Shown here: positions 1-64,000 of the stretch, piece after piece
Position numbering within the stretch: the stretch's first letter is position 1
Layout of the letters: the number at the start of each line of letters is the position of its first letter
Source: Candidatus Promineifilum breve
GTDB lineage: Bacteria; Chloroflexota; Anaerolineae; Promineifilales; Promineifilaceae
NCBI RefSeq assembly: GCF_900066015.1
Contig: NZ_LN890655.1
Span: forward strand, 2,706,726-2,770,725
Length of the DNA: 64,000 nucleotides
Direction of reading: 5' to 3'
Notes under the pieces: model-generated
Told to the model about the DNA's origin: nothing
Seen by the model: the letters and a program-made list of their open reading frames with translations, nothing else
Database searches by the model: none
Program-made: the position numbers and the translations under genes

Positions 1-1
1 C

Positions 2-490
2 ACGCTCATCGCCGCGCTGCTGTCGACGCAGGTGGCGGCGGCCGTGCGGCAACAACTCTACCTGACCTTCGTCGTCATCTTCAGTTTGCTAACCGTGCTG
101 GGGCTGATCACCGTGCTGCAACTGGTGCGGCTGCGGCAGGCGTGGCTGGAGAGCGTGCGGGCCATGAACCAGATCAAGGAGCGCCTCATCGCCGACGATC
201 CGGCGCTGGCGGTCTACTTCCGCTGGCGCGACGCGACCATCCCGGCGGCCTTCAAGTGGCGCAGCTTTGGCTTTTTGCAGGCGGTGTCGGTGGCGTTGCT
301 CAGCGGGCTGGCGCTGGGCGCGGCGGTGGCCTTTGGGGCGTTGGCCGCCGGGGCCACGACCGTGCCCTGGCTGCTGAGTCTGGCCGCCGCGGCGTGGACG
401 GCGGGGGGTATTCTGTGGCTGGGCTATGTGCGGCCGTTGCGCCGGATGGCGCCGGGCGCGCCGGGGCCGGAAGCGAGGGCAGAGAAATGA
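2..490 (+). CDS. Membrane protein, 5' end outside window
   Basis: The frame is open from the first bases of the window, so the gene very likely starts upstream; a GTG at 32 is internal to that open frame. The visible 162 residues hold three hydrophobic stretches: one near the start (LYLTFVVIFSLLTVLGLI), one around SFGFLQAVSVALLSG, and one at VPWLLSLAAAAWTAGG, separated by a charged segment (ERLIADDPALAVYFRWRD). The C-terminus is basic and Pro/Gly-rich. No family is recognised. The stop overlaps the next start in an ATGA, so the two genes are probably cotranscribed. Function unknown. Confidence 0.6.
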   Translation, partial: TLIAALLSTQVAAAVRQQLYLTFVVIFSLLTVLGLITVLQLVRLRQAWLESVRAMNQIKERLIADDPALAVYFRWRDATIPAAFKWRSFGFLQAVSVALLSGLALGAAVAFGALAAGATTVPWLLSLAAAAWTAGGILWLGYVRPLRRMAPGAPGPEARAEK

Positions 491-1104
491 GCGAGTTGGA
501 GATGAAGAGGAACGCGGAGGGCGCGGCGAACGGACGCGGAGGGCACGGAGATGAACAGGGCGACACTGCTATTCAAATCCGCAGTATGGGCCCAGCCGAA
601 CTCTCCCGCCTGGGCGAAATCGACCGTACCGAGCGCATCACCAGCATCTACGTTCAGCATGGCGTTGATCTGGAGGAACAGCCACATAATTTCGACGTGC
701 CGCCCTGGTTGCCGACTGGCGATGGCTTCCACAGCATCCCCCACCAGATCGGCTTCTGCGAGGAGCACATTGCCCGCGGTGCGCTCCTCTTCGGCGCGTT
801 CGACGGCGAGCGGCTGGTCGGCATGGGCCTGATGACACCCCAGGTCCGGCCGGGCATCGCCCAGTTAGCCCACCTGCACGTCAGCGATCGCTATCGCGGG
901 CGGGGCGTCGGCCGCCGGCTGGTGGAGAAGATGGCGGAAGCCGCGCGCGAAATGGGCGATTTGGAGATGGTCGTCTCGTCCTCACCGTCGGCGAACACGG
1001 TGCGCTTCTATATGGGTTGCGGCTTTGCGCCGATGGCTGAGCCGCTGGCGGAGTTGTTTGAGAAGGAGCCTGAGGATGTACACCTGAGCAAGCGGCTCGA
1101 TTAA
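487..1104 (+). CDS. GNAT family N-acetyltransferase
   Basis: A 205-residue protein of the GCN5-related acetyltransferase fold, expected to move an acetyl group from acetyl-CoA to an unknown amine in the cytoplasm. The acetyl-CoA loop is visible as [14 protein letters not shown], preceded by strand AHLHVSD and followed by [21 protein letters not shown], typical of motifs A and B. The ATG at 487 shares ATGA with the stop of the upstream gene. The first about 30 residues (Asn/Gly/Glu/His-rich) come from a GCGGAGGGCGCGG-type dispersed repeat, so the functional start could be further in. The stop overlaps the stop of the convergent regulator gene (TTAA). Confidence 0.85.
502..555 (+). repeat. Dispersed GCGGAG-type repeat inside the GNAT gene start
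   Basis: The segment is a run of degenerate ACGCGGAGG/GCACGGAG units, the same type as at 47441-47483 and related to the ACACAGAGC units at 37842-37945. Here it is read in frame and gives a low-complexity N-terminal extension of the acetyltransferase. Confidence 0.5.
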
Positions 1105-3965
1105 TCGGATGCTTGCCGAGCAAGTTCGTCCAGCTTCTCCGCTGCCTTATCCACGGCCGATTCGTCGCCCAAAGCCGCATACGCCACCCGCGCCTCGCGA
1201 TAGTGCCGCGCCGCCTCCTCCGGAAACCCTCGCCGGGCCAGAATATCGCCCATCTTCATCAACACCTCAGCCTGTGAGCCTCGGTCGCCCACTTCGCGGC
1301 TGTAGCGTTCGGCCGTCTCCGCCCGCCGCCACGCTTCGGGCAAATCCGCGTGGCGCAGGGCGATCTCGCTCAAAAATATTGAAGTGAAGAGGATCAACCG
1401 CCGGTCGCCGTACTCTTCGGCCACGGCCAACGCTTTCAGAGATTCCTGGCGCGCCTCATCGAGTTGCCCATTGTCCAGATCGATCATGGCTAGTTTGATA
1501 AGCGTATAGGCCCAAACCCAGCGGTCACCCCGTTCCCGAGACAACGATTCATTCTTTCGGAGCAGGCGCACGGCCTCGTCTATCCGTCCCGCGTTCGATA
1601 ATGCCAATGTATGCGAGTCCTGGACGACGCCCAGCGACCACGTTGCGTTGTCACCCTCAACCCGCCGCGCGGCGGCGACGCCTTCAGCGGAGCAAGCAAG
1701 CGACCGTTGTTCATTCCCCGTCTCCCTGACGGCGATACTCAAGTGGTGCAGCGAAAGCGCAATGCCCTCATCGTCGCCGGCCTCGCGGTAACAGGCCAAC
1801 GCCTCCGACGCTACCGGCTCAATCGCGCCGGGATCACCCTGGCCCATGATCGTCGAGGCGTAACCATTCAACAGGCGGGCGCGTAGATGAACGGCCAGCC
1901 TGTGCCGACCGGGGTACAACCGCGCATAGCGACCGCGGCTTTCGACCAGATGGCCGCGCATGAACCAGAACAGCCACATGGCCGCCCCCAGACGGGCCGC
2001 GACCGCATACTCATTCGCCTCGGCCCAGGTGAGGGCGGCCAGGATATTGGCGTGGTCGGCCTCCAGGCGGCCGATCCAGGCCAGTTGCTCGCGCCCCTTG
2101 AGCGCCTGCTCGCCCTGTTCGGCCAGCGCCGTGAAATAGGCCAGATGGTGGCGGGCCGTCTCGTCCGTCTCAGCCCGCGCCGCCAGCCGCTCGCCGGCGA
2201 AGGTGCGGATCAGCGGATGAAAATCGAACCGGCCGTCTTGCGCGGCTTGCAGCAGCGACTTGCCGCGCAGACGGCGCAGGTCGTCGCGGCCGGCCCCGGC
2301 CAGCGCCTCGGCCGCGGCGGCGTCGAAGCCGCCGCTGAAGACCGACAGGCGGCGCAACATACGGCGCTCGTCGTCGCTCAGCAGCGACCACGAATGTTCA
2401 AAGGCGGCGCGGACACTGCGATGGCGCGGCGGCAGGTCGGCCCATTCGACCGTCAGGGCATCCAGCCCGGCGCGCAGCGATTGGGCGATGGCGGCCGTCG
2501 ATTGCCCGCCGGTGGCGGCAGCGGCCAGTTCAATCGCCAGCGGCATCCCCTGTACCAAGCGGCAGATGTCGGCCGCGGCGATGGCTTCCGCGGAGAGCAG
2601 GGCAAAGTCGCCGCGTTCCTGTCGCGCGCGGCGGGCGAAAAGTTGGATCGCGCCGAACCCGGCCAACGGTTCGCCGGCGTCCTCGGCCGGGCAATCAAGG
2701 CCCGGCAACTCATACAGCCATTCCGTGGTCAGATTCAGGCGCTCGCGCGAGGTGACCAGCAAGACCAGACGCGGCGCGGCGGCCAGCAGTTGGGTCAGGA
2801 CGTTGGCCCCGCCGACCAGATGCTCAAAGTTGTCGAGAACCAGCAGCATGTCGCGCCCGCGCAGATAATCGGCCACCTGAACGGCAAGCGGGCGGGACGG
2901 CTCGGCCAACAGGCCCAGGGTGGCGGCGATGGCCGGCATAATACCGGACGGATCGGCCGTCGTCGCCAGCGGCACGAAAACCGAGCCGTCGGCGAAATCA
3001 GAGCCGAACTGCCCGCCCGCCAGCAGCGCCAGACTCGTCTTGCCCACGCCGCCCGGCCCGGTGATGGTCAACAGGCGCACGTCGGGGTCGGCCAGTTGCC
3101 GGGCCAGCGCCGCCAGATCGCGCTCGCGGCCAATCAACGGGCTAACGGGTGGCGGCATGACGCGCGGCGCGGCCGCAACGATTAGCCCCCCATCGCGGAT
3201 CCGCTCAAACAGCAAGTCGGTCTCCGGTTCGGGAGATACGTCGAGTTCACTCGCCAGGGACCGGCGGCAGCGTTGATACTGGGCCAGGGCGGCGGCGCGG
3301 TCCCCCTTGCGGGCCAGGGCCAGCATCGCCTGCCGGTGGGCCGTCTCGCTCCACGGTTCATAGGCCAGTTGCCGTCCGGCAAAGAAACGGGCCGCGGCAT
3401 ACTCCTCGCGCCTCAGGTAGAAAGCGGCCAGCCGCGCGAAGGCTTCCATCGCCTCGCGGTGCAAGGTTTCCCGCCGCACAACCAGCCAGGATTCAAACTC
3501 GGCGCTGTCGGCCAGGGAGAATTGGGCCAGCAGCGGGCCGCGATACCATTCGGCCGCCTCGCGCAGCCCGGCGGCGCAGACCCGGCAGGTGTCGGGATTG
3601 CGGTGGCGATGCCGGCCGGCGCTAGCGAGCCGGCGCGAGAACTCGGCCACGTCCAACGTGTAATCGCTGACGGCGTTGAACTGGACGGTCTCGCGGGAGA
3701 TAAGCAGATGGGCTGGTTGGGCTATGTCGTCGCCGATAGCCTGGCGCAGCGTCGCCAGCGCGTTACGCAGGCCGTCGCGTGCCGCTTTCTCCGGCTGATC
3801 GGGCCACAGCAGCCCGCCCAACGCCTCGCGCCGGTGCGGCCGTTCCGGCTCCAGCGCCAGATAGGCCAGCAGGGCGCGCACCTTGTCGTACTCAAAGCCG
3901 GTGGCCGGACTGGAGTCCCGCGTCACCAAAATAGGGCCAAGAAACGCCATCACCAAGCGCGACAT
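1101..3965 (-). CDS. BTAD/SARP-like regulator with NTPase and TPR domains
   Basis: A 954-residue one-component transcription regulator of the AfsR/SARP-like class. Order: winged-helix DNA-binding domain (about 1-85), bacterial transcriptional activation domain (about 100-255), STAND-type NTPase with Walker A GPGGVGKT (about 303-310) and Walker [12 protein letters not shown], then a long TPR region to the C-terminus. A His/Cys cluster ([12 protein letters not shown], about 119-130) lies at the start of the BTAD and could bind metal. The start [10 protein letters not shown] is chosen because homologous domains begin there; the open frame extends 45 codons further upstream. Targets are unknown; it faces the VOC gene divergently. 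The stop overlaps that of the GNAT gene. Confidence 0.85.
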
Positions 3966-4090
3966 GATTGAAATTGCCTTATTAAATTGGAATGGAAGAT
4001 GGGCGATTAGTATATCAGTTTTTGCGGTTTCTTTGCGATCGGCCGTTAAAGTGCCGTCAGGTTTCAAAACCATCGAGTCGGAGGCATTCC

Positions 4091-4501
4091 ATGAACGCAT
4101 TCACCATCGGCAACGTCCATCACGTCACGCTGACCGTCAGCGACCTGACGCGCAGCGCTGATTTTTATACGCGCCACTTCGGCTTCCAGCCGCTGGTCGA
4201 TCTGGGCTTGCGCCGGCTGATGACCAACGGCCACTTCATCCTGGCCGTCACGCTGCCGTCGGACGCGAACGCGGCCATCCCGGCCGATGATCGTTTCAGC
4301 GAGAACCGCATCGGGCTGGATCACGTCAGCTTCAGCGTGGGCAGCCTGGCCGAGTTGGAGGCCGCCGCGGCCTATCTCGATGAGCAAGGCGTGACCCGCG
4401 GCGCCATCAGAGACCTGGGCAGCGGCTTCGGCATCTACGTCATGGCCGTCCGCGACCCGGACAATATCCAGTTGGAATTGACCGCGCCCCACGCCGGTTA
4501 G
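4091..4501 (+). CDS. VOC (glyoxalase/bleomycin-resistance) family protein
   Basis: A 136-residue single vicinal-oxygen-chelate unit pair. Metal-ligand positions typical of the fold are visible: His in [11 protein letters not shown] near the start, His in GLDHVSFSV mid-protein, and Glu in [12 protein letters not shown] near the end. This family includes glyoxalase I, dioxygenases and resistance proteins; the substrate cannot be told. The ATG at 4091 is preceded by GGAG at 4080-4083. It lies divergent to the BTAD regulator, which might control it, but no operator was recognised. Confidence 0.85.
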
Positions 4502-4563
4502 CACGGTCTTTTTAGTCAGTCCAGATTCAAATCGTTTGGGTGAAACAAGTTTGGAGGTATGAG

Positions 4564-5007
4564 ATGCGTAAGAAGGTTTTAGTCGGATTGGTGGGATTGT
4601 TTGTGCTGGGCTTGCTGGCGTTGGCCTGGCCCGCCGGGCGAGTGGCGGCCGAGGCCGATCGTGCTCCCGTCAGGATGCGGTTCAATAAAGCCGACCCCGA
4701 CGGCGACTATGTCTGGAACGGCCGGGTTAGCGGTGGCATCACGGGCCAACTGGAGACCAGGCTGCTGGATGCCCAGCAAGACGGCGATATTTTGTACGTG
4801 GTTTTCGAGTGGGACGTCGATTCCATCCGGCCGCGACGCTCATTCGTCGCCACGCTCGAAGGCACACTGAACCTGGTGACCGGGGCCGTGGTCATGGATG
4901 GGGTAGTGACCGAAGGCTACCTGCTCGGCGCGCAGGTCCACGAGGAAGGCCAACTCATCAACGCCGAAAACTCGCGGTTCAAGGGAACCATCGAGATCAC
5001 GCCCTAA
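4564..5007 (+). CDS. Small exported protein, unknown function
   Basis: A 147-residue protein beginning with a clear Sec signal peptide: MRKK, hydrophobic core VLVGLVGLFVLGLLALAW, and a likely cut after GRVAA. The mature part is mostly beta-like (GDYVWNGRVSGG, DILYVVFEWDVD, SFVATLEGTLNLVTGAVVMD) with no Cys and no known motif; it could be a small beta-barrel secreted protein. The start is fixed by GGAGG at 4553-4557. A strong terminator hairpin follows at 5070-5104, so it is probably a single-gene unit. Confidence 0.7.
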   Translation: MRKKVLVGLVGLFVLGLLALAWPAGRVAAEADRAPVRMRFNKADPDGDYVWNGRVSGGITGQLETRLLDAQQDGDILYVVFEWDVDSIRPRRSFVATLEGTLNLVTGAVVMDGVVTEGYLLGAQVHEEGQLINAENSRFKGTIEITP

Positions 5008-5069
5008 GAGTGCGTTTAGCCAGTTTGGGGTCGAGGAGCTGAGATAGGCGCGTGTGGCCTGTCTCACGA

Positions 5070-5104
5070 ACGACGCCGCCCGATTCCCCGTCGGGCGGCG
5101 TCGT
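5070..5104 (+). terminator. Strong hairpin terminator
   Basis: A perfect 14-bp stem ACGACGCCGCCCGA / TCGGGCGGCGTCGT with loop TTCCCCG, followed by TTTGG. It lies 60 nt after the exported protein gene. The T-run is short, so termination may be partial. Confidence 0.65.
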
Positions 5105-5127
5105 TTGGCGCGCATTGGGCGGTTATT

Positions 5128-5187
5128 CGCGGATGAGAAATGTTCTTTATCCGCGTCAATCTGTGTCATCCGCGTCATCCGCGTTCT
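5128..5187. repeat. Dispersed ATCCGCGTCA-type repeat
   Basis: Three tandem ATCCGCGTCA-like units with a short inverted partner (CGCGGAT at the left). This is a variant of the AAATCTGCGG/CCACAGATT repeat seen at 12109, 23582, 56072 and 62314. It occupies the space just before the comM promoter. Confidence 0.5.
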
Positions 5188-5212
5188 ATTCTTCCTTCCT
5201 CGCGACGAGTGC

Positions 5213-5218
5213 TATAAT
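5213..5218 (+). promoter_or_regulatory. -10 box of comM, probable leaderless promoter
   Basis: TATAAT ends 7 nt before the comM ATG, which would place the transcription start at or next to the A of the start codon. No good -35 and no Shine-Dalgarno sequence are visible. Confidence 0.55.
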
Positions 5219-5225
5219 CACCCTC

Positions 5226-6752
5226 ATGCTCGCCAAAACCCTCAGCGCCGCCATCGTCGGCCTGGACGCCGAACTCGTCAACGTCGAAGTGGACATCGTC
5301 AATGGGGCACCGTACTTCGCCCTGGTGGGCTTGCCCGACGCCGCCGTGCGCGAGAGCCGCGACCGGGTCTACGCCGCCATCAAGAACAGCGGCTTCACCT
5401 TCCCGCTCCATCGCATCACCGTCAACCTGGCCCCGGCCGATCTGCGCAAGGAAGGCCCGGCCTATGACCTGCCCATCGCCGTCGGCGTGCTGGCCGCCAC
5501 GTCGCAGGTGTGGCACAACCTGCTCGACGGCGCGCTCTTCTTCGGCGAGCTTTCGCTGGACGGCGCGACCCGCCACACCAAGGGCGTGTTGCCGCTGGCG
5601 GCCATGGCCCGCGATAAAGGGATCAAGCGCGTGTTCGTGCCCGCCGAGGATGCCGCCGAGGCGGCGCTGATGCCCGACATCGACGTTTACCCGGTGCGCA
5701 ATCTGGCCCAACTCGTCGGCCATCTGACCGAAATGGAACCGCTCGCGCCGATTAAAATCGATATACAGGCCGCCTTCGAGACCGAGCCGGTCTACGCCAC
5801 CGACTTCGCCGACATCATGGGCCAGGAGCACGTCAAGCGGGCGATGGAAGTCAGCGCCGCCGGCGGGCACAACGCGCTGATGACCGGCCCGCCGGGCGCG
5901 GGCAAGACGCTCATCGCCAAGGCGCTGCCGGGCATCTTGCCGCGCCTCGGCATCGACGAGGCGCTGGAAGTGACCAAGATCTACAGCGTGGCCGGGATGC
6001 TGCCGTCGGAGACGCCGCTCGTCCGCGCCCGCCCCTTCCGTTCGCCCCACCACACCATCAGCTACGCCGGGCTGGTCGGCGGCGGGCAGTGGCCGCGGCC
6101 GGGCGAGATTTCACTGGCCCATCGCGGCGTGCTGTTCCTGGACGAGTTGCCGGAGTTCGGCGAGCGGCTGATCGAGGTGCTGCGCCAGCCATTGGAAGGC
6201 ATGCCGCGCGAGGTGTCGATCAGCCGGGCGACGGGCAGCGTCACCTATCCGGCCAACTTCATGCTCATCGCCGCCCAGAACCCGTGCCCCTGCGGCTACT
6301 ACGGCGACCCGACGCGGGCCTGCTCCTGCTCCAACGCCATGATCACCCGCTACCAGAAGCGGGTCAGCGGGCCGCTGATGGATCGCATCGACCTGCACGT
6401 GGACGTGCCGCGGGTGGCGTATGAGAAGCTATCGTCCACCCACCGGGGCGAGAGTTCGGCCGCCGTGCGGGCGCGGGTGGAGGCGGCGCGGGCGCGACAG
6501 GCGGCGCGCTTCGCCGGCAGCGGCCTCTATGCCAACGCCGACATGGGGCCGGGCGAGGTGCGCCAGTATTGCGACCTGGACGATACCGGCCGCCGGTTGA
6601 TGAAGAGCGCCATGACGCAGATGAGCCTGAGCGCGCGCGGGTTTCACCGGGTGCTGAAGGTCGGCCGCACCATCGCCGACCTGGCCGGCTGCGAAGGCAT
6701 CGAGGCGACGCATCTGGCGGAGGCGTTGCAGTATCGGGCGCGGTCGCAATGA
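5226..6752 (+). CDS. comM: ComM/YifB family Mg-chelatase-like AAA+ ATPase
   Basis: A 508-residue AAA+ protein. In studied bacteria ComM is a hexameric helicase that promotes branch migration during natural transformation; in others its role is open. N-terminal Lon-substrate-like ChlI domain (about 1-170), then the AAA+ core with Walker A GPPGAGKT, Walker B VLFLDELPEF, the paired Cys motif NPCPCGYYGD and CSCSN, and the C-terminal Mg-chelatase domain. Length is normal for the family. The start follows from the family N-terminus MLAKTLSAAIVGLD and a TATAAT 7 nt upstream. The stop overlaps the next start (ATGA). Confidence 0.93.
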   Translation: MLAKTLSAAIVGLDAELVNVEVDIVNGAPYFALVGLPDAAVRESRDRVYAAIKNSGFTFPLHRITVNLAPADLRKEGPAYDLPIAVGVLAATSQVWHNLLDGALFFGELSLDGATRHTKGVLPLAAMARDKGIKRVFVPAEDAAEAALMPDIDVYPVRNLAQLVGHLTEMEPLAPIKIDIQAAFETEPVYATDFADIMGQEHVKRAMEVSAAGGHNALMTGPPGAGKTLIAKALPGILPRLGIDEALEVTKIYSVAGMLPSETPLVRARPFRSPHHTISYAGLVGGGQWPRPGEISLAHRGVLFLDELPEFGERLIEVLRQPLEGMPREVSISRATGSVTYPANFMLIAAQNPCPCGYYGDPTRACSCSNAMITRYQKRVSGPLMDRIDLHVDVPRVAYEKLSSTHRGESSAAVRARVEAARARQAARFAGSGLYANADMGPGEVRQYCDLDDTGRRLMKSAMTQMSLSARGFHRVLKVGRTIADLAGCEGIEATHLAEALQYRARSQ

Positions 6753-6991
6753 TTAGCGCAGGTGGGACGACTATCAGGTACTTTGAAGCTGAAGACATAC
6801 TCCATATCGCCATTGCCGGTGGACCGGAAAGCCGAAGCATTGAACTTAGCTCGACGATCACCGTTGAACTGGATGAGAATAATGAGATGATTGGCGTAGA
6901 AATTATGGAGGCCAGTTCGTTCCTGCGAGATGTCGTGCTAGAGTCGATTCAGGCACGGACATTGCGGGTATTGGAGGCGACCGGCGATTGA
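6749..6991 (+). CDS. DUF2283 family protein
   Basis: An 80-residue protein with the DUF2283 pattern: RYFEAEDILHIAI, a charged turn, then TVELDENNEMIGVEIMEAS. Members are small beta-hairpin proteins often found near toxin-antitoxin genes, without proven function. Its ATG overlaps the comM stop (ATGA) and its TGA overlaps the next TTG start, so it is translationally coupled on both sides. Confidence 0.75.
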   Translation: MISAGGTTIRYFEAEDILHIAIAGGPESRSIELSSTITVELDENNEMIGVEIMEASSFLRDVVLESIQARTLRVLEATGD

Positions 6992-7275
6992 TCAACATCG
7001 AATTCAGCGGCAAGATCTGGTACTGGCGCGGCCCGTCTCCCTATTTCTTCGTCACGGTGCCGGCCGAGCCGAGTGACGACATCCACCACATCTCCGGCAT
7101 CGTCACCTATGGCTGGGGCATGATCCCGGCCACCGTGCGCATTGGCCAGACTGAATGGCAGACGGCGCTCTGGCCTAAAGACGGAGGCTACATTGTGCCG
7201 CTTAAGGACAAGGTGCGGAAGGCGGAGAAGCTTGAGGAGGGGGATGAGGTGGTGATACGGCTGGAGATTGGTTGA
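6988..7275 (+). CDS. DUF1905 family protein
   Basis: A 95-residue protein matching the DUF1905 beta-barrel pattern: SGKIWYWRGPSPYFFVTVP at the start, GWGMIPATVRIGQTEWQTAL in the middle, and YIVPLKDKVRKAEKLEEGDEV at the end. Function is unknown. It starts with TTG overlapping the DUF2283 stop (TTGA) and is the last gene of the comM unit. Confidence 0.75.
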   Translation: MINIEFSGKIWYWRGPSPYFFVTVPAEPSDDIHHISGIVTYGWGMIPATVRIGQTEWQTALWPKDGGYIVPLKDKVRKAEKLEEGDEVVIRLEIG

Positions 7276-7387
7276 GGGAGAGGTTTGGGGCGCGACCATA
7301 ATAAAAGAGAAGAGGGTTGCGTCGTGCAGCAACGGTGGAATAAAAACCGTTGAAACCTAAGGCACTGGACAAACAATCCAAAGCCGA

Positions 7388-7415
7388 TTATTATACGTGC
7401 ATAATACGTGTAATA
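7388..7415. promoter_or_regulatory. Candidate operator of the MazEF-like module
   Basis: Two direct copies of ATACGTG start at 7393 and 7404, 11 bp apart (one helical turn), within an A/T-rich patch (ATTATACGTGCATAAT is nearly palindromic). The site lies 13 nt before the antitoxin ATG, as expected for autoregulation by a ribbon-helix-helix antitoxin. This is inference. Confidence 0.35.
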
Positions 7416-7427
7416 GCCGGATACGGT

Positions 7428-7658
7428 ATGCTCAAAAAATTAACCATTACTATCGATGAAGATGTCTACGCTGGCCTCTACGCCGTCGTTGGGCCGCGCC
7501 ACATCAGCCGCTTCATCGAAGACCTGGTGCGCCCGCACGTCACGTTCCACGACTTGGCCGCCGCCTATCAGCAGATGGCCGAAGATGAAGAGCGGGAAGC
7601 CGAGGCGCTGGAATGGACCGAAGCGACGGTGGGGGACGTGGGCGATGCGGCGTGGTGA
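7428..7658 (+). CDS. Antitoxin of a MazEF-like pair
   Basis: A 76-residue protein. The N-terminus (MLKKLTITIDEDVYAGLYAV, then RHISRFIEDLVRPH) fits a ribbon-helix-helix DNA-binding fold, and the C-terminus is acidic (EDEEREAEALEWTEA), as expected for the toxin-binding tail. It overlaps the toxin gene by 14 nt. The ATG at 7428 is chosen because the preceding codons in frame do not resemble this fold and lie in the presumed operator. Confidence 0.8.
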   Translation: MLKKLTITIDEDVYAGLYAVVGPRHISRFIEDLVRPHVTFHDLAAAYQQMAEDEEREAEALEWTEATVGDVGDAAW

Positions 7659-7986
7659 AGTGTGGTGGGTGAACTTTGATCCGTCCGTGGGCGGGGAGAT
7701 TAGAAAGCGACGGCCGGCGGTGATCGTCAGCAATGACGCCGCCAATGCCTACCTGAACCGGCTTCAAGTCATCCCACTGACGTCAAACGTTGAGCGCGTC
7801 TATCCCAGTGAAGCGCTGGTGACCCTGAACGGTCGTCCTGGCAAGGCAATGGCCGACCAGTTGACGACAGTGAGCAAGCAACGTTTGGGCGAGAAGTTAG
7901 GCGAACTGACGGCCGACGAAATGAAGCGGATTGATCACGCGGTGCGCGTCCAGCTTGGACTGATCGATCCCACGAGCAGCAATTGA
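7645..7986 (+). CDS. MazF/PemK-type endoribonuclease toxin
   Basis: A 113-residue protein of the CcdB/MazF fold, expected to cut mRNA when free of its antitoxin. Diagnostic features are the start MRRGEVWWVNFDPSVGGEI, the RRPAVIVSND strand, QVIPLTSNV, and the MADQLTTVSKQRL segment. Length is normal. It follows its antitoxin with a 14-nt overlap, so the two are coupled. Confidence 0.9.
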   Translation: MRRGEVWWVNFDPSVGGEIRKRRPAVIVSNDAANAYLNRLQVIPLTSNVERVYPSEALVTLNGRPGKAMADQLTTVSKQRLGEKLGELTADEMKRIDHAVRVQLGLIDPTSSN

Positions 7987-8004
7987 GAACACATTATCGG
8001 CCAA

Positions 8005-8496
8005 CTATACCAACCGAGAAATTATCTCTTCCGGTACTTGAGGAAGTAACTCAGGATACCCTTCCAACAACCGCGCAATATCCGCCAGATCCTTTTGCCG
8101 TTTGCTGCCGCGCCGTTCGGGGTCAAGAAAAGCCCAAACTTTGCCTTGTAAAATATCGGCAACCGAGGCTACCGGCAGCAACAACCCTAATACATCTCGT
8201 TCCGTGGCTCTTAGCGGGAAAGCGGCGTAGCGCGGGTCGGTCTGGATCTGCAAACGCAAGCTTGAATCGGGCAGAGTAACGTTGAGGCTATGGGGGAACC
8301 GTTTGATTTGAAATCCGCTTTTTTCCAGCAGCGCTTCGACCTGTTCTAACTGATCGATGGCGATAACCAAGTCAAGGTCAAGACTGACCAATGGTTCGAC
8401 GTAGGCGTTGACACCCTGCCCACCGATCACACAGTAGCGAATCCCATTATCATCAAGCGTGGCAACGATCTCTTCCAGGAAGCCAGATTGATCCAT
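8005..8496 (-). CDS. Nucleotidyltransferase-fold protein
   Basis: A protein of about 163 residues with a minimal nucleotidyltransferase core: CVIGGQGVNAY followed by SLDLDLVIA (G-G then D-x-D), then QIKRFPHSLNVTLPDSSLRLQIQTD. It resembles AbiEii-like or stand-alone nucleotidyltransferases that can act in defence or toxin systems, but no AbiEi-like partner is adjacent. The ATG at 8496 is preferred because the fold begins there; an ATG at 8544 is an alternative. A TATAAT on this strand (8574-8569) lies upstream. Confidence 0.7.
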   Translation of the reverse strand: MDQSGFLEEIVATLDDNGIRYCVIGGQGVNAYVEPLVSLDLDLVIAIDQLEQVEALLEKSGFQIKRFPHSLNVTLPDSSLRLQIQTDPRYAAFPLRATERDVLGLLLPVASVADILQGKVWAFLDPERRGSKRQKDLADIARLLEGYPELLPQVPEEIISRLV

Positions 8497-8568
8497 CGTG
8501 ATAGTTTTCCAAAAGGTCAGCGCTTGCATGGCAATATGGTTCATCCAAAACTTTAGATTACAAGGTGG

Positions 8569-8574
8569 ATTATA
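8569..8574 (-). promoter_or_regulatory. -10 box of the nucleotidyltransferase gene
   Basis: A consensus TATAAT on the minus strand lies 72 nt before the preferred start and 24 nt before the alternative one. No good -35 is seen at 16-18 bp; TTGACC lies 21 bp upstream. Confidence 0.4.
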
Positions 8575-8647
8575 CCACAACCGATCACGGACCTGGGTCA
8601 ACCGGGTGAACTATCGCCGGCAGACATCCCCTAAACCCGGGTTAAAC

Positions 8648-8683
8648 AAAGCGCCGGCCCTTCACGAAAGGGCCGGCGCTTTT
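8648..8683. terminator. Bidirectional hairpin terminator
   Basis: A 15-bp perfect stem AAAGCGCCGGCCCTT / AAGGGCCGGCGCTTT with loop CACG. It lies downstream of the 5'-nucleotidase gene on the minus strand, where the stem is followed by GTTTAACCC; on the plus strand it runs into TTTTG. Confidence 0.75.
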
Positions 8684-8695
8684 GATTCACTGAGT

Positions 8696-8744
8696 AGACC
8701 TGTCAGGTTTCCAGCGGACTCCTGCCCGCCGACCTGACAGGTCT
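8696..8744. repeat. Inverted repeat AGACCTGTCAGGT
   Basis: Perfect 13-bp arms AGACCTGTCAGGT / ACCTGACAGGTCT separated by 23 nt of Cys/Gly-rich-looking spacer (GC-rich). Only one copy is in this window. It sits between the terminator hairpin and the end of the 5'-nucleotidase gene. Confidence 0.6.
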
Positions 8745-8758
8745 GGGAATGGATAAGA

Positions 8759-10486
8759 CTACGGCGCAACCGTGATGCGGTTTTGCGGGCCGGGCGGAAC
8801 CGGCGAGTGGGCCTGGAAGTAGTCCTCGAAGGCGTCGGTATCGACCTCGCCACCCAGGCGATCCGTACCGTCGCGCAGGACGTAGAAGCCGTCGCCGCCG
8901 TCGGCCAGGAAGCTATTGACCGTCACGCGATACGTGCCGGTGGGGTTAATCGCCACGCCATCGATCATGATGCTGGCGATGTCGACCTTGCTGCCGGCGG
9001 CCGCAGCCGTGCTCCACGTATAGCTGAAGCCTTCGGACACTTGCAGGATTTTCGCCGCGGCCACGTTGGGGCCGAGCCATTGCTGCTCCAGCAGGGTGTC
9101 GATCTGGTTGCCGGTCAGGGTCAACGTCACCATGCTGTTGCCGAACGGCTGGACGGTGAACATCTCGCCGTAGGTGACTTCGCCGGGCTGCTCGCTGCCG
9201 CTGATCTGGGCATAGACGAGGTCGGCGCGAATGCCACCGGGGTTCATGAAGGCCACGACCGCGTCGCCGAAGCCGGGATCATCGGTGGCTTCCAACTGGC
9301 CGTCGGCGATCACGTCGCCCAGGGCCGACTCGCCGGCCGGGTTGGCGGCGCGGGTGATGTCGGCGGTGATCGAACCGATGACGCGGTTAGCCAGCGGGGC
9401 GGCCACGGCGTTGTACTCGGCGATCAGGTTGGTCATCCAGTTGCTCTTGGGCACGTCGCGGGTGACGATCACGTTGTTGACGGTGATCGATTCGACCTCG
9501 CCGGTGTTGCGCGACATGGTCATATCGACGTCGGTGACGATGCGGCCGAAGGAGAAGGCGCTCGACACCGGGCGGCCGTCGATGATGCAGTTGTAGGGCT
9601 GGTGGGTATGACCGGTGATGAACAGGTCAACTTCATCGTCGGTGCGCTCGACGATGTCGACGATGGGGCCGGAGACGGCCGGGCAGCCGTTGTACTGGTC
9701 GATGGCCGCCGGCAAACCGCCTTCATGGATGAGCACAACGATGGTCTCGACGCCCTTCTTCTTCAGTTCCTTGATCAGGGCATTGACGGTGTCGGCCTCG
9801 TCAAGGAAATTGTAGCCGGCGATGCCGGACGGGGTGACGATGTTGGGCGTGCCTTCCAGGGTCATGCCGATGAAGGCCACCTTGACACCCGAGAAGTTCT
9901 TGATCTTGTAGGCCGGGAAGAGCGTCTTGCCGGTATTGGCGTTGACCACGTTGGCGGCCAGATATTGGAAGCGGGCGCCATTGAAGCCGTCGCCGTCGAG
10001 GCAGCCGTCAACCGGGTGGCAACCGCCGTTCTGCATACGCAGCAGTTCCTGCGTGCCTTCGTCAAACTCGTGGTTGCCCACGGCGTTGAAGTCCAGGCCG
10101 ATGCGGTTGAAGGCTTCGATGGTCGGTTCATCGTGGAACAGGGCCGAGAGCAGCGGCGTGGCGCCGATCATGTCGCCGGCCGAGACGATGACCGTCCGCG
10201 GGTTGGTGGCTTCCAGGGCCTGGATGTGGGTCGCCAGGTATTCCACGCCGCCGGCGTCGACGGTGACGTCCGGGGTGGGCGACGGATTGTCGACCAGGGT
10301 CACGCGGCCGGACGAGCCGGACGGCGGGACCAGGTTGCCGTGGAAGTCATTCACGGCCAGGATCTGGATCGTGACGCTGCGTGCCCTTTGCTGGGCCGAG
10401 GCCGGCGCAATGGCGATGGCGAGCACGAGCGCGAGCGCCAACAGCACAAACAGTGGCACAAAACGACGTATCTTCGACTGATTCAT
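8759..10486 (-). CDS. Secreted 5'-nucleotidase / UDP-sugar hydrolase
   Basis: A 575-residue exported metallophosphoesterase of the UshA/5'-nucleotidase family, expected to release phosphate from extracellular nucleotides. Signal peptide: MNQSKIRR, then FVPLFVLLALALVLAIAIA, cut near ASAQ. The N-terminal dimetal domain has VNDFHGNL, SAGDMIGATPLL, GNHEFDEG, VVLIHEGG and ITGHTHQPY. The C-terminal substrate domain (from about 350) includes NPGGIRADL and VNSFLADGGDGF. Length is typical. The ATG is preceded by GAGGAGATC. It is a single-gene unit ending at the terminator at 8648-8683. Confidence 0.92.
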   Translation of the reverse strand: MNQSKIRRFVPLFVLLALALVLAIAIAPASAQQRARSVTIQILAVNDFHGNLVPPSGSSGRVTLVDNPSPTPDVTVDAGGVEYLATHIQALEATNPRTVIVSAGDMIGATPLLSALFHDEPTIEAFNRIGLDFNAVGNHEFDEGTQELLRMQNGGCHPVDGCLDGDGFNGARFQYLAANVVNANTGKTLFPAYKIKNFSGVKVAFIGMTLEGTPNIVTPSGIAGYNFLDEADTVNALIKELKKKGVETIVVLIHEGGLPAAIDQYNGCPAVSGPIVDIVERTDDEVDLFITGHTHQPYNCIIDGRPVSSAFSFGRIVTDVDMTMSRNTGEVESITVNNVIVTRDVPKSNWMTNLIAEYNAVAAPLANRVIGSITADITRAANPAGESALGDVIADGQLEATDDPGFGDAVVAFMNPGGIRADLVYAQISGSEQPGEVTYGEMFTVQPFGNSMVTLTLTGNQIDTLLEQQWLGPNVAAAKILQVSEGFSYTWSTAAAAGSKVDIASIMIDGVAINPTGTYRVTVNSFLADGGDGFYVLRDGTDRLGGEVDTDAFEDYFQAHSPVPPGPQNRITVAP

Positions 10487-10826
10487 AAAACGATCTCCTC
10501 TGCACTGGTTAGAGAAATGGAAGGATTTTTTGCTGCCATATCACGACCGTCACGGCGACAGGGGCAATGCAATCAGTCAGCAGTATTAATTGATGGACGA
10601 TCGAGCAAGGCGCGCCGGCAGCACAAACAGCGCCCTACCTCGATCATACGGATCAAACTTACAAACCGCCTTACAGGCCGTGGAAATTCCCGCCCCATTT
10701 ATGCGTGGCCCTGGCTCCGTCTCGTAACGATCTGCGCCCAATTCTATCTTAATCGAGACCATCTTTCGTAACGATTCGGTAATCGTCTATCCATTTGCTC
10801 AGCATTCTGAGTGTCTACCCGTTGAC
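10487..10826. other. Intergenic region, no gene seen
   Basis: This 340-bp stretch between the divergent 5'-nucleotidase and small-peptide genes has no convincing reading frame or RNA fold. It must hold the minus-strand promoter of the 5'-nucleotidase, but I could not pick a good -10/-35 pair. Confidence 0.5.
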
Positions 10827-10865
10827 AGGTGCGACGCACTGCGGCTGCCGCAGTGCGTTGCACCT
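10827..10865. repeat. GGTGCGACGCACT hairpin repeat, copy 1
   Basis: An 18-bp stem with one mismatch (AGGTGCGACGCACTGCGG / CCGCAGTGCGTTGCACCT) around a 3-nt loop. The same element occurs twice before pheS (52237-52284 and 52314-52345). The right arm contains the -35 box TTGCAC of the next gene. Confidence 0.75.
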
Positions 10866-10885
10866 CAGACGAACGCGAGTACAAT
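10858..10885 (+). promoter_or_regulatory. Sigma-70-type promoter, -35 inside a repeat
   Basis: TTGCAC (10858-10863), a 16-bp spacer and TACAAT (10880-10885). The -35 hexamer is supplied by the right arm of the hairpin repeat. The promoter would drive the small membrane peptide and possibly the LLM oxidoreductase. Confidence 0.5.
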
Positions 10886-10917
10886 CCGCCCATATCCCTT
10901 TAAACGGAGTACACCCT

Positions 10918-11037
10918 ATGGATCCCGAAAACCCGCCGAGCATCATCCTGCCCATCGCCATCATGATCGCCATTTTGGCGGCCTGCGGCATCGTGCTCTT
11001 CGTCCTGCTGCTGATCGCCGGCCTCGCCGTCATCTAA
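10918..11037 (+). CDS. Small single-span membrane peptide
   Basis: A 39-residue peptide: MDPENPPSI followed by one long hydrophobic helix (ILPIAIMIAILAACGIVLFV...AVI) to the C-terminus. GGAG lies at 10906-10909, and a -35/-10 pair lies upstream, which supports a real gene despite the length. A Cys sits mid-helix. No family is recognised. The LLM oxidoreductase gene starts 54 nt downstream on the same strand. Confidence 0.55.
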   Translation: MDPENPPSIILPIAIMIAILAACGIVLFVLLLIAGLAVI

Positions 11038-11091
11038 CCCAATTCACCCCATCAGCCGCCACGGCGGCGCTCAATCGCACGGGAGCCGATC

Positions 11092-12123
11092 ATGAAGTTC
11101 GACGTCAGTTTCCTGCAACCCAAACTGGAGCAAATGCCGGCCTATGCCGCCGCGGCCGAGGCGCTGGGCTTCGATGGCTTCTGGGCGGCCGAGACCAACA
11201 GCGACCCGTTCCTCAATCTGGCCCTGGCCGCCGAGCACAGCCGGCGGATGACGCTGGGCACGGCCATCGCCGTGGCCTTTCCGCGCAGCCCGGCCATCCT
11301 GGCCTACACCGCCTGGGACTTGCAGCGCTATGCGCGCGGCCGGTTCGTGCTGGGGCTGGGGCCACAGGTGAAGGCCCACAACGTGTTGCGCTTCGGCGTC
11401 AAGTGGGAGAAGCCGGTCAAGAAGATGCGCGAGACCATCGAGGCCATCCGCGCTTTCTGGCACTGCTGGCAGACGGGCGCGCCGCTGGACTACGCCGGCG
11501 AGTTCTTCAAGTTGGCCCTGATGACCCCCTTCTTCAACCCCGGCCCCATCGACTACCCGCCGCCGCCGATCTACATCGCCGCCGTCAATGAGCAGATGTT
11601 GCGACTGGCCGGGTCGCATTGCGAGGGCGTCCACATCCACGCCCTGCACACTGCCCGCTATCTGCGCGAGGTGGCCCTGCCGGAGATCGGGGAAGGGCTG
11701 GCCCGCGCCGGCCGGACGCGGGCCGAGTTCGCCGTCAATACGTCGGTCTTTGTCATCCCCACCGACGACCCGGCCGAGGCGCGGGCGGCCGAAGCCCACG
11801 TGCGGCAGCAGCTTTCCTTCTACATGAGCACCCCGGCCTACAAGTCGGTGCTGGCGCTGCACGGCTGGGAAGGCGTGGCCGACGAGTTGGGCCAGTTGGC
11901 CCGCGGCGGTCAGTGGGACGAGATGGGCCGGCTCATCAGCGATGAGATACTCGACACCTTCGCCGTCACCGGCCGCTGGGCCGAGTTGCCGGGCCTCATC
12001 CGCGCCCGCTATGGCGACCTGCTCGACCGCGTGGGCTACTATCTGCCCTTTGAGCCGGGCGCGAACGACGCCGGCTGGGCTGCGTCCATCGCCGGGTTCA
12101 GGGAAGAGGAAACCACAGATTGA
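11092..12123 (+). CDS. F420-dependent LLM-class oxidoreductase (TIGR03617-like)
   Basis: A 343-residue luciferase-like TIM-barrel enzyme. The start MKFDVSFLQPKLEQ, EALGFDGFWAAETNSDPFL, GTAIAVAFPRSPAILAY, FVLGLGPQVKAHN and PPPIYIAAVNEQMLRLAG fit the F420-dependent branch related to TIGR03617. Substrate unknown; F420 use is inferred from the subfamily. GGGAG precedes the ATG. The last residues (EEETTD) and the stop codon lie in a CCACAGATT repeat (12109-12213), so the natural C-terminus was probably altered by repeat insertion. Confidence 0.85.
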   Translation: MKFDVSFLQPKLEQMPAYAAAAEALGFDGFWAAETNSDPFLNLALAAEHSRRMTLGTAIAVAFPRSPAILAYTAWDLQRYARGRFVLGLGPQVKAHNVLRFGVKWEKPVKKMRETIEAIRAFWHCWQTGAPLDYAGEFFKLALMTPFFNPGPIDYPPPPIYIAAVNEQMLRLAGSHCEGVHIHALHTARYLREVALPEIGEGLARAGRTRAEFAVNTSVFVIPTDDPAEARAAEAHVRQQLSFYMSTPAYKSVLALHGWEGVADELGQLARGGQWDEMGRLISDEILDTFAVTGRWAELPGLIRARYGDLLDRVGYYLPFEPGANDAGWAASIAGFREEETTD

Positions 12124-12213
12124 GGCAGTGGGTAGTGGTCAGTGGTCAGTGGTCAGCCGCTATACTGACCACTGACCACTGACCACTGACCACTATCTTA
12201 AATCTGTGGTTTC
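12109..12213. repeat. Nested palindromic repeat (CCACAGATT outer, GGTCAGT inner)
   Basis: Outer arms GAAACCACAGATT (12109-12121) and AATCTGTGGTTTC (12201-12213) enclose a second inverted repeat made of tandem AGTGGTC units on the left and GACCACT units on the right. The same two-layer plan occurs at 56072-56195. The left arm contains the stop codon of the LLM gene. Confidence 0.85.
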
Positions 12214-12231
12214 TCCTCCAGGAGAAAATCA

Positions 12232-13389
12232 ATGTTCTCGTATTTCACCGCCGAACACGACGCCTTTCGCCGCACGGTGCGCCGGTTTGTGGAGACGGAG
12301 ATTAACCCCCACGTCGAAGAGTGGGAGGCGGCGCGCCTCTGGCCGGCCCACGAGTTGCTCAAGAAGATGGGCGATCTGGGCCTGCTGGGCCTGGGCTACC
12401 CGGAGGAATACGGCGGCGGCGGTGTGGATTACTGGTACAACACCGTCTTGCTGGAGGAGTTGGGCCGGGCCGATTGCGCCGCCGTGCCCATGGGCATTGC
12501 CGTCCACACCGACATGGCGACGCCCGCCCTGGCCGAGTTCGGTAGCGACGAACTGAAGCGCCGCTTTCTGGCCCCGGCCATCGCCGGCGACATGGTGGCG
12601 GCCATCGGCGTCAGCGAACCCGACGCCGGCTCCGACGTGGCCGCCATCCGCACCCGCGCCACGGCCGACGGCGACGATTACGTCATCAACGGGGCCAAGA
12701 TGTGGATCACCAACGGCGCGCAGGCCGATTTCGTCACCCTGCTGGTTCGCACCGGCGGCGAGCGCGGCTTTCGCGGCATGTCGCTCATCGTCGTGCCCAC
12801 CGCTACGCCCGGCTTCCACGTCAGCCGCACGCTGGAGAAGATGGGCAACCACGCCAGCGATACGGCCATCCTGACCTTCGAGGACGTGCGCGTGCCCCAG
12901 GCCAACCGCATCGGCGCGGAAGGCATGGGCTTTATCCTGCAAATGAAGCAGTTCCAGAAGGAGCGGCTGGCCGGGTCGCTGATGAGCACGGTGGGGATGG
13001 AGAAGATGATCCGGCTGACCATCGACTACACCCGCGGCCGGCAGGCGTTCGGGCGGCCGCTCATCGATAACCAGTGGATCCACTTCCGGCTGGCCGAACT
13101 GCTGACCGAGGTCGAGGCGTTGCGCCAGTTGAACTACCACTGCGTCCGGCTGCTCATCGCCGGCGAGGACCTGACCAAAGAGGTGTCGATGGCTAAGCTG
13201 AAGGCCGGGCGGTTGGCTCGCGAGGTGGCCGACACTTGCGTGCAATTCCACGGCGGCATGGGCTACGTCGAGGAGTACCCGATGGCCCGCTACTTCCGCG
13301 ACGCCCGGCTGCTGTCCATCGGCGGCGGCGCGGACGAGATCATGTTGGGCATTATTGCCAAGTATGAGAATATATTACCCAAAGGATGA
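12232..13389 (+). CDS. Acyl-CoA dehydrogenase
   Basis: A 385-residue FAD enzyme that should oxidise an acyl-CoA to a 2-enoyl-CoA. N-terminal helices, then the beta domain with AAIGVSEPDAGSDVAAIRT and KMWITNGAQADFVTLL, then the C-terminal helical domain with YTRGRQAFGRPLIDNQ and FHGGMGYVEEYPMARYFRDA. The segment at the usual short-chain catalytic Glu reads LSIGGGADEIM, so that Glu is absent, as in isovaleryl/long-chain types; the alternative position before AFG is Gln. The catalytic base is therefore unclear. RBS CAGGAGAA. Context (acyl-CoA carboxylase genes nearby) suggests branched-chain acyl-CoA breakdown. Confidence 0.9.
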   Translation: MFSYFTAEHDAFRRTVRRFVETEINPHVEEWEAARLWPAHELLKKMGDLGLLGLGYPEEYGGGGVDYWYNTVLLEELGRADCAAVPMGIAVHTDMATPALAEFGSDELKRRFLAPAIAGDMVAAIGVSEPDAGSDVAAIRTRATADGDDYVINGAKMWITNGAQADFVTLLVRTGGERGFRGMSLIVVPTATPGFHVSRTLEKMGNHASDTAILTFEDVRVPQANRIGAEGMGFILQMKQFQKERLAGSLMSTVGMEKMIRLTIDYTRGRQAFGRPLIDNQWIHFRLAELLTEVEALRQLNYHCVRLLIAGEDLTKEVSMAKLKAGRLAREVADTCVQFHGGMGYVEEYPMARYFRDARLLSIGGGADEIMLGIIAKYENILPKG

Positions 13390-13401
13390 AGTATGAGTTA
13401 T

Positions 13402-13500
13402 GCAGGGGAGCAGGGGGGCGGGGGAGCAGGGGAGAATTATTGAGTGACGAATGGCGACAGACCGCAGACGACTGACTACTGACCTATTGACCTGCTGAAT
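13402..13500. repeat. GCAGGGGAGCAGGGG repeat and remnants
   Basis: A single arm of the GGGGAGCAGG repeat (13402-13434), followed by a degenerate patch with GACTGACTACTGACCTATTGA-like units. The latter resembles the inner GGTCAGT family. It fills the gap between the dehydrogenase and the kinase genes. Confidence 0.5.
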
Positions 13501-13537
13501 ACTGACATACAGATCAACTCCCCCAAGGAGATAACCT

Positions 13538-14488
13538 ATGACAATCCGCATCGCCCGTTCCTTTATCGCCGCCGAGTCCGTGGCCGAGATTGTGGCCGCG
13601 GAGTACGATTGCCCGCCGCCGGTGTCGGCCAAGCTGTTTTCCAAGCTGCTGCGCACGCAGGACAACGACCACTACCTGGTGACGGCGGGCGACGGCGCGC
13701 AATACGCCTTTCGCATGTACCAGCAGGGCGACCGCTTCCGCCGGGTGGAGTCGGATTACCTGTATGAGATGGACTGGCTCAACTTCCTGCGGGAGCGCGA
13801 ACTGCCCGTCTCCTACCCCATCACGCGGCGCGACGGCGGGACGATCGGCCACCTGGACGCGCCGGAAGGCTTACGTTATTACGCCATGTTCTCGCTGGCC
13901 CACGGCGATCCGCTGTCGCTGAAGGACCCGGAGCAGCTTTACACGATGGGCGAGATGATGGCCCGCATCCACGTCGTCTCCGACGGCTTCACCTCGCCCC
14001 ACGCCCGCAAGCCCATCGATTTGGCCTATCTGCTCGACCGGCCGCTGGAGCGCATCCGCCGCCTGTGGGTCGATGACCGCATCGGCGAACTCGATCTGGT
14101 GCTGACCGCGGCCGAGGAAGCCCGCGACGAACTGGCCGGGCTGGTGGAGCAGTTCCCGGCCGATGGCTGGGGGCCAATCGGCGGCGACTTCCATCACAGC
14201 AGCGTCTACTTCGACGAGGTCAACCGGCCGACGTTCTTCAACTTCGACCTGTGCGGGCCGGGCTGGCGGGCCTACGACATCGCCGCCTTCCTGTCCAACG
14301 CCAATCTGATGCACGCCCCGGCCGAGCGGGCTGAGGCGTTCTTCGCCGGCTACTTCGCCGTCCGCCAGCTGAATGACGCCGAACACGCCGCCATCGCCCC
14401 ATTCCTGACCATTCGCCGCGTGTGGCTCATGGGCGCGTTCGCGCGCGAGGATGGGTTGGTGGGGCATACGTTTATGGGGTCTATCTAA
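13538..14488 (+). CDS. APH-like phosphotransferase/kinase
   Basis: A 316-residue protein of the aminoglycoside phosphotransferase/choline kinase fold (also homoserine-kinase-like). Visible: N-lobe YAFRMYQQG with HYLVTAG, hinge YYAMFSLAHGDPL, the catalytic loop IGGDFHHSSVYFDE in place of the common GDLHPGNV, and the Mg-binding FFNFDLCGPGWRAYDIAAF. The catalytic Asp is kept but the usual Asn is Ser. Substrate unknown. Preceded by CCCCAAGGAGATAACCT, a good RBS. Confidence 0.82.
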   Translation: MTIRIARSFIAAESVAEIVAAEYDCPPPVSAKLFSKLLRTQDNDHYLVTAGDGAQYAFRMYQQGDRFRRVESDYLYEMDWLNFLRERELPVSYPITRRDGGTIGHLDAPEGLRYYAMFSLAHGDPLSLKDPEQLYTMGEMMARIHVVSDGFTSPHARKPIDLAYLLDRPLERIRRLWVDDRIGELDLVLTAAEEARDELAGLVEQFPADGWGPIGGDFHHSSVYFDEVNRPTFFNFDLCGPGWRAYDIAAFLSNANLMHAPAERAEAFFAGYFAVRQLNDAEHAAIAPFLTIRRVWLMGAFAREDGLVGHTFMGSI

Positions 14489-14504
14489 ACGCCTTTGGTT
14501 GACG

Positions 14505-14510
14505 TATAAT
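14505..14510 (+). promoter_or_regulatory. -10 box of the DUF433 gene, probable leaderless promoter
   Basis: TATAAT ends 7 nt before the ATG at 14518. An ATG at 14509 overlaps the box and so cannot be used if this promoter is real. No -35 or Shine-Dalgarno sequence is visible. Confidence 0.5.
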
Positions 14511-14517
14511 GGGTGAC

Positions 14518-14847
14518 ATGATGGAACTGACGGCGACGATGGCAATTCCTTTGGCAGCCTCGGAAGAAGGCGTGATACGTGTGGCCGGCACGCGCGTTCG
14601 CCTGGATACCGTCGTCTACGCCTTCAACGAGGGCTATACAGCCGAGGAAATTGTCACCCAATACCCGGCCCTGGACTTGACCGACGTCTATGCGGTGATT
14701 GCCTATTATCTGGGCCATCGAGCAACCATAGACGACTACGTGGCCGAACGAGCGGAAAAAGCGGCAGCCCTTAGACACGGAATCGAAACCAAGCCGGAGT
14801 ATCAGGCTTTCCGGCAACAATTATTGCAACGACGCGCTTCCCTATAA
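14518..14847 (+). CDS. DUF433 protein, probable antitoxin
   Basis: A 109-residue protein with the DUF433 helix-turn-helix pattern: GVIRVAGTRVRLDTVVYAFNEGYTAEEIV and LDLTDVYAVIAYYLGHR. DUF433 genes commonly precede DUF5615 PIN-like genes, as here, and the pair is widely regarded as a putative toxin-antitoxin module. The start at 14518 is preferred over 14509 because TATAAT ends at 14510. Confidence 0.8.
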   Translation: MMELTATMAIPLAASEEGVIRVAGTRVRLDTVVYAFNEGYTAEEIVTQYPALDLTDVYAVIAYYLGHRATIDDYVAERAEKAAALRHGIETKPEYQAFRQQLLQRRASL

Positions 14848-14876
14848 ACCCGTTAAGTGAATTCCACCCTGCCGGC

Positions 14877-15227
14877 ATGATCGCCTTCTTGGCCGATGAG
14901 GATTTCAATAACCGCATCGTGCGCGGTTTGTTGCGCCGGCAGCCAGACATCGACATCGTCCGTGTTCAGGATATCGAACTTGCCGGCGCGCCAGACGCAG
15001 CTATCCTGGAGTGGGCTGCTCAAAATGGCCGTGTGCTTTTGACTCACGACGTGAGCACGCTCACCCATTTCGCCCAGGAACGTATGCGAGCCGGTGAACG
15101 GATGGCCGGTGTGATCGAAGTCCCCCAATCCGCACCCATCGGCCAAATCATCGAAGACCTCCTCCTTATTGCTGCCATCAGCACCCCCGAAGAATACGAA
15201 GATCGAATTGACTATCTACCACTTTGA
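14877..15227 (+). CDS. DUF5615 PIN-like protein, probable toxin
   Basis: A 116-residue protein: MIAFLADEDFNNRIVRGLLRR with the first acidic pair, then VLLTHDVSTLTHFA with the second Asp, matching the DUF5615 subgroup of PIN-like nucleases. Substrate unproven; RNA is likely by family. It follows the DUF433 gene after 29 nt. Its 3' end overlaps the start region of the biotin carboxylase gene. Confidence 0.8.
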   Translation: MIAFLADEDFNNRIVRGLLRRQPDIDIVRVQDIELAGAPDAAILEWAAQNGRVLLTHDVSTLTHFAQERMRAGERMAGVIEVPQSAPIGQIIEDLLLIAAISTPEEYEDRIDYLPL

Positions 15228-17169
15228 GACCATCCTCGTCGCCAATCGAGGTGAGATCGCCCGCCGCGTCATCCGCGCCTGCCGCCGCCTGGGCATTCGC
15301 GCCGTGGCCGTCTATTCCGATGCCGATGCGCGAAGCATCCATGTAACCGAGGCCGACGCCGCCTTTCGCCTCGGCCCGGCTCCGGCGGCCGAGTCCTATC
15401 TCAACATTCCCGCCATCCTGGAAGCCGCCCGCCTGGCCGGGGCCGAGGCCATCCATCCCGGCTACGGCTTCCTGGCCGAGAATGCCGGCTTCGCCCGCGC
15501 CTGCGCGGCGGCCGGACTGGTCTTCATCGGCCCGTCGCCGGAGGCCATCGCCGCCATGGGCGACAAGCGCGCCGCCCGCGCCCTGGCCCAGCGCCTGGGC
15601 GTGCCCGTCGTCCCCGGCTATGACGGCGCGGAGCAGAGCGAGGCCGCCTTTGTCCAAGCCGCCGCGCGCATCGGCTACCCGATCATGGTCAAGGCCGCGG
15701 CCGGCGGCGGCGGCAAGGGGATGCGCCTCGTGGACGACCCGGCGGCCTTGTCCGAGGCGTTGGCCGGGGCGCGGCGCGAGGCCGAATCGGCCTTCGGCGC
15801 GGGCGATTTGCTGCTGGAGCGCGCCCTGTCGCGCCCGCGCCACGTCGAGGTGCAAGTACTGGGCGACGCCCACGGCAATCTCATCCACCTGGGCGAGCGC
15901 GATTGCTCCATCCAGCGCCGCCACCAGAAGGTGATCGAGGAGTCGCCCGCGCCGGGCCTGCCGGACGAATTGCGGGCGGCGCTGGGCGCGGCGGCGGTGA
16001 CACTGGCCGAGGCCATCGGCTACAGCGGCGCGGGCACGGTCGAGTTTCTGGTGGCCGACGGCCGCTATTACTTCCTGGAGATGAACACCCGCCTGCAGGT
16101 GGAGCATCCGGTGACGGAGTTGGTCAGCGGCATTGACCTCGTGGAGTGGCAGCTCCGGGTGGCCGCGGGCCAGGCGCTGCCCTGGACGCAGGCCGAGAAC
16201 CGACCGCGCGGCCACGCCATCGAGGCCCGGCTCTATGCCGAGGACGCCGCCGATGCGTTTCGGCCGTCCACCGGCACGGTGTTGCTGTGGCGGCCGGCGG
16301 CGGGCGAAGGGCTGCGCGTCGATGACGGCATCGGCGACGGCGACGAAGTGACGGCCTACTATGATCCCCTGCTGGCGAAGATCATCGCCCACGGCGCGAC
16401 GCGGGCCGAGGCCATCGGCCGCCTGCGCCGCGCGCTGGAACAGACCACGCTGCTCGGCCTGACGACCAATCTGCCGCTCTTGCGCGACGTACTCGGCCGC
16501 CCGGCCTTCGCCGCCGGGGAGTTGAGCACCTCGTTCCTTGCCGACCACGCCGCCGACCTCGACCCCACGGGCGAGGCCACGGCCCCGGCGCTCATGGCCG
16601 TCGCCCTGGCCCGCTATCAACTCGACGCCGCCGGCGGGCCGGGCTATTGGCGCAACAACCCCGGCCAACCGGCCCCCTATGGCTTTAGGGTGGGCGGGCA
16701 GGATTGCGAAATCCGTCTGTGGCCCCAGCGCCGCGCGGCGGGCGCGTTCACCATCCAGCTACCCGGCGGCGAGCCGCGTGACGTGGTGCTGAACGGCCAC
16801 GATGGCCCGGACATGACCTTGACCGTGGACGGCCGGCAGTGGCGGCTGGCGCTGGCCCGGTCGGGCGCGACGTGGTGGGTTCAGGCCGGGGTGGAGGCGA
16901 TGCGCATCGAAGCGTTGCCGCTGTTGCCGGAGCCGCAACGGGCGGGCGGCGGCGGTTCGTTGCGCGCGCCGCTGCCCGGCCGCGTGTTGGCCGTGCTGGT
17001 GCAGCCGGGCGAGACAGTCGCCGAGGGCCAGCCGCTGATGAAACTAGAAGCGATGAAGATGGAGCACACCATCCGCAGCGCGGCCGAGGGCATCGTGGAA
17101 GCCGTCTACTTCGCCGTGGGCGATCAGGTGGCGGCCGATGCGCTGCTACTGCGCCTCGGCGAGGGCTGA
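15208..17169 (+). CDS. Acyl-CoA carboxylase alpha subunit (biotin carboxylase-BCCP)
   Basis: A protein of about 653 residues: biotin carboxylase (about 1-445) plus C-terminal biotinyl domain. Motifs: FETILVANRGEIARRVIRA, HPGYGFLAENA, glycine loop KAAAGGGGKGMR, GERDCSIQRRHQKVIEE, EMNTRLQVEHPVTE, and the biotinylation site LEAMKMEH near the end (about nt 17045-17065). It resembles propionyl-, methylcrotonyl- or geranyl-CoA carboxylase alpha. The start is uncertain: a TTG at 15208 (LTIYHFETILV) is used, a TTG at 15169 is possible, and no ATG is available before the conserved core. It overlaps the DUF5615 gene. Confidence 0.9.
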   Translation: MTIYHFETILVANRGEIARRVIRACRRLGIRAVAVYSDADARSIHVTEADAAFRLGPAPAAESYLNIPAILEAARLAGAEAIHPGYGFLAENAGFARACAAAGLVFIGPSPEAIAAMGDKRAARALAQRLGVPVVPGYDGAEQSEAAFVQAAARIGYPIMVKAAAGGGGKGMRLVDDPAALSEALAGARREAESAFGAGDLLLERALSRPRHVEVQVLGDAHGNLIHLGERDCSIQRRHQKVIEESPAPGLPDELRAALGAAAVTLAEAIGYSGAGTVEFLVADGRYYFLEMNTRLQVEHPVTELVSGIDLVEWQLRVAAGQALPWTQAENRPRGHAIEARLYAEDAADAFRPSTGTVLLWRPAAGEGLRVDDGIGDGDEVTAYYDPLLAKIIAHGATRAEAIGRLRRALEQTTLLGLTTNLPLLRDVLGRPAFAAGELSTSFLADHAADLDPTGEATAPALMAVALARYQLDAAGGPGYWRNNPGQPAPYGFRVGGQDCEIRLWPQRRAAGAFTIQLPGGEPRDVVLNGHDGPDMTLTVDGRQWRLALARSGATWWVQAGVEAMRIEALPLLPEPQRAGGGGSLRAPLPGRVLAVLVQPGETVAEGQPLMKLEAMKMEHTIRSAAEGIVEAVYFAVGDQVAADALLLRLGEG

Positions 17170-17189
17170 CGGCCACCGACCGGCCGGAT

Positions 17190-19445
17190 TTAACCGCACA
17201 ACGCCTCGAACACGTAGCCCTGCGCCCGCAATTGGGGCAAAACGATGCGCAACGCCTCGATGGTCTGGCTCCGGTCGCCACCGCCGTCGTGCATCAGGAT
17301 GACGGCCCCCGGCGCGGCGTGGCTCAGGATGTGGTTGACGATAGCCTCGACGCCCGGCAACCGCCAATCCTGCGTATCGACCGTCCACAGCACCACGTCA
17401 AGCCCCAACTCGTCGGCCATCTGGAAGGTTGTGCCGTCGGTCGCGCCGTAGGGCGGTCGCAGGCAGGTGGGCAGCCGGCCGGTCGCCCGCAGAATGGCGG
17501 TCTGCGTGCGCTCCACCTCGCCGAAGAAGTCGGGGCGGGTCAACGTGTCGAGCGAGGCGTGGTTGTAGGTGTGGTTCTGGACGGAGTGCCCGGCGGCCAC
17601 GGCGGCGGCGATGGCCGGCGTCCAATCGACCTGCCGGCCGATCTCGAAGAACGTCCCCCGGCCGCCATTTTCGGCCATCAGGGCGGCGACGGCCTCGGTC
17701 GAGCCGGTAGACGGGCCATCGTCGAAGGTGAAGTAGAGGATGGGCGCGCCTTCGGCCGTCTGGCTGGGGCGCGCGCTGGGTCGAATGCCATCGGCGCCGG
17801 GTGGCGGCGGGGGCGGCGCGGTCGCCACGGCCTCGGCCGCGCCGGTCACGTTGACCACGTCGGCCCGCACCCAGCCGGATTGCTCGGCCAGACAACAGAC
17901 CTGCCACCACGAGGTCGTCGGGCTGCTGCCGGGTTGTTGGCCGATGACCTCGGCCGACTGGCCGGGCAGCAGCGAGCCGACCGGCGCGAAATCCAGCCCC
18001 GGCCCGCTACGCACAAATACCTCGATGTTGCCGGCCGGCGTAACTGAATTCGCGGCCTGATTGAATGCCGGCAGCCGCTTGGCGGTGGTCATGGCGCGGG
18101 CCGACGTGCCCGCGCGCGGCGGCGGCTGCGAGCGTTCCAGCGCTGCCCAGACGTCCGGCCCGACCACGCCGTCGGGGATTAGGCCGCCATCCGTCTCGAA
18201 AGCGACGACCGCCTGGCGCACGGCTTCGTTGAAAGCGTCGTTGGCCGGCGGCGCATCCAGATAGCCGGCGGCGATCAGACGGTCGGACAGGGCGCGCACC
18301 CCCTCGCCGGCGCTGCCGACGCCGAGCACCGGTCGCGCCGCCAGTTGTGGCTCGGGGTCGTAGATGTCGAGGAAGAGTTGCCGGCCGTCGTCGGTGCGCC
18401 GGACGACGAAGCCGCTCATGCTATCCAGCCCCATGTACCAGAAGTGGCTGCCGTCGCCGTCGCGGGCCAGCACGGTCTCGTTGACGTTATTCTCGGGGGC
18501 GATGGCGACGCGCCGCTCGCCGGGATAGGCCGGGGAATCGACGGTGGGGTAGAGGAACCAGACGCGCAGTTTGAACGCGCCATCGAGCGCCACCGGGCTG
18601 CCGGCCTCATCGATGACCGGCTCATTGACGTAGCCGATCTCGTAATCCGGCACGCCCCCGTCGCCAAAGTCGAAGACGAGGCGGGTGAACCCCGGCCGCC
18701 GGTCGGGCAACACCCGCTGTAGCGCGGCCGATGCGTCGCGGCCCGAACTCCAGCCGACGTTGGCCGTGTCGCCGCGAAAAATGGTGGCCCCGGCAATGCC
18801 CAGCGTCAGGATTTCGCCCGCGCCGCGCGGGGCGGCGCTATAGAGGATGGTCCAGATGGCCTCGACGTCATCCGGTTCGCCGATAAGGACGCCGCCGGAT
18901 TGACAGAAATAGTTGACCCGCTGCGCTTGGCCGGCGATGTCGACGGTGATGGTGGCTCCGGTCGTCAGGTCGCACACGTCGCCGTTGTCCAGCGTGAGGG
19001 CCAGGGGCAGCGTCTCATGCTGTGGCAGATTGGCGAATTCACGCGGCAACGGTTCGGTCAACGTGAGCAGGATCACACCGCGGCCGTCGGCGGCCAGACA
19101 GGCCAGCGGGCTTTGGGCATCGTTCGGGTTCTCCAGGCAGGGATCGAGCAGTTGGGAAATGGACGCATCAGCCTCTTCGTACGAACAACGCCAGGCGTCG
19201 GGCCGTTGGGCCTTCAGCGCGCCGGCAAAGCACGAGCCTTCGCGTTCATCGACGACGGTATAGGCGGGATTCAGGCCGTCCGGCGTCCAGAGTTCGACGA
19301 GGGTCAATTCGGTCGCGCTGGAACTGGGCGGGGCGATGGTGGCGGCCGGCGCCGGTGGCGTGGTTGTCGGCACGGGGGCGGTGGGCAGGGTCGCGCAACC
19401 GGCGACCAGGAGAACAATGATCAGCAACAGTGATTGGTGACGCAT
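17190..19445 (-). CDS. Lipoprotein polysaccharide deacetylase with SH3 and PG-binding domains
   Basis: A 751-residue lipoprotein. Lipobox LLVAGC gives Cys about 17; then a Thr/Pro-rich linker; a region with an AMIN-like beta pattern (about 240-395); a PG_binding_1 domain (SAGEGVRALSDRLIAAGYL ... GVVGPDVWAAL); an SH3b-like domain (VFVRSGPGLDFAPVGSL ... GWVRADVVNV); and a C-terminal NodB deacetylase. NodB motifs: TFDDGPS, HTYNH, RPPYG, ILMHDGG. It should trim acetyl groups from peptidoglycan or another envelope glycan at the cell surface. The ATG at 19445 is chosen because the signal peptide starts there. It lies downstream of the carboxylase operon terminator. Confidence 0.88.
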   Translation of the reverse strand: MRHQSLLLIIVLLVAGCATLPTAPVPTTTPPAPAATIAPPSSSATELTLVELWTPDGLNPAYTVVDEREGSCFAGALKAQRPDAWRCSYEEADASISQLLDPCLENPNDAQSPLACLAADGRGVILLTLTEPLPREFANLPQHETLPLALTLDNGDVCDLTTGATITVDIAGQAQRVNYFCQSGGVLIGEPDDVEAIWTILYSAAPRGAGEILTLGIAGATIFRGDTANVGWSSGRDASAALQRVLPDRRPGFTRLVFDFGDGGVPDYEIGYVNEPVIDEAGSPVALDGAFKLRVWFLYPTVDSPAYPGERRVAIAPENNVNETVLARDGDGSHFWYMGLDSMSGFVVRRTDDGRQLFLDIYDPEPQLAARPVLGVGSAGEGVRALSDRLIAAGYLDAPPANDAFNEAVRQAVVAFETDGGLIPDGVVGPDVWAALERSQPPPRAGTSARAMTTAKRLPAFNQAANSVTPAGNIEVFVRSGPGLDFAPVGSLLPGQSAEVIGQQPGSSPTTSWWQVCCLAEQSGWVRADVVNVTGAAEAVATAPPPPPPGADGIRPSARPSQTAEGAPILYFTFDDGPSTGSTEAVAALMAENGGRGTFFEIGRQVDWTPAIAAAVAAGHSVQNHTYNHASLDTLTRPDFFGEVERTQTAILRATGRLPTCLRPPYGATDGTTFQMADELGLDVVLWTVDTQDWRLPGVEAIVNHILSHAAPGAVILMHDGGGDRSQTIEALRIVLPQLRAQGYVFEALCG

Positions 19446-19459
19446 CGGCGCGGCTCCAC

Positions 19460-19497
19460 AAAAAAGCATGGGTAAACTCATCAAGTTTACCCATGCC
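19460..19497 (-). terminator. Rho-independent terminator of the carboxylase operon
   Basis: On the minus strand a GCATGGGTAAACT / AGTTTACCCATGC stem (13 bp, 5-nt loop) is followed by six T. It lies 50 nt after the BCCP gene and just before the deacetylase start, so it closes the three-gene carboxylase operon. Confidence 0.85.
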
Positions 19498-19546
19498 CGG
19501 CGGTAGAGCAATCGCTGCCGCTACTTTCTATGGCTGGTCTAAGCGA

Positions 19547-20044
19547 TTAGCGCACTTCGGCCAACATCTGGTTGCTGACCACGGTTTGGCCGCCGGCGAC
19601 GGCGATGGACGTCACCACGCCATCGAACGGGGCGCGGATCTCGTTCTCCATTTTCATGGCTTCCAGCACCAGCAGGGGCTGCCCGGTCTGCACCGTCGCC
19701 CCCGGTTCCACGAGGATGCGGGTGATGAGGCCGGGGATGGGGGCCTTGATGCGGCCGTCGCCGCTACGGGGGCGGGCCACGCGCTGATTGAGATCGTGCA
19801 CCTCGACCGTGTGCAGGCCGTCCCAGGCATTGACCCATTGCAAGTTGGCGTCGAAGACGATCTCATAGGGTCGGCCGTCGATGATAATCCATTCGATGCC
19901 GGAGATGGGGCCGGCGTGGACGGGCAGGATGATCTCCAACGGTTCGCCGTTGACGGTGACCTCGTAGGTCTCGCCGCCGTGCCCTTTTGGCGCTAACCCT
20001 ATCTCGTAGGGCTTGCCGTCGATTGTGACTTGAAATTGAGACAT
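19547..20044 (-). CDS. Biotin carboxyl carrier protein (biotin/lipoyl attachment)
   Basis: A 165-residue protein. The first about 85 residues are a beta-rich domain resembling the region before BCCP domains of acyl-CoA carboxylases (FQVTIDGKPYEI, TYEVTVNGEPLEI). The last 75 residues are a biotinyl domain: IKAPIPGLITRILVEPGATV, biotinyl-Lys motif LEAMKMENEI, FDGVVTSIAVAGGQTV. It carries CO2 between the biotin carboxylase and carboxyltransferase genes just upstream. The gap to the biotin carboxylase gene is 17 nt. Confidence 0.9.
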   Translation of the reverse strand: MSQFQVTIDGKPYEIGLAPKGHGGETYEVTVNGEPLEIILPVHAGPISGIEWIIIDGRPYEIVFDANLQWVNAWDGLHTVEVHDLNQRVARPRSGDGRIKAPIPGLITRILVEPGATVQTGQPLLVLEAMKMENEIRAPFDGVVTSIAVAGGQTVVSNQMLAEVR

Positions 20045-20061
20045 GGGGGTTCCTCGCGGCT

Positions 20062-21546
20062 CTACCGCACCCGGCGGCTGGCCCGATGCCAGCCGGAGGT
20101 CGTTAGCTCGGATTGTTGCGGCACGAACGATTCATGGTGGCGGGCCTGGAGCACGGCCATGGCCGCGGCCAGATCGCGCCGCGTGGTTTCGCTCTCGGCC
20201 GGCTCGATCTCGTCTAACGGGCGTTGCAATATTTCGGTGGTGTAGTTCCCCTCGACAAAGGCGGGGACGCGCATGAGTTGCAGCAGCAGCGGCAGATTGG
20301 TCGGCGCGCCGATGATGGTGAAATCCTCCAGGGCGCGCCGCATCCGGTCGATGGCCGCCGCCCGTTCGGCGGCCCAGACGGTCACCTTGGCGATGATGGG
20401 GTCGTAGAAGGTCGGCACGTCGGCGCCGCAATAGAGATAGGTATCGACGCGCACCTCCGGCCCGCCGGGCAACCGCACGCGGCGCAGATGGCCGGGGCTG
20501 GGCAGGTAGCGCCGGAAGGGGTCTTCGGCCTGCACCCGGCACATGATCGCCCAGCCGCGCCGATCGATAGCCTCCTGGACGTAGCCCAACGGCTCGCCGG
20601 CGGCCAGACGGATCTGCTCGCGCACCAGATCGATGCGGGTGATCATCTCGGTCATGGTGTGCTCGATCTGGATGCGGGACTTGATCTCGCTGAAATAGAA
20701 ATCGCCTGCTTCGTCGACCAGAAATTCGACCGTACCCAGATTCTGGTAGTTGAACAGGCGGGCGATGCGCACCGCCGCCGCCAGTAAGGCCGGCCGCTGC
20801 TCGTCCGAAATGCACAGCGCCGGCGATTCCTCCACGATCTTCTGATTGTTGTGGATGATCGATCCCTCGCGCTCGCCCAGCTCCACCAACGCGCCATGCT
20901 TGTCGGCGACGATCTGTACCCCGACCTGGTGGGCCGGCAGGATGGCCCGCTCCAGGTAGAGTTGCTTGTTGCCGTAGACGGCCTGGGCCTCGACCTGCGA
21001 GCGGCGCACGATCTCGGCCAATTGGCCGGGCCGATCGACCAGCCGTTCGCCGCGCCCGCGGCCGCCGCGGCACGATTTGACCACCAGCGGATAGCCCAGC
21101 CGGTCGGCCTCGGCCCGCAGCGCGTCGAATTCGTCCTCGGCAAAGGAGCGAGGCGAATGGTCGACGGTAGGCATGCCGGCGGCGCGCACCGCTTCCAGCG
21201 CGCCGATCTTGGAGCGCGTCGCGTCGACGACTTCGGCCGGCGGCCCGATGAAGGTGATCCCGGCCGCCTCGCAGGCGCGGATGAAGTCGGCATCCTCGGC
21301 CAGAAAACCGTAGCCAGGATGCACGGCGTCGGCCCCCACTTGCCGGGCCACGTCGAGCATCCACTCCGGCTCCATGAAGCTGTGGTGGCTGGGCAGGCGC
21401 ACCGCTTCGTCGGCCAGCCGCACGTGGAGCGATTGGCGGTCGCTGATCTCGTAGACAGCGACGGTCAGGATGCCCATCTCGCGACAGGTGCGGATGATAC
21501 GCACGGCGATCTCGCCGCGATTGGCGATGAGGATTTTGGTAAACAT
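20062..21546 (-). CDS. Divergent biotin carboxylase subunit
   Basis: A 494-residue ATP-grasp protein of the AccC family: MFTKILIANRGEIAVRIIRT, HPGYGFLAEDADF, GEREGSIIHNNQKIVEES, GTVEFLVDEAGDFYFSEIKS then RIQIEHTMTEM. Against E. coli AccC the carbonate-site Arg, Gln and Glu (RIQIE) are kept, but the Mg ligand Asn of EMNTR is Lys (EIKSR), and the glycine loop reads KSCRGGRGRGER instead of GGGGRGMR. Activity may be altered. The open frame extends upstream through a GCAGGGG repeat that is not part of the protein. Probably one complex with the neighbouring BCCP and carboxyltransferase. Confidence 0.88.
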   Translation of the reverse strand: MFTKILIANRGEIAVRIIRTCREMGILTVAVYEISDRQSLHVRLADEAVRLPSHHSFMEPEWMLDVARQVGADAVHPGYGFLAEDADFIRACEAAGITFIGPPAEVVDATRSKIGALEAVRAAGMPTVDHSPRSFAEDEFDALRAEADRLGYPLVVKSCRGGRGRGERLVDRPGQLAEIVRRSQVEAQAVYGNKQLYLERAILPAHQVGVQIVADKHGALVELGEREGSIIHNNQKIVEESPALCISDEQRPALLAAAVRIARLFNYQNLGTVEFLVDEAGDFYFSEIKSRIQIEHTMTEMITRIDLVREQIRLAAGEPLGYVQEAIDRRGWAIMCRVQAEDPFRRYLPSPGHLRRVRLPGGPEVRVDTYLYCGADVPTFYDPIIAKVTVWAAERAAAIDRMRRALEDFTIIGAPTNLPLLLQLMRVPAFVEGNYTTEILQRPLDEIEPAESETTRRDLAAAMAVLQARHHESFVPQQSELTTSGWHRASRRVR

Positions 21547-21562
21547 AGGTTTCTTCTCCAGA

Positions 21563-21639
21563 GCAGGGGAGCGGGGGTGCAGGGGGGCAGGGGAGAGGAG
21601 TCTTTTCACCCCTGCTCCCCCGCTCCCCTGCTCCCCTGC
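21563..21639. repeat. GCAGGGGAGC palindromic repeat
   Basis: Left arm of tandem GCAGGGG(A/G)G units and right arm of CTCCCCTGC units around GAGGAGTCTTTTCA. The same family occurs at 53386-53481 (both arms), 13402 and 56919 (one arm). It lies between the carboxyltransferase and biotin carboxylase genes of one operon and ends just before the RBS region of the latter. Confidence 0.8.
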
Positions 21640-21653
21640 GCTTTAACGCTCAA

Positions 21654-23201
<1,548 letters not shown>

Positions 23202-23498
23202 TCATTTCTCCTAATTGCCGGCTGCCCCACGGGCGTGGGACGCCGGCACAGCAATATGGCTCCCGGCCAAAATGACGGCGACCGCGGCCGGTCAACAGAC
23301 TCAGCCATTGCCGTTCGCCGGTCGTCAATATTGTTGCATATGCGCCGGGCATTGCTTAGTGTCATCCGTCACCCATTTTTGCGCCGTCTGTCATATGTAA
23401 TGACGCGTGGCGCGTGATGCGTTACGAGTGAAGGGGCGGGGTACGACTGAAAGACGGGGAGGTGCGCGGTTGGCGTTCGTCAGGCGCGCTTCACCTGT
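23202..23498. other. Intergenic region between divergent genes
   Basis: A region of about 300 bp upstream of both the carboxyltransferase (-) and ROK (+) genes. It holds a hairpin at 23217-23247 (GCCGGC..CCCACG..CGTGGG..GCCGGC) right after the minus-strand RBS. No reading frame is convincing. A minus-strand TTGACG near 23328 has no good -10. Confidence 0.5.
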
Positions 23499-23504
23499 TA
23501 TCAT
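23499..23504 (+). promoter_or_regulatory. -10 box of the ROK gene, probable leaderless promoter
   Basis: TATCAT ends 8 nt before the ATG at 23513. No Shine-Dalgarno sequence is visible before this ATG. Confidence 0.45.
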
Positions 23505-23512
23505 TTCGCCCT

Positions 23513-24667
23513 ATGGACGATGTATATCTGGCCCTCGACTTCGGCGGCACAAAGCTGAGCGCGGCGATCTTCAGGAAAGAGGAATCCGCAGATTTCACAG
23601 ATGACGCAGATTATTCCTTCTTCAAATCTGCGAAATCTGCGAAATCTGCGGATTCTACCTCTTATTCTCTCCTCGACTTGCGCCGGGTGGTCACCCCGGC
23701 CGACGCCGACGCGGCCTATGAGCTGGCAGCGATGATCGCCCTGGCCCGTGAACTGCTCGGTGGCCGTCAACCGGCGGCCGTCGGGGTCAGCTTCGGCGGC
23801 CCGGTGGATTTCGCGCGGGGCGTCGTGCGGCTATCCCATCACGTGCGCGGCTGGGAGAACGTGCCGCTGCGCGATGTGCTGGCCGGGGAGTTCGGTTGCC
23901 CGGCGGCGGTCGACAACGACGCCAACGTTGCCGCGCTGGGCGAGCACCGTTTCGGCGCGGGGCGCGGCGTGGACGATCTGCTGTACGTGACGGTCAGCAC
24001 CGGCGTGGGCGGCGGCTGGGTGCTGGGCGGGCGGCCGTGGCGTGGTCACGGCGGCATGGCGGGCGAGATCGGCCACACCGTGGCCAACCCGGCCGGGCCG
24101 TTGTGCCTGTGTGGCAAGCGGGGCTGTGTGGAGCGGCTGGCGTCGGGGCCGTATATGGCGGCGGATTATGGTGGGCGGGTTGGTAACCCGCCGGGGGGCA
24201 GGGGAGAAGACCCTCTCCCTAACCCTCTCCCGGGGGGAGAGGGGACTCCGATCCCCCTCCCTCCGGGAGGGGTTAGGGGAGGGTTCGGGGGAGAAGACCC
24301 TCTCCCTAACCCTCTACCGGGGGGAGAGGGAACCCGGACCTCGCTCCCAGAGGTAGAGGGGACGGCAATGACGGGGCGCGACGTGGCCGAGGCGGCGGCG
24401 GCCGGCGACGAGGTGGCGCGGGCGATCCTGTTGCGCGGGGCGTGGGCGCTGGGGGTGGGGCTGGGCAACGCCGCCAATCTGATCAACCCGCAACGCTTCA
24501 TCCTCGGCGGCGGCGTCACCAAAGCGGGCGAGGCGTGGTGGGCCGAGGTCCGGCGGGCGGCGGCGGCCACGGCCCTGCCCGAAGTGAGCTTCGACATCGT
24601 GCCCGCCGCGCTGGGCGACGACGCGCCGCTGTGGGGGGCAATCGCACTGCTGACCACCGACGACTGA
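23513..24667 (+). CDS. ROK family sugar kinase (glucokinase-like) with repeat insertions
   Basis: A 384-residue ROK protein, expected to phosphorylate glucose or a related sugar with ATP. Seen: phosphate loop LALDFGGTKLSAAI (residues 6-19), catalytic Asp in AVDNDANVAALGEH, STGVGGGWVLGG, HTVANPAGP then the zinc motif CLCGKRGCVE. Two inserts break the usual fold length (about 300-320): residues 24-48 from a palindromic CCGCAGATT repeat, and about 220-285 from GGGCGGGTTGG and CCCTCTCCC repeats (Pro/Gly-rich). The stop codon lies in a third palindrome. The frame is intact, so the protein may still fold. Context: pullulanase gene convergent downstream. Confidence 0.85.
   Translation: MDDVYLALDFGGTKLSAAIFRKEESADFTDDADYSFFKSAKSAKSADSTSYSLLDLRRVVTPADADAAYELAAMIALARELLGGRQPAAVGVSFGGPVDFARGVVRLSHHVRGWENVPLRDVLAGEFGCPAAVDNDANVAALGEHRFGAGRGVDDLLYVTVSTGVGGGWVLGGRPWRGHGGMAGEIGHTVANPAGPLCLCGKRGCVERLASGPYMAADYGGRVGNPPGGRGEDPLPNPLPGGEGTPIPLPPGGVRGGFGGEDPLPNPLPGGEGTRTSLPEVEGTAMTGRDVAEAAAAGDEVARAILLRGAWALGVGLGNAANLINPQRFILGGGVTKAGEAWWAEVRRAAAATALPEVSFDIVPAALGDDAPLWGAIALLTTDD
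23582..23655. repeat. Palindromic GAATCCGCAGATT repeat inside the ROK gene
   Basis: Left arm GAATCCGCAGATTT plus CACAGATGACGCAGATT units; right arm of three AAATCTGCG units ending GGATTC. Outer arms pair perfectly over 14 bp. It is read in frame as Ser/Ala/Asp/Lys-rich residues 24-48. Related copies lie at 12109, 56072 and 62314. Confidence 0.85.
24171..24366. repeat. Composite repeat insertion inside the ROK gene
   Basis: Begins with GGGCGGGTTGGTAACCCGCC (a palindrome also found at 29052 and 47856), then carries two copies of GAAGACCCTCTCCCTAACCC with complementary GGGGTTAGGGGAGGG. It is read in frame as Pro/Gly/Glu-rich peptide containing DPLPNPLPGGEGT twice. Confidence 0.85.
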
Positions 24668-24696
24668 CCACCGACCGTGGTCAGTCGTCGGTGGTC
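24652..24696. terminator. Palindrome between convergent genes, likely bidirectional terminator
   Basis: A perfect 20-bp stem, GACCACCGACGACTGACCAC (24652-24671) and its complement (24677-24696), with a 5-nt loop. It supplies the ROK stop codon (TGA 24665-24667) and ends 6 nt before the pullulanase stop. It belongs to the GGTCAGT repeat family. There is no T-run, so classical termination is not assured. Confidence 0.6.
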
Positions 24697-24701
24697 GGTG
24701 G

Positions 24702-29030
<4,329 letters not shown>

Positions 29031-29051
29031 AACGACTCCTTCCATAATTGT

Positions 29052-29154
29052 GGGGCGGGTTGGTAATCCGCCTCGGCGGTTGTAGGGCGGGTTGGTAACC
29101 CGCCCCCGGCGAATAAACGATATTGAAGAGGGGCGGGTTGCCAACCCGCCCTAC
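29052..29154. repeat. GGGCGGGTTGGTAACCCGCC repeat, three units
   Basis: Three copies of a self-complementary GGCGGGTTGG(T/C)AA(C/T)CCGCC unit, the last one inverted relative to the first, ending CCGCCCTAC. It fills the space between the divergent pullulanase and DUF123 genes. In frame it would extend the pullulanase N-terminus, but the signal peptide and RBS argue against that. Confidence 0.85.
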
Positions 29155-29158
29155 AAAT

Positions 29159-29722
29159 ATGAATCATATCACTTTTTTAGGACAACCGTGCCAAACAGGA
29201 ACCTACGTCCTGTGGCTGCGGGCGCAAGGCGACCTGGCGGTGTCGTTCGGCCGCTTCGATGGCGGCCGTCCCGTGGCGGTGGCTGCCGGTCACTATGCCT
29301 ACGTCGGCTCGGCCATGGGGCGGGGCGGGGCATCGCCGGGCGGGCGGCTGTTGCGCCACGCCACACGCACGGCCGGCAAGCCGCCCCACGCCATCCGCGC
29401 CGCGCTGCTGGCCGAGTTGCCCGCCGCCGGGCTGGCCTTGCCCCGCGTCGCGCCGCCGCCCGCCAAGCGGCTGCGCTGGCACATCGACTATCTGCTGGAT
29501 GAAACGGCGGTGGAGATCGTCCACGTCACGCTGCTGCGGGCCGCTGTCCGCCTGGAGAGCGCGGTGGCTGGACGACTGGCCGACGCGCCGGGGGCTGTCG
29601 CCGTGCGGCCCGGCCTGGGCGCGAGCGATACACCGGGTGAAACCCATCTGTGGCGTCTACGGGGTGAGCCGGTCGATGCCTTGCCGTATCTCACCGACTG
29701 CTTCCATGATATAATGAGTTAA
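29159..29722 (+). CDS. GIY-YIG nuclease family protein (DUF123)
   Basis: A 187-residue DUF123-type protein, a GIY-YIG-like endonuclease branch (Uri superfamily). GTYVLWLRA at the start and HYAYVGSAMGRGGASPGGRLLRH match the GIY...YIG-like core with Arg after; later RLRWHIDYLLDE is the conserved C-terminal His/Asp motif. Targets are unknown. Its ATG follows the end of the palindromic repeat. Its stop overlaps the next ATG (TAATG). Confidence 0.85.
   Translation: MNHITFLGQPCQTGTYVLWLRAQGDLAVSFGRFDGGRPVAVAAGHYAYVGSAMGRGGASPGGRLLRHATRTAGKPPHAIRAALLAELPAAGLALPRVAPPPAKRLRWHIDYLLDETAVEIVHVTLLRAAVRLESAVAGRLADAPGAVAVRPGLGASDTPGETHLWRLRGEPVDALPYLTDCFHDIMS
29710..29715 (+). promoter_or_regulatory. -10 box of hepT, probable leaderless promoter
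   Basis: TATAAT inside the 3' end of the DUF123 gene ends 6 nt before the hepT ATG. This would give the toxin-antitoxin module its own transcript starting at the start codon. Confidence 0.45.
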
Positions 29723-30135
29723 TGCTCAATGGTATCATCGCCCAAAAGCTTCAGACGCTCGACAAGGTTCTCGTTGAGCTACGCTCGTTGGGCGTGGTAT
29801 CCACCAAGGAGCTAAAGAGTAACTGGCAACAACAACGGGCCATTGAACGCAATTTACAGGTACTGGTTGAGATCGTCATCGACGTGTGCCAAAGATTATT
29901 GGCGCATGCTGATCAATCTCCCGCAACCACCAGCGCCGACGCCATCGACCGTTGCGTCGAGATGGGCGCCTTGACCCCGGATGAAAACTACAAGCGCATG
30001 GTGCGGCTCAGGAACTTTCTGGTTCATCGCTATGAATACGTCGATCCCGACGTGTTGGCGAATATGGTCAACAAACATCTTGGGGATTTCGAGAAATTTA
30101 GGGATGAAATCCTGACCTATGTCCAGAGCAATTGA
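29722..30135 (+). CDS. hepT: HepT-like toxin (DUF86/HEPN)
   Basis: A 137-residue all-helical HEPN protein. The ribonuclease motif R-x4-H-x-Y is visible as RNFLVHRYEYVD near residue 100. In characterised pairs HepT is neutralised when its MNT partner adds AMP residues to the Tyr of this motif. The MNT gene follows with 17 nt overlap. The start overlaps the upstream stop. Confidence 0.88.
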   Translation: MLNGIIAQKLQTLDKVLVELRSLGVVSTKELKSNWQQQRAIERNLQVLVEIVIDVCQRLLAHADQSPATTSADAIDRCVEMGALTPDENYKRMVRLRNFLVHRYEYVDPDVLANMVNKHLGDFEKFRDEILTYVQSN

Positions 30136-30517
30136 CTGGGAAGCCACGCAGCCTGTATGGGAGTCCAACCCCGACGTGGTGGCCGCCTGGGCCTTCGGTT
30201 CGGCGCGCGACGGCGAATTGCGCTGGGGGAGTGACGTCGACATCGGCGTGCTGCTGGCGCGGCGGCCGACGTTCGACGAACAACTCGATTTGCTCGGCCG
30301 GCTGCAAGACGCGCTTCAACTGGACGAGGTCGATCTCGTCATCCTGAACGACGCTAACGCCATCCTGCGCTTCGAGGCCGTGTCGGGCAAGCGGCTGTTC
30401 GTCCGCGATATGTCGGCCCTGGCCGAGTTCGTCTCGCTGACGGCCCGCGAATACGAAGACGAGATGGCCCAATGGGAGCGGGCCGTGCGTCTCTATTGGC
30501 GCGCCCCTACCAAATGA
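30119..30517 (+). CDS. mntA: MNT nucleotidyltransferase antitoxin
   Basis: A 132-residue minimal nucleotidyltransferase. The signature GSARDGELRWGSDVDIGV carries the GS motif and the two metal-binding Asp of D-x-D; the third acidic residue is likely in EVDLVILND. It should AMPylate the HepT toxin encoded just upstream. The overlap of 17 nt implies coupled translation. Confidence 0.88.
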   Translation: MSRAIDWEATQPVWESNPDVVAAWAFGSARDGELRWGSDVDIGVLLARRPTFDEQLDLLGRLQDALQLDEVDLVILNDANAILRFEAVSGKRLFVRDMSALAEFVSLTAREYEDEMAQWERAVRLYWRAPTK

Positions 30518-30631
30518 GGCGCTTAAGCCGCTCAACCTTATCAAATTCCAACAACTTCTTCATAACATCTGAATACCCCGTCGCTATCATCCTCACAGTC
30601 GTTACCAATCGGATGGAACGAGAGTGAGAGA

Positions 30632-31183
30632 ATGATAGAAACAAAAACAAAATCCCATAAGACCAATCCGGTCAAGATCAACTATTTGGTCGACCTGTCC
30701 ATCTTCGTCGCCTTTCTGGTGGGGATGAACCCTCGCCTGACAGGTATGACCATCCATGAATGGCTGGGCATCGCCTTCGCCGCGGCCATCGTCACCCACC
30801 TGGTGCTGCATTGGCAGTGGTTGGTGGCGACGACCCGGCGCTTTCTGGGGCGCGCGACACGCCAGGCCCGCCTCAACTTCATCGTCAATGCCCTGTTCTT
30901 CATTAATATGACGGTGCTCATCTTCACGGGGCTGATGATCTCTGAGTCGGCGCTGCCCGCGCTGGGCATCCAACTGGGCGAGGGTATGGCCTTCCGGCAA
31001 TTGCACACCCTGACGGGCGACTGGGCGCTCTATTTGCTCGGCCTGCACGTGGCCCTGCATTGGAAATGGATTGTCAGCACGACGAAACGCTACGTCGTGC
31101 AACCGTTGGTTAGGCCGTTCCGCCGGTTGCGCCGTCCGCAAGTCGCGCAACCGCGGCCGGTGGCCGAGGAGGCGCTGTCATGA
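30632..31183 (+). CDS. DUF4405 membrane protein
   Basis: A 183-residue protein with four hydrophobic helices. Two matching segments, THLVLHWQWLVATTRRF and LHVALHWKWIVSTTKRY, each hold a His pair (H-x3-H) and lie after helices 2 and 4; with MTIHEWLG they resemble cytochrome b561/FdnI-like haem sites. Family DUF4405. Probably binds haem, but this is inference. RBS GAGAGTGAGAG. The ATGA overlap couples it to the next gene. Confidence 0.8.
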   Translation: MIETKTKSHKTNPVKINYLVDLSIFVAFLVGMNPRLTGMTIHEWLGIAFAAAIVTHLVLHWQWLVATTRRFLGRATRQARLNFIVNALFFINMTVLIFTGLMISESALPALGIQLGEGMAFRQLHTLTGDWALYLLGLHVALHWKWIVSTTKRYVVQPLVRPFRRLRRPQVAQPRPVAEEALS

Positions 31184-31563
31184 AACTGCTGGGCAAGATC
31201 GCTTTAATCCTGTTGGCCGCCGTGCTGGTGGCGGGCGCGACGCTGGCCCTGACCAATCGGGGGGCGCTGGCTAGTTTGACCGCCGGCGGGCCGTCGCTGG
31301 AAGGGCGCGAACGGCCCGAAATGGCCGATGGCGACTTCGCGTCCGGTCAGCGGCCGGCGCGCGGCGAAGGCGGCGACCACCACGGCGACCAAAGCCTGTG
31401 GAGCGGCCTGATGGGCATCGCCAGGAATCTCGGCGTCATCGCCGCCATCGTCGCCGGGGTGTGGCTCATCACCTGGGCCGGCGGCCGGTTCGCGGCGCGA
31501 CGGAAGATGGAGCGGACGGGCAAGGAAAAAATGCCCGATGAAATGATACTATCCGACCAGTAA
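31180..31563 (+). CDS. Two-span membrane protein, unknown function
   Basis: A 127-residue protein: N-terminal helix (IALILLAAVLVAGATLAL), a hydrophilic external loop with a His/Asp cluster (GGDHHGDQ), a second helix (NLGVIAAIVAGVWLITWAGG), and a basic tail. It overlaps the DUF4405 gene by ATGA and may be its partner, with the His cluster a possible metal site. No family is recognised. Confidence 0.65.
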   Translation: MKLLGKIALILLAAVLVAGATLALTNRGALASLTAGGPSLEGRERPEMADGDFASGQRPARGEGGDHHGDQSLWSGLMGIARNLGVIAAIVAGVWLITWAGGRFAARRKMERTGKEKMPDEMILSDQ

Positions 31564-31596
31564 ACGGTCGGCCGCCGGGCGACGGGGCATCGAATG

Positions 31597-31650
31597 GCGC
31601 GCCGCATAACTTAACCTAATCGGGTTAAGTCACGCGGCGCTATTTATTTT
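31597..31650 (+). terminator. Terminator of the DUF4405 operon
   Basis: Nested stems CGCCGC / GCGGCG and CTTAACC / GGTTAAG followed by TATTTATTTT. It lies 35 nt after the operon and 30 nt before the end of the convergent metalloprotease gene, so it may serve both. Confidence 0.65.
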
Positions 31651-31669
31651 AATCTGTCCGCGACGGCGG

Positions 31670-33316
31670 CTATCGCCAGATAACGGTTGGCAAATACAAA
31701 TGATGCGCCGGCGGTTCGGGTGTGTCGGCTGTCGGCGTCGGCTCCGATGTGTGCGTCGGCTCCGGTGTACGCGTCGCCCGGCGGGTGTTGGTCGGCGTGG
31801 CCGTTGGCGTGGGCGTCGGCAGGGTTCCGGTAGGGGTGACCGAGGGTGTCAGGGTCTCCGTGGGCGTCAGCGACGGCGTGGGCGTCAGCGTTTCGGTCGG
31901 GACAAGCGTCTCAGTCGGCGTTTCCGTGGGAGTGGGCGTGTCGCTGGGCAGCGGGGTATCGGTTGGGATGGGGACGTCGGTGTTGGTCGGCGTCGGCGTC
32001 ACAGTTGGTTCCACACAGTCGGCGCGGAAATTCGAGACGAGCAGCCGGGTATCGTGCATGGAGCGCACGATGTCGGCGGCGTGGGCCGGGTCGGTTTCGT
32101 AATCGACCCCTGTCGGTTCGCCCGCGTACCACACGTCGGGGTTGGCCCACTGGTTGATGCGATCGCAGTTATTGGGGCAATCGTAGGCCATAATGTCGCG
32201 GAAGGTCTCGTTGGGCGACTGATAGCCGTAGGAATAGGGGGTCAGAACGGAGCCGGTGACGTGGGCCCGGTCGTGGGCGTTGCCCAGATTGTGGCCGATC
32301 TCGTGGGCCAGGGTCAGTTCGCCGCACGAATAGGGGCCGGGGTAATCGAGCGCCGACACGCCGAAGCCGTAACTCTGGAACCAATCGCCCAATGAGTTCA
32401 TCTGGTAGGCATAGCCGCAGGCGTTGTTGCTGCCCTCGCTGATGAGCATGGTCACCACGTCGGCCTTGAATGCGTCGCGCGAGCCGTGGACTTCCTCCAG
32501 AACGCCATCGCCCGGCACCCGGAGATATTCCAAATCAGTGGCGATGTTGCCCGCTTCGGTGTAACCGACCTCCATCACATTCACCAACTGCCAATCGAAG
32601 ATGACCCCACTGGCGTCATTGGCGGTGTTCATCTCGCTGACGCGCTGATTGATGAGTCCCTCGATGGCCGCCTGGCCGCCGGCGGCGTCGCGCGCCTGGG
32701 GCGTATAGACGACCATCAGGTCGATGATCGTGCCGTCTTCCTGACAGGTCGCGCCCTGTGGCGACAGGATTTGCATCTCCAGCGCCGACGGCTGGGGGAT
32801 GACGCTGTCCGGGCCATTGGGTTGGGGAACGGTGGGGTCAAGCTCGGCGATGGTGTAGACGTCGCCCGCGCCGCTGTAACGAATCGTGATCCACGCCGCG
32901 CCCACACGGTGGACGCTGCCCGACAGGACGCCGTCCTGCACCGCCAGGGTCGCCACGCTGCCCGGTTCGCCGGCGATGTCACCCACCCAGACGTAGCCGC
33001 CGGTGACGGATGAGTCCACGCGCCGGCGGGTGGCGGTCAGGGTCACGTCGTCAAACAGATTGAGCTGCAACTCCTCGGCTCGTGGGTTGATGGCATTCCA
33101 GTTGACGCCCACGGCGCGAGCACGGCGGGCGGCCGCGACGGCGCGGGCTGGTGGCGAGGTGTCGTTAATAGGCGCAAAAAGGGTGTTGTCGCTGAAAGCC
33201 GCGAAGGGACGGGCCAGGATGAGGGCCAACAGCAGCAGAATAGCACCCCCGACGATCGATAAGCGCCGGCCGGTAGTAGGGTTGTAGAGGTCGTTGTATG
33301 ACTTGCCGTTGCCCAT
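31670..33316 (-). CDS. Secreted metzincin-type metalloprotease
   Basis: A 548-residue reprolysin-like zinc protease. N-terminal signal anchor (RRLSIVGGAILLLLALILARPF), a pro-region, then the catalytic domain starting near IIDLMVVYTPQARDAAGG. Zinc site HEIGHNLGNAHD (H-E-x2-H-x5-H-D) and Met-turn DIMAYDC. A Thr/Pro-rich stalk follows, and the chain ends HHLYLPTVIWR, a short hydrophobic motif seen at the ends of other stalk-bearing Chloroflexota exoproteins as I recall them. The ATG at 33316 is favoured by GGAG 6 nt upstream; a GTG 4 codons earlier lacks an RBS. Confidence 0.88.
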   Translation of the reverse strand: MGNGKSYNDLYNPTTGRRLSIVGGAILLLLALILARPFAAFSDNTLFAPINDTSPPARAVAAARRARAVGVNWNAINPRAEELQLNLFDDVTLTATRRRVDSSVTGGYVWVGDIAGEPGSVATLAVQDGVLSGSVHRVGAAWITIRYSGAGDVYTIAELDPTVPQPNGPDSVIPQPSALEMQILSPQGATCQEDGTIIDLMVVYTPQARDAAGGQAAIEGLINQRVSEMNTANDASGVIFDWQLVNVMEVGYTEAGNIATDLEYLRVPGDGVLEEVHGSRDAFKADVVTMLISEGSNNACGYAYQMNSLGDWFQSYGFGVSALDYPGPYSCGELTLAHEIGHNLGNAHDRAHVTGSVLTPYSYGYQSPNETFRDIMAYDCPNNCDRINQWANPDVWYAGEPTGVDYETDPAHAADIVRSMHDTRLLVSNFRADCVEPTVTPTPTNTDVPIPTDTPLPSDTPTPTETPTETLVPTETLTPTPSLTPTETLTPSVTPTGTLPTPTPTATPTNTRRATRTPEPTHTSEPTPTADTPEPPAHHLYLPTVIWR

Positions 33317-33571
33317 CCGAGACTCCACCTGCGCCGAAATAGAACTGCTTTCCCGGTCAGAAGATTGAAGCCGCCTACAATCATATCATGGCCGGGCGGG
33401 CGCGTCACAAATTTAGAGCAAGAACGACGGGGCGAAAAGGGGTTCTTAGGTTCCGCTATGGCCCCTCTCATTTTTGTGAGGTTAAATGGGTTGGAAGGAG
33501 TTGAAGGTAAAAACCGGACACAGCGCGCGCGGCGGCGTCATGGAGAGCACCGAGAGGGAATGTTGTTTAGG
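33317..33571. other. Intergenic region between divergent genes
   Basis: The 255 bp between the protease start and the next promoter hold no convincing gene. A weak GGAGAGCACCGAGAGGG patch near 33541 resembles the dispersed CACAGAG-type repeat. The protease promoter should lie here but was not identified. Confidence 0.4.
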
Positions 33572-33599
33572 TTCACAATCGGCTCCCATCTGGTATAAT
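33572..33599 (+). promoter_or_regulatory. Sigma-70-type promoter of the hydrolase gene
   Basis: TTCACA (33572-33577), 16-bp spacer, TATAAT (33594-33599). It leaves an untranslated leader of about 55 nt before the ATG at 33662. Confidence 0.6.
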
Positions 33600-33661
33600 A
33601 GCGGCCGGTAAAGAAACCACCTCCGGCTCGTCAGAGCGCTGTTTCACTCCCTTGGTACGTT

Positions 33662-35122
33662 ATGAAACGTAATCTCGTCTTGCTCATGCTCTTGCTGGGT
33701 ACGTTGTTGGCCGCTTGTGGGGGCAATGACGCCGACACCCGCGAACCGTCGATCGCGCTGGAAGAGTGCCGGTTGACGGGCGGCGTCATGGCCCGTTGCG
33801 GCGTGCTGACCGTGGCCGAGAACCCCGACGCGCCCGACGGCCGCACCATCGCCCTCGACATCGCCGTGTTGCCGGCCACCGGCAGCAGCAACGTGGTGCA
33901 GGCCGATCCGCTCTTTCTGCTGGCCGGCGGCCCCGGGCAATCGGCGACGGAAGTCTATCCGTTGGCCGTCTATCTGTTCGAGGAAGTCAACCGCACCCGC
34001 GACATTGTCCTCATCGACCAGCGCGGCACAGGCGAGGAAAGCGGCTTCACCTGCGACAACCTGACCGACGAGTCATTGCCCGACGATCTGCCCGACGCGG
34101 CGGCCGTGGCCCTGCTCGACGAATGCCGCGCCGCGCTGGCGGAGCGGGCCGACCTGACCCAATACACCACCGACCGCTTCATCGCCGACCTGGAAGCGGC
34201 GCGGCTGGCCCTCGACTACGACACCATCAACCTCTATGGCGCGTCCTACGGCAGCCGGGCGGCGCTGGCCTATATGCGCCGCCACCCGGACGTGATTCGC
34301 TCGGCCGTGCTCGACGCCGTGGCCGGGCCGGAACTGGTGCTCTACCGCGACATGCCCCGCGACGGGCAGCGGGCGCTCGATCTGCTGTTCGAGCGCTGCG
34401 CCGCCGACGCGGCCTGCCACGCCGCCTTCCCCGACGTCCGCGCCGAATATGACGACTTGCTGGCCCGGCTGGCAACGCCCCAGGCCATCACCGTGGCCCA
34501 CCCGCTGACCAACGAACCGCTCGAATTCCAGATGACCCGCGACCGGCTGGGGCAGTACGTCTTCAACGTCCTCTATAGCGCCGAGTTCCAGTCGTTGCTG
34601 CCGCTGCTCATTCACCACGCCCACGAGACGGGTGATTTCGCGCCGCTGATCATCCAGGCCCTGTCCGTCGGCAGCGGCGCGGGCCTCTATACCGGCCTGC
34701 TCTATGCCGTGGCCTGCTCCGAGGACGCGCCACTGATCGACCCGGCGGCCGAGACGCAGACCGACACGAGCTTCGGCTCCTTCGCCGCGAACTTCCAGGC
34801 CATCTGCGCCGGCTGGCCGCGGGCCGAGGTGGCCGGCGACCTGCGCCAACCGCTACAGAGCGACATTCCCACGCTGCTGCTCTCCGGCGGCTCGGACCCG
34901 GTGACGCCGCCGACCTATGCCGAAGCGGCAGCCGCGACCCTGCCCAACAGCCGCCATCTGGTCGTGCCCGGCTACGGCCACGGCGTGCTGGCTGTGGGCT
35001 GTATGCCGCGCGTGGTGGCCCAGTTCATCCGCGACGGCCACGCCGATGACCTCGATACGGCCTGCCTGGACGAATTGCAGCCGCCGCCGTTCTTCGTCAC
35101 GTTCGCCGGGCCGGAGCCGTAG
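33662..35122 (+). CDS. Alpha/beta-hydrolase lipoprotein (S33 peptidase-like)
   Basis: A 486-residue lipoprotein: MKRNLVLLMLLLGTLLAACGG with lipobox LAAC. It matches the secreted tripeptidyl-aminopeptidase/prolyl-aminopeptidase-like branch of family S33. Catalytic triad by motif: Ser in YGASYGSRAALAY, Asp in LLSGGSDPVTPP, His in VPGYGHGVLA. The oxyanion region is LLAGGPGQSA, followed by IVLIDQRGTG. It probably cleaves N-terminal residues from peptides at the cell surface. A strong promoter lies upstream. Confidence 0.9.
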   Translation: MKRNLVLLMLLLGTLLAACGGNDADTREPSIALEECRLTGGVMARCGVLTVAENPDAPDGRTIALDIAVLPATGSSNVVQADPLFLLAGGPGQSATEVYPLAVYLFEEVNRTRDIVLIDQRGTGEESGFTCDNLTDESLPDDLPDAAAVALLDECRAALAERADLTQYTTDRFIADLEAARLALDYDTINLYGASYGSRAALAYMRRHPDVIRSAVLDAVAGPELVLYRDMPRDGQRALDLLFERCAADAACHAAFPDVRAEYDDLLARLATPQAITVAHPLTNEPLEFQMTRDRLGQYVFNVLYSAEFQSLLPLLIHHAHETGDFAPLIIQALSVGSGAGLYTGLLYAVACSEDAPLIDPAAETQTDTSFGSFAANFQAICAGWPRAEVAGDLRQPLQSDIPTLLLSGGSDPVTPPTYAEAAAATLPNSRHLVVPGYGHGVLAVGCMPRVVAQFIRDGHADDLDTACLDELQPPPFFVTFAGPEP

Positions 35123-35123
35123 G

Positions 35124-35165
35124 GTAGTGGGCAGTGGACAGTGGGTAGTGGACAGTAGGTCAGTA
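35124..35165. repeat. AGTGGGCAGTGGACAGT repeat, one arm
   Basis: Tandem (A/G)GTGG(G/A)CAGTGG units starting 2 nt after the hydrolase stop. It matches the inner arms of the nested palindrome at 56105-56155; the complementary arm is missing here. Confidence 0.6.
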
Positions 35166-35221
35166 GATCGTCGGTGGCCCATTTTCCGCGGTCTGTGGTC
35201 ATTTTATTAATCAGGAATGCC

Positions 35222-35953
35222 ATGATCCAAGTCAGTAATCTCAGCAAATCATTCGGCCCGGTGAAGGCGGTGCAGGACGTGTCCTTTGCCGCGCCCGATG
35301 GGCTGATCACCGGCTTGCTCGGCCCCAACGGCGCGGGCAAGTCCACGACGATGCGCCTCATCGCCGGGGCGCTCGATCCCGATACCGGCGCGGCGGCCAT
35401 CGATGGCTTTGATAGCGGCAAGCAACGGCTGAAGGCCCAGGAGCAGCTCGGCGTATTGACCGACTCCCACGGCCTCTACCTGCGGCTGACGGCGCGCGAG
35501 AACGTGCGCTACTTCGGCCAGTTGCGTGGGCTGCGCGGCCGGGAACTGGAGACGCGCATCGATAGCCTGATCACCCTGCTGGAGATGAACGACATCGCCG
35601 ACCGGCGCACCGAGGGCTTCTCCACCGGCGAGCAGGTCAAGGTCGCCATCGCCCGCGCCCTCGTCCACCAGCCGCAAAACGTGATGCTCGACGAACCGAC
35701 GGCCGGGCTGGACGTGATGAGCACGCGGGCCATGCGCGGCGTCATCCGCCAACTGCGCGACGAGGGGCGCTGCATCCTCTTCAGCAGCCACATCATGCAG
35801 GAAGTCGCCATGCTGTGCGACAACATCGTCGTCATCGCCGGCGGCCGCGTCGCCGCCCAGGGTTCGCCCGACGAATTGCGGGCGCGCACCGGCCACGAAA
35901 ATCTGGAAGACGCCTTCGTCGCCATCATCGGCAGCAAGGAGGGTTTGGTCTGA
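35222..35953 (+). CDS. ABC transporter ATPase, NatA-like
   Basis: A 243-residue nucleotide-binding domain of the ABC-2 exporter class. Walker A GLLGPNGAGKSTT, Q-loop region LGVLTDSHGLYLRLT, signature FSTGEQVKVAIAR (variant of LSGGQ), Walker B VMLDEPTAGLD, H-loop ILFSSH. Closest by eye to NatA/CcmA-type ATPases. The last codons overlap the permease start, so they form one exporter; the substrate is unknown (sodium, antibiotic or polysaccharide are possibilities). Confidence 0.9.
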   Translation: MIQVSNLSKSFGPVKAVQDVSFAAPDGLITGLLGPNGAGKSTTMRLIAGALDPDTGAAAIDGFDSGKQRLKAQEQLGVLTDSHGLYLRLTARENVRYFGQLRGLRGRELETRIDSLITLLEMNDIADRRTEGFSTGEQVKVAIARALVHQPQNVMLDEPTAGLDVMSTRAMRGVIRQLRDEGRCILFSSHIMQEVAMLCDNIVVIAGGRVAAQGSPDELRARTGHENLEDAFVAIIGSKEGLV

Positions 35954-37146
35954 TGCTCAGACGCATTGGGATCATCATCCGCAAGGAACTGGTCGATAAT
36001 CTCCGCGACCGGCGCTCGGTCGGCAACGCGCTGTTCGCCGTGCTCATCAATCCGCTGCTCTACATCGTGTTGTTCGGCTTTCTGAACCGCACCTTCACCG
36101 AGCAGGCCGAGCGCCCGCTGGAGCTATACGTCTCCGGCGCGGCCAACGCGCCCAACCTGGTGCAGTTCCTCGATCAGAACAACGTCGATATCCGCGAAGC
36201 GCCCGACGATGCCGAGGCGGCCGTGCGCCGGGGAGAACTGGGCCTCGTGCTGCTCATCCCCGACGACTTCGGCCAGAAGTTCCGCGACGGCGAGCCGGCC
36301 CAGGTACAACTGCTCATCGACGAATCGAGCCAGAGCAGCAATCTGGCCGTGGGCCGGGCACAGGGGCTTATCGGCCAATATAGCGCCCAGATCGGCAACC
36401 TGCGGCTGTTGGCGCGGGGAGTCAGTCCGGCGGTGGCCGTGGCCGTGCCGGTGGAGATGGTCAACGTGGCCCCGCAGGAAGCCGAGGGCGGGTCGAGCGT
36501 GGTGCTCAACCTGCTGCCGGTGGTGATGATGACGGCGGCGTTCTATGGCGGCTTCTATCTGGCCGTGGACACGACCGCCGGCGAGCGCGAGCGCAAATCG
36601 CTGGAACCGCTGCTGCTGAACCCCGTGCCGCGCTGGGAGTTCCTGATGGGCAAGTTCCTGGCCGTGTTCGCCTTCACGCTGCTGGCGACCTTCCTGGCGA
36701 CGGCCCTGTTTCTGGTGCTGCTGGGCGTGCCCCAGGTGCAGGAGTTCACGGCCATTCGCGTCAGTGTCGGCTGGAACGTCATCCTGACCGCCATGGCCCT
36801 GATGATCCCGGTCGTCTTCATGGCCGTGGCCCTGGAGATGGCGATTGGGTCGTATGCTCGTTCGGTGAAAGAGGCCTCGACCTACGCCCAACTGGTGGCC
36901 TTTGCCGGATTCCTGCCGTCGCTGTTCCTGTCGGTGCTGCCCATCCGGCCGCAATCGTGGATGTATCTGATCCCCACCGTCGGCCAGTTGTACTTCATCA
37001 ACGACACGGCCCGCGGGCTGCCGCTGAACTGGATGCAGGTCATCCTGTGCAGCGCCATCACGCTGGGCATTGGCATTGCCGCGCTGATTGTCGCGATGCG
37101 GTTCTATAATCAGGAGCGTATTTTATTAGGGACGGCGACGGCATAA
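35953..37146 (+). CDS. ABC-2 type permease, NatB-like
   Basis: A 397-residue membrane protein. One N-terminal helix (NALFAVLINPLLYIVLFGFL), an external domain of about 150 residues (ELYVSGAANAPNLVQFL onward), then five helices, typical of NatB/ABC2_membrane_3 exporters. The VKE motif-like segment SYARSVKEASTYAQL lies before helix 4. Overlap with the ATPase gene (TGATG) marks them as a pair. Confidence 0.88.
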   Translation: MLRRIGIIIRKELVDNLRDRRSVGNALFAVLINPLLYIVLFGFLNRTFTEQAERPLELYVSGAANAPNLVQFLDQNNVDIREAPDDAEAAVRRGELGLVLLIPDDFGQKFRDGEPAQVQLLIDESSQSSNLAVGRAQGLIGQYSAQIGNLRLLARGVSPAVAVAVPVEMVNVAPQEAEGGSSVVLNLLPVVMMTAAFYGGFYLAVDTTAGERERKSLEPLLLNPVPRWEFLMGKFLAVFAFTLLATFLATALFLVLLGVPQVQEFTAIRVSVGWNVILTAMALMIPVVFMAVALEMAIGSYARSVKEASTYAQLVAFAGFLPSLFLSVLPIRPQSWMYLIPTVGQLYFINDTARGLPLNWMQVILCSAITLGIGIAALIVAMRFYNQERILLGTATA

Positions 37147-37169
37147 AGGTGTGTTGCCCATTTCAGGCC

Positions 37170-37397
37170 ATGAAGCGCAAGCAACTTTTCACCGCCATCA
37201 TCGAGCGCGAAGGCGATATGTTCGTCGCGTTGGCCCCGGAATTGGACGTCGCCAGCCAGGGGGCTACGGTTGAAGAGGCCAGAAATAATCTGATTGAGGC
37301 GATTGAATTGTTCTTCGAGGTCGCCGGCCCATCCGAAATTGAAGGTCGATTGCATGACGAACTCTTTGTCACTCAGGTAAGTATCGCGATTGAGTAA
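37170..37397 (+). CDS. HicB-like antitoxin, no HicA partner seen
   Basis: A 75-residue protein with the HicB partial RNase-H-like pattern: FTAIIEREGDMFVALAPELDVASQGATVEEARNNL then IEAIELFF. HicB neutralises the HicA mRNA interferase; no HicA-like gene is adjacent, so it may be solitary. It lies between the NatB and YjbQ genes, 3 nt before the latter. Confidence 0.78.
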   Translation: MKRKQLFTAIIEREGDMFVALAPELDVASQGATVEEARNNLIEAIELFFEVAGPSEIEGRLHDELFVTQVSIAIE

Positions 37398-37400
37398 GCG

Positions 37401-37829
37401 ATGAACTGGTTTCAACGAGAGATAACGCTTGCCCCGCGACCGCGCGGCTTCCATCTGGTCACGAACGAGATAGTGGCCGCCGTGCCGGAGATCGGTCAGT
37501 TTGCCGTCGGGCTGGCCCATATATTCATCTGCCACACCTCGGCCGCGCTGGCCCTCAACGAGAACGCCGACCCCACCGTGCGGGCCGACATGGAAGCAGC
37601 CTTCAACCGCCTGGCCCCGGAGAACGCGCCCTTTTACCAACACACCGTCGAGGGGCCGGACGACATGCCCGCCCACGTGAAGGCCGTCCTGCTGGGCAGC
37701 AGCCTGACCATCCCCATCCGTGACGGCCGGCTGGCGTTGGGCACGTGGCAGGGGGTCTATCTGTGCGAGCACCGCAACCACGGCGGGCGGCGAACGGTGA
37801 TCGTTACCCTGTCCGGGCAGTTGTTGTAG
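37401..37829 (+). CDS. YjbQ/UPF0047 family protein
   Basis: A 142-residue protein of the YjbQ family. Motifs: HIFICHTSAALALNENADP, VEGPDDMPAHVKAVLLG, and LGTWQGVYLCEHRNHGG. Members have weak thiamine-phosphate synthase activity in vitro and a conserved His/Glu metal-like site; the physiological role is not settled. Length is standard. Cotranscription with the HicB-like gene is likely (3-nt gap). Confidence 0.92.
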   Translation: MNWFQREITLAPRPRGFHLVTNEIVAAVPEIGQFAVGLAHIFICHTSAALALNENADPTVRADMEAAFNRLAPENAPFYQHTVEGPDDMPAHVKAVLLGSSLTIPIRDGRLALGTWQGVYLCEHRNHGGRRTVIVTLSGQLL

Positions 37830-37841
37830 GACAGGCCGGAA

Positions 37842-37945
37842 GAATCACACAGAGCACACAGAGCGAAGACACAGAGTTACACGGAGACTCAACGAATCTT
37901 TCCTCCGTGGTCTCTGTGTTCCTCTGCGCCCTCTGTGTTCCTTCT
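37842..37945. repeat. Palindromic ACACAGAG repeat
   Basis: Left arm of GCACACAGAGCGAAGACACAGAG-like units, right arm of CTCTGTGTTCCTCTGCG-like units, around CAACGAATCTTTCC. Units of about 9 bp are partly degenerate. It lies between the YjbQ and aminotransferase genes. Single-arm relatives are at 502, 47441 and 48950. Confidence 0.8.
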
Positions 37946-37983
37946 GCTTCCTCTTAACCAATGGACAACGCCGCCACGTCTGC

Positions 37984-37989
37984 TAAAAT
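37984..37989 (+). promoter_or_regulatory. -10 box of the aminotransferase gene
   Basis: TAAAAT ends 9 nt before the ATG at 37999, with no room for a Shine-Dalgarno-containing leader. A leaderless or near-leaderless mRNA is likely. Confidence 0.4.
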
Positions 37990-37998
37990 TCCTCCCTT

Positions 37999-39174
37999 AT
38001 GAAAGACCTATCCCGCATCGTCAGCAGCATCCCCCCCTCTGAAACCCTGGCCGTTAGCGATAAAGCGAAGGCCCTGAAAGCCGCCGGGCGCGACGTCGTC
38101 GCCCTGGCCGGCGGCGATCCCGATTTCGATACGCCCGATTACATCACCGCCGCGGCCTTCCAGGCCATCGAGAACGGCGCGACCCATTACCCCGCGCCGA
38201 TGAAGGGCATCACCCCCTTGCTGGAAGCCATCGCCGACAAGATGCAGACCGATAACGGCATCACACTCAAGCCCGGCAGCGACATCGTCGTGACCCCCGG
38301 CGGCAAGTGGGCGCTGTTCCTGGCCCTGTCGGCCATCCTCAACCCCGGCGACGAGGTGCTCTACCTGGAGCCGGTATGGGTCAGCTACCCGCCGATGATC
38401 GTCCTGGCCGGAGGCACGCCGGTGGCCGTCACGTTGCCCGCGGCCGACAACTTCCGCATCACCGCCGACCGGCTGCGCGAAAAGATCACCCCGCGCACCA
38501 AGGCGCTGATGGTCAATTCGCCCAACAACCCCACCGGCCGGGTGATCACGCGCGAAGAACTGGACGCTGTCGTGGAAGTGGCCCTGGAGCACGACCTCTA
38601 CGTCATCTCCGATGAGATCTACGAGTCGATCATCTTCGATGGCCGCCAGCACCTCTCCCCGGCGGCCCAACCGGGCATGGCCGAGCGCACCCTGACCATC
38701 AACGGCCTGTCCAAGTCCCACGCCATGACCGGCTGGCGGCTGGGCTGGCTGGCCGGGCCGTCGCCGATCATGAAGCTGGTGGCGCAGATGAACAGCCAGA
38801 CCGTCTCCTCGGCGGCCAACTTCACCATGCACGCCGCCGTGGCCGCGCTGAAAGGCCCGCGCGATACGACGCAGCAGATGACCGCAGCCTACAAAAAGCG
38901 GCGCGATTTCATGGTGCCGGCGCTCAACGCCATCGACGGCGTGGAGTGCATGGACATCGAGGGCGCGTTCTACCTCTTCCCGCGCTTCCCCAATAGCACG
39001 AAGACCAGCGCCGAACTGGCCGAGGCGCTCATCGAAAAGGCGGGCATCGCCTCTGTCCCCGGCGCGGCTTTCGGCCGCAGCGGCGAGGGCCACGTGCGCT
39101 TCACCATCGCCACGGCCATGAACGAACTGGAGAAGGCGGTGGCGAAGCTGGCGAAGGTTGCGCACGAACTGTAG
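37999..39174 (+). CDS. Class I/II pyridoxal-phosphate aminotransferase (aspartate type)
   Basis: A 391-residue fold-type I aminotransferase. ALAGGDPDFDTPDYI with THYPAPMKGITPLLEAI at the N-terminus, VNSPNNPTGRVIT, YVISDEIYESIIFDG, and the PLP lysine in INGLSKSHAMTGWRLGWL; the carboxylate-binding Arg is in GHVRFTIA. It resembles the 1-gamma aspartate aminotransferase group; the exact amino donor is not certain. Confidence 0.92.
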   Translation: MKDLSRIVSSIPPSETLAVSDKAKALKAAGRDVVALAGGDPDFDTPDYITAAAFQAIENGATHYPAPMKGITPLLEAIADKMQTDNGITLKPGSDIVVTPGGKWALFLALSAILNPGDEVLYLEPVWVSYPPMIVLAGGTPVAVTLPAADNFRITADRLREKITPRTKALMVNSPNNPTGRVITREELDAVVEVALEHDLYVISDEIYESIIFDGRQHLSPAAQPGMAERTLTINGLSKSHAMTGWRLGWLAGPSPIMKLVAQMNSQTVSSAANFTMHAAVAALKGPRDTTQQMTAAYKKRRDFMVPALNAIDGVECMDIEGAFYLFPRFPNSTKTSAELAEALIEKAGIASVPGAAFGRSGEGHVRFTIATAMNELEKAVAKLAKVAHEL

Positions 39175-39201
39175 TGCCGGTTTCTTAACTCACGAATAGG
39201 A

Positions 39202-39263
39202 GGCTGTAGCGCAAGCCGGTCAGCTTACGTCTTAGCGCAACTGAGAAAGCTTGAGCTACAGCC
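39202..39263. repeat. GGCTGTAGCGCAAGC inverted repeat
   Basis: Arms GGCTGTAGCGCAAGC and GCTTGAGCTACAGCC pair over 15 bp with one mismatch around a 32-nt loop. It sits after the aminotransferase gene and before the sigma-factor gene; it could end transcription of the former. Confidence 0.65.
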
Positions 39264-39329
39264 CATCGGTTTGGTCGATAAGCCGATGTAACCTTTTCCC
39301 TTCGAACAACAACTATATAACAGACGCGC

Positions 39330-40589
39330 ATGGACGAAGTCAGTGATGCCGAGTTAGTACTGCGATGCCGCGCGGGCGAGCGGGAAGCTTTCTCGCTTCT
39401 AGCAAACCGGCACGAAGCGCAACTGCGCCGCTTGCTACAGGGCATCCTTTATTCGCGCGCTGAAGCAGACGACGTGCTGCAAGAGACGCTGTTGCAAGCG
39501 TACCTGAGCATCGACATCTTACGCCAACCGCAGCGATTCGCACCTTGGCTGTACGCTATTGCTCTGAATATGGCCCGCGGCCGGCTACGACAGCCTTCCC
39601 GATTCGTCCCTCTCGAGACTGACACAGAAGCCAGCCGGGACGCGGAATCACAGCCGGAGCAGTGGGTTCAAAAAAGGGAAGCTCGATCCCGTCTAGAGCA
39701 GGCCCTGGCGGAATTACCCGAGGCCGAACGCGAGGCAATCTCGTTGGTCTATGGGGATGGTCTCAGCCATCAGGAGACGGCGCATCGCCTGGGTGTCTCT
39801 CTCGGTGCGGTGAAGGTGCGAGTCCATCGCGGCCGGCGGCGGCTGCAAGTCGCCCTACAAGCCGACTATGCCCCGGTTGCCGGTCGAACTCAGCGAGTTA
39901 GGAGAAAGAACATGATGATCCCGGTTGTTGTTCACGACATTTTGGCTGGTGAGTCGCCTATTGATCCGCGGATTGCGCTGGCCGCCCAACTATCGGCCAT
40001 GCCCGAAGTGACGCGCGAGCCTTTTCTAGCTGGCGTAGCTCTTACTCTAGAACCCCGGCAGCCGCTGCGTTGGAGCTTGTATCGCTCCCCAGACCCAACA
40101 TTGGCGTTAACGCCAGATCAACAACAAGCTTATGAGGAGGCGACGCGTGGTTTGTGGCCACATCGCATCGTACTGCTGAAGGAAGTGGAGGGCAATCGCG
40201 CCTTACCCATCTGGATCGGGCCGATCGACGCGGTAGCACTGGCGGCGCAACTTACTTCACGACGACCGCCGCGCCCGCTGACGGCCGACCTTATGACGAC
40301 CTTGTTACAACTGGCCGACCTGCGAGTGGAGCAAGTTATCATCGGCAAACTTCATGAGCAGATCTTCTACGCCTCCATTGTGGCGCGTACCCCCAAACAG
40401 GTGGCAGAGATCGATTGTCGCCCCAGCGACGGAATTAATCTGGCAGTTCGCCTGGATGCTCCCCTCTATGTCGCGGAAGAGGTTATGGCCCAGGCCGGTA
40501 TTACGCCAAACGGCGATGGGATCTACTCGATCGGCGACAACCCCGACGAACGCATGCCCGTCCACTCGCTCATTCATGCGCAGACATGA
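39330..40589 (+). CDS. ECF-type sigma factor fused to a bifunctional nuclease domain
   Basis: A 419-residue protein. Sigma region 2 (about 7-87: RCRAGEREAFSLLANRH, RAEADDVLQETLLQAYL) and region 4 (about 118-176: LPEAEREAISLVYGDGLSHQETAHRLG, VKVRVHRGRRRL) form a complete ECF sigma factor. After a linker with a variable segment (195-278), residues 279-388 match the DUF151/BFN family: HRIVLLKEVEGNRALPIWIG, EQIFYASIVAR, CRPSDGINLAVRLDAPLYV. Codon use (CTA, AGA, TTA more frequent) differs from neighbours, hinting at transfer. No anti-sigma gene is adjacent. TATAAC lies 8 nt before the ATG. Confidence 0.88.
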   Translation: MDEVSDAELVLRCRAGEREAFSLLANRHEAQLRRLLQGILYSRAEADDVLQETLLQAYLSIDILRQPQRFAPWLYAIALNMARGRLRQPSRFVPLETDTEASRDAESQPEQWVQKREARSRLEQALAELPEAEREAISLVYGDGLSHQETAHRLGVSLGAVKVRVHRGRRRLQVALQADYAPVAGRTQRVRRKNMMIPVVVHDILAGESPIDPRIALAAQLSAMPEVTREPFLAGVALTLEPRQPLRWSLYRSPDPTLALTPDQQQAYEEATRGLWPHRIVLLKEVEGNRALPIWIGPIDAVALAAQLTSRRPPRPLTADLMTTLLQLADLRVEQVIIGKLHEQIFYASIVARTPKQVAEIDCRPSDGINLAVRLDAPLYVAEEVMAQAGITPNGDGIYSIGDNPDERMPVHSLIHAQT

Positions 40590-40615
40590 CAGATGTTACC
40601 ACACCCGTCATGTCT
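40582..40615. terminator. Inverted repeat between convergent genes
   Basis: AGACATGAC (40582-40590) and GTCATGTCT (40607-40615), a 9-bp stem with a 16-nt loop, spans the stop codons of both the sigma-nuclease gene and aapP. No T-run; a weak bidirectional terminator or a repeat element. Confidence 0.4.
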
Positions 40616-41414
40616 AGTGACTGAGGATTTGCGACAGAAACAGCTTCGTCCGCTCGCTCTTGGGGTTGGCGAAGAACTCTTCGGGTGTGTTCTCTTCGAC
40701 GATGAGGCCGCCGTCCATGAAGATGACGCGGTCGGCCACGGTGCGGGCGAAGCCCATCTCGTGGGTCACGGCCAGGATGGTGTAGCCCGACAGCGCCAGG
40801 TCGCGCATCACGTCCAGCACTTCCTTAATCATCTCCGGGTCGAGGGCCGACGTCGGCTCGTCGAACATCAGGACGTGTGGCTCCATGCACAGCGTGCGGG
40901 CGATGGCGACGCGCTGCTGCTGGCCGCCCGATAGCTGGCCGGGGTATTTGTGGGCCTGCTCGGGGATGCCGACACGGTTGAGCCAGTGCATAGCCCGCTC
41001 CTCGGCGTGCTCGCGCGTCCATTTGCGCACGTTGGTGGGGGCCAGCATGATGTTCTCCAGCACGGTCAGGTGCGGGAACAGGTTGAACTGCTGGAAGACC
41101 ATGCCCACCTCGCGGCGAATTTCGGCGATGTTGCGGATGTCGTGGCTGAGGGTGATGCCATCGACGATAATCTCCCCCGCTTGATGCTCTTCCAGCCGGT
41201 TGATGGTGCGGATGAAGGTCGATTTGCCCGACCCCGACGGGCCGATGATGACCACCACTTCGCCGCGCTTGACGGTCAGGCTGACGCCCTTGAGCGCCTC
41301 GAACTCGCCGTACCATTTGTGCACGTCGCGGCAGATGATGATCTCGTCGGCGACGTGGGGTCGGACGTGGCTGTGGGTGTGGTCGATGGGGTGGGTCGGG
41401 TCGTGATGGGCCAT
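40614..41414 (-). CDS. aapP: Polar amino acid ABC transporter ATPase
   Basis: A 266-residue GlnQ/AapP-type ATPase: Walker [22 protein letters not shown]-loop [13 protein letters not shown], signature [13 protein letters not shown], Walker [17 protein letters not shown]-loop [13 protein letters not shown]. The first 20 residues hold seven His ([16 protein letters not shown]...), an unusual extension of unknown role. Last gene of the aapJQMP operon, 31 nt after aapM. Confidence 0.95.
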
Positions 41415-41445
41415 GTTGATGTTTCCTGGGACTGCGCCGGCGGGC

Positions 41446-42966
41446 CTAACGCTCGCCCACGCCCAGCCGCCGCTCCAGCCGGCGGCTATAGCCGGCCATC
41501 AGAAAGTTGCCGATGAAATAGACGATGGCGATGAAGACGTATGGCTCGCGCCGCACGCCCAGCCAGTCGGGTTGGGCCGAGATGAGATTGGCGACGCCCA
41601 GGAACTCGATCAGGCCGACCGTCTCGACCAGCGTCGTATCCTTGAAAAGGCCGATGAACTGGCCGACGATGGCCGGGATGACCGCCCGCAACGCCTGGGG
41701 CATGATGATGGAGCGGTACTTGCGCGCCGTGCCCAGCCCCAGCGCGTCGGCCGCCTCGTATTGCCCCTTGGGGATTGATTGCAGCCCGCCGCGAATATTC
41801 TCGGCCAGATAGGCGGCGGCGAAGAGGGCCACCGCCGCCAGCACCCGCCACGTGCCCAGCACCTGCATCCCCGACGGCAAAAAGATGGGGAAGAGGATGA
41901 TCGACATGAACAGGACGGTGATGAGCGGCACGCCGCGGATGACCTCGATGTAGACCGTGCTGAGCAGGGCCACGACGTTGCCCTGGAAATAGCGCAGGAA
42001 GAGATAGGCCACGACGGGCAGGGCCAGCGGCCACAGGGCGACGATCTGCTGCCCCAGGCCGTCGGCCGCGCGCAGGCCGGGCAGCGTTTGCGTCGCCAGC
42101 AGGTAGAGGGTCAGCGGGGCGACAATGAGCCAGGTGAGCCAGGGGGGCACGCCGCGAATCCGGCTGCGACGGCCGAGGGCCAGCAGCACGCCCAACGGGA
42201 ACGAGGCGATGATGCCAAAGACGGCGAGGATCAGCGTCAGCAGCAGGCCGCCCCAGGCCACATCGGGGTTGATGCGCGGCAGCGGCCCGCCCTCGCCCAC
42301 GCCCACCAGCAGCAGGTAGGCGACGATGGGCGTGAGCAGCCACAAGATCGTCAACAGCCGCCGCAGGGGCGAGCGGCGAAATACCTCGCGGCTGAAGACA
42401 AACAGGGTGGGGATCAACAGCAGCGCGTTCCACAATACCAGCAGCCACAAACGCCAATCCTGCTCGCGCGGGAAGCGAAAGACCATGAAATTGCGCAGGT
42501 TGTCGATGACCGCGCCCCAGTTCGCGCCCGGATTTTCCCATTGGGCCAGCGTTTGGGCGGCCACGTCCGGGTCGGTGCTGAGGCTGGCCCGCACCACCGC
42601 CCAACCGACGAAGCCGCGCGCCGCGGCCAGCAGCAGCAGCACCAGCAGCAGGGAAACGATAGCTCCGGTGATGGAGTTGAACAGGTTGCGGCTGAGCCAG
42701 AAGGTCAGCGGCGTGTGCTGGTGCAAGACGTTGCTGACCGCCGTGAACGTCAGCAGCAGCGCCCAGGCGAGCAGGATGGCGGCCGTGGTGATGGGCGCGG
42801 CGGCCAACTGCCCGGCCACCACGCGGATCGTGACGTAGCTGAGAAGTAGCAGCCACAGGACGTACCACCAACTGCTGAAGACGTGCTCGCGCAGAAAATG
42901 CCGCCAGCTAAAATGGCCCGTGTCGCCGCGCAGAAAGGTTTGCAGGTTATGGTAGAGCGTCGTCAT
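41446..42966 (-). CDS. aapM: Amino acid ABC transporter permease (second)
   Basis: A 506-residue permease. Several N-terminal helices, an external segment around [19 protein letters not shown], then the conserved C-terminal core with [19 protein letters not shown] and the EAA loop [27 protein letters not shown]. Resembles AapM, with extra N-terminal spans. Start ATG at 42966 follows GGTGGAGAGATAAG, 1 nt after the aapQ stop. Confidence 0.92.
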
Positions 42967-42967
42967 C

Positions 42968-44590
42968 TTATCTCTCCACCAGCGCAACGCGGCGGTTGTA
43001 CCAGTTCAGGAAGAACGAGATCGTCAGACTGAAGAATAGATACGTGCCCATCGCCAGAAAGAAAATCTGGATGACGCGGCCCGACTGGTTGAGCGTGGTG
43101 TAGGCCGTCGACCACAAGTCGGGGTAGCCGACGGCGATAGCCAGCGACGAGTTCTTGGTCAGATTGAGGTATTGGCTGGTCAGGGGCGGGATGATGACCC
43201 GCAACGCCTGGGGCAGCACGACCAGCCGCAAGCGTTGCCCCTCGGACAGCCCCAGCGCCCGCGCCGCCTCCGACTGCCCCTTGGCGACGGACTGGATGCC
43301 GGCCCGGACGATCTCGGCGATGAACGCGCCGGTATAAATAGTCAGGCCGATGAGGATGGCGGCGAAATTGGGCGACAGTCTGAGGCCGCCGACAAAGTTC
43401 AACCCCTCGATGCGCGGCACGTCCAGGCGCAGGGGCGTTTCGGGCAGGGGCAGGATGGTGCCGGTCACGCTTCCGGCGGCCAACTCGGCCGACAGGGCGG
43501 CTCGCTCGGCGGCCAGGCCGTCACAGTCGCCGCCGCTATACCCGGCGACGGCCGCGGCCAGGTCATCGACCCGCTCCACCGTGTAAGGGATGCCCGCCCG
43601 GCGCAAAGTGGCGGCAATGTTCGGCTCGATGGGCGTGTCGGCCACGGCGCACACGCTCAGCGTCGCCGCGTCCACTTGTTCGGCGCTCACGATGCCGGCG
43701 GCGACGGCCGCGTCCAGTTCGCCCAAATCATCGAGGCCCAGTTCGGCGCGGGTGGCCGCGGCCAGCTCGTCAATGCTCTGGATGCCCGTGCCATCGGCCA
43801 CCAGGAAGCCCTGATTATCGGCGGCCACGGCCGAGGCCACGAACCAGCCCACGGCGGCGACGGCCAGAAAGGCCAGCAGCGACCAGACCGGCCGGTTGCT
43901 ATTGCGCTCCGTCTGCCGTTCGCGGCGGCCCAGCCACCACCACACCAGCCCGGCCAATGCCAGCCCGCCGCCGAGGAACAGCAGCCATGTCGTGAAGGAC
44001 GGCATGACGGCGATGCCCGGCAGGTTGATGCCGCGCTGGCTCAGGAAGATGGGCAGGCCGAAGGGCTGAACGGCCTCGCGGATGGGCGGAAAGAGCAGGA
44101 TGACCCCGAAAAAGAGAAAAAATAGCTGCAATAGCAGGGGGGTATTGCGGATGAGATCGACGTACCAGCGGGCTACGTTGCGAATCAGCCAGTTGGACGA
44201 CAGGCGGGCGATGCCGGTCACCGTGCCCAACACCGTCGCCAGCACGATGCCCAGGGCGGCGACCTTGATCGTGTTCAGCGCGCCGACCAGCAGGGCGCGG
44301 CCGTAGGAGTCGCTGGGATCATAGGGGATGAGCGACTCGGAGATGGCGAACTGGGCGTCGAGGCGCAGGAAATCGAAGGCGCAGCGCACGCTGCTGCTGC
44401 CGTCGCGGCACAGGAATTGGCTCTCGCCCAGGGTCGAGAGGTTATCGCCGACGTTGCCCGCCACCCAACCCAGGGCGGACAGCACGACGATGAGAAAGGC
44501 GATCTGGGCGATGACGCCCAGCACCCGGATGTCCCGCCAGAACGGAATCCTCGCTGTGCGTTGGGGTGGTGGCGGTGTGGAATTAGTCAT
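42968..44590 (-). CDS. aapQ: Amino acid ABC transporter permease with embedded binding-protein-like segment
   Basis: A 540-residue permease of the AapQ type: NTIKVAALGIVLATVLGTV, VDLIRNTPLLLQLFFLFFG, and the EAA loop IVRAGIQSVAKGQSEAARALGLS near residues 428-447. Between helices around 198-255 and the core at 400 lies an extra external region. Within it, residues 258-276 and 314-358 align without gaps to residues 173-191 and 197-241 of the binding protein AapJ encoded next door (for example N324-CDG358 spacing equals N207-CDG241). This looks like part of lobe 2 of a binding protein inserted in the loop. Confidence 0.92.
   Translation of the reverse strand: MTNSTPPPPQRTARIPFWRDIRVLGVIAQIAFLIVVLSALGWVAGNVGDNLSTLGESQFLCRDGSSSVRCAFDFLRLDAQFAISESLIPYDPSDSYGRALLVGALNTIKVAALGIVLATVLGTVTGIARLSSNWLIRNVARWYVDLIRNTPLLLQLFFLFFGVILLFPPIREAVQPFGLPIFLSQRGINLPGIAVMPSFTTWLLFLGGGLALAGLVWWWLGRRERQTERNSNRPVWSLLAFLAVAAVGWFVASAVAADNQGFLVADGTGIQSIDELAAATRAELGLDDLGELDAAVAAGIVSAEQVDAATLSVCAVADTPIEPNIAATLRRAGIPYTVERVDDLAAAVAGYSGGDCDGLAAERAALSAELAAGSVTGTILPLPETPLRLDVPRIEGLNFVGGLRLSPNFAAILIGLTIYTGAFIAEIVRAGIQSVAKGQSEAARALGLSEGQRLRLVVLPQALRVIIPPLTSQYLNLTKNSSLAIAVGYPDLWSTAYTTLNQSGRVIQIFFLAMGTYLFFSLTISFFLNWYNRRVALVER
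43481..43819 (-). other. Binding-protein-like segment inside aapQ
   Basis: Codons 258-370 of aapQ. Matches to AapJ lobe 2 at constant offset 117: C314/C197, T319/T202, E322/E205, N324/N207, R330/R213, G333-I334/G216-I217, T337/T220, D342/D225, Y351/Y234, G354/G237 and the CDG triplet. A second block (QGFLVADGTGIQ against QGMMVRADSGIE) lies before it. Confidence 0.75.
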
Positions 44591-44609
44591 TGTCGCGCCA
44601 GGTCAGGAA

Positions 44610-44702
44610 GAATTGGCTACGGATTACCACGGATGTTACGGATAGAAACGGATAAAAAATCCATTTCCATCCGTTTTGTCCGTTTAAATCCGTAGCCATT
44701 TC
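44610..44702. repeat. GGCTACGGATTACC palindromic repeat, copy 1
   Basis: Outer arms AATTGGCTACGGATT / AATCCGTAGCCATT and inner tandem ACGGAT units pairing around AAAAA. Lies between aapJ and aapQ. Confidence 0.85.
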
Positions 44703-44717
44703 TTTATCTTAATTGAA

Positions 44718-44811
44718 GAATTGGCTACGGATTACCACGGATGTTACGGATAGAAACGGATAAAAAATCCGTTTCTATCCGTTTCGTCCGTTTAAATCCG
44801 TAGCCAATTCT
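44718..44811. repeat. GGCTACGGATTACC palindromic repeat, copy 2
   Basis: A near-identical second copy in tandem with copy 1. Inner stem GGATAGAAACGGAT / ATCCGTTTCTATCC is perfect. It ends 5 nt before the aapJ stop (minus strand), so the two hairpins follow aapJ in the transcript and precede the permease genes. Confidence 0.9.
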
Positions 44812-44816
44812 TATTC

Positions 44817-45980
44817 TTATCGGAATGGCGGCGCGTACTGGATACCGCCTTCGGTATACAGCGCGTTCAGGCCGCGCGGCAGATCGAACGGCGTATCGGG
44901 GCCGAGGTTGCGGTTGTAGATCTCGCCGTAGTTGCCGACCTGCTTGACGATCTGGTAGCAGAAGTCGTTGTTCAGGCCCATCGCCACGCCCAGGTCGCCC
45001 GTCTCGCCCATCAGGTTCTGGATGACCGGGTCCTCGCCGCCCAGGAAGGTATCGACGTTGGTCGAATCGATGCCCATCTCTTCGGCGGCGATGGTGCAGA
45101 AGATCGACCACTTGACGATGTCGTACCAGTTGTTATCGCCGTGGCGCACGGCGGGGGCCAGCGGCTCCTTGGACATGGTCTCGTCGAGGATGATGTGGGC
45201 CGCCGGGTCGGCCATCAGGATTTGCTGCGACACCAGGCCCGATTTGTCGGTGGTGAAGCCGTCGCATTGCCCTTCGTCGTAGGCCAGACGGGTCGCGTCG
45301 GCTTCGTCGAAGACGACCGGGGTAAAGTCGATGCCGCGGGCGCGGAAGACGTCGGCCAGATTCTTCTCGGTCGTCGTGCCCGACTGGACGCAGATCGTGC
45401 CGCCGTCCAGCCCCTCCAGGTCCTCAATGCCGCTATCGGCGCGCACCATCATGCCCTGGCCGTCGTAGAAGGTGACCGGCGCGAAGTCGAGGCCCAGCGA
45501 CGTGTCGCGGCTGATCGTCCAGGTGGTGTTGCGGCTGAGCACGTCCACCTCGCCCGATTGCAGGACGGGGAAGCGCTCGTTGGCCGTCGTCGGCCGCACT
45601 TCGATGGCGTTGGGGTCGCCCAGCACCGCCACGGCGAACACCTTGCAGAAGTCGATGTCGAAGCCCTCGAACTCATTGGTGTCGGGGTTGATATAGCCGA
45701 AACCGGGAACGGACTGGTTGCCGGCGCAGCGCAACGTGCCGCGCTCGCGCACTGCGTCGAGGGTGTTGCCGGTGACGACGACCGGCGCTTCGGTTGGCGC
45801 GCCTTCGGCTGCGGCCTCGGTGGGGGCGACGGTCGATTCGGCGACAGCCGGCGCTTCGGTGGCCGCGGCTTCGGCCGCGGCCTCGGTCGGCGTGGTTTCC
45901 TGCGCTGCACCGCCACAGCCCGCCAGGGCCAGGGCCAGCACCGCCAACAATGCCAACAAATAACTCAATCGTGCTTTCAT
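44817..45980 (-). CDS. aapJ: Amino acid ABC transporter substrate-binding lipoprotein
   Basis: A 387-residue lipoprotein: MKARLSYLLALLAVLALALAG then Cys (lipobox ALAGC), an Ala/Thr/Glu/Pro linker to about 70, then the type II amino-acid binding fold. LDAVRERGTLRCAGNQSVPGF, FEGFDIDFCKVFAVAVLGD, SLGLDFAPVTFYDGQGMMVR and GDNNWYDIVKWSIFCTI match AapJ/general L-amino-acid binding proteins. RBS AGGAG. First gene of the operon, separated from the permeases by two repeats that may raise its relative expression. Confidence 0.95.
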   Translation of the reverse strand: MKARLSYLLALLAVLALALAGCGGAAQETTPTEAAAEAAATEAPAVAESTVAPTEAAAEGAPTEAPVVVTGNTLDAVRERGTLRCAGNQSVPGFGYINPDTNEFEGFDIDFCKVFAVAVLGDPNAIEVRPTTANERFPVLQSGEVDVLSRNTTWTISRDTSLGLDFAPVTFYDGQGMMVRADSGIEDLEGLDGGTICVQSGTTTEKNLADVFRARGIDFTPVVFDEADATRLAYDEGQCDGFTTDKSGLVSQQILMADPAAHIILDETMSKEPLAPAVRHGDNNWYDIVKWSIFCTIAAEEMGIDSTNVDTFLGGEDPVIQNLMGETGDLGVAMGLNNDFCYQIVKQVGNYGEIYNRNLGPDTPFDLPRGLNALYTEGGIQYAPPFR

Positions 45981-46360
45981 CTCCTAGTCTCCTCTGTTCT
46001 AAGATGGTAGCCCGCTTGGGACTCAGTTCGTTGGTTTCGTGCGTATGCGGTTGTCAACGTCCTACACTAATCTATTTTCTGACCTCCTTGCGGTAAGGAG
46101 CGCGCGTCATTTTTCATCGCGCGTCGCTGCCCGTCTCGTTCCCTCTATCCGCGCCCAAGTTGCGGACAGGGGGCCTCGTTGACCACTGGATGTGCGGCGA
46201 CGAGCACCCTCAAGGGTTGGCCGCTCCCCGACGACCGGGATCGAGCGCGTAAATCGCGCCTACAATCCCAATTGGGCGACTATAGTAGGGTAACAACGGC
46301 AAATATGCAAAAAAACGTGGAACCGGTGTGGAAGGAAAGATGGAACCGGGGGGCGGCGCG
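45981..46360. other. Intergenic region, no gene seen
   Basis: The 380 bp between ctaB (ending) and aapJ (starting), both on the minus strand. It must hold the aap promoter: TTGACA (minus strand, 46056-46051) has no good -10 at the right distance. On the minus strand a seven-T run (46314-46308) lies about 50 nt after ctaB but without a clear stem. CGCGCG inverted units lie near 46100. Confidence 0.4.
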
Positions 46361-47296
46361 TCACCAGGGCAGGGCCAGATCGACGCAGATCGCCAGCAAC
46401 AACACCAGCAAGTAGTAGTTCGATGACATGAACAGCTTGCGGGCATTCAGCGGCGACGGGTCGCGGATGAGTTGGACGTTGCGATAGAACAGGTCGATGG
46501 TGATCGCCAGCACCGGCAGGAAGAAGATCCACCCCAGGCCGGGCAGCGTCACCATGAGCAGGCTGAGCAGGCCGGTGGGCAGCGTGTGGGACATGACCCA
46601 CCAGGCCGCCTTTTGCGGCGTGGTTTGCGTCGGCAACATGGGCACGTCGGCCCGCTGGTACTCGTCGCGGTAGAGGATGGCCAGGCTCCAGAAATGGAAC
46701 GGCGTCCACAGGAAGAGGATGGCGGCCAGGGCCAGCGCGCCGGGGGCGTTCCAGAAGCCGGCGGCGGCGCTGCCGCTGAGGACGGCGGCGCTGCCCGCTG
46801 CCCCGCCGATGACGATATTGAGCAAGGTGCGCGGCTTCAGCCAGATGGTATAGATGCCGACGTAGATGAACGCCCCCAGGGCCAGGAAGAAGGCCAGCGG
46901 CCGATTGAACCAGGCCACGGCCAACACCGGCGCCAGGATGAGGCCCAGCCCGACCCAGGGAACCCAGCCCGGATCGGTGATGTCGCCGTTGACCAGCGGC
47001 CGGGAGCGGGTGCGGCCCATCAGGCCGTCGCGCTGCCGTTCCCAATACTGGTTGAGCGATGACGCCCCGGCGGCGGCCATGCCGCCCGTCAGCCACGTCA
47101 ACAGCAACACGCCCCAGCCCGGCCAGCCGCCCGCGGCCAGAAAAGCCCCGCCGGTGGCGGCCATCAGCAACAGAAAGACGATGCGCAGCTTGAACAGCAC
47201 CACCGCCGTTTGCAGCGCGCTGCGCCAACCGCCGACCTTGATAGCGCCGCCTTCCAGTGGCTGCTCAAATGATTCCGTCACTTTGGTTAAAGACAT
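46361..47296 (-). CDS. ctaB: Protoheme IX farnesyltransferase (haem O synthase)
   Basis: A 311-residue UbiA-family membrane prenyltransferase that adds farnesyl to haem b, giving haem O for terminal oxidases. Nine hydrophobic spans. First motif NQYWERQRDGLMGRTRSRPL: the usual first Asp is Glu, while the second Asp, Arg-Thr and RPL are kept. Then YTIWLKPRTLLNIVIGGAAG, WTPFHFWSLAILYRDEYQ and VPMLPTQTTP. The start MSLTKVTESFEQ is chosen since upstream codons lie in repeat and promoter DNA. No oxidase genes are in this window. Confidence 0.92.
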   Translation of the reverse strand: MSLTKVTESFEQPLEGGAIKVGGWRSALQTAVVLFKLRIVFLLLMAATGGAFLAAGGWPGWGVLLLTWLTGGMAAAGASSLNQYWERQRDGLMGRTRSRPLVNGDITDPGWVPWVGLGLILAPVLAVAWFNRPLAFFLALGAFIYVGIYTIWLKPRTLLNIVIGGAAGSAAVLSGSAAAGFWNAPGALALAAILFLWTPFHFWSLAILYRDEYQRADVPMLPTQTTPQKAAWWVMSHTLPTGLLSLLMVTLPGLGWIFFLPVLAITIDLFYRNVQLIRDPSPLNARKLFMSSNYYLLVLLLAICVDLALPW

Positions 47297-47440
47297 GTTT
47301 GTCTCGATGTCATCTATTCGGGCCGAACAGCCCACTTCCGGTTGCCAAAATGCCAACGCGGGGAATTGTAGCACAAGCCACATAAACGGTAACAACTCAC
47401 TGCTTCGCAACAGGGCTTTTCTAAAGTCCCTAATGGGAAG

Positions 47441-47483
47441 AGGAACGCGGAGTACGCGAAGGGAAGACGCGGAGTACGCGGAG
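47441..47483. repeat. ACGCGGAGTACGCGAAG-type repeat, one arm
   Basis: Tandem units (A)ACGCGGAGTACGCG related to the repeat at 502 and 37842. It lies upstream of the rpmF promoter in the divergent space between ctaB and rpmF. Confidence 0.55.
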
Positions 47484-47505
47484 AAAACAACGGACGAAAA
47501 TCGTC

Positions 47506-47535
47506 TTGACGAGAATAGCTCCCTACGGCTATAAT
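47506..47535 (+). promoter_or_regulatory. Promoter of the rpmF-fab-nusB operon
   Basis: TTGACG (47506-47511), 18-bp spacer, TATAAT (47530-47535). A small hairpin GCGGC-CAATT-GCCGC followed by TTGTTTTTG lies at 47544-47567, at the very 5' end of the transcript, and may stabilise the mRNA or act as an early terminator. The leader is about 130 nt. Confidence 0.65.
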
Positions 47536-47670
47536 CCCTATTCGCGGCCAATTGCCGCTTGTTTTTGTTGTCTGTCGCCGAATGGAGAGAAAGGATCGGC
47601 CACCTGCAAGAAGGGGTCGAGACGGCTCGACGAGCGGCGTGATCACTACGATATATAAGGAAGCAAGATC

Positions 47671-47859
47671 ATGGGTGCAGTTCCCAAGCGAAAAGTATCA
47701 AAAGCACGGCGCGACAAGCGGCGCGCCCACGACGCCCTGAGCCTCTATCACCTCGTCCCCTGCGCGGATTGCGGCGAGATGAAGCGGGCCCATCGCGTCT
47801 GCCCGAGTTGCGGCAAGTACAACGGCCGTCAGATATTGCCCGCATCCACCGAAGAGTAG
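47671..47859 (+). CDS. rpmF: Ribosomal protein bL32
   Basis: A 62-residue zinc-type L32: basic start VPKRKVSKARRDKRRAH, then CADCGEMKRAHRVCPSCG with two C-x2-C pairs. RBS AAGGAAG. The stop codon TAG lies inside the leading GTAGG of the following repeat. It heads an operon with fabD, as in many bacteria where rpmF neighbours fatty acid genes. Confidence 0.97.
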   Translation: MGAVPKRKVSKARRDKRRAHDALSLYHLVPCADCGEMKRAHRVCPSCGKYNGRQILPASTEE

Positions 47860-47960
47860 GATGGGTTGGCAACCCGTCTCTTGATAATGGCTATGTAGGG
47901 CGGGTTGGCAACCCGCCTCTTCAATTAGAGGCTTAGGGGCGGGTTGCCAACCCGCCCTAC
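47856..47960. repeat. GGGCGGGTTGGCAACCCGCC repeat, three units
   Basis: Three self-complementary units GGGTTGGCAACCC (the first degenerate) with the last in inverted order, bounded by GTAGG and CCTAC. It lies within the rpmF-fabD gap and contains the rpmF stop codon. Confidence 0.85.
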
Positions 47961-47966
47961 ACTGTT

Positions 47967-48869
47967 ATGCCCACGGCTTTCCTCTTTCCCGGACAGGGTT
48001 CACAATTTGTCGGGATGGGGCGCGACCTGTATGACCGCGAGCCGGTCGCCCGCGCCCTGTTCGACGAGGCCGACGAGCGGCTGGGCCTGGCCCTGTCGCG
48101 CCTCTGCTTCGACGGGCCGGAAGAGGCATTGACCGATACGGCCGTCCAGCAGCCGGCGCTGTTCACCACCAGTCTGGCCGCCTGGGCCGTGTTGCGGGCG
48201 CGCGGGCAGACCGACGCCGCTTACCTGGCCGGTCACTCGCTGGGCGAGTTCTCGGCCCTGGCCGCGGCCGGGGCGCTGCGCTTCGCCGATGGGTTGGCAC
48301 TGGTGCGGCGGCGCGGCGAGCTGATGAAGTTGGCCGGGGAGCGCAGCCCGGGCGGCATGGCCGCCGTGTTGGGGCTGGACGCCGGGCCGGTGGCCGAGCT
48401 ATGCGCCCGCGCCGCCGCGGAGAGTGGCCGCTTTGTGGGCGTCGCCAACGATAACTGCCCCGGCCAGATCGTCATCTCCGGCGATGAGGTGGCCCTGGCG
48501 CTGGCTGTCGAGCAGCTGACCGCGGCCGGGGCGCGCAAGGTCGTGCGCCTGCCCATCTCCATCGCCGCCCACACGCCGCTGATGGCTGTCGTGGCCGAGG
48601 AATTCGCCGCCGCCGTCGATGCCGCCCCGTTGCGCGAGGCGGCTATTCCCGTCATCGCCAACGTCACCGCGCGGCCCATCCACACCCCCGACGACATTCG
48701 CGCCGAACTGAAGGCGCAACTCACCTCGCCCGTGGCCTGGACCGATTCGATCCGTTACCTCGGCGAGCAGGGCGTTGACACCTACCTCGAAGTGGGGCCG
48801 GGCGACGTGCTGCTGGGTCTGGTCAAGCGGATTGACCGGCAGGCTGAGCGTATTAAGTTCGAACTATAG
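47967..48869 (+). CDS. fabD: Malonyl-CoA-ACP transacylase
   Basis: A 300-residue FabD that loads malonyl groups onto acyl carrier protein. TAFLFPGQGSQFVGMGRDL at the start, nucleophile Ser in LAGHSLGEFSALA, catalytic His in ISIAAHTPLM, and VEVGPGDVLLGL-type end (YLEVGPGDVLLGLVKRI). Length is standard. Operon with rpmF, fabG and nusB. Confidence 0.96.
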   Translation: MPTAFLFPGQGSQFVGMGRDLYDREPVARALFDEADERLGLALSRLCFDGPEEALTDTAVQQPALFTTSLAAWAVLRARGQTDAAYLAGHSLGEFSALAAAGALRFADGLALVRRRGELMKLAGERSPGGMAAVLGLDAGPVAELCARAAAESGRFVGVANDNCPGQIVISGDEVALALAVEQLTAAGARKVVRLPISIAAHTPLMAVVAEEFAAAVDAAPLREAAIPVIANVTARPIHTPDDIRAELKAQLTSPVAWTDSIRYLGEQGVDTYLEVGPGDVLLGLVKRIDRQAERIKFEL

Positions 48870-48873
48870 GAAT

Positions 48874-48943
48874 GGTGGCGAGTAGCGAGTAGCGGGTGGC
48901 GGGTTTTTCTTAACTCGCCACTCGCCACCCGCCACCCGCCACT
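48874..48943. repeat. GTGGCGAGTAGCGAGT palindromic repeat
   Basis: Left arm of GGCGAGTAGCGAGTAGCGGGT units, right arm of CTCGCCACTCGCCACCC units, around TTTTTCTTAA. It is followed by a one-arm TTTGCGTCTTTGCGCCTTTGCG repeat up to 48969. It fills the fabD-fabG gap. Confidence 0.75.
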
Positions 48944-48980
48944 TTTTTGCGTCTTTGCGCCTTTGCGTTAAATTCTTCCC

Positions 48981-49733
48981 ATGACCAAGTTATTGTCGGG
49001 CAAGGTTGCGGTGGTCACCGGCGCGTCGCGCGGCATCGGCCGGGCCATCGCCGAGGAGCTGGCCGCCGAGGGGGCGTCGGTCGTCGTCAACTACCACGCC
49101 AATGCCGCCGCGGCCGATGAAGTGGTGGGCGGCATCGTGGAGCGGGGCGGCACGGCCGTGGCAATCCAGGCCGACGTGAGCGACTTCGCCGCCGCCGAGC
49201 GCCTGATCAAAGCCGCCATCGACACCTACGGCGCGATCGACATCCTGGTCAACAACGCCGGCACCACCCGCGACACGCTGCTCCTGTCCATGAAGGAAGA
49301 GGAGTGGGATGTGGTGCTGACGACCAACCTGAAGAGCGTCTACAACACCTGCAAGGCCATCACCCGGCCCATGGTGCGACGCAAGGCGGGCGGGCGCATC
49401 ATCAACATCTCGTCCGTCTCCGGCATCGTCGGCCAGCCGGGCCAGACCAACTACGCCGCGTCGAAGGCGGGCATCATCGGCTTCTCCAAATCGCTGGCCA
49501 AGGAACTCGGCTCGCGCCACATCACCGTCAACGTCGTGGCCCCCGGCTTCGTGCCCACTGACCTGACGGCGGTCATGCCCGATGATCTGGTGAAGCAGAC
49601 GCTGGCCTTCATCCCCCTCGGCCGCTGGGGAGAGGCGCGCGAAATCGCCCACGCCGTCGTCTTTCTGGCGTCGGACAAGGCGGGCTACATCACCGGCGCG
49701 GTCATCCAGGTAGATGGAGGCATCGGCACATGA
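48981..49733 (+). CDS. fabG: 3-oxoacyl-ACP reductase
   Basis: A 250-residue short-chain dehydrogenase that reduces 3-oxoacyl-ACP with NADPH. Cofactor motif VTGASRGIGRAIAEEL, LVNNAGTTRD, catalytic Ser in IINISSVSG and Y-x3-K in NYAASKAG, C-terminal GAVIQVDGGIGT. An A/T-rich TAAATT ends 6 nt before the ATG. The stop overlaps the next ATG (ATGA). Confidence 0.96.
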   Translation: MTKLLSGKVAVVTGASRGIGRAIAEELAAEGASVVVNYHANAAAADEVVGGIVERGGTAVAIQADVSDFAAAERLIKAAIDTYGAIDILVNNAGTTRDTLLLSMKEEEWDVVLTTNLKSVYNTCKAITRPMVRRKAGGRIINISSVSGIVGQPGQTNYAASKAGIIGFSKSLAKELGSRHITVNVVAPGFVPTDLTAVMPDDLVKQTLAFIPLGRWGEAREIAHAVVFLASDKAGYITGAVIQVDGGIGT

Positions 49734-50089
49734 GCGACAGAGTGGAGAGCATCGGCCGCATCGAAGTGGCCCCGGAGGTACTGGTCACCATCGCCCGCTA
49801 CGCCGTCCAGCAAGTGGAGGGCGTGGGGCAGATGGCCCAGGTGCCGGCCGACATGGCCCGCCTCTTCCAGCGCGGGCTGCGCCAGGATGGCGTCTTGCTG
49901 GATTTGTCGGAAAACAAGGTACGTTTTAATATCTATGTTATAATGGCCCCACACGTCAATCTGCTGGAGGCCAGCCGGGCGATCCAGACGGCCGTGTCCG
50001 AGGCGGTGGAGATGATGGTCGGCATTCCCGTGGCCGCCGTCAACGTATTTGTGGAAGACGTGCATTATACCAAGGGCGAAGTTGTATAG
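49730..50089 (+). CDS. Asp23/Gls24 family envelope-stress protein
   Basis: A 119-residue Asp23/Gls24 protein: GRIEVAPEVLVTIARYAVQQVEGVG at the start, NKVRFNIYVIMAPHVNLLEAS, and VNVFVEDVHYTK at the end. In Firmicutes these are abundant cytosolic or membrane-near proteins tied to cell envelope stress; a gene of this family commonly precedes nusB. Coupled to fabG by ATGA overlap. Confidence 0.9.
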   Translation: MSDRVESIGRIEVAPEVLVTIARYAVQQVEGVGQMAQVPADMARLFQRGLRQDGVLLDLSENKVRFNIYVIMAPHVNLLEASRAIQTAVSEAVEMMVGIPVAAVNVFVEDVHYTKGEVV

Positions 50090-50114
50090 GGGGTAGGCCG
50101 GTAATGTCTGCCCT

Positions 50115-50152
50115 TTAGAAACCCGATTTTACAGAAAAAAGCGGGTTTCTAA
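50115..50152. repeat. TTAGAAACCCG palindromic repeat, copy 1
   Basis: 11-bp perfect arms TTAGAAACCCG / CGGGTTTCTAA around ATTTTACAGAAAAAAG. A related copy lies after the MalG gene at 62267-62302. It sits just before nusB. Confidence 0.8.
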
Positions 50153-50162
50153 GAGTGAATCT

Positions 50163-50615
50163 ATGAAAACCAGGCGTCGCGCCCGCCGCGTAACCTTAGA
50201 AACTCTATACGAATACGACATCGCCGGCCACGACCCCGACGAAGTGCTCGCGCAGCGGCTGGAGGAAGGCCCGATGGAGCGCGCCGGGATCGAGTTCGCC
50301 GAGCGCCTCATCCACGGGGTCATCGCCTACCAGGAGCAGATGGACCGGCTCATCGCCCGCTACGCGCCGGAGTGGCCGCTCGATCAGATGGCCGTCATCG
50401 ACCGCAACGTGCTACGCATCGCCATCTACGAATTCCTGGTGTCGGACGAGACGCCGGTGAAGGTGGCGATCAACGAGGCGGTGGAACTGGCCAAGGTCTA
50501 CGGCAGCGATAGCGCGCCGCGCTTCATCAACGGCGTGCTGGGGACGCTGGCCGACCATCAGGACGAGTTGCGGCGGGAGATACAGCGGGAGGCGGCCGTG
50601 GCGGTGACGGCCTAG
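50163..50615 (+). CDS. nusB: Transcription antitermination factor NusB
   Basis: A 150-residue helical protein acting with NusE (S10) in rRNA antitermination. RRARRVTLETLYEYDIAGH at the start, APEWPLDQMAVIDRNVLRIAIYE, and KVAINEAVELAKVYGSDSAPRFINGVLG at the end match NusB closely. Last gene before a terminator at 50653-50680. Confidence 0.96.
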   Translation: MKTRRRARRVTLETLYEYDIAGHDPDEVLAQRLEEGPMERAGIEFAERLIHGVIAYQEQMDRLIARYAPEWPLDQMAVIDRNVLRIAIYEFLVSDETPVKVAINEAVELAKVYGSDSAPRFINGVLGTLADHQDELRREIQREAAVAVTA

Positions 50616-50652
50616 CGAATTGGGCAGCAAAATGTGGTGCGCTATTCACAAG

Positions 50653-50680
50653 AACAGGCAGGCCAATGGGCCTGTTTTTT
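50653..50680 (+). terminator. Terminator of the rpmF-nusB operon
   Basis: Stem AACAGGC / GCCTGTT (7 bp) whose loop can pair further, followed by six T (50675-50680). Confidence 0.75.
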
Positions 50681-50698
50681 GATCCCCGGGAGGTTCCC

Positions 50699-51124
50699 AT
50701 GACCAATGTTTTGAAGACCCTGTCGCAACGAGTAGTAGCAGAACTGTATAACGGCGGCAACGTGGCCCTGGTCGACGAACTGTTCGATCCGCGCTACGTC
50801 CAGAAGCCCGTTGGCTATCGCGGGTTGGAGGGTGCGCGCCGCTTTGTCGAGGAACTGCATGCGGCCTTCTCCGGCCTGCATTTCGATCTGGTGGGCCAGA
50901 TCGCCGAGGACGATTCGGTCGTCAACCTGCTGATCATGAACGGGCTGCACACCGGCCCGCTGCTGGGCCACATCCCGCCATCGGGTCGCGAGGTGGTGGT
51001 GATCTATGCCATTATTCACCGTTTCGAGGGCGGCAAGCTGGTGGAGGGGGTCATCGTCTCTGACCAGTTGAGCCTGATGCAGCAGATTGGGGTGGTGCCG
51101 ACGCCGGTGTGGGGCGCGGGCTGA
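50699..51124 (+). CDS. SnoaL-like/ester cyclase family protein
   Basis: A 141-residue NTF2-fold protein: VVAELYNGGNVALVDELFDPRYVQ, YRGLEGARRFVEELHAAFSGLHF, and HRFEGGKLVEGVIVSDQLSLMQQIGVV match the SnoaL/predicted ester cyclase family. Substrate unknown. GGGAGG lies before the ATG at 50699. Single-gene unit. Confidence 0.82.
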   Translation: MTNVLKTLSQRVVAELYNGGNVALVDELFDPRYVQKPVGYRGLEGARRFVEELHAAFSGLHFDLVGQIAEDDSVVNLLIMNGLHTGPLLGHIPPSGREVVVIYAIIHRFEGGKLVEGVIVSDQLSLMQQIGVVPTPVWGAG

Positions 51125-51155
51125 GCAATTGACTCCGGGCCACGGATAGCCGGGC

Positions 51156-51557
51156 TTACCACCAGCTTTGTCTATCCAGACCGGGCACAGCATCGAAATC
51201 GCCGTCGGTCGTCAGCAACGTCAGCCCCTGGCGCAGCGCCACTACCGCCACCAGCGCGTCGATGAGCGCCAGTTGCCGCCCGGCGCGGCGCAAGCGCAGG
51301 CGCAATTCGGCCGCGGCCTCGGCGTCCTGCCGGTCAATGTGATAGTAGCCGAACGCGCCGGCCAACTCCTGCCAGGCCGCCTGATTCTCCGCTGCGCGCG
51401 CCAACAAGCCGATCCCAAACAGAAACTCACTCAGCACCGGCGCGGGGATGGCGAAGTTGTCGCCCGCGGCGATACGTTCCAGGACGGTCTGGCGCAGGGA
51501 ATGCCCGACAGTCACCAGGGGCGACAGGTGATTGATATCCAACAGGTAGCGCGTCAC
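51156..51557 (-). CDS. VapC-like PIN-domain toxin
   Basis: A 133-residue PIN nuclease: first Asp in RYLLDINHLSPLV, Glu in PAPVLSEFLFGIG, Asp in LALIDALVAVVAL, and TTDGDF near the end. It should cleave RNA when released from its antitoxin. It starts with GTG overlapping the antitoxin stop (GTGA). Confidence 0.88.
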   Translation of the reverse strand: MTRYLLDINHLSPLVTVGHSLRQTVLERIAAGDNFAIPAPVLSEFLFGIGLLARAAENQAAWQELAGAFGYYHIDRQDAEAAAELRLRLRRAGRQLALIDALVAVVALRQGLTLLTTDGDFDAVPGLDRQSWW

Positions 51558-51961
51558 GCGGTTTGCTCGCCGGCGGCGTCTTCGGCTTCGATGCGCCTCA
51601 TCTCCGCCTCGACGCGCGCCCACTCGGCCTGCCACGTCTCCAGGTCGAAGGATGGATCGGCCGGCTGCCCCAGCAGCGCGGCGGCCAATGAGGCGCGGGG
51701 TGGCTCATACGTGTCGCGCCCCGGCGGCAGGCGACGAATGGCGGCCACCAGATCGACCAGTGAGTCGATTTGCGACAGGGGCGGGCGGTCGGCGTCCTCT
51801 GTCCGGCGCAGGCGCTCCAGGTCATCGATGCTGACCAGCGCCGCTTTGGGCTTGCCGCGCGAGGTCAGGATGATGCGTTCGCCGCCATAGGCCACCCGGT
51901 TGACCAGGTCCGATACGTCCCGTTTCACGCGCCCAATACTTACCTTTTCGTGTGCCGGCAT
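51554..51961 (-). CDS. Phd/YefM-type antitoxin
   Basis: A 135-residue protein. The N-terminus (VSIGRVKRDVSDLVNRVAYGGERIILTSRGKPKAALVSIDDLE) is the Phd/YefM DNA-binding fold; the long acidic C-terminus should wrap the toxin. Start ATG 51961 follows GAGGAC. A consensus promoter and a small palindrome lie just upstream. Confidence 0.88.
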   Translation of the reverse strand: MPAHEKVSIGRVKRDVSDLVNRVAYGGERIILTSRGKPKAALVSIDDLERLRRTEDADRPPLSQIDSLVDLVAAIRRLPPGRDTYEPPRASLAAALLGQPADPSFDLETWQAEWARVEAEMRRIEAEDAAGEQTA

Positions 51962-51980
51962 CGCTTGTCCTCGTTGCAAT

Positions 51981-52020
51981 ATCCTGATAAGGATGATAAA
52001 ACAATCAGGCGGGCTGTCAA
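51981..52020 (-). promoter_or_regulatory. Promoter and candidate operator of the Phd/VapC pair
   Basis: On the minus strand: TTGACA (52020-52015), 16-bp spacer, TATCAT (51998-51993). The palindrome ATCCT-GATA-AGGAT (51981-51994) overlaps the -10, a good place for autorepression by the antitoxin. Confidence 0.65.
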
Positions 52021-52050
52021 GAGGCACACCCTATTTTCACAACCGACTTC

Positions 52051-52079
52051 TTGACAACCGCCCGCCCCGGTGCTACGCT
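52051..52079 (+). promoter_or_regulatory. Promoter of the phe leader and pheST
   Basis: TTGACA (52051-52056), 17-bp spacer, TACGCT (52074-52079). Transcription would begin around 52086, at the first codon of the leader peptide. It is divergent from the toxin-antitoxin promoter, 31 bp away. Confidence 0.65.
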
Positions 52080-52086
52080 ATGCACC

Positions 52087-52179
52087 ATGATGAACGCACC
52101 TCGTTCACGCTCGTTTTTTAGCTTTGCTTTTGCGAACATGTCCCGCGCCGCGACGGCCGAGACGCTCTGTTCCGCCTGA
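52087..52179 (+). CDS. Phenylalanine-rich leader peptide of pheST
   Basis: A 30-codon frame starting ATG ATG. Residues 10-15 are FFSFAF (four Phe, all TTT, at 52114-52131). It ends at TGA 52177. With the terminator at 52206-52233 and an alternative pairing (see the attenuator), it is placed as an attenuation leader of phenylalanyl-tRNA synthetase genes, as PheM is in enteric bacteria. No Shine-Dalgarno sequence; the -10 lies 7 nt upstream, so translation would be leaderless. Confidence 0.75.
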   Translation: MMNAPRSRSFFSFAFANMSRAATAETLCSA

Positions 52180-52233
52180 GCGAAGCTCACGACAGAGACT
52201 CATCCAAGACGCGGCGCAGGCCGCGTCTTTTTT
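52145..52233 (+). promoter_or_regulatory. Transcription attenuator of pheST
   Basis: Terminator: AAGACGCGGC (52206-52215), GCAG, GCCGCGTCTT (52220-52229), T-run to 52233. Antiterminator: GCGCCGCGAC (52145-52154) can pair with GACGCGGCGC (52208-52217), nine of ten bases, which breaks the terminator. A ribosome stalled at the Phe codons leaves 52145-52154 free; one that reaches the stop at 52177 covers or passes it. This is inference from sequence complementarity. Confidence 0.72.
52165..52197. repeat. Hairpin CTCTGT..ACAGAG with inner TGAGC..GCTCA
   Basis: CTCTGT / ACAGAG enclose TGAGC-GAA-GCTCA. It lies between the two arms of the antiterminator and would bring them together; it contains the leader peptide stop codon. 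Confidence 0.55.
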
Positions 52234-52236
52234 GTT

Positions 52237-52284
52237 GGTGGTCAGGTGCGATGCACTTTCCGAAGTGCGTCGCACCTGACCACC
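52237..52284. repeat. GGTGCGACGCACT hairpin repeat, copy 2
   Basis: A 22-bp stem with one mismatch (GGTGGTCAGGTGCGATGCACTT and its complement) and a 4-nt loop, just after the attenuator. Confidence 0.8.
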
Positions 52285-52313
52285 GGAGTGACCTGACGGT
52301 AGCTGGTGGCGCA

Positions 52314-52345
52314 GGTGCAACCCACTTCAGAAAGTGGGTCGCACC
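52314..52345. repeat. GGTGCGACGCACT hairpin repeat, copy 3
   Basis: GGTGCAACCCACTT / AAGTGGGTCGCACC, loop CAGA. It ends directly before the pheS Shine-Dalgarno sequence GGGAGAGGG and so could affect ribosome access. Confidence 0.8.
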
Positions 52346-52356
52346 GGGAGAGGGTT

Positions 52357-53382
52357 ATGCTTGAGGAATTAGAACAACAGTATGCAGCGGCGGCGGCGGC
52401 GCTGGCGGCGGCCGAGGGGCGCGAGACGCTGGCGGCCTGGCACAGCGCCACGTTGGGCAAGAAGGGCGGCATCTACCTGCTGACGCGCAACATGGGCGCG
52501 CTCGGCCCGGACGAGCGGCCCGCCTATGGCCGGCGGCTGAACGAGGTCAAGGCCGAACTGGAAGCGGCCTATGACATGAAGCTGGCCGCGGCCGAGGCCG
52601 ACGAACTGGAGGCGCAGATCGCCACCGGGGCGCTCGACGTGACCCTGCCCGGCCGTCAGCCGGCCACCGGCCGGCTCCACGTGATCACCCAAACCCTGCG
52701 CGACATCTACCGCGTCTTTGGCGACATGGGTTTCCAGGTCTACCGCAGCCGCGACGTGGAGACCGACGAGGTGAACTTCGAGCTGCTCAACTTCCCGCCC
52801 CACCACCCGGCGCGGGAGATGCAGGACAGCTTCTATACCACCGCCGAGGGCGTCATCCTGCGCACCCACACCAGCGGCGGCCAGATTCGGGCCATGCGCG
52901 AACAATACCCGGAGCCGATCCGTGTCGTCTTGCCGGGCATGTGCTATCGCAACGAGCAGGTGACGGCCCGCAGCGAGATGCAATTCACCCAGGTCGAACT
53001 GCTGGCCGTGGGCGACGACATCTCCTTTGCCGACCTGAAGGGCACGCTGACCGAATTCGCCCGGCGCATGTTCGGCGCCGACCGGCAGACGCGCTTCCGG
53101 GCCAGCTACTTCCCGTTCACCGAGCCGAGCGCGGAGATGGACATCAGCTGCTTTCTGTGCGGCGGCGCGGGCTGCAACATTTGCAAGTACACCGGCTGGC
53201 TGGAGATTCTGGGCTGCGGCATGGTGCACCCCACCGTGCTGCGCAATGGCGGCTATGACCCGGAAAAGTACTTCGGTTTTGCCGCCGGTATGGGCCCGGA
53301 GCGGATCGCCATGCTCAAATATGGCATCGACGACATCCGGCAGTTCTGGGCCAATGATTTGCGCTTCCTGGGACAATTCTAA
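52357..53382 (+). CDS. pheS: Phenylalanyl-tRNA synthetase alpha subunit
   Basis: A 341-residue class II synthetase alpha chain. N-terminal coiled coil (LEELEQQYAAAAAALAAAEGRE), then motif 2 (VLPGMCYRNEQVTARSEMQFTQVE), a Cys-rich insertion SCFLCGGAGCNICKYTGWLE (C-x2-C..C-x2-C, possibly zinc), motif 3 FAAGMGPERIAMLKYGIDDIR. GGGAGAGGG precedes the ATG. Length is standard. Expression is probably controlled by the upstream attenuator. Confidence 0.96.
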   Translation: MLEELEQQYAAAAAALAAAEGRETLAAWHSATLGKKGGIYLLTRNMGALGPDERPAYGRRLNEVKAELEAAYDMKLAAAEADELEAQIATGALDVTLPGRQPATGRLHVITQTLRDIYRVFGDMGFQVYRSRDVETDEVNFELLNFPPHHPAREMQDSFYTTAEGVILRTHTSGGQIRAMREQYPEPIRVVLPGMCYRNEQVTARSEMQFTQVELLAVGDDISFADLKGTLTEFARRMFGADRQTRFRASYFPFTEPSAEMDISCFLCGGAGCNICKYTGWLEILGCGMVHPTVLRNGGYDPEKYFGFAAGMGPERIAMLKYGIDDIRQFWANDLRFLGQF

Positions 53383-53385
53383 CAA

Positions 53386-53481
53386 GCGCAGGGGGGCAGG
53401 GGAGCAGGGAGGCAGGGGTGAAAGAGACGCTCGATAACGGCTCTTTCTCCCCCGCTCCCCCGCTCCCCTGCTCCCCTGCGC
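53386..53481. repeat. GCAGGGGAGC palindromic repeat, both arms
   Basis: Left arm of GCAGGGG(G/A) units, right arm of CCCCCGCTCCCCTGC units, around GAAAGAGACGCTCGATAACGG. It lies between pheS and pheT and ends just before the pheT RBS region. Confidence 0.85.
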
Positions 53482-53511
53482 ATGATCCCGACCAATTTTT
53501 TGGAGACACTC

Positions 53512-56064
53512 ATGCGCGTACCGTTATCGTGGCTAAGAGAATACGTTGACATCGACCTTTCCATCGAGGAAGTGGCCCAGTTGCTGACCAACGCCGGGCT
53601 GGAGGTCGAGAGCATCAGCCGCACCGGCCTGCCGGGCGCGGCGTTGGAGTGGGATCGCGAGCGGGTCGTGCTCGGCCGCGTCCTGCGCGTGGAGCCGCAC
53701 CCCGACGCCGACCGGCTGGTGCTGGCGACGGTCGATTATGGCGCGGCCGAGCCGAAGGTCGTCGTCACCGGCGCGACCAATCTGTTCCCCTATCTCGGCC
53801 GCGGCGACCTGAGCGGCGAGCAACTCTACTCCCCGCTGGCGCTGGAAGGGGCCACCCTCTACGACGGCCACAAGGACGGCTTCGTCAAGACCAGGCTGAA
53901 GGGCCGTCCCCTGCGCGGCATCTACAACGATGCCATGCTGTGTTCGGAGAAGGAGTTGGGTATTAGCGAGGAGCATGAGGGCATCATTCTCATGTCTCGT
54001 AGGGGTGATCTTCCAGATCACCCCGGTGAACTGGAAGTTCACCGCTACGAGGCGGGTAGGCCCCTGCAAGACGTACTGGGCGATGCCGTGCTGGAAATCG
54101 CCATCCTGCCCAACATGGCCCGCGCCACGTCGATCCTGGGCGTGGCCCGCGAGTTGGCGGCGCTGACCGGGGCGGCATTCCGGCCGCCAAGCTACGAGGT
54201 CGGCATGGACGGCCCGCCGGTCGACGGCCGCGTGGTCATCAGCACCGACGAGCCGGAACTGAACCCGCGCTTCGTGGCCCTGCTCATCGAGGGCGTGCAG
54301 CAGATCCCCAGCCCGTACTGGATGCAATACCGCCTGCGCCAGGCCGGGCAGCGGCCGATCAACGTCGTGGTCGATATCAGCAACTACGTCATGCTGGAGG
54401 TCGGCCAACCCAACCACACCTTCGACTACGACGTGCTGCGCCGCCGCGCCGACGGCTACGCCCCCGGCGGCCCCATCCATATTCACACCCGCCTGCCCCA
54501 ACCGGGCGAGACATTGACCACGCTCGATGGCGCGACCCACAAGCTGGAGCCGTACAACATTCTCGTCACCGACCCGGCCGGCAACCTGTCCGTCGGCGGC
54601 ATCATGGGCGGCCTGGAGAGCGAGATCACCGCCGCAACCAGCAACGTATTGCTGGAGGCGGCGGCCTGGAACTTCATCAACATCCGCCGCAGCGCCAACG
54701 CGCTCGACCTGCACACCGAGGCCGGCTACCGCTTCAGTCGCGGCGTCCATCCCAGCCTGGCCCTGCTAGGGGCGCGGCGGGCGGCCGAGCTATTGCGCCA
54801 ATTGGCCGGCGGCACGGTGGCCCAGGGCATCATCGACGCCTACCCCAAGCCGCCCGCGCCGGTCGTGGTTGACCTCGACCCGGTTTACGCCCGCAAGCTG
54901 AGCGGCCTCGACCTGCCCGCGGCCGAGATGGCGGCCATGCTGGAGCGGCTGGAGTTCGCCGTGGAGATGCGCGGCGACCGGCTGCGGACCACCACGCCCG
55001 ACCACCGTATGGACGTGGAGGGGCCGCACGATCTGGTGGAGGAGATTTGCCGCCTCTACGGCTACGATCGCGTGCCCAATACGCGCCTGGCCGACACGCT
55101 GCCGCCCCAGCGCGGCAATATCACGCTGGAGCGCGAGGAGCGCGTGCGCGACGTGCTGGTCCGGTTGGGGCTGCAAGAGGTGTGGAGCTACCGGTTGACC
55201 TCGGCCGCCCGCGAGGCGCGCCTGTTGCCCGGCGGCCCGGCCGATGAGCGCCCCTACGTGACGCTGAGCAACCCGCCCGCGCCCGACCGCAACGTCATGC
55301 GCCACAGCATCCTGGCCTCGGCGCTGGAGGCCACGGCGGCCAACAGCCGCCACGCCGCGCGCATGGCCCTGTTCGAGATCGGCGAGGTCTATCTGGCGGG
55401 CGAGGACGAACTGCTGCCCGACGAGTTGACCCGGCTGGCGCTGGTGCTGACCGGGCGGCGGGCGGCCGACTCGTGGGCCGACGGCAACGCCGCCACCTTC
55501 GACTACCTCGATCTGAAGGGCATCCTCGACGCCCTCTTTGCCGACCTGCACGTGGCCGTGTCGTTCGAGGCGGCCCGCCACCCGACCTATCGCCCCGGCC
55601 GCACGGCCCGCATTCTCGTCGGCGAGCGGCAGATCGGCGTGATGGGCGAGCTGCATCCCGGCGTGGTCAAGGGCTTCGACGTGCGCGGCGAGCGCGGGCA
55701 GCCGGTGCTGGCCGCCGATATCGATCTGGCCGCGCTGTTGCCGCTCATCCCCGACCATTACCGCTATACGCCGCTGCCGGCCTACCCGCCGGTGCGCGAA
55801 GACCTGGCCCTGGTGGTGGACGCGGGCTTGCCGGCTGCGGCCGTGGCCGCGGCGTTGCGCGCTGCCGGCGGCGCATTGCTGCGCGACGTGGCCCTGTTCG
55901 ACGTGTACGAGGGCAGCCAGCTACCGCCGGGCAAGAAGAGCCTGGCCTATCACCTGACCTTCCAGGCCCCCGACCGCACCCTGACCGACGGCGACGTATC
56001 GAAGCAGCGCGGCCGGCTACTGAAGCTGCTGGAACAGCAACTCGGGGCGAAATTGCGAGAGTAA
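53512..56064 (+). CDS. pheT: Phenylalanyl-tRNA synthetase beta subunit with repeat insertion
   Basis: An 850-residue beta chain. MRVPLSWLREYVDIDLSIEE at the start, tRNA-binding OB domain (about 39-160), B3/B4 editing domain, B5, catalytic-like core, and the C-terminal ferredoxin-fold anticodon domain (PPVREDLALVVDAGLPA). Residues about 162-183 (SRRGDLPDHPGELEVHRYEAGR), just after SEEHEGIIL, replace a usual shorter linker and are encoded by a palindromic element (53996-54051). GGAG lies 8 nt before the ATG at 53512; an upstream ATG has no RBS. Confidence 0.95.
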   Translation: MRVPLSWLREYVDIDLSIEEVAQLLTNAGLEVESISRTGLPGAALEWDRERVVLGRVLRVEPHPDADRLVLATVDYGAAEPKVVVTGATNLFPYLGRGDLSGEQLYSPLALEGATLYDGHKDGFVKTRLKGRPLRGIYNDAMLCSEKELGISEEHEGIILMSRRGDLPDHPGELEVHRYEAGRPLQDVLGDAVLEIAILPNMARATSILGVARELAALTGAAFRPPSYEVGMDGPPVDGRVVISTDEPELNPRFVALLIEGVQQIPSPYWMQYRLRQAGQRPINVVVDISNYVMLEVGQPNHTFDYDVLRRRADGYAPGGPIHIHTRLPQPGETLTTLDGATHKLEPYNILVTDPAGNLSVGGIMGGLESEITAATSNVLLEAAAWNFINIRRSANALDLHTEAGYRFSRGVHPSLALLGARRAAELLRQLAGGTVAQGIIDAYPKPPAPVVVDLDPVYARKLSGLDLPAAEMAAMLERLEFAVEMRGDRLRTTTPDHRMDVEGPHDLVEEICRLYGYDRVPNTRLADTLPPQRGNITLEREERVRDVLVRLGLQEVWSYRLTSAAREARLLPGGPADERPYVTLSNPPAPDRNVMRHSILASALEATAANSRHAARMALFEIGEVYLAGEDELLPDELTRLALVLTGRRAADSWADGNAATFDYLDLKGILDALFADLHVAVSFEAARHPTYRPGRTARILVGERQIGVMGELHPGVVKGFDVRGERGQPVLAADIDLAALLPLIPDHYRYTPLPAYPPVREDLALVVDAGLPAAAVAAALRAAGGALLRDVALFDVYEGSQLPPGKKSLAYHLTFQAPDRTLTDGDVSKQRGRLLKLLEQQLGAKLRE
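53996..54051. repeat. Three-stem palindromic element inside pheT
   Basis: Outer arms CTCGTAG / CTACGAG enclose two perfect hairpins: GGGGTGATCT-TCC-AGATCACCCC (54002-54024) and GGTGAACT-GGA-AGTTCACC (54025-54043). The loops are complementary too (CTTCCAG and CTGGAAG). The element is read in frame. Confidence 0.9.
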
Positions 56065-56071
56065 GAGAAGA

Positions 56072-56195
56072 GAATCCACAGATTTCACAGATTTCACAGA
56101 TTGGGAACAGTGGGCAGTGGACAGTGGGCAGTCCACTGTCCACTGCCCACTGTTCACTTTCTTAAATCTGTGACATCTGTGCAATCTGTGGTTTC
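56072..56195. repeat. Nested palindromic repeat (CCACAGATT outer, CAGTGG inner)
   Basis: Outer arms ATCCACAGATTTCACAGATT and AATCTGTGG; inner perfect 23-bp stem (56105-56127 with 56133-56155) of CAGTGG(G/A)CAGTGG units around GCAGT. It lies after pheT and before the acyltransferase gene. Confidence 0.9.
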
Positions 56196-56207
56196 ATTCT
56201 TAATCTT

Positions 56208-56966
56208 ATGCAGTCACTTCTTCGTTCGCTGATTCGCGGGTTTGTGCGTCTGCTGTTCCGCCTCGCTCTCAAGCTGGAGATCGAGGGGCTGGAGCATGCG
56301 CCGCCGGGCGGGCCGCTGATCGTCATTGGCAACCACTTCAGTATCTTCGAGGCCCCGCTGCTGATGCTCCACTTGCCCTATGGCGACCGGGTGACCTGGC
56401 TGGCGGCCACGGAGTTGCAGGATTCACGCATCCTGAAGGCGCTCATCGGCCTGTTCAACATCATCCCCATCTGGCGCGGCCAGCCCGACCGGGCGGCGCT
56501 GCATCGCGCTTCGGAGTGGCTGGCGGGCGGCGGCGTGATCGGCATCATGCCCGAGGGGGGCGTGGACGAGACGCTGCGCCACCTGACGACGGCCGGGGTG
56601 CAGACGGGATTGCACGGCGGCCCCAACTCGCGCCTCGATGCGCAACTGATCACGCCGCGGCCGGGGGCGGCCTATCTGGCCGTGCGTAGCGGCGCACCGC
56701 TGCTGCCCGCGGCTTTTCTGGGCACGGAGAACGTCATGGCTAACGTGCGCCGCCTGCGACGCACGCCGGTGCGGATGATCATCGGCCCCGTCTTCGGCCC
56801 GCTGACCATCGACCCGGCCCTGCCCAAAACCGAACGGCGCGCGCGGCTGGACGAGATGGGCCACGAGATGATGCGCCATATGGCGGCGTTGTTGCCGTTG
56901 GAGAATCGGGGGCCTTATAGGGAGCAGGGGGGCAGGGGGGCAGGGGAGCAGGGGAGCTTTCATTAG
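56208..56966 (+). CDS. PlsC-type phospholipid acyltransferase
   Basis: A 252-residue acyltransferase of the 1-acyl-glycerol-3-phosphate type, membrane associated. IVIGNHFSIFEAPLL is motif I with H-x4-E instead of the usual H-x4-D; then WLAATEL, NIIPIWRGQPDRAAL, and MPEGGVDETLR as motif III. Long N-terminal amphipathic region. The last about 17 residues (YREQGGRGAGEQGSFH) come from a GCAGGGGAGC repeat read through to the stop, so the native C-terminus was likely shorter. Confidence 0.85.
   Translation: MQSLLRSLIRGFVRLLFRLALKLEIEGLEHAPPGGPLIVIGNHFSIFEAPLLMLHLPYGDRVTWLAATELQDSRILKALIGLFNIIPIWRGQPDRAALHRASEWLAGGGVIGIMPEGGVDETLRHLTTAGVQTGLHGGPNSRLDAQLITPRPGAAYLAVRSGAPLLPAAFLGTENVMANVRRLRRTPVRMIIGPVFGPLTIDPALPKTERRARLDEMGHEMMRHMAALLPLENRGPYREQGGRGAGEQGSFH
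56919..56958. repeat. GCAGGGGAGC repeat arm inside the acyltransferase gene
   Basis: One arm of tandem GGGAGCAGGGGGGCAGGGG units forms the last codons of the acyltransferase gene. Confidence 0.75.
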
Positions 56967-56994
56967 TTGGGGTTAGAAGGATTTACTTCCTTTA

Positions 56995-57023
56995 TTGACA
57001 GGCAAATATGCCTATGCTAGAGT
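56995..57023 (+). promoter_or_regulatory. Promoter and candidate operator of the MarR-like gene
   Basis: TTGACA (56995-57000), 17-bp spacer, TAGAGT (57018-57023). The spacer holds GGCAAATATGCC, an imperfect palindrome suited to binding by a dimeric MarR protein. Confidence 0.6.
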
Positions 57024-57075
57024 AACCACCAATAAAGTTGCACGATCAACTTGTATAGAACGGTGGGTAGGGAGC

Positions 57076-57531
57076 ATGACCAATTTGGCGCAGTTATACG
57101 ACTTAATCAAGGAGACTTTCCTGCTGCTTGATTTTGGCGATCGGCAATTCCTGGAGCAATTCGACCTGACGGTTCCCCGTTATTATGCGCTCGTCCACAT
57201 CGCCACGGAACCGGGCCTATCGCCCAGCCGCCTCAGCCGCTTTATGTTTTGCGACAAAAGCAACGTCACCCGACTGGTGCAATCGCTGGAGCGCGAGGGG
57301 TTGGTGGAGCGGCGGCCGGACGGGTTCGATGGGCGCGTGCAGCAACTCTATTTGACCGCGGCCGGGACAGCGCACTACACCACCGTGGCCGCGGCGCATA
57401 ATTGCTACGTGACCCAACGGCTGGCGGCGCTGGATGCGGCCCAGGTCGAAGGCATTCGCGATGGTCTTGGCCGGCTCAATCAAGCCCTGGCGGCGTCGAT
57501 CCCGATGGACAAAGCCGCCGCGCTTAATTAG
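57076..57531 (+). CDS. MarR-family transcription regulator
   Basis: A 151-residue winged-helix regulator: YYALVHIATEPGLSPSRLSRFMFCDKSNVTRLVQSLEREGLVERRPDGFDGRVQQLYLTAAG shows helices 3-4 and the beta wing with the conserved R/D-x-R-like segment. Ligand unknown. It precedes the alpha-glucan import operon on the same strand by 220 nt and could control it, though a direct role is unproven. GGGAG lies close before ATG 57076. Confidence 0.85.
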   Translation: MTNLAQLYDLIKETFLLLDFGDRQFLEQFDLTVPRYYALVHIATEPGLSPSRLSRFMFCDKSNVTRLVQSLEREGLVERRPDGFDGRVQQLYLTAAGTAHYTTVAAAHNCYVTQRLAALDAAQVEGIRDGLGRLNQALAASIPMDKAAALN

Positions 57532-57750
57532 CGCCCGATGTATAGGCGGCCTTAAGCCGGAGTAACGATATGGCATTGCCGTTTCTCATTTTGTCCATAT
57601 CACGCTATACTCCTGTCTCAGTGATCACGGGACAACTTGAATGGAGTTGGTCAATCGAAGTAGACCTCTATCCGTCACGTATGTCCTGAATCAGGTTTGC
57701 CCGTTTACCCTTCGGGCAACAGTTTACAAATTTTTCTAGTGAGGAGAACG

Positions 57751-59559
57751 ATGAAAAACACCAAGTGGTATCTGTTAGTGGTTGTGCTGTTGTTGGGCGC
57801 CTTTGTATTGGCGGCCTGCGGCGGCGGCACGACCGAGACGACCGAGCAGCCGGTCGCCACCGAAGAAGCCCCGGCGGTCGAAGAAGCGACTGAGGCCCCC
57901 GAGGTAGTTGAGGAACCGACCGAGGTTCCGACCGAGGCTCCGGCCGAGGTAGCGACCGAGGCCCCCACCGAGGAACCCGCGGTCGAAGAGACGATGCTGG
58001 CCAGCGACACGACCATGACGATGGTCGAGTTGCTCTCGGCCGACCCGAACTTCAGCACCCTGGTCGCGGCCTTCACCGCGTCCGAGCTGACTGAGCCGGC
58101 CGCCGACGCCCCCGGCACCCTCTTTGCCCCGACCAACGCCGCCTTCGAGGCGCTGGACCCGGCGCAGTTGGAAGCCTTCATGGCCGACCCGACCGGCGAT
58201 CTGGCCCGCATCCTGCAATATCACATGGTCAGTGGGGCCGTCATGGCCGCCGACGCGACCGCTGATGAAGACGGGATGCTCGACACCGCCGCCGGTGAAC
58301 CGCTGGATCTGGCCGCCCTGAATCTGACCCAGACCGACATCGAGACGTCCAACGGCGTCATCCACGTCATCGACGCCGTCCAGGTGCCGCCGACCATCCT
58401 CAACGCCGCTATTGCCGAGGAAGTTATCGCCGGTGGTGGCTCGGTCATCCGCATCTGGGCCGACAACCTGCGCATGCCCGCCCTGCGCCAGGTCGAGACG
58501 ACCTTCGAGGACGAGTACGACGTTGAGTTGTTGCTGGAGCAGGTTGGCTTCGGCGACATCCGCCGCCTGCTGTCCACCGCCGGCCCGGCCGGCGAAGGCC
58601 CGGACATCATCATCGGTGCCCATGACTGGCTCGGCGAACTGTACGCCGGTGGTCTGATCACCCCCGTCGATCTGGGCGACCGCGCCAGCGAGTTTGCCCC
58701 GGCGGCCATTCAGGCCTTCACCTTCGCCGGTGATCTGTACGGCATGCCCGTCAACACCGAGAACGTGGCCCTGTTCATCAACACCGACCTCGTGCCGGAG
58801 TGCCCGACGACCTGGACGGAAGTCCACGACATCTCGGCCGAACTGCACGCCGCCGATGCCAACCAGTACGGTTTCGTCCGCATGGAAGGCGACCCGTATC
58901 ACTTCTACCCGATCCAGACCGCCTTCGGTGGCTACATCTTCGCCCGCGACGACGCCGGCAGCTATGACCCGACGCAGGTCGGTGTGGGCGACCCCGGTTC
59001 CATCGCCGCCGCCACGTGGTACGAAGGCATGGTGGCCGAAGGCCTGCAGCCCCCGGCCATGGACTGGGACACGATGCACCAGTGGTTCGAGTCCGGCCAG
59101 GCGGCCATGCTGGTCACCGGCCCGTGGGTCACCGACCGCATCATCGCGTCTGAGGTGCCGTTCCAGATCTGCAACATCCCCGGCGAGACCGAGGAAGCCG
59201 GCCGTCCGTTCCTGGGCGCGCATGGTTTCATGATTAGCGCTTTCGCCAACGACCCGCTTCTGGCGCAGATCTTCCTGACCGAGTTCGTGGCCACCCCCGA
59301 AGTGATGATGGCTATGTACGAGGGCAACCCGCGTCCGCCGGCCTTCCTGGAGACGCTGAATGCCGTTGAGGATCAGTACATCACCGCCTTCGGCCAGGCC
59401 GGCGCCAACGCCGACCCGATGCCGGCTATCGCCGAAATGGCTTCCGTGTGGGACGCCTGGGGCAACGCCGTCGTCCTTATCTCGCAGGGCGCGGATACGG
59501 CTGAAAATGCCTTCACCAACGCCCAGCAGCAGATCATCACCGCCATCAGCGGCGGCTAA
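57751..59559 (+). CDS. FAS1 domain fused to a maltose-type substrate-binding lipoprotein
   Basis: A 602-residue lipoprotein: MKNTKWYLLVVVLLLGAFVL then lipobox LAAC, a Glu/Pro/Thr/Val-rich linker to about 80, a fasciclin-like FAS1 domain (about 86-216: TMVELLSADPNFSTLVAAF, TLFAPTNAAFEAL, NGVIHVIDAVQVPPTI), then a MalE-type solute-binding domain (about 229-602: SVIRIWADNLRMPALRQVE, IIIGAHDWLGELYAGGLITPVDL, AMLVTGPWVTDRI). It captures an oligosaccharide, probably malto-oligosaccharide given GH57 and pullulanase nearby. FAS1 may bind the envelope or other cells. RBS GAGGAGAA. Confidence 0.9.
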   Translation: MKNTKWYLLVVVLLLGAFVLAACGGGTTETTEQPVATEEAPAVEEATEAPEVVEEPTEVPTEAPAEVATEAPTEEPAVEETMLASDTTMTMVELLSADPNFSTLVAAFTASELTEPAADAPGTLFAPTNAAFEALDPAQLEAFMADPTGDLARILQYHMVSGAVMAADATADEDGMLDTAAGEPLDLAALNLTQTDIETSNGVIHVIDAVQVPPTILNAAIAEEVIAGGGSVIRIWADNLRMPALRQVETTFEDEYDVELLLEQVGFGDIRRLLSTAGPAGEGPDIIIGAHDWLGELYAGGLITPVDLGDRASEFAPAAIQAFTFAGDLYGMPVNTENVALFINTDLVPECPTTWTEVHDISAELHAADANQYGFVRMEGDPYHFYPIQTAFGGYIFARDDAGSYDPTQVGVGDPGSIAAATWYEGMVAEGLQPPAMDWDTMHQWFESGQAAMLVTGPWVTDRIIASEVPFQICNIPGETEEAGRPFLGAHGFMISAFANDPLLAQIFLTEFVATPEVMMAMYEGNPRPPAFLETLNAVEDQYITAFGQAGANADPMPAIAEMASVWDAWGNAVVLISQGADTAENAFTNAQQQIITAISGG

Positions 59560-59574
59560 TGATTAAAGCCTAGT

Positions 59575-59610
59575 ATCACGGCGGCCTCCTTCCCAGGGGG
59601 CCGCCGTGAT
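59575..59610 (+). terminator. Hairpin between the binding-protein and permease genes
   Basis: Perfect 12-bp stem ATCACGGCGGCC / GGCCGCCGTGAT followed by TGCTTTATCTTT. It could stop part of the transcripts or protect the 3' end of the binding-protein mRNA. Confidence 0.65.
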
Positions 59611-59751
59611 TGCTTTATCTTTAGGGGGTTGGCGGGCATCTGGCGCGCCCGTTCCAACCGAGGCCCTTCAACAACGGCGACTTCCGCGTGGGGCAGGGCC
59701 GAGTGGGGTTACATTACCAATACATAGGAGAAACCATGAGGGAGGAATTTC

Positions 59752-61356
59752 ATGGCTGCCATTGAGGTTAAACCGGATAAAGGCGGGTCTTCTAAACGCG
59801 AGCAGCCGATTACCGCTTCCGGTACCTTGCTGCGAATACTGGGCCTGATCATCTTCGACGCGTTTGCTCTCTTCTTCATCTATCTGTTATTGTCCGACGG
59901 CTATTGGCCGTTGGCGGGCATCATCGGCGTCATCACGGTGCTGATGAACTACATTTTCCTAAGCCCGGCCGCCTACCCCATGCGCTGGATGTCGCCGGGG
60001 TTGGCCTTCATGCTGTTGATCTCCGTCTACCCCATCCTCTTCACCATCTACATCTCCTTCACCAACTTCGGGGCCAGCAATCTCTTGCCCAAGGCGCAGG
60101 CCATCGAGGTGTTGGGGCAGCGCACCTTCTTGCCGGAAACGGGCGCTACGCTGCGTTATACGGTCTTCGTCAACGAAGCGAACTCCGAAGAGTTCGGCCT
60201 GTGGCTCACCGGCGGGGAAGAGGCATTCTTCGCCACGCCCGGCACCGAATTTACGGCCGAGGAGATTGGCGCCACCGGCTTTGATGCCGACGGCGTGCCG
60301 GCCACCATCCCCGGCTGGCGGGCGCTGACGCGGGCCGAGACGGTGCGCAACATCACCGCCATTAGCGCCAATTCGTTCGGCGCGGAAGAGACAGCCGTCT
60401 CATTGACCGGCCGGCTGGGCGAGGCCGCCCAATTGCAACAGCGCTACGTCTGGGATGAAGAGCAAAACGCCATCATCGACAAGCGCGATAACATCACCTT
60501 CGTCGCCGACCCGGCCACCGGCTTCTTCACCTCCGCCGAAGGCCAGCGCCTCAGTCCCGGCTTCCAGGTCAACATCGGCCTGCAAAACTACCAGCGCTTC
60601 CTGACCGACCCGTCGTTCCGTGGGCCGCTATTGCGCATCTTCGCCTGGAACGTGACTTTTGCTCTGCTCAGCGTGCTCTTCTCGTTTGGGTTGGGGCTGA
60701 TGATCGCCATCGTTTTCGGTCGGACAATGCCCGGCCAGCGCATCATCAAGTCGCTGCTGATCATCCCCTTCGCGGTGCCCCAGGTGATCACCCTGCTGGT
60801 CTGGCGCGGCATTCTGAACCCGCTGGAGGGCGTCGTGCCCAACATGCTCCAGAGCATCTTCAACCAGCCGGTTGGTTGGCCGCCGTTCTTCGCCGACCCC
60901 ACCTGGGTTAAAGTGGCGCTGATCGTCATCAACGTCTGGCTGGCCTATCCCTACTTCATGCTCATCTCCAGCGGCGCGCTACAGGCCATCCCGACGGATA
61001 TGTATGAGGCGGCCGACATCGACGGGGCCAGCGCCTGGCAGGCGTTCCGCGGCCTGACATTGCCGATGCTGCTGGTGGCTGTCGGCCCGCTGTTGATTTC
61101 GTCCTTCACGGTCAACTTCAACAGCTTCAACGTCATCTACCTGTTCAACAGCGGTGGCCCGCCCATGGTGGGCACGGCGCTGCCCGCCGGGCACTCCGAC
61201 ATCCTGATCAGCTACGTCTATAACCTGGCCTTTGGTCGCGGGTTGGCTCTCTACGGCTATGCCTCGGCCATTACGATCATGATCTTCTTTATGATGGTCA
61301 TCGTGACGATATTCCAGCACCGCCGCATGGCGTCCTGGGAGGAGACGACAAACTAA
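59752..61356 (+). CDS. MalF-type sugar ABC permease
   Basis: A 534-residue permease. Two N-terminal helix groups, a large external loop (about 110-280, like the P2 loop of MalF), then the core: WNVTFALLSVLFSFGLGLMIAIVF, and EAA loop YEAADIDGASAWQAFRGLTLPML. C-terminus FQHRRMASWEE. RBS GGGAGGAA. No ATPase gene is adjacent; a shared MsiK-like ATPase elsewhere is likely. Confidence 0.93.
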   Translation: MAAIEVKPDKGGSSKREQPITASGTLLRILGLIIFDAFALFFIYLLLSDGYWPLAGIIGVITVLMNYIFLSPAAYPMRWMSPGLAFMLLISVYPILFTIYISFTNFGASNLLPKAQAIEVLGQRTFLPETGATLRYTVFVNEANSEEFGLWLTGGEEAFFATPGTEFTAEEIGATGFDADGVPATIPGWRALTRAETVRNITAISANSFGAEETAVSLTGRLGEAAQLQQRYVWDEEQNAIIDKRDNITFVADPATGFFTSAEGQRLSPGFQVNIGLQNYQRFLTDPSFRGPLLRIFAWNVTFALLSVLFSFGLGLMIAIVFGRTMPGQRIIKSLLIIPFAVPQVITLLVWRGILNPLEGVVPNMLQSIFNQPVGWPPFFADPTWVKVALIVINVWLAYPYFMLISSGALQAIPTDMYEAADIDGASAWQAFRGLTLPMLLVAVGPLLISSFTVNFNSFNVIYLFNSGGPPMVGTALPAGHSDILISYVYNLAFGRGLALYGYASAITIMIFFMMVIVTIFQHRRMASWEETTN

Positions 61357-62255
61357 TGACTGCCGCCACCACCACCAAGACCGGGTCCCTGCAAGCGTTG
61401 CGCCAGAGCCAAAAGGCGCGCTTCCGCATCACGCTGGCCTTCAAGTACCTGATCGCCGCCATCGTCCTCGTCTACTCGCTCTTCCCGATCATCTGGACGA
61501 TCTCAGCATCGTTCAGCCCTACGGGTAGCATCTCCGGCCAATCGCTCATCCCCGACCCGCCGACACTGCGCAATTACGAGCGCATTCTGGCCCAGGACTT
61601 CTGGACGTGGATGTGGAACTCGTTCAAGATCTCGTCCATCAGCGCCTTGCTGGCCGGCGTGATCACGTTGATGGCCGCCTATGCCTTCTCGCGCTTCCGC
61701 TGGCGCGGGCGCAGCCAATTGCTGCTGGTCATCCTGCTCATCCAGGTCTTCCCGGCCATCCTGGCCATGGTCGCCCTGTTCGCCATCTTGCAGCAGATCG
61801 GCAACTACATCCCGTTCCTGGGCCTCAATACCCACGGCGGGTTGATCCTGATCTACATGGGTGGCACGCTGGGCGTCAATGTCTGGCTGATGAAGGGCTT
61901 CTTCGACTCCGTGCCGCGCGAGATCGACGAATCGGGCAAGGTTGACGGGGCGTCGGACTGGCAGATCTTCTGGCGGCTGCTCTTCCCGCTGGTGCGGCCG
62001 ATCATGGTTGTGTCGATGATCCTGACCTTCTTCGGCACCTACAGCGACTATCTGATGCCGCGCATTATGATCACCACGGCCAGCAAGTTCACCCTGATGC
62101 TGGGCTTGCAGACGTTCATCGGCGCGAACTACGCCCAGGAGTGGGGTTCGTTCGCCGCCGGGGCCGTCATGGGCGCGATTCCTATGGTTGCCGTCTACCT
62201 GCTGTTGCAGGACTACATCGTCGGCGGCCTGACGGCCGGCGCGGTGAAGGGGTAG
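61356..62255 (+). CDS. MalG-type sugar ABC permease
   Basis: A 299-residue permease with six helices and EAA loop SVPREIDESGKVDGASDWQIFWRLLFPLV. It pairs with the MalF-like protein; the start overlaps its stop (TAATG). C-terminal FAAGAVMGAIPMVAVYLLLQDYIVGGLTAGAVKG is typical of MalG. Confidence 0.94.
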   Translation: MTAATTTKTGSLQALRQSQKARFRITLAFKYLIAAIVLVYSLFPIIWTISASFSPTGSISGQSLIPDPPTLRNYERILAQDFWTWMWNSFKISSISALLAGVITLMAAYAFSRFRWRGRSQLLLVILLIQVFPAILAMVALFAILQQIGNYIPFLGLNTHGGLILIYMGGTLGVNVWLMKGFFDSVPREIDESGKVDGASDWQIFWRLLFPLVRPIMVVSMILTFFGTYSDYLMPRIMITTASKFTLMLGLQTFIGANYAQEWGSFAAGAVMGAIPMVAVYLLLQDYIVGGLTAGAVKG

Positions 62256-62266
62256 AGATTTGCTAC

Positions 62267-62302
62267 TAGAAACCGAGTTTCTTCTGAGAAACTCGGTTTC
62301 TA
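62267..62302. repeat. TAGAAACCGAGTTTC palindromic repeat, copy 2
   Basis: Perfect 16-bp stem TAGAAACCGAGTTTCT / AGAAACTCGGTTTCTA, loop TCTG, 11 nt after the MalG gene. Confidence 0.85.
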
Positions 62303-62313
62303 AGATTAGAATT

Positions 62314-62377
62314 GAAACCACAGATTACACCGATTACACCGATTTCAATCTGTGTAATCTGTGTAATCTGTGGTTTC
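62314..62377. repeat. GAAACCACAGATT palindromic repeat
   Basis: Left arm GAAACCACAGATT plus two ACACCGATT units, right arm of three AATCTGTGT(A/G) units ending GGTTTC. Here no inner second family is present. Confidence 0.85.
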
Positions 62378-62381
62378 TTTT

Positions 62382-62479
62382 GTAGGGCGGGATGGCATCC
62401 CGCCTTCCGGGTTGTAAGGCAGGATAGTATCCCGCCTGTCAGGGGGGAGAGCAGAGGGCGGGATACCATCCCGCCCTAC
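62382..62479. repeat. GTAGGGCGGGATGGCATCCCGCC repeat, three units
   Basis: Three GGCGGGAT(G)-centred self-complementary units bounded by GTAGGG and CCCTAC. It is the GGATGGCATCC variant of the repeat at 29052 and 47856. With the two preceding elements it makes three different repeats in a row between MalG and the GH57 gene. Confidence 0.85.
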
Positions 62480-62497
62480 AATAGGGAGAAAAACGGT

Positions 62498-64000
62498 ATG
62501 CGCCGTAAAATTATCTATTTGATCGTATTGACCGCGCTGTTGGGCCTGATCGCCGCCTGCCGCGAAGCCCCGGCCCCAACGCCAACCCCGCCCCCGGCCA
62601 CCGCAGCCGGCGCGGCCGCCGAGCCGGCGCCCACCACCGCCCCACCGCCCACGGCCACCACGCCGCCCCAGCCCACGGCCGAACCGACGGCCGTGTCCCT
62701 GGCTGAGCAGTGCGTCGAGCCGATCTATGTGGCCCTCATCTGGCACCAGCACCAGCCGGTCTACTACCAGGACGCGGAGACGGGTGTCTTTGCCAAGCCC
62801 TGGGTGCGGCTGCACGCGGCCAAGGATTACGTGGACATGGCCGCCATCCTGCAGGAGTATCCGGAGGTGAAGGCGACGTTTAACCTGACGCCCAGCCTCA
62901 TCCGCCAACTCGACGCGCTGAGCGCCGGGGCGACCGATCTCTATTGGCAACACACGATCATCTCGGCCGAGGAGCTGACCGACGAACAGAAGCAATTTAT
63001 CCTCGACCGTTTCTTCGATACCAACCGCCGCGTCATCGCCCGCTTCCCGCGCTACCAGGAACTATTGACGTTGCGCGACGGCAGCGCCGATCCGTTGGGC
63101 GACTTCACCACCGACGATTTTCGCGATCTTCAGGTGCTCTTTAATCTGGCCTGGACCGACCCGGCCTGGCTGGCCGAGGCCCCCTTAGCCGCGCTGGTCG
63201 AGCAGGGCGAAGGCTTCGCCGAGGCGGACAAGCAGGTCGTGCTCGACGAGCATCTGCGACTCATCAACGAGGTCATCCCCATCCACCGCGCCATGCAGGA
63301 CGACGGCCAGATCGAAGTGACCATGACGCCCTTCGCCCACCCCATCCTGCCGCTGCTGGTCGATACCGATCTGGCGCTGCGGGCCACGCCCGACCTGACC
63401 CTGCCCGCCGTGCCGTTCCGCTGGGGCCAGGACGCCGTGGCCCAGGTAGAGCGCGGCGTGGCCCTCTACAGCGAGCTATTCGGCCAGGCCCCGCGCGGCA
63501 TGTGGCCGAGCGAAGGCTCCGTGGCCCAGGAGATGGTCGGCATGGTCGGCGCCAACGGCCTGCAATGGATGGCGAGCAGCGAGGGCGTGCTGGCCCATAC
63601 GCTGGGCATGGATAGCTTCACCCGCGACGGCAACGAAGTCGTGGTGGAGGCCGGCGCGCTCTACCGGCCCTATACCGTGCAGGGCCGCAACAGTGGCCCG
63701 GTGGCGATGATCTTCCGCGACAACATCATCTCCGACAAACTCGCCTTTGCCTACTCCGGGCTGTCGGGCGCGGCGGCGGCCGACGATTTTATCAATCGCG
63801 TCTACAACGTCTGTGGCCGGCTTCAGGGTCAGGACGCCGCAGCCGAGTCCCCCGGCCCCCATCTGGTCACCATCATCGTTGACGGCGAAAACCCGTGGGA
63901 GAACTACGACAACGACGGCCGCGATTTCCTCCACGCCCTCTACCAGCGGCTGAGCGATGATCCCCACATCGTCACCGTGACGCCCAGCGAATTCCTGGAG
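62498..64000 (+). CDS. GH57 alpha-glucan hydrolase lipoprotein, 3' end outside window
   Basis: 501 codons are visible and the frame runs off the window. Lipobox LIAAC gives Cys about 20, then a Thr/Pro/Ala linker. The GH57 barrel has VALIWHQHQPVYYQD (motif 1), MTPFAHPILPLL (motif 2), GMWPSEGSVAQEM (motif 3, nucleophile E339) and IIVDGENPWENYDNDG (acid/base D462). It should act on surface alpha-glucans (amylase, amylopullulanase or branching type undecided). RBS GGGAGAA. Last visible gene of the import operon. Confidence 0.92.
   Translation, partial: MRRKIIYLIVLTALLGLIAACREAPAPTPTPPPATAAGAAAEPAPTTAPPPTATTPPQPTAEPTAVSLAEQCVEPIYVALIWHQHQPVYYQDAETGVFAKPWVRLHAAKDYVDMAAILQEYPEVKATFNLTPSLIRQLDALSAGATDLYWQHTIISAEELTDEQKQFILDRFFDTNRRVIARFPRYQELLTLRDGSADPLGDFTTDDFRDLQVLFNLAWTDPAWLAEAPLAALVEQGEGFAEADKQVVLDEHLRLINEVIPIHRAMQDDGQIEVTMTPFAHPILPLLVDTDLALRATPDLTLPAVPFRWGQDAVAQVERGVALYSELFGQAPRGMWPSEGSVAQEMVGMVGANGLQWMASSEGVLAHTLGMDSFTRDGNEVVVEAGALYRPYTVQGRNSGPVAMIFRDNIISDKLAFAYSGLSGAAAADDFINRVYNVCGRLQGQDAAAESPGPHLVTIIVDGENPWENYDNDGRDFLHALYQRLSDDPHIVTVTPSEFLE

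Follow-up and report, generated by a model that had tools for sequence, protein, structure and literature searches.

Two repeats in a 64,000-nt stretch of the Candidatus Promineifilum breve genome (hereafter the window) raise the question of how one short palindrome came to lie inside another of a different family, and what moves such repeats. At both sites, locus 1 (12109-12213) and locus 2 (56072-56195), a palindrome of CACAGATT-type 9-nt units has a CAGTGGN palindrome at its centre (Table 1). The outer pair of locus 1 consists of CCACAGATT arms enclosing a CAGTGGT-unit palindrome, and the inner CAGTGGK arms showed 100% complementarity over 24 nt. The final codons of the upstream gene, and the beginning of its TGA stop, come from the outer left arm. 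Locus 2 is neighboured by a phenylalanyl-tRNA synthetase beta-like gene and an acyltransferase gene, and its inner CAGTGGG/CAGTGGA arms are separated by a loop of 2 to 5 nt. Folded as single-stranded DNA, locus 1 reached -48 kcal/mol (z of -12.7) and locus 2 -57.2 kcal/mol (z of -14.7), and 0 of 200 shuffles were as good in either case. The arm complementarity and the DNA folds confirm the two-family nested palindromes that an earlier note, made from the sequence, had described at 12109 and 56072.

Table 1. Repeats and neighbouring genes in the window, with positions counted from its first nucleotide
Feature	Coordinates	Strand
Gene upstream of locus 1, luciferase-like monooxygenase, stop codon inside the repeat	11092..12123	+
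Locus 1 outer left arm, 9-nt family F1, gAAACCACAGATT	12109..12121	+
Locus 1 inner left arm, (CAGTGGK)4.4	12126..12156	+
Locus 1 inner-palindrome loop	12157..12163	no strand
Locus 1 inner right arm, (ACTGACC)4.4	12164..12195	-
Locus 1 outer right arm, AAATCTGTGGTTTC	12200..12213	-
Gene downstream of locus 1, acyl-CoA dehydrogenase	12232..13389	+
Locus 2 outer left arm, three CACAGATT units	56072..56102	+
Locus 2 inner left arm, CAGTGGG CAGTGGA CAGTGG	56105..56127	+
Locus 2 inner right arm	56133..56155	-
Locus 2 outer right arm, three AATCTGTG-type units	56164..56195	-
F3b (CGCGGAT) palindrome, most of one arm lost	5128..5190	
F4 8-nt palindrome, GAGCAGGG	21561..21642	
F2/F1 9-nt palindrome, CGCAGATT	23582..23655	
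F12 palindrome, GACCACCG	24652..24696	
F9 inverted GTAG-type REP pair, REPIN-like, no tandem-unit palindrome	29080..29156	
F11 palindrome, CACAGAG	37842..37945	
F3 (ACGGAT) palindrome, whole tandem duplicate, period 108, 94%	44608..44812 (duplication within 44607-44819)	
F9 REPIN-like pair, no tandem-unit palindrome	47894..47961	
F6 7-nt palindrome, GTGGCGR	48874..48943	
F4 8-nt palindrome	53386..53481	
F1 palindrome	62314..62377	
F9 REPIN-like pair, no tandem-unit palindrome	62380..62481	
One-armed tandem array of the same unit families, without inverted partner	13402-13434	
One-armed tandem array, as above	35122-35164	
One-armed tandem array, as above	56920-56957	

The families were named F1 to F15 in this analysis. 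Units of 7 nt characterize F5 (CAGTGGN), F6 (GTGGCGR), F7 (AATTANG) and F8 (CTAGGTN), the F4 unit (GAGCAGGG) has 8 nt, and the 9-nt units of F1 (CACAGATTN) and F2 (CGCAGATTN) differ by one base; F3 (ACGGAT) is irregular, and F9 is a pair of GTAG-type REPs. Counted by eye, the window holds 11 families, where the earlier note had given at least ten; some of the repeats in the window are one-armed, decayed or REP pairs (Table 1). Within the 864 kb around the window (C1 2306726-3170725) we found 86 inverted repeats with a score of at least 20, whereas one Markov-3 sequence of equal length had 0. At a score of at least 18 there were 388 in 1.804 Mb (the 864 kb of C1 and 940 kb of C2, of a whole genome of 5.03 Mb) and 0 in a Markov-4 sequence; 72 of the 388 fell outside any named family. 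An exact 17-mer of the inner family F5 occurs 118 times in the genome, and its mirror control 0 times. F3 palindromes also stand repeatedly in groups of two or three across the genome. The inverted repeats are about 2.2 times denser on contig C2 (1.0 Mb) than on C1, with 274 in 940 kb as opposed to 114 in 864 kb, and C2 is possibly a second replicon from which repeats are purged less strongly. A separate repeat, at least 24 nt long and including ATAGAGGGTACTGAAAC, with about 143 occurrences in C1 2306726-3170725, probably represents one or more CRISPR arrays.

The orientation of the left-arm units was constant in 266 of 269 palindromes from ten unit families (F1 to F8, F3b and F11). Two of the three exceptions were F3 palindromes, and the third was a longer, unlike repeat picked up by the F5 motif. 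Across 25 genomes, 18 of which had been chosen for having a forward match, F1 gave 222 forward matches versus 1 reversed match when nested registers were counted apart, and the sole reversed match overlaps an adjoining forward palindrome. How a tandem array becomes an inverted partner had been left unclear in the earlier note, which suggested hairpin-primed copying. If either strand could fold back, palindromes of both polarities would be expected; the fixed polarity therefore argues against a strand-blind fold-back, and hairpin-templated copying in general may still be the route. One-armed arrays are numerous in the genome, and they could be ancestors of the palindromes rather than their decay products.

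The proposal that the inner element had inserted at the centre of the outer one was borne out across the repeats scanned. All 16 intact two-family composites, defined as motif clusters within 70 nt, had the order X>Y>Y<X<, with none side by side and none with the guest within an arm; a further 93 two-family clusters lacked an arm, were mixed or contained chance motif matches, and these incomplete ones were counted neither way. The nests comprised F1 around F2 (8), F1 around F5 (7) and F3 around F1 (1), and those of F1 and F5 are the cleaner evidence because the F1 and F2 units are so similar.

Usable orthologous gaps were obtained from six of seven congeners. At locus 1, P. breve has F1 arms with F5 inside, whereas in G005 a 9-nt F2-like arm encloses CACGCCAAG/GACGCAAAG units, and G007, of which the right side only was available, has the same right arm as G005 with different content. 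The outer arm was absent from G001, G002, G003 and G006; G001 has an F4 palindrome at this site, G006 a one-sided F4-like stretch, and G002, G003 and G006 no such palindrome. P. breve, G005 and G007 formed one clade with a support of 1.000 (FastTree, four concatenated genes, one of them available for G007). Because the outer arm is common to this three-species clade and the inner contents differ, as between P. breve and G005, the comparison indicates that the outer element is older than the inner, in agreement with the earlier note, provided that the F1 and F2 arms are one diverged insertion. Alternatively, the F1 arms of P. breve and the F2 arms of G005 and G007 may have arisen by separate insertions into one site. 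In P. breve the upstream gene has its stop codon within the repeat (C-terminus ...EEETTD*), as if the element had entered the gene end, whereas in G001, G002 and G003 the gene terminates in its own codons. At locus 2, the right F1 arm is common to P. breve and G002 with different contents, and the other congeners showed an F2-type outer element (G001), an F4 palindrome (G005), a degenerate trace (G003) or an empty site (G006). At coordinate 614209 of the 864-kb stretch, an F2 outer element is common to P. breve and G002, and only G002 has an inner one, that is, a longer centre with another inverted sequence.

Turnover among the congeners was fast. The 545 gaps of P. breve yielded 93 orthologous pairs with partial contigs of G002, G003 and G006, and 42 orthologous gaps had an inverted repeat with a score of at least 16 in P. 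breve. Read by eye, the same family was kept in 8 of these 42 and missing in 34; the repeats are thus not fixed at the same positions across species, consistent with the mobility presumed in the earlier note. F1 tandem 17-mers, counted on both strands, numbered 240 in P. breve, 202 in G007, 67 in G001, 4 in G002, 3 in G005, 1 in G006 and 0 in G003, and F5 palindrome matches numbered 52 in P. breve, 4 in G007, 3 in G005 and 0 in the other 22 genomes. Since the congeners and P. breve have only about 68-90% identity in the flanking genes, the boundaries between filled and empty sites are blurred and no target-site duplication, such as a MITE would leave, was readable, and no transposition event was seen directly in the congener comparisons. 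Several G007 contigs (L182, L207 and other CALLZA loci) share identical short translated peptides, which are probably residual sequencing adapter in that MAG.

The exact F1 (CACAGATT) palindrome pattern was found at 120 loci or more, with record titles naming bacteria of many phyla. Among the matches listed were Proteobacteria, Bacteroidetes, Cyanobacteria, Planctomycetes, Acidobacteria, Chloroflexi, Nitrospira, Ignavibacteriae and Verrucomicrobiota by record title, which for MAGs can be wrong through contamination; the cultured bearers among them include Asticcacaulis, Bacteroides, Flavobacterium and Laspinema. An F1-like pattern occurred in 1 of 400 genomes sampled from the own phylum, namely that of P. 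breve itself, and in 0 stretches of viral contigs. The occurrence of one 9-nt palindrome in distant bacteria, together with its rarity in the sample of its own phylum, suggests either horizontal transmission or a process common to the hosts. F5 palindromes were found in 0 of 18 foreign genomes having F1, which indicates that the families are not transferred together.

With genes placed by a simple codon-usage caller on 1.0 Mb, 108 tandem-family palindromes fell into 77 codirectional, 16 convergent and 8 divergent gaps, 6 lay inside called genes and 1 was not placed. All gaps of at least 60 nt in the 864 kb comprised 287 codirectional, 46 convergent and 92 divergent ones, so that divergent gaps held 8 of 101 intergenic palindromes but made up 92 of 425 gaps. 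The median distance of the tandem-family palindromes to a gene 3' end was 8 nt, and F5, F6, F7 and F8 all form convergent inverted pairs of 7-nt units, intergenic and near gene ends. Both the short distance and the scarcity in divergent gaps would fit functional RNA hairpins, either terminators or stabilizers of mRNA 3' ends, that are selected and re-made convergently. However, the arm mismatches on the transcribed strand of the 77 codirectional palindromes were 40 G.U, 46 A.C and 101 others; there was no excess of G.U over A.C (p of 0.59) and therefore no sign of selection on RNA pairing. The window had 0 matches to Rfam families at the gathering threshold, the gap content is not conserved among congeners, and convergence on a hairpin does not explain an identical 9-nt word in distant bacteria. 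We consider selected RNA hairpins improbable as the origin of these repeats.

Since the hairpins adjoin gene ends, they could be transcribed, and a reverse transcriptase, one of the agents named in the earlier note, might copy the hairpin RNA. A search of the P. breve genome for RVT_1 (PF00078) gave 0 matches, which contradicts this idea unless a reverse transcriptase outside PF00078 exists, and we regard it as very improbable. The other named agent was a TnpA_REP-like transposase. In their hairpin form, their extragenic position and their arrangement as inverted pairs, the palindromes are indeed REPIN-like, as if they were REPINs moved in trans by TnpA_REP/RAYT (Y1) transposases, and three Y1_Tnp matches were found in P. 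breve. The gene at C1:556427 (L073 1080-1960) has GTAGGTGGAACTTCC palindromes of the GTAG type on both sides and is a likely partner of the GTAG REPs of this genome, the type to which F9 belongs. That at C2:284376 (L071 1351-1854) lies among many CCGTGGGATGAATCCCACG, CCGGCTGAAGCCGG and GCGGCGGGTTTGAACCCGCC palindromes and possibly forms with its surroundings a REPtron with three REP types, and no flanking palindromes were seen at the third (L072). However, none of the palindromes directly beside the genes at C1:556427 and C2:284376 consists of F1-F8 units; the closest ones of F5/F1 and of F3 are found only past a neighbouring gene. The GTAG foot, present in F9, is absent from the listed flanks of F1-F8.

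We also searched 25 distinct genomes for the F1 tandem 17-mer, which 24 of them bear (G003 has none), and for Y1_Tnp. Y1_Tnp was absent at E<=0.001 from 8 of these 24 genomes bearing the CACAGATT tandem, and seven of the eight have 7 to 107 copies: Asticcacaulis biprosthecium (107), Phocaeicola (63), B. fragilis Q1F2 (49), Flavobacterium UBA7665 (36), Geothrix (36), Laspinema (15) and an Acidobacteria MAG (7), the eighth being G006 (1). Of these eight genomes, seven are drafts or MAGs, from which a gene could be missing, and Bacteroides fragilis Q1F2 is complete by its title. In an all-against-all comparison of the ORFs at 120 listed F1 loci, none of the top 14 clusters was transposase-like by eye, and no gene family of the sort that could be the autonomous partner of a MITE was seen to recur among them. 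RAYT/TnpA_REP does not seem to be required for the CACAGATT family, and there is little chance that such transposases are the general mover.

The arms, centres and feet of the palindromes were compared for traces of copying. In a permutation test without selection on arm matching, mirrored arms were found in F3 (0/5000), F8 (10/5000) and F5 (37/5000) and were not seen in F1, F2, F4, F6 and F7; F4 arms matched the arms of other palindromes better than their own partners (4948/5000). A unit-by-unit mirror test was significant for F5 alone of six families. An apparent mirroring in 9 of 10 families was set aside, as that first test had used repeats selected for matching arms. The self-complementary centre AAGARCGYTCTT (at least 10/12) was present in 19 of 20 F8 loops, 11 of 22 F7 loops and 2 of 22 F1 loops, compared to 0 of 632 flank windows; a common loop motif had looked weak in 132 loops at first and proved real, with more data, for F7 and F8 only. 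In the 12 nt just outside the arm, AAGA was present for 62 of 76 F1, 21 of 34 F2, 46 of 112 F3, 14 of 62 F5 and 9 of 36 F6 arms and for about 10% of those of F4, F7 and F8, against a background of 4.4%, and it also occurred at the tip in F1 (47/76). It may be nothing more than the cap at the outer end of the 9-nt families.

Host replication alone could leave such traces if the fork stalled at a hairpin and the nascent 3' end switched from tip to tip, copied and returned; nests would then grow from the centre and arms would be homogenized without a dedicated enzyme. The strictly central nesting is consistent with this, as are the AAGARCGYTCTT centre common to two families with different arms (F7 and F8), AAGA both outside F1 arms and at their tips, the mirrored arms of F3, F5 and F8, and the finding of no reverse transcriptase and no consistent transposase. 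However, the first entry into palindrome-free gaps and the bursts of whole families are not explained by it alone, and the arms of F4 are unmirrored. We regard replication alone as a possible account, though one that is probably not correct.

The account that we prefer, to which we give about an even chance, is that the repeats are small non-autonomous mobile hairpins that insert at the 3' ends of genes and into the tips of hairpins already present. It builds on the polarity, the central nesting, the insertion order at three loci, the fast turnover among congeners and the lack of any sign of RNA-level constraint. The excess over chance, the upstream gene's end within the repeat of locus 1, the AAGARCGYTCTT centres and the mirrored arms of F3, F5 and F8 speak for it as well, whereas the unmirrored families, the confinement of that centre to F7 and F8, the numerous one-armed arrays and the failure to find a mover gene beside F1 palindromes speak against it. 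Each element would be a polar unit consisting of an outer cap, two to about four 7-9-nt units and a centre, followed by the reverse complement, and would spread as a whole palindrome, not as a single array that later gains a partner. The palindrome itself would thus be the copied unit, and hairpin (single-stranded) DNA would be the target. Elements would settle mostly just behind stop codons, a second element entering the tip, or centre, of a resident hairpin would produce a nest, and slippage would then alter the number and order of units. In some families the arms would stay mutual copies, as expected if one arm were copied on the other in a DNA hairpin. More tentatively, and slightly less probably than replication alone, the mobile hairpins might form a transposase-less class whose movement would consist in a switch of template from one hairpin tip to another as the DNA is replicated. 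Such a class, which is rather unlikely, would be marked by AAGA both at the foot and at the tip, newcomers at the tip only, one polarity and the crossing of phyla.

Small dispersed repeats of cyanobacteria (Elhai's repeats) and IS1397 in REP loops belong to the background of such elements. A close likeness is that to the GGGAATC heptamer repeats of Xanthomonas and Nostoc, which the available part of Rehm et al. 2015 (PMC4692102) describes as 7-nt tandem units, mostly intergenic and close behind an ORF, with 8% and 7% between divergent ORFs and 70 and 75 inverted convergent pairs. They are generally unlinked to IS elements, the long repeats lie at different genes in the two species, and only a few of those of Nostoc are paired (PMC4692102). 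Short tandem units, inverted pairs near gene 3' ends and rarity in divergent gaps are common to both systems; however, the GGGAATC repeats are one unit family, and that part of the paper describes no nesting, insertion order, arm mirroring or cross-phylum identity. The TAACTGA heptamer repeats of Beggiatoaceae, also present in Cyanobacteria and Bacteroidetes, resemble F1 in that a short unit is common to distant lineages, and horizontal transfer is suspected with no evident mechanism, but they are direct repeats near start codons with one inverted repeat only, according to the available text of MacGregor 2015 (PMC4679880).

REPINs, in the available text of Bertels and Rainey 2011 (PMC3116915), are extragenic, non-autonomous inverted pairs copied as a pair, with singlets as remnants. 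They resemble the present palindromes as inverted pairs forming hairpins in extragenic space, but come with a RAYT and lack 7-9-nt tandem units, and nesting is not described in that text. The accessible part of PMC3733652 distinguishes GTAG- and CGTC-tagged REPs, the latter without an adjoining dedicated transposase gene. F9 resembles the GTAG-tagged REPs, and F1 resembles the CGTC REPs in lacking such a gene alongside, whereas neither tag is a common foot in the listed flanks of F1-F8, whose arms are tandem arrays. The insertion of IS elements into REPs, reported in the available part of Tobes and Pareja 2006 (PMC1525189), likewise makes a palindrome the target of another mobile element, but the guest in the present nests is a short gene-less palindrome. 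Six 16-17-mers of the units matched no paper, and nothing was found on nested tandem-unit palindromes in a literature search with most subscription journals beyond its coverage.

The repeats are of a known kind, that of inverted heptamer arrays and REPINs, and the new features are the many coexisting families, the strict polarity, the strictly central nesting with a readable order and the apparent independence of RAYT and reverse transcriptase. They bear on the old question of how tiny repeats that carry no genes can spread, and reverse transcriptases and RAYTs, the usual suspects, are seemingly not needed. From the nests and the species tree, the order of arrival of several coexisting unit families can be read. 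The sharp predictions that follow from strict polarity and strictly central nesting are testable by resequencing close strains.

Follow-up and report, generated by a model that had tools for sequence, protein, structure and literature searches.

The window analyzed here is a 64,000-nucleotide stretch of the Candidatus Promineifilum breve genome (NZ_LN890655.1, positions 2,706,726 to 2,770,725), which is 5.03 Mb in size and 99.96% complete. On its forward strand lies an open reading frame of 401 amino acids (23462-24667), for which the ATG at 23513 is the likely start, although the frame is also open from a GTG at 23462. Members of the ROK family carry a zinc motif, CxCGxxGC, and a phosphate-binding motif, DxGGTK. 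The translation contains both, as CLCGKRGC and DFGGTK, together with an intact DNDAN motif, and it scores 195 bits against the PF00480 profile (cut-off, 22.9). Its score against TIGR00744, the profile for ROK glucokinase, is 179 bits, below the curated cut-off of 260, and the short-loop orthologue in relative G006 scores 183 bits. Judged from its sequence, the gene is a putative working gene of the sugar-kinase type. The features of the locus are as follows.

23513-24667, forward strand: ROK-family kinase gene; open frame, PF00480 E 2.6e-57, orthologues in the genus
23582-23655, forward strand: first insertion, an GCAGATTTCACAGAT inverted repeat (GCAGATT palindrome) in the N-terminal loop after KLSAA
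24104-24127, forward strand: zinc motif CLCGKRGC, from the translation; conserved in aligned orthologues
24170-24370, forward strand: composite repeat-derived loop of 67 codons, from the translation and the length relative to orthologues
24174-24192, forward strand: palindromic repeat GGCGGGTTGGTAACCCGCC; 166 strand hits in the genome, control 0
24194-24207, forward strand: remnant of the (GGGGAGCA)n octamer repeat; 3/18 mismatches to the consensus
24206-24283, forward strand: CCCTCTCCC element, copy 1, composed of an CCCTCTCCCTAACCCTCTCCC hairpin half and an GGGAGGGGTTAGGGGAGGG half
24294-24360, forward strand: CCCTCTCCC element, copy 2, 87 nt after copy 1; second half degenerate
24650-24706, no strand assigned: GACCACCGACGACTGACC palindrome (ACTGACC type), two inverted repeats, encoding the final codons and the TGA stop

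Downstream of the zinc motif, the frame runs through ERLASGPYMAADY into 67 additional residues and then reaches TGRDVAE, where the orthologue sequence resumes. Proline and glycine make up 51% of the residues encoded by 24170-24370, compared to 17% in the remaining protein, and the peptide DPLPNPLPGGEGT is present in two copies. Numbered from the ATG, these are residues 220-286, and they include few tryptic sites. The DNA of the loop contains two direct repeats of 79 nt (24194-24272 and 24281-24359) that are 81% identical. An earlier note on this DNA, made from the letters alone, had described about 65 extra Pro/Gly-rich residues after CLCGKRGC (24171-24366), a peptide occurring twice within them, and a DNA mosaic of a palindrome and repeats; all three descriptions are borne out, the mosaic comprising GGCGGGTTGGTAACCCGCC and the two CCCTCTCCC copies. 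An AlphaFold model built from a four-sequence alignment reached a mean pLDDT of 34 and was set aside, with no fold search based on it, so the position of the loop rests on homology. A scan of a collection of viral contigs for further relatives returned none.

The palindrome, octamer, GCAGATT and CCCTCTCCC repeats are real families and not chance matches. Across the genome, the octamer has 306 strand hits (control 0) and the GCAGATT family of the first insertion occupies 116 places with up to three mismatches (control 0). CCCTCTCCCTAACCCTCTCCC is found at 74 places with up to two mismatches, or 81 with a degenerate core; its reversed-pattern control gives 66, which is not an independent control because the reversed pattern is itself only two mismatches from the element. 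The 74 CCCTCTCCC core places fall into 35 clusters, and the density of octamer tracts is 12-fold higher at distances of up to 150 nt from these clusters (6 in 15.3 kb) than farther away (5 in 157 kb). Within the genus, the core is present in the window genome (G000), in G002, and in G007, which has 30 places; it was not found in G001 or in G003 to G006. The family is spread far beyond the genus, since the viral contig collection has 30 stretches with the exact 21-base core (L105-L134), and genomes G030 and G049 contain it 118 and 39 times, respectively, when up to two mismatches are allowed. The genome encodes three Y1_Tnp genes, and no CCCTCTCCC element lies within about 1.5 kb of any of them on either side.

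We compared the loop among seven species, as a ROK orthologue is present in six of the seven same-genus relatives of the window genome. Counted from the preceding tyrosine, the loops measure 68 residues in the window gene and 54, 22, 22, 22, 18 and 14 residues in the others, and all seven are read through in frame. In solved ROK structures (four shown), roughly 11 to 27 residues separate the aligned blocks at this position; the window gene shares the site of the ROK linker after the zinc motif but fills it with 68 residues derived from repeats. The octamer consensus is matched with at most 3/18 mismatches in six of the seven genus loops, G003 being the exception, compared to 4 to 9 mismatches in all 13 scored loops of other genera and a best match of 3 to 6 mismatches in the rest of the ROK genes. 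The CCCTCTCCC element is present in two of the seven loops, that of the window gene and, in degenerate form, that of G007, in the same frame. The G007 loop aligns to the element with a local score of 67, and none of 500 shuffles scored above 38. This sharing may reflect one old event or two; in a tree of alanyl-tRNA synthetase (AlaRS), G007 groups with G002 and the placement of G000 is ambiguous. Positions 43-162 of the G007 loop have no further copy in that genome by BLAST. A palindrome in the G002 loop, GCAGGCTGTCAGCCTGC, is at most a candidate repeat, having no second copy with up to two mismatches on one strand of 93 kb of G002. Outside the genus, the G034 loop contains TTGCAAAGT, for which repetition is weak: 11 strand hits in G016 (up to three mismatches) and 2 in G034, counting the copy in the loop. 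On the evidence of these alignments, related species appear to hold different repeat mixtures in the same ROK loop.

The loop is one of three sites in the gene at which repeats reside. The first insertion is absent from four of the five other genus orthologues that cover the N-terminal loop; the fifth, in G007, has a different repeat there, with about 60 alignments in the G007 genome (some copies being counted on both strands). At the other end of the gene, the stop codon lies in the GACCACCGACGACTGACC palindrome, and the suggestion that it is repeat-derived was correct. The ROK gene therefore holds four repeat families plus the octamer remnant. The earlier note had counted three repeats taken up with the frame kept: orthologues with shorter or different loops support such uptake in frame, and the count rises to these four families and a remnant. 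Repeat-like DNA, different in each species, is also found just 3' of the ROK stop in G007, G005 and G002.

At least 10 gene loci contain the CCCTCTCCC element in frame. We searched 20 open frames spanning repeats, from 20 loci, against Pfam and obtained a match in 17; L057, L059 and L060 gave none, and the match of L063 is below its family cut-off. In AlaRS, of which this 99.96% complete genome has only one full-length copy, the insert follows the catalytic part and precedes the tRNA_SAD match. It adds about 18 residues directly before YSFELCGG, and no other protein in an alignment of 20 AlaRS sequences has it (fragments L098, L099 and L101 left out). An amidase and a hydantoinase carry the element inside a domain, at a gap relative to solved structures, while in a ThiS-MoaE fusion and a methylmalonyl-CoA mutase it occupies a linker or a domain end; the inter-domain linker of the fusion (L064:2007-2936) is made of CCCTCTCCC copies. 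The element lies in tails or in membrane proteins at L052, L053, L063, L065, L067 and L073, and the copies at L048 and L066 may be upstream of the true start. Several reading frames of the element are in use, giving DPLPNPLPGGEG, GRGLGRG, PSPQPSP, TLSLTLS and PGEGWGEG. L068 and L075, which encode AAA/NB-ARC and TPR proteins of similar sequence, carry arrays of the element in corresponding positions, as would be expected had the repeats been present before the duplication.

Spacings within tandem arrays are multiples of three in 17 of 17 cases in genes, versus 6 of 20 elsewhere. Counted by locus, with both L051 strands taken as one array and two L053 clusters as one locus, the numbers are 10/10 genic and 2/8 elsewhere (Fisher p 0.0015). 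A same-frame Pfam match supports every gene locus except L060 (9 of 10), and restricting the comparison to Pfam-supported genes gives 9/9 versus 2/8 (p 0.0023). The test is supportive and not blind, being partly circular, because “genic” was assigned after the open frames had been viewed.

One reading of the ROK gene is that it is a decaying pseudogene still open by chance, as the earlier note had allowed, naming a second ROK copy as a possible sign. The genome does contain four other ROK matches, one of them over the cut-off for polyphosphate-glucose phosphotransferase, and the GC3 of the insert is 0.63 against 0.84 in the core. However, the paralogue matches listed are distant (43-44% identical), and the window copy shows no relaxed selection. 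Over the conserved core, dN/dS between the ROK gene and five species is 0.14-0.20, in the range of species without the long insert (0.14-0.23 in the other 10 pairs; six of the seven genus members, with G002, a partial contig, left out). With G002 included, as also in the comparison of loop lengths, the ratio is 0.10-0.25 upstream of the insert and 0.13-0.24 downstream (six pairs each). By these ratios, both flanks of the insert are under purifying selection. Decay is not supported, because the core is as constrained as in other pairs and the downstream part as constrained as the upstream part; with the zinc, DFGGTK and DNDAN motifs intact and a long-loop orthologue in G007, we regard it as very improbable.

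The insert might instead have been recruited for a function, for example as a binding or oligomerization arm. G000 and G007 agree in the place and frame of the CCCTCTCCC element, which would fit such a role, as would a loop dN/dS of 0.50, below 1, over 51 aligned codons (same species as for the core), but the alignment of the loop is uncertain. Moreover, between the sister species G007 and G002 the loop varies in both length and content, and hydrophobic residues make up 19% of the loop against a comparison figure of 48%, which leaves recruitment unlikely. Ribosome skipping or RNA removal, by which the stretch would be missing from the mature product, could draw on the strong folding predicted for the loop mRNA (z -5.0). 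Removal would not need spacings in multiples of three, yet all 17 genic spacings conform, and Rfam over 23400-24800 yields no match at gathering scores. We consider this reading very improbable.

We favor the explanation, with a probability of about 0.85, that nonfunctional but translated repeat DNA makes up the insert, having accumulated where a loop of a working enzyme tolerates changes in length. The sequence shows that the loop varies in length across the family, that all repeat parts here are in frame and that the flanks are constrained; translation of the insert is what we infer. Under this explanation, repeats would land or recombine everywhere, often beside one another; landings that shift the frame, create a stop or strike the core would be lost, and those in multiples of three within tolerant loops would survive. 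At the ROK loop the first step was probably an octamer tract, with the other repeats nesting on it later, since the octamer is present in six of the seven genus species. The G003 loop, which lacks the octamer, stands against this account, and the strong folding of the loop mRNA might slow translation. A broader proposal, to which we give slightly less than even odds, is that the genus has standing repeat-sink loops in conserved enzymes, in which octamer tracts draw unrelated repeats, the loop is rewritten repeatedly from the repeat pool, and the lengths of many proteins are set by repeats instead of by point mutation.

Two known systems resemble these repeats. Rickettsia palindromic elements (RPE; Ogata et al. 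2000, 2002, as summarized in PMC10969869) lie in frame in unrelated genes, are translated as fusions and are thought to be compatible with folding; each element has a conserved peptide, that is, one reading frame, according to that summary. Like RPE as described there, the repeats studied here are short palindromes in frame in unrelated protein genes. In contrast to RPE, they belong to another phylum, the CCCTCTCCC element uses several frames, several unrelated families occur in one gene, and the same loop has different repeats in related species. Intragenic REPs of the GTAG and CGTC families, as presented in PMC3733652, also supply stop codons and occur in tRNA synthetase genes. They share with our repeats dimers or clusters of short palindromes in genes, the coding of tens of residues and repeat-supplied stops, but they differ in genes and host, and the CCCTCTCCC element shows no sign of the link to a Y1 transposase (RAYT). 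The ROK loop repeats work like RPE and intragenic REPs, a likeness in behavior that need not mean membership in either group.

Relative to what these sources describe, coding palindromes, repeat-supplied stops and REPs in tRNA synthetase genes are already known; what appears to be new is that unrelated repeats turn over again and again, one nested in another, within a single loop throughout a genus. A full-text literature search for repeats of Promineofilum/Promineifilum, with most subscription journals outside its scope, returned no paper dealing with them by its title or the start of its abstract. Coding palindromes, described from Rickettsia and some REP-rich genomes, are extended by our results to bacteria resembling Promineifilum, and one of them lies within an essential tRNA synthetase. 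The series of differing repeat contents that a single loop shows across the genus makes the origin of new protein segments from selfish DNA testable, and the rule of spacings in multiples of three within genes offers a simple sequence test for translated repeats.

Further repeats occur elsewhere in the window. The GGCGGGTTGG palindrome has three copies (29054-29150) at the 5' end of a long minus-strand open reading frame (24702-29144), whose TTG start may be wrong. A tandem pair at 44607-44819, with a 108-nt unit and 94% matches, is rich in ATCCGT inverted motifs.

Follow-up and report, generated by a model that had tools for sequence, protein, structure and literature searches.

A lobe of an AapJ-type amino acid binding protein in an external loop of the permease AapQ

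Binding proteins are known to serve ABC importers as whole domains that are free, anchored, or fused at an end. In the maltose importer, MalE contacts periplasmic loops of both MalF and MalG (PMC8276074). In GlnPQ and OpuA, substrate-binding domains are fused to the permease (PMC8025302, PMC11065425), and the ATPase subunits CmpC and NrtC carry a binding-protein-like regulatory domain (PMC11349869). Isolated PBP lobes can fold alone; for RBP and LAO, the separated lobes associate in trans, whereas those of HisJ do not (PMC10601554). The initial annotation of the locus studied here knew of no described case of its layout, and the open-access literature bears this out: our search found no account of a permease loop that contains just one lobe of a binding protein, nor any description of one lobe set between two permease helices alongside a separate, full binding protein.

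The present locus resembles each of these systems in part. With the AapJQMP and BztABCD importers, it shares the J-Q-M-P gene order, the HEQRo permease signature, and an AapJ with a matching lobe 2, but an ordinary AapQ has about 390 to 410 residues and a TM5-TM6 loop of a few residues, whereas this AapQ has 540 residues, about 130 of which replace that loop. Like the P2 domain of MalF in MalFGK2, the insert belongs to one permease subunit of a type I importer, forms a folded domain within an external loop, and presumably touches the binding protein. MalF P2 is not known to stem from a lobe of a binding protein. Contact with MalE is established in the maltose importer (PMC8276074), whereas contact of the insert with AapJ is presumed. 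As in GlnPQ and OpuA, a binding-protein domain is covalently joined to the permease, but the domains there are whole, two-lobed, and ligand binding, whereas here there is a single lobe between helices, without ligand contacts and with a separate full AapJ. CmpC and NrtC likewise re-use a binding-protein-derived domain in another subunit of the same importer, but as a full domain at the C terminus of a cytoplasmic ATPase rather than as one lobe in the permease, outside the cell membrane.

The window, a stretch of 64,000 nucleotides from Candidatus Promineifilum breve, contains an aapJ-aapQ-aapM-aapP amino acid importer operon (window positions 45980 to 40614, minus strand, as are all the genes and gene parts of this operon given below). 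The gene aapJ (44817 to 45980) encodes a 387-residue binding protein, the partner of the permease. It has a lipobox (LALAGC) and a linker of about 45 residues rich in Ala, Thr, Pro, and Glu, and because of these two features AapJ is probably a membrane-anchored lipoprotein. The intact aapQ frame (42968 to 44590) encodes an amino acid ABC importer permease that scores 59.3 bits against the BPD_transp_1 core (PF00528; cut-off, 26.4) and 78 bits against the N-terminal HEQRo signature (HEQRo_perm_3TM, TIGR01726; cut-off, 42.2). The second permease gene, aapM (41446 to 42966), has its start set at the ATG just 3' of the aapQ stop, and aapP (40614 to 41414) encodes the ATPase subunit. The insert in AapQ directly follows TM5 (residues 233 to 258; 43817 to 43894) and precedes TM6 (residues 409 to 430; 43301 to 43366), the first core helix on its C-terminal side. 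With 8 Lys and Arg against 22 Asp and Glu in the loop, and the EAA loop across TM6, hydropathy and charge indicate that the insert is in an external loop.

The starting point was an ungapped alignment of AapQ residues 314 to 358 with AapJ residues 197 to 241, preceded by a second block (258 to 276 against 173 to 191). Both proved exact, with 16 of 45 and 7 of 19 positions identical, respectively. None of 500 shuffles matched the 16 identities (the best had 15), and the Smith-Waterman score of 97 compares with maxima of 55 over 2,000 shuffles of the insert and 65 over 500 shuffles of the whole protein; BLASTP of AapQ against AapJ gave an E value of 2e-7. When a profile of 26 inserts was aligned to one of 20 AapJ proteins, hhalign returned a probability of 98.6 and an E value of 5.9e-16 over 95 columns, in an alignment that spans a 32-residue gap and unites the two blocks. 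Searched against 177,635 PDB sequences, the insert profile had one significant match, 4z9n of the AapJ family (E = 4.4e-9; the next was at 0.71). These values are far from the chance-level profile similarity that the initial annotation had named as grounds for dropping the idea. The similarity at 314 to 358 is thus real, but the copied unit is larger than was claimed, comprising the whole of lobe 2. It is well supported by BLASTP, profiles, and predicted fold that AapQ residues ~258 to 386 (43433 to 43819) constitute a complete lobe 2 of an AapJ-type amino acid binding protein, from hinge strand to hinge strand; by profile alignment, the counterpart in AapJ is residues 173 to 276 (45153 to 45464).

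Structure prediction, the check proposed at the outset, gave a clear lobe-2 fold. AlphaFold2 applied to the insert alone (AapQ residues 255 to 392, 43415 to 43828; 26 sequences) produced a model with a pLDDT of 93.2 and a pTM of 0.83. Its best Foldseek match was again 4z9n, the Brucella AapJ homologue (E = 3.1e-5), and the best 24 matches (E up to 0.001) were all amino-acid-binding proteins of the SBP_bac_3 type. In VIA-align, the insert was superposed on residues 100 to 212 of 4z9n (Z = 11.8, rmsd 4.7, 106 residues), and the best row was 2ia4 (Z = 12.1, rmsd 2.3, 94 residues). The model and the alignment place about 32 additional, mostly helical residues (~278 to 309; 43664 to 43759) between the first strand/helix and the Cys strand of the Promineifilaceae insert; this extra is missing from AapJ. 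In SBP_bac_3 proteins, the chain runs through lobe 2 without interruption, entering and leaving at the hinge, so that this lobe can be inserted into a loop as a cassette; here all of it was taken up in this way. No counterpart of lobe 1 was found in AapQ, where lobe 2 stands alone between TM5 and TM6, and a Pfam scan gave no PF00497 match up to an E value of 1. The proposal that an external loop of this permease holds part of a substrate-binding domain is supported by the lobe-2 fold and the AapJ-type derivation.

Comparison of the Promineifilaceae inserts with 53 AapJ proteins separates residues of the fold core, which are retained (C197, E205, N207, G237, and C239 in AapJ numbering), from ligand-side residues. 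The pair Cys197/Cys239 is invariant in all inserts, present in 94 to 98% of AapJ, and not found in the other SBP_bac_3 proteins aligned, which marks the donor of the insert as an AapJ-type gene. In AapQ, these residues are Cys314 (43649 to 43651) and Cys356 (43523 to 43525), which likely form a disulfide. On the ligand side, G201, T203, D240, T243, D245, and S247 are invariant in the 53 AapJ proteins and altered in the inserts. At the position of T203, 88% of the inserts have Pro (64%) or Ala (24%), with Thr not among the residues listed, and at that of D240, 72% have Glu and 24% Asp; T243, D245, and S247 are substituted. By alignment, we take T203 and D240 to be the ligand contacts T121 and D161 of the LAO-binding protein. 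The Promineifilaceae inserts thus lack the expected ligand contacts of lobe 2 at T203 and D240, and since these residues and their neighbours are altered, binding of an amino acid in the manner of AapJ is unlikely, judged from sequence. With lobe 1 absent and the ligand contacts altered, AapQ is classed as an importer permease with an SBP_bac_3-derived lobe and not as a binding protein. Three residues, P335, R340, and E384, are newly invariant in the Promineifilaceae inserts. In comparable Promineifilaceae pairs, the dN/dS of the insert is 0.11 to 0.59 versus 0.02 to 0.15 for the core, or about 2 to 6 times higher; by these ratios, the insert is under purifying selection, yet its protein sequence changes more quickly than that of the core.

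Within the Promineifilaceae, the insert is present in 40 of the 52 genomes sampled and in 19 of 22 genera, and at nearly every insert-bearing locus examined, aapJ adjoins the permease gene. A few Promineifilaceae, of genus g9, retain a short AapQ, so the permease can do without the lobe. A 400-genome sample of Chloroflexota yielded no further insert-bearing group, only weaker, AapJ-sized matches outside the Promineifilaceae, and there was no match to the insert on plasmids. Several genomes of another Chloroflexota family have paired AapJ-like frames within about 1.3 kb (G342:C47:33247-34835, G385:C17, G464:C17, and G525:C30), and when scored against the insert profile, these rank with the best of all AapJ. 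In a Caldilineaceae AapQ (L063:2-1486, contig JAPKMV010000420.1), the TM5-TM6 loop holds an SdrD_B-like (Ig-type) domain, matched by Pfam at an E value of 2.7e-5, below the curated cut-off. The TM5-TM6 loop of AapQ looks like a general insertion site.

Among marine alphaproteobacteria, a related insert occurs at the same junction in nine AapQ proteins of Rhodobacteraceae and Roseobacteraceae (Limimaricola, Wenxinia, Alterinioella, Carideicomes, and a Roseovarius). The insert was found in about 10 of 391 Rhodobacterales genomes, most relatives having a short AapQ of about 400 residues; a sample of 385 Alphaproteobacteria held no further insert-bearing group. The Rhodobacterales insert profile aligns by hhalign with its own AapJ at an E value of 3.5e-6 and with the Promineifilaceae insert at 3.8e-9, and it is missing the ~32-residue helical extra. 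The fold evidence for this form is weaker than that for the Promineifilaceae form: AlphaFold2 reached a pLDDT of only 71, the best Foldseek match was 4z9n (E = 2.7e-5), fold matches also included ATP phosphoribosyltransferase and LysR-type domains, which share this common fold, and the sequence profile matched designed TIM barrels and 4z9n about equally well. In one Rhodobacterales AapQ (L135:694-2484, minus strand), the lobe insert is followed by a charged, coiled-coil-like stretch of about 90 residues.

In a tree of the core permease built without the insert columns, the insert-bearing AapQ proteins of Promineifilaceae group as a single clade (SH-aLRT 99), with insert-free proteins of Chloroflexota and others around it, and those of Rhodobacterales are placed apart, among insert-free Alphaproteobacteria. 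Common descent of the two groups through the permease is rejected, as is shown by the test of joining them on the core tree (AU P = 4.9e-6). Because of this, either the arrangement arose at least twice or the lobe moved on its own. The insert-bearing proteins of Rhodobacterales turn up at five separate points of a weakly resolved core tree, so gains and losses are indistinguishable there. The suggestion that the segment was derived from the neighbouring aapJ finds no support in a tree of the lobe itself (105 columns), in which a long, fully supported branch splits all 53 AapJ proteins from all inserts. Nothing in this topology points to a recent local duplication of aapJ; the long branches and few columns mean that the donor cannot be named.

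As to function, we favour, with a probability of roughly 0.45, the reading that the insert is a pseudo-lobe that catches no amino acids and offers AapJ a surface for docking or hand-over; the initial annotation had likewise proposed that it may be a docking surface, or else a decoy. Permanently tethered at the mouth of the permease, it would touch AapJ, most likely on the open side of lobe 1, keep it near, and aid its opening and the hand-over of the amino acid, resembling MalF-P2 of the maltose importer in role and not in fold. The natural partner would be AapJ, which is encoded alongside and intact. Constrained but faster evolution together with the loss of ligand residues is consistent with a pseudo-lobe that has given up substrate capture and still meets a partner. 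Homology and fold of the AapJ type, lost ligand contacts, the external site, purifying selection, the adjoining aapJ, the recurrence in a second phylum, and the precedents of MalE and of isolated lobes that bind in trans all argue for docking; against it stand the elevated dN/dS, which a spacer under loose constraint could also show, and the short AapQ of genus g9. The presence of one such lobe inside the permease of two unlinked AapQ groups suggests that docking or substrate hand-over has been solved in this way more than once, and because close relatives are missing the lobe, they offer a natural plus/minus comparison for the opening of AapJ by the permease.

The same faster evolution would also suit a lobe that is a structural spacer or relic, captured by recombination between adjacent aapJ and aapQ, put up with by a permissive loop, and retained for no more than folding or stability. 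That this loop also hosts the unrelated SdrD_B-like domain in one Caldilineaceae AapQ and the coiled-coil-like extension in one Rhodobacterales AapQ indicates that guests are tolerated. We nevertheless consider this account unlikely, as the lobe has persisted across 19 genera, with Cys, Asn, Pro, Arg, and Glu residues that do not vary and a dN/dS well under 1, and a lobe of this kind sits in both of the unlinked AapQ groups.

A narrower and more mechanistic form of the docking idea is that the pseudo-lobe mimics lobe 2 of AapJ, pairs with lobe 1, displaces the resident lobe 2, and thereby opens closed AapJ and frees the substrate. The lobe is complete, with both hinge strands; the invariant Arg340 and the altered loops at 318 to 322 and 357 would, by topology, lie at cleft-facing strand ends; and the trans association of isolated LAO and RBP lobes offers a precedent (PMC10601554). 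The failure of HisJ lobes to associate (PMC10601554) speaks against it, as does the loss of residues on the ligand side that contribute to keeping the closed form together, and we regard such competition in trans as improbable. Still more doubtful is a half-site, in which the insert would bind substrate or an effector through new conserved residues and sense it or retain it near the permease. R340, E322, and E/D357 are newly invariant or conserved near the former site, and weak ligand binding is possible for an isolated type II lobe, but it is chiefly the discontinuous lobe that can do this (PMC10601554), that is, lobe 1 and not lobe 2, and T203, T243, D245, and S247, invariant in AapJ, are lost. 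Most speculative of these is that the pseudo-lobe is a built-in mimic of the ligand-loaded state, in which the invariant Arg340 would fill the emptied site, permanently show lobe 1 of AapJ a "closed" partner surface, and pry AapJ open, a hand-over by lobe exchange reached more than once. We know of no ABC importer with hand-over by lobe exchange. Finally, chance similarity between alanine-rich stretches, for which one could cite their common Ala/Asp/Glu richness and a G+C content of about 0.71 in the insert region, is ruled out by the shuffles, the hhalign E value of 5.9e-16, and the PDB profile search, and is widely exceeded by fold and distribution as well.

Two smaller features of the operon may be recorded. 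The N terminus of AapP has a His-rich stretch (41350 to 41414). Between aapJ and aapQ lie two tandem copies of a palindromic repeat of about 97 bp (44608 to 44704 and 44716 to 44812), which has many diverged copies in the genome (117 matches, counting both strands) and represents a MITE-like or REP-like family of intergenic hairpins.

What the first reader, a model, noticed from the sequence alone, without database searches (positions are those of the whole stretch)
53996..54051. Palindromic three-stem element translated inside pheT
An element with outer 7-bp arms and two perfect inner hairpins, whose loops are also complementary, lies in frame within an essential tRNA synthetase gene, right after the OB domain. 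It adds about 15-22 residues to a linker. This recalls Rickettsia palindromic elements, in which mobile palindromes are kept inside genes as extra peptide.
Basis: partly seen in the sequence, partly recalled or inferred. Interest (0 to 1): 0.75.

Follow-up and report, generated by a model that had tools for sequence, protein, structure and literature searches.

The report
Mobile hairpin repeat translated inside pheT
A pair of small mobile hairpin repeats, normally found between genes, has landed in frame inside a disordered loop of an essential tRNA-charging enzyme and is read as about 17 extra amino acids; this kind of insertion is already known, but here the same loop holds different repeat DNA in sister species.

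Summary
The element is real. Window 53996-54051 is a head-to-head pair of GTAG-tagged REP hairpins (CTC-GTAG-hairpin, inverted hairpin-CTAC-GAG), read in frame in the only pheT found in this genome. Its REP family has 135 pattern hits here (control 17) but only 0-10, at control level, in each of 39 relatives. It has the RAYT signature: 133 of 135 copies are GTAG plus a perfect stem with a 3-4 nt loop, with compensatory stem changes, and a gene above NCBIfam's RAYT cut-off is flanked by these REPs. pheT holds the only copy clearly interior to a conserved gene. No relative has the segment: most have a 5-12 residue loop, while all six PheTs of the window's genus (Promineifilum) have 15-40 residues there, four of them built from unrelated dispersed heptad or octad repeats. 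AlphaFold gives the loop pLDDT below 50. Novelty is low; the repeated filling of one linker by different repeat families is the more interesting part.

The parts
53996..54051 (+). whole element: head-to-head dimer of GTAG-REPs with CTC/GAG flanks, in frame in pheT (codons 162-180)
53996..53998 (+). CTC flank: preferred flank of the REP family; CT at -3/-2 in 34 of 138 REPs against 5-8 at other positions
53999..54002 (+). GTAG tag of the first REP
54002..54024 (+). first REP hairpin, 10-bp stem, loop TCC (overlaps the last G of the tag and the first base of the second hairpin)
54024..54044 (-). second REP hairpin, inverted, 9-bp stem, loop TCC on its own strand
54045..54048 (-). GTAG tag of the second REP (CTAC on the + strand)
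54049..54051 (-). CTC flank of the second REP (GAG on the + strand)
53512..56064 (+). pheT, phenylalanine--tRNA ligase subunit beta, the host gene

Best explanation
The segment is a compact head-to-head dimer (BIME/REPIN arrangement) of a GTAG-tagged REP family that expanded in this genome of the Promineifilum genus. Inferred mechanism: the HUH/Y1 transposase RAYT (gene at C1:556103-556753) recognises the single-stranded GTAG-hairpin, cuts at a nearby C|T and moves the dimer to new sites. Nearly all surviving copies lie between genes, presumably because insertions inside genes are removed. This copy survived in the only pheT because it is stop-free in the frame used, its net length kept the frame, and it landed in a disordered linker after the OB-like tRNA-binding domain that tolerates length change. 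The encoded peptide SRRGDLPDHPGELEVHR is most likely a tolerated, near-neutral addition. Shown: family, dimer structure, RAYT association, in-frame location, absence in relatives, loop variability. Inferred: transposition by this RAYT, the cut site, neutrality.
For: REP pattern 135 hits in the own genome against control 17, and 0-10 in each of 39 relatives. 133 of 135 have GTAG plus a perfect stem of at least 6 bp and a 3-4 nt loop, with several covarying stems. 44 head-to-head dimers of 50-136 nt, the pheT copy the shortest. RAYT NF047646 81.6 bits, cut-off 80, with REPs of this family on both sides. CT enriched at -3/-2, as known for TnpA_REP cutting (PMC8266576 passages). Segment absent from relatives. 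Linker pLDDT below 50 at model residues 164-175, mean 88.4, and the most length-variable place of PheT. One PheT match in a 99.96% complete genome.
Against: No same-species empty site was available, so insertion is inferred from relatives at 83% identity or less. The RAYT score is only just above its cut-off. The nearest relative's loop aligns somewhat better than shuffles (p 0.018), so an older event is possible. In 10 of 28 loops ending in Tyr a CTAC already stands at this place, so part of the right end could be ancestral. Neutrality was not tested.
Confidence: 0.85

Rival explanations
1. The element is kept because it works: as mRNA the very stable hairpin slows the ribosome or protects the transcript at the boundary after the OB domain, or the peptide modulates PheRS.
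For: Very stable RNA fold, -37.7 kcal/mol, z -7.6. All six PheTs of the genus have a lengthened linker of 15-40 residues.
Against: Sister species fill the same linker with unrelated, non-palindromic repeats or a plain 15-residue loop, so neither the hairpin nor the peptide is conserved. The loop is predicted disordered.
Confidence: 0.1
2. The insertion is older than the split from the nearest relative (L051/L158), whose loop is a decayed remnant of the second REP.
For: L051 has GGLETRLYKAG against GELEVHRYEAG in the window; DNA alignment score 15.5 against a shuffle mean of 5.8, sd 4.4, p 0.018.
Against: That genome shows no REP expansion (1 hit, 68% complete), the p value is weak and from mononucleotide shuffles, and the window copy is still perfectly paired.
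Confidence: 0.1
3. Rickettsia palindromic element (RPE-like): a mobile palindrome that spreads preferentially by in-frame insertion into genes.
For: A palindrome translated in frame inside a conserved gene.
Against: GTAG tag instead of CGTC; RAYT association, which CGTC repeats lack according to PMC3733652; only 1 of 135 copies clearly interior to a gene.
Confidence: 0.02
4. A chance palindrome in GC-rich coding DNA.
For: Two other places in the window reach a similar arm match (25 of 27).
Against: Exact core copies elsewhere in the genome, z near -8, absent from relatives.
Confidence: 0.01

Closest known systems
GTAG-REPs / BIMEs with RAYT (REPtrons), Di Nocera et al. 2013 (PMC3733652) and PMC8266576
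   Same: GTAG tag, perfect stem with short loop, head-to-head dimers and tandem clusters, RAYT gene flanked by the same repeats, mostly intergenic, TAG of the tag used as stop codon by neighbours, occasional in-frame dimers inside genes including tRNA synthetases (X. oryzae, E. litoralis, S. alaskensis as named in that paper).
   Different: Stem and loop family seen here only in this genome; host gene pheT in a Chloroflexota species. The term pheT is not in that paper's main text; its supplementary list of targets was not readable here.
Rickettsia palindromic elements (RPE-1, RPE-4, RPE-6)
   Same: Palindrome kept in frame in genes as extra peptide.
   Different: RPE-4 and RPE-6 carry a CGTC tag and no known transposase (PMC3733652); many copies are in genes there, one of 135 clearly so here.
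IS200/IS605 elements such as IS608 (partly recalled; passages in PMC8266576)
   Same: Terminal hairpin with a tetranucleotide guide, single-strand transposition by an HUH/Y1 enzyme.
   Different: No transposase gene inside this element; it is a non-autonomous dimer.

Membership tests
GTAG-REP / BIME | GTAG tetranucleotide at one end of the hairpin | tested here: met
   Both halves carry it, GTAG 53999-54002 and CTAC 54045-54048
GTAG-REP / BIME | stem 5-13 bp, loop 2-20 nt | tested here: met
   10 bp and 9 bp stems, 3-nt loops; 133 of 135 family copies have a perfect stem of at least 6 bp and a 3-4 nt loop
GTAG-REP / BIME | many dispersed copies | tested here: met
   135 hits against control 17
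GTAG-REP / BIME | head-to-head dimers predominate | tested here: met
   44 head-to-head dimers, 17 of them 59 nt long
GTAG-REP / BIME | mainly between genes | tested here: met
   119 of 135 outside called ORFs; 15 of the other 16 at ORF 5' ends
GTAG-REP / BIME | associated with a RAYT gene | tested here: met
   C1:556103-556753, NF047646 above cut-off, REPs on both sides
GTAG-REP / BIME | moved by the RAYT | not testable with these tools
   needs biochemistry; CT enrichment in the flanks is indirect support
Rickettsia palindromic elements RPE-4/RPE-6 (CGTC-REPs) | CGTC tag | tested here: not met
   tag is GTAG
Rickettsia palindromic elements RPE-4/RPE-6 (CGTC-REPs) | no transposase gene among the repeats | tested here: not met
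   a RAYT gene is flanked by the same repeats
Rickettsia palindromic elements RPE-4/RPE-6 (CGTC-REPs) | many copies in frame inside genes | tested here: not met
   1 of 135 clearly interior
RAYT (for the gene at C1:556103-556753) | match to NCBIfam REP-associated tyrosine transposase over its cut-off | tested here: met
   81.6 bits, cut-off 80
RAYT (for the gene at C1:556103-556753) | HUH motif | tested here: met
   NHVHIVL in the translation; the catalytic tyrosine was not assigned

The most novel reading that the evidence does not exclude
Across the Promineifilum genus one linker of PheT acts as a recurrent landing and retention site for dispersed repeat DNA of different origins (a GTAG-REP dimer, a GACGAAT heptad, a GAGCAGGG octad), each turned into disordered peptide of an essential enzyme: a natural record of repeat-to-protein conversion, possibly with some use for a longer linker, since all six genus members examined have one.
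Probability: 0.45. Interest if true: 0.55.

Novelty: new member of a known kind. Interest (0 to 1): 0.4.

Why it matters
It is a clean case of a mobile repeat that became protein in a single-copy essential gene, with the transposase gene, the repeat population and sister-species alleles all in hand. The genus offers a small natural experiment on how intergenic repeat DNA enters coding sequence: one site, six species, at least three repeat types. It also adds a REP/RAYT system in Chloroflexota that looks specific to one species.

Tried and rejected
Rickettsia-type element: rejected on tag, transposase association and distribution. Chance palindrome: rejected. The CTAC of a conserved Tyr codon as the insertion target looked attractive (10 of 28 loops ending in Tyr), but after reading that GTAG acts as a guide and cuts fall at C|T I no longer prefer it; it stays open. 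The other two Y1 transposases over Pfam's cut-off (L080, L081) have no GTAG hairpins nearby, and a weak third match at C2:955973 (L238) has only 6-bp candidates. No solved structure matches the RAYT by sequence. Foldseek only confirmed the PheT fold. Paper searches for a palindrome or repeat insertion in pheT found nothing relevant.

Rows dropped: 82 loci were given, 4 gave no match and identical ones were merged, leaving 56 distinct loops; the remaining loci (L207-L237 except L209, L212 and L214, mostly Clostridia) were not given to it. In one search, 2 of 46 rows (length 0, adjoining dimers) were dropped. The second REP family was not tested for position in genes, apart from two of its three dimers in the window (before its crash). 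One search failed on a too strict regular expression and was replaced; one search crashed and was not repeated.

Full report
What is there. Window 53996-54051 reads CTC-GTAG-hairpin-inverted hairpin-CTAC-GAG. The inner hairpins are perfect, 10 bp and 9 bp, with 3-nt loops TCC and GGA; the two halves also pair with each other over 27 nt at 89%. As a single strand it folds far better than shuffles. It lies in frame in pheT (53512-56064), codons 162-180, and encodes SRRGDLPDHPGELEVHR. The genome (5.03 Mb, 3 contigs, 99.96% complete) gives one PheT match, so this copy is very probably the working one.

Copies in the genome. The 19-nt hairpin core has four exact places: pheT and three in tandem at C2:732752-732877. 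The pattern GTAGGN{2,4}ANCTTCC has 135 hits in the own genome against 17 for the reversed control, and 0-10 in each of 39 relatives, at the level of their controls. Their positions come, and all 135 were read with flanks. 133 of 135 have a perfect stem of at least 6 bp next to GTAG with a 3-4 nt loop. The commonest stems are GTGGAGCT (40), GCGGAACT (35), GTGGAACT (29) and GGGGAACT (9), with rarer GGTGAACT, GGTCATCT, GGGTGATCT and GTTGAACT, each with its matching 3' arm: compensatory change around a constant centre. The usual arrangement is a head-to-head dimer; of 44 found, 17 are 59 nt long and the pheT copy is the shortest at 50 nt.

Transposase. A 217-residue protein at C1:556103-556753 matches NCBIfam NF047646 (REP-associated tyrosine transposase, 81.6 bits, cut-off 80) and Pfam Y1_Tnp. 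It has REPs of this family on both sides, and its own stop codon is the TAG of a REP's GTAG. Of 11 RAYT loci scanned, the own one included, 9 had a GTAG hairpin with a stem of at least 8 bp close to the gene, mostly with a stem sequence of its own. The other two Y1 transposases over the Pfam cut-off have none nearby.

Flanks. Over 138 REPs (slightly relaxed pattern) CT stands at -3/-2 before GTAG in 34, against 5-8 at other positions; after merging identical flanks it is 21 of 106 against 5-8. Published work on TnpA_REP reports cuts at C|T guided by GTAG (PMC8266576, passages only). The stretch between C|T and A|G is 54 nt, a whole number of codons; as one length in three would fit, this is suggestive only.

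Where the copies lie. A simple codon-usage gene caller put 16 of 135 inside ORFs. Fifteen of these are at 5' ends, where a plausible start follows the repeat, for example a lipoprotein signal in L087 and L144 (my judgement). The pheT copy is the only one clearly interior. In 22 of 135 the TAG of GTAG closes a frame open for at least 100 codons upstream; the two other frames are open that far in 16 and 4. The dimer is stop-free in four of six frames; both closed frames begin with the TAG of the tag.

Relatives. The segment is absent from every related PheT examined. Of 56 distinct loops, 49 have 5-12 residues; the seven long ones (15-40) are the six of the window's genus, the window itself included, and one from another genus. 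Three of the five other genus members carry the name Promineifilum in their records. They hold different DNA here: a GACGAAT-type heptad in L052, L053 and L054, a GAGCAGGG-type octad in L053 and L055, and a plain 15-residue loop in L051. Both repeats are dispersed in the own genome too, with 91 and 183 matches against control 0. Within PheT this is by far the most length-variable place: 32 columns against 5 and 5 elsewhere inside the protein in the genus, and a range of 34 against at most 7 at other sites in 35 sequences. AlphaFold gives pLDDT below 50 for model residues 164-175 (add 1 for numbering from the start Met), against a mean of 88.4.

Against my reading. No same-species empty site was available. 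The nearest relative's loop aligns with the element somewhat better than shuffles (p 0.018), so an older insertion is possible. In 10 of 28 loops ending in Tyr a CTAC already stands where the element's CTAC is, so part of the right end could be ancestral. The RAYT score is close to its cut-off. Most relatives are fragmented assemblies, which may under-count repeats. Neutrality of the insert is inferred.

Known or new. Di Nocera and colleagues (PMC3733652; I saw the abstract, sections 5, 14, 15 and 16, the first part of 17, and passages) describe GTAG-REPs in several phyla including Chloroflexi, head-to-head dimers, the TAG of the tag as stop codon of neighbours, RAYT association, and intragenic dimers encoding 20-30 residues, with tRNA synthetases of three Proteobacteria among the targets. 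They also suggest that such insertions may be neutral because they lie in flexible linkers or loops. The term pheT does not occur in that main text; its supplementary list of target genes was not readable here. This finding is therefore a new member of a known kind. What I did not find in print, in the searches, is the repeated filling of one linker by different repeat families in sister species.

Noticed in passing
window 29082-29154, 47895-47960, 62382-62479: Head-to-head dimers of a second GTAG-REP family, GTAGGGCGGG(T/A)TGG(C/T)A(A/T)CCCGCC, with 111 pattern hits in the own genome and 0 in the control. No RAYT was matched to it.
   Followed up: partly
L052-L055 and L072, pheT linker after the OB domain: Sister species, and one species of another genus, carry different low-complexity repeat DNA translated in the same PheT linker.
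   Followed up: partly
window 53380-53481; also 13402, 21555, 56916: Octad GCAGGGGA-type repeats between genes, some as inverted pairs; one such pair stands directly upstream of pheT, and the same octad lies inside pheT of L055 and L053.
   Followed up: partly
L087:1382-1647 (C1:1484009-1484274): Seven REPs, six of them in a near-regular array of about 40-nt units, stand directly upstream of a predicted lipoprotein gene and are open in its frame.
   Followed up: no
L080:900-2150 (C2, near 284376): Other short palindromes (such as GTGGGATAAATCCCAC, AACCGGCTGAAGCCGGTT and GGCGGGTTTGAACCCGCC) crowd around an IS200/IS605-type transposase gene, without a GTAG tag.
   Followed up: no
22 of 135 REP hits, for example L129:1570, L157:1554 and the RAYT gene itself: The TAG of the GTAG tag closes the upstream reading frame (open at least 100 codons), a use already reported for REPs in PMC3733652.
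   Followed up: partly
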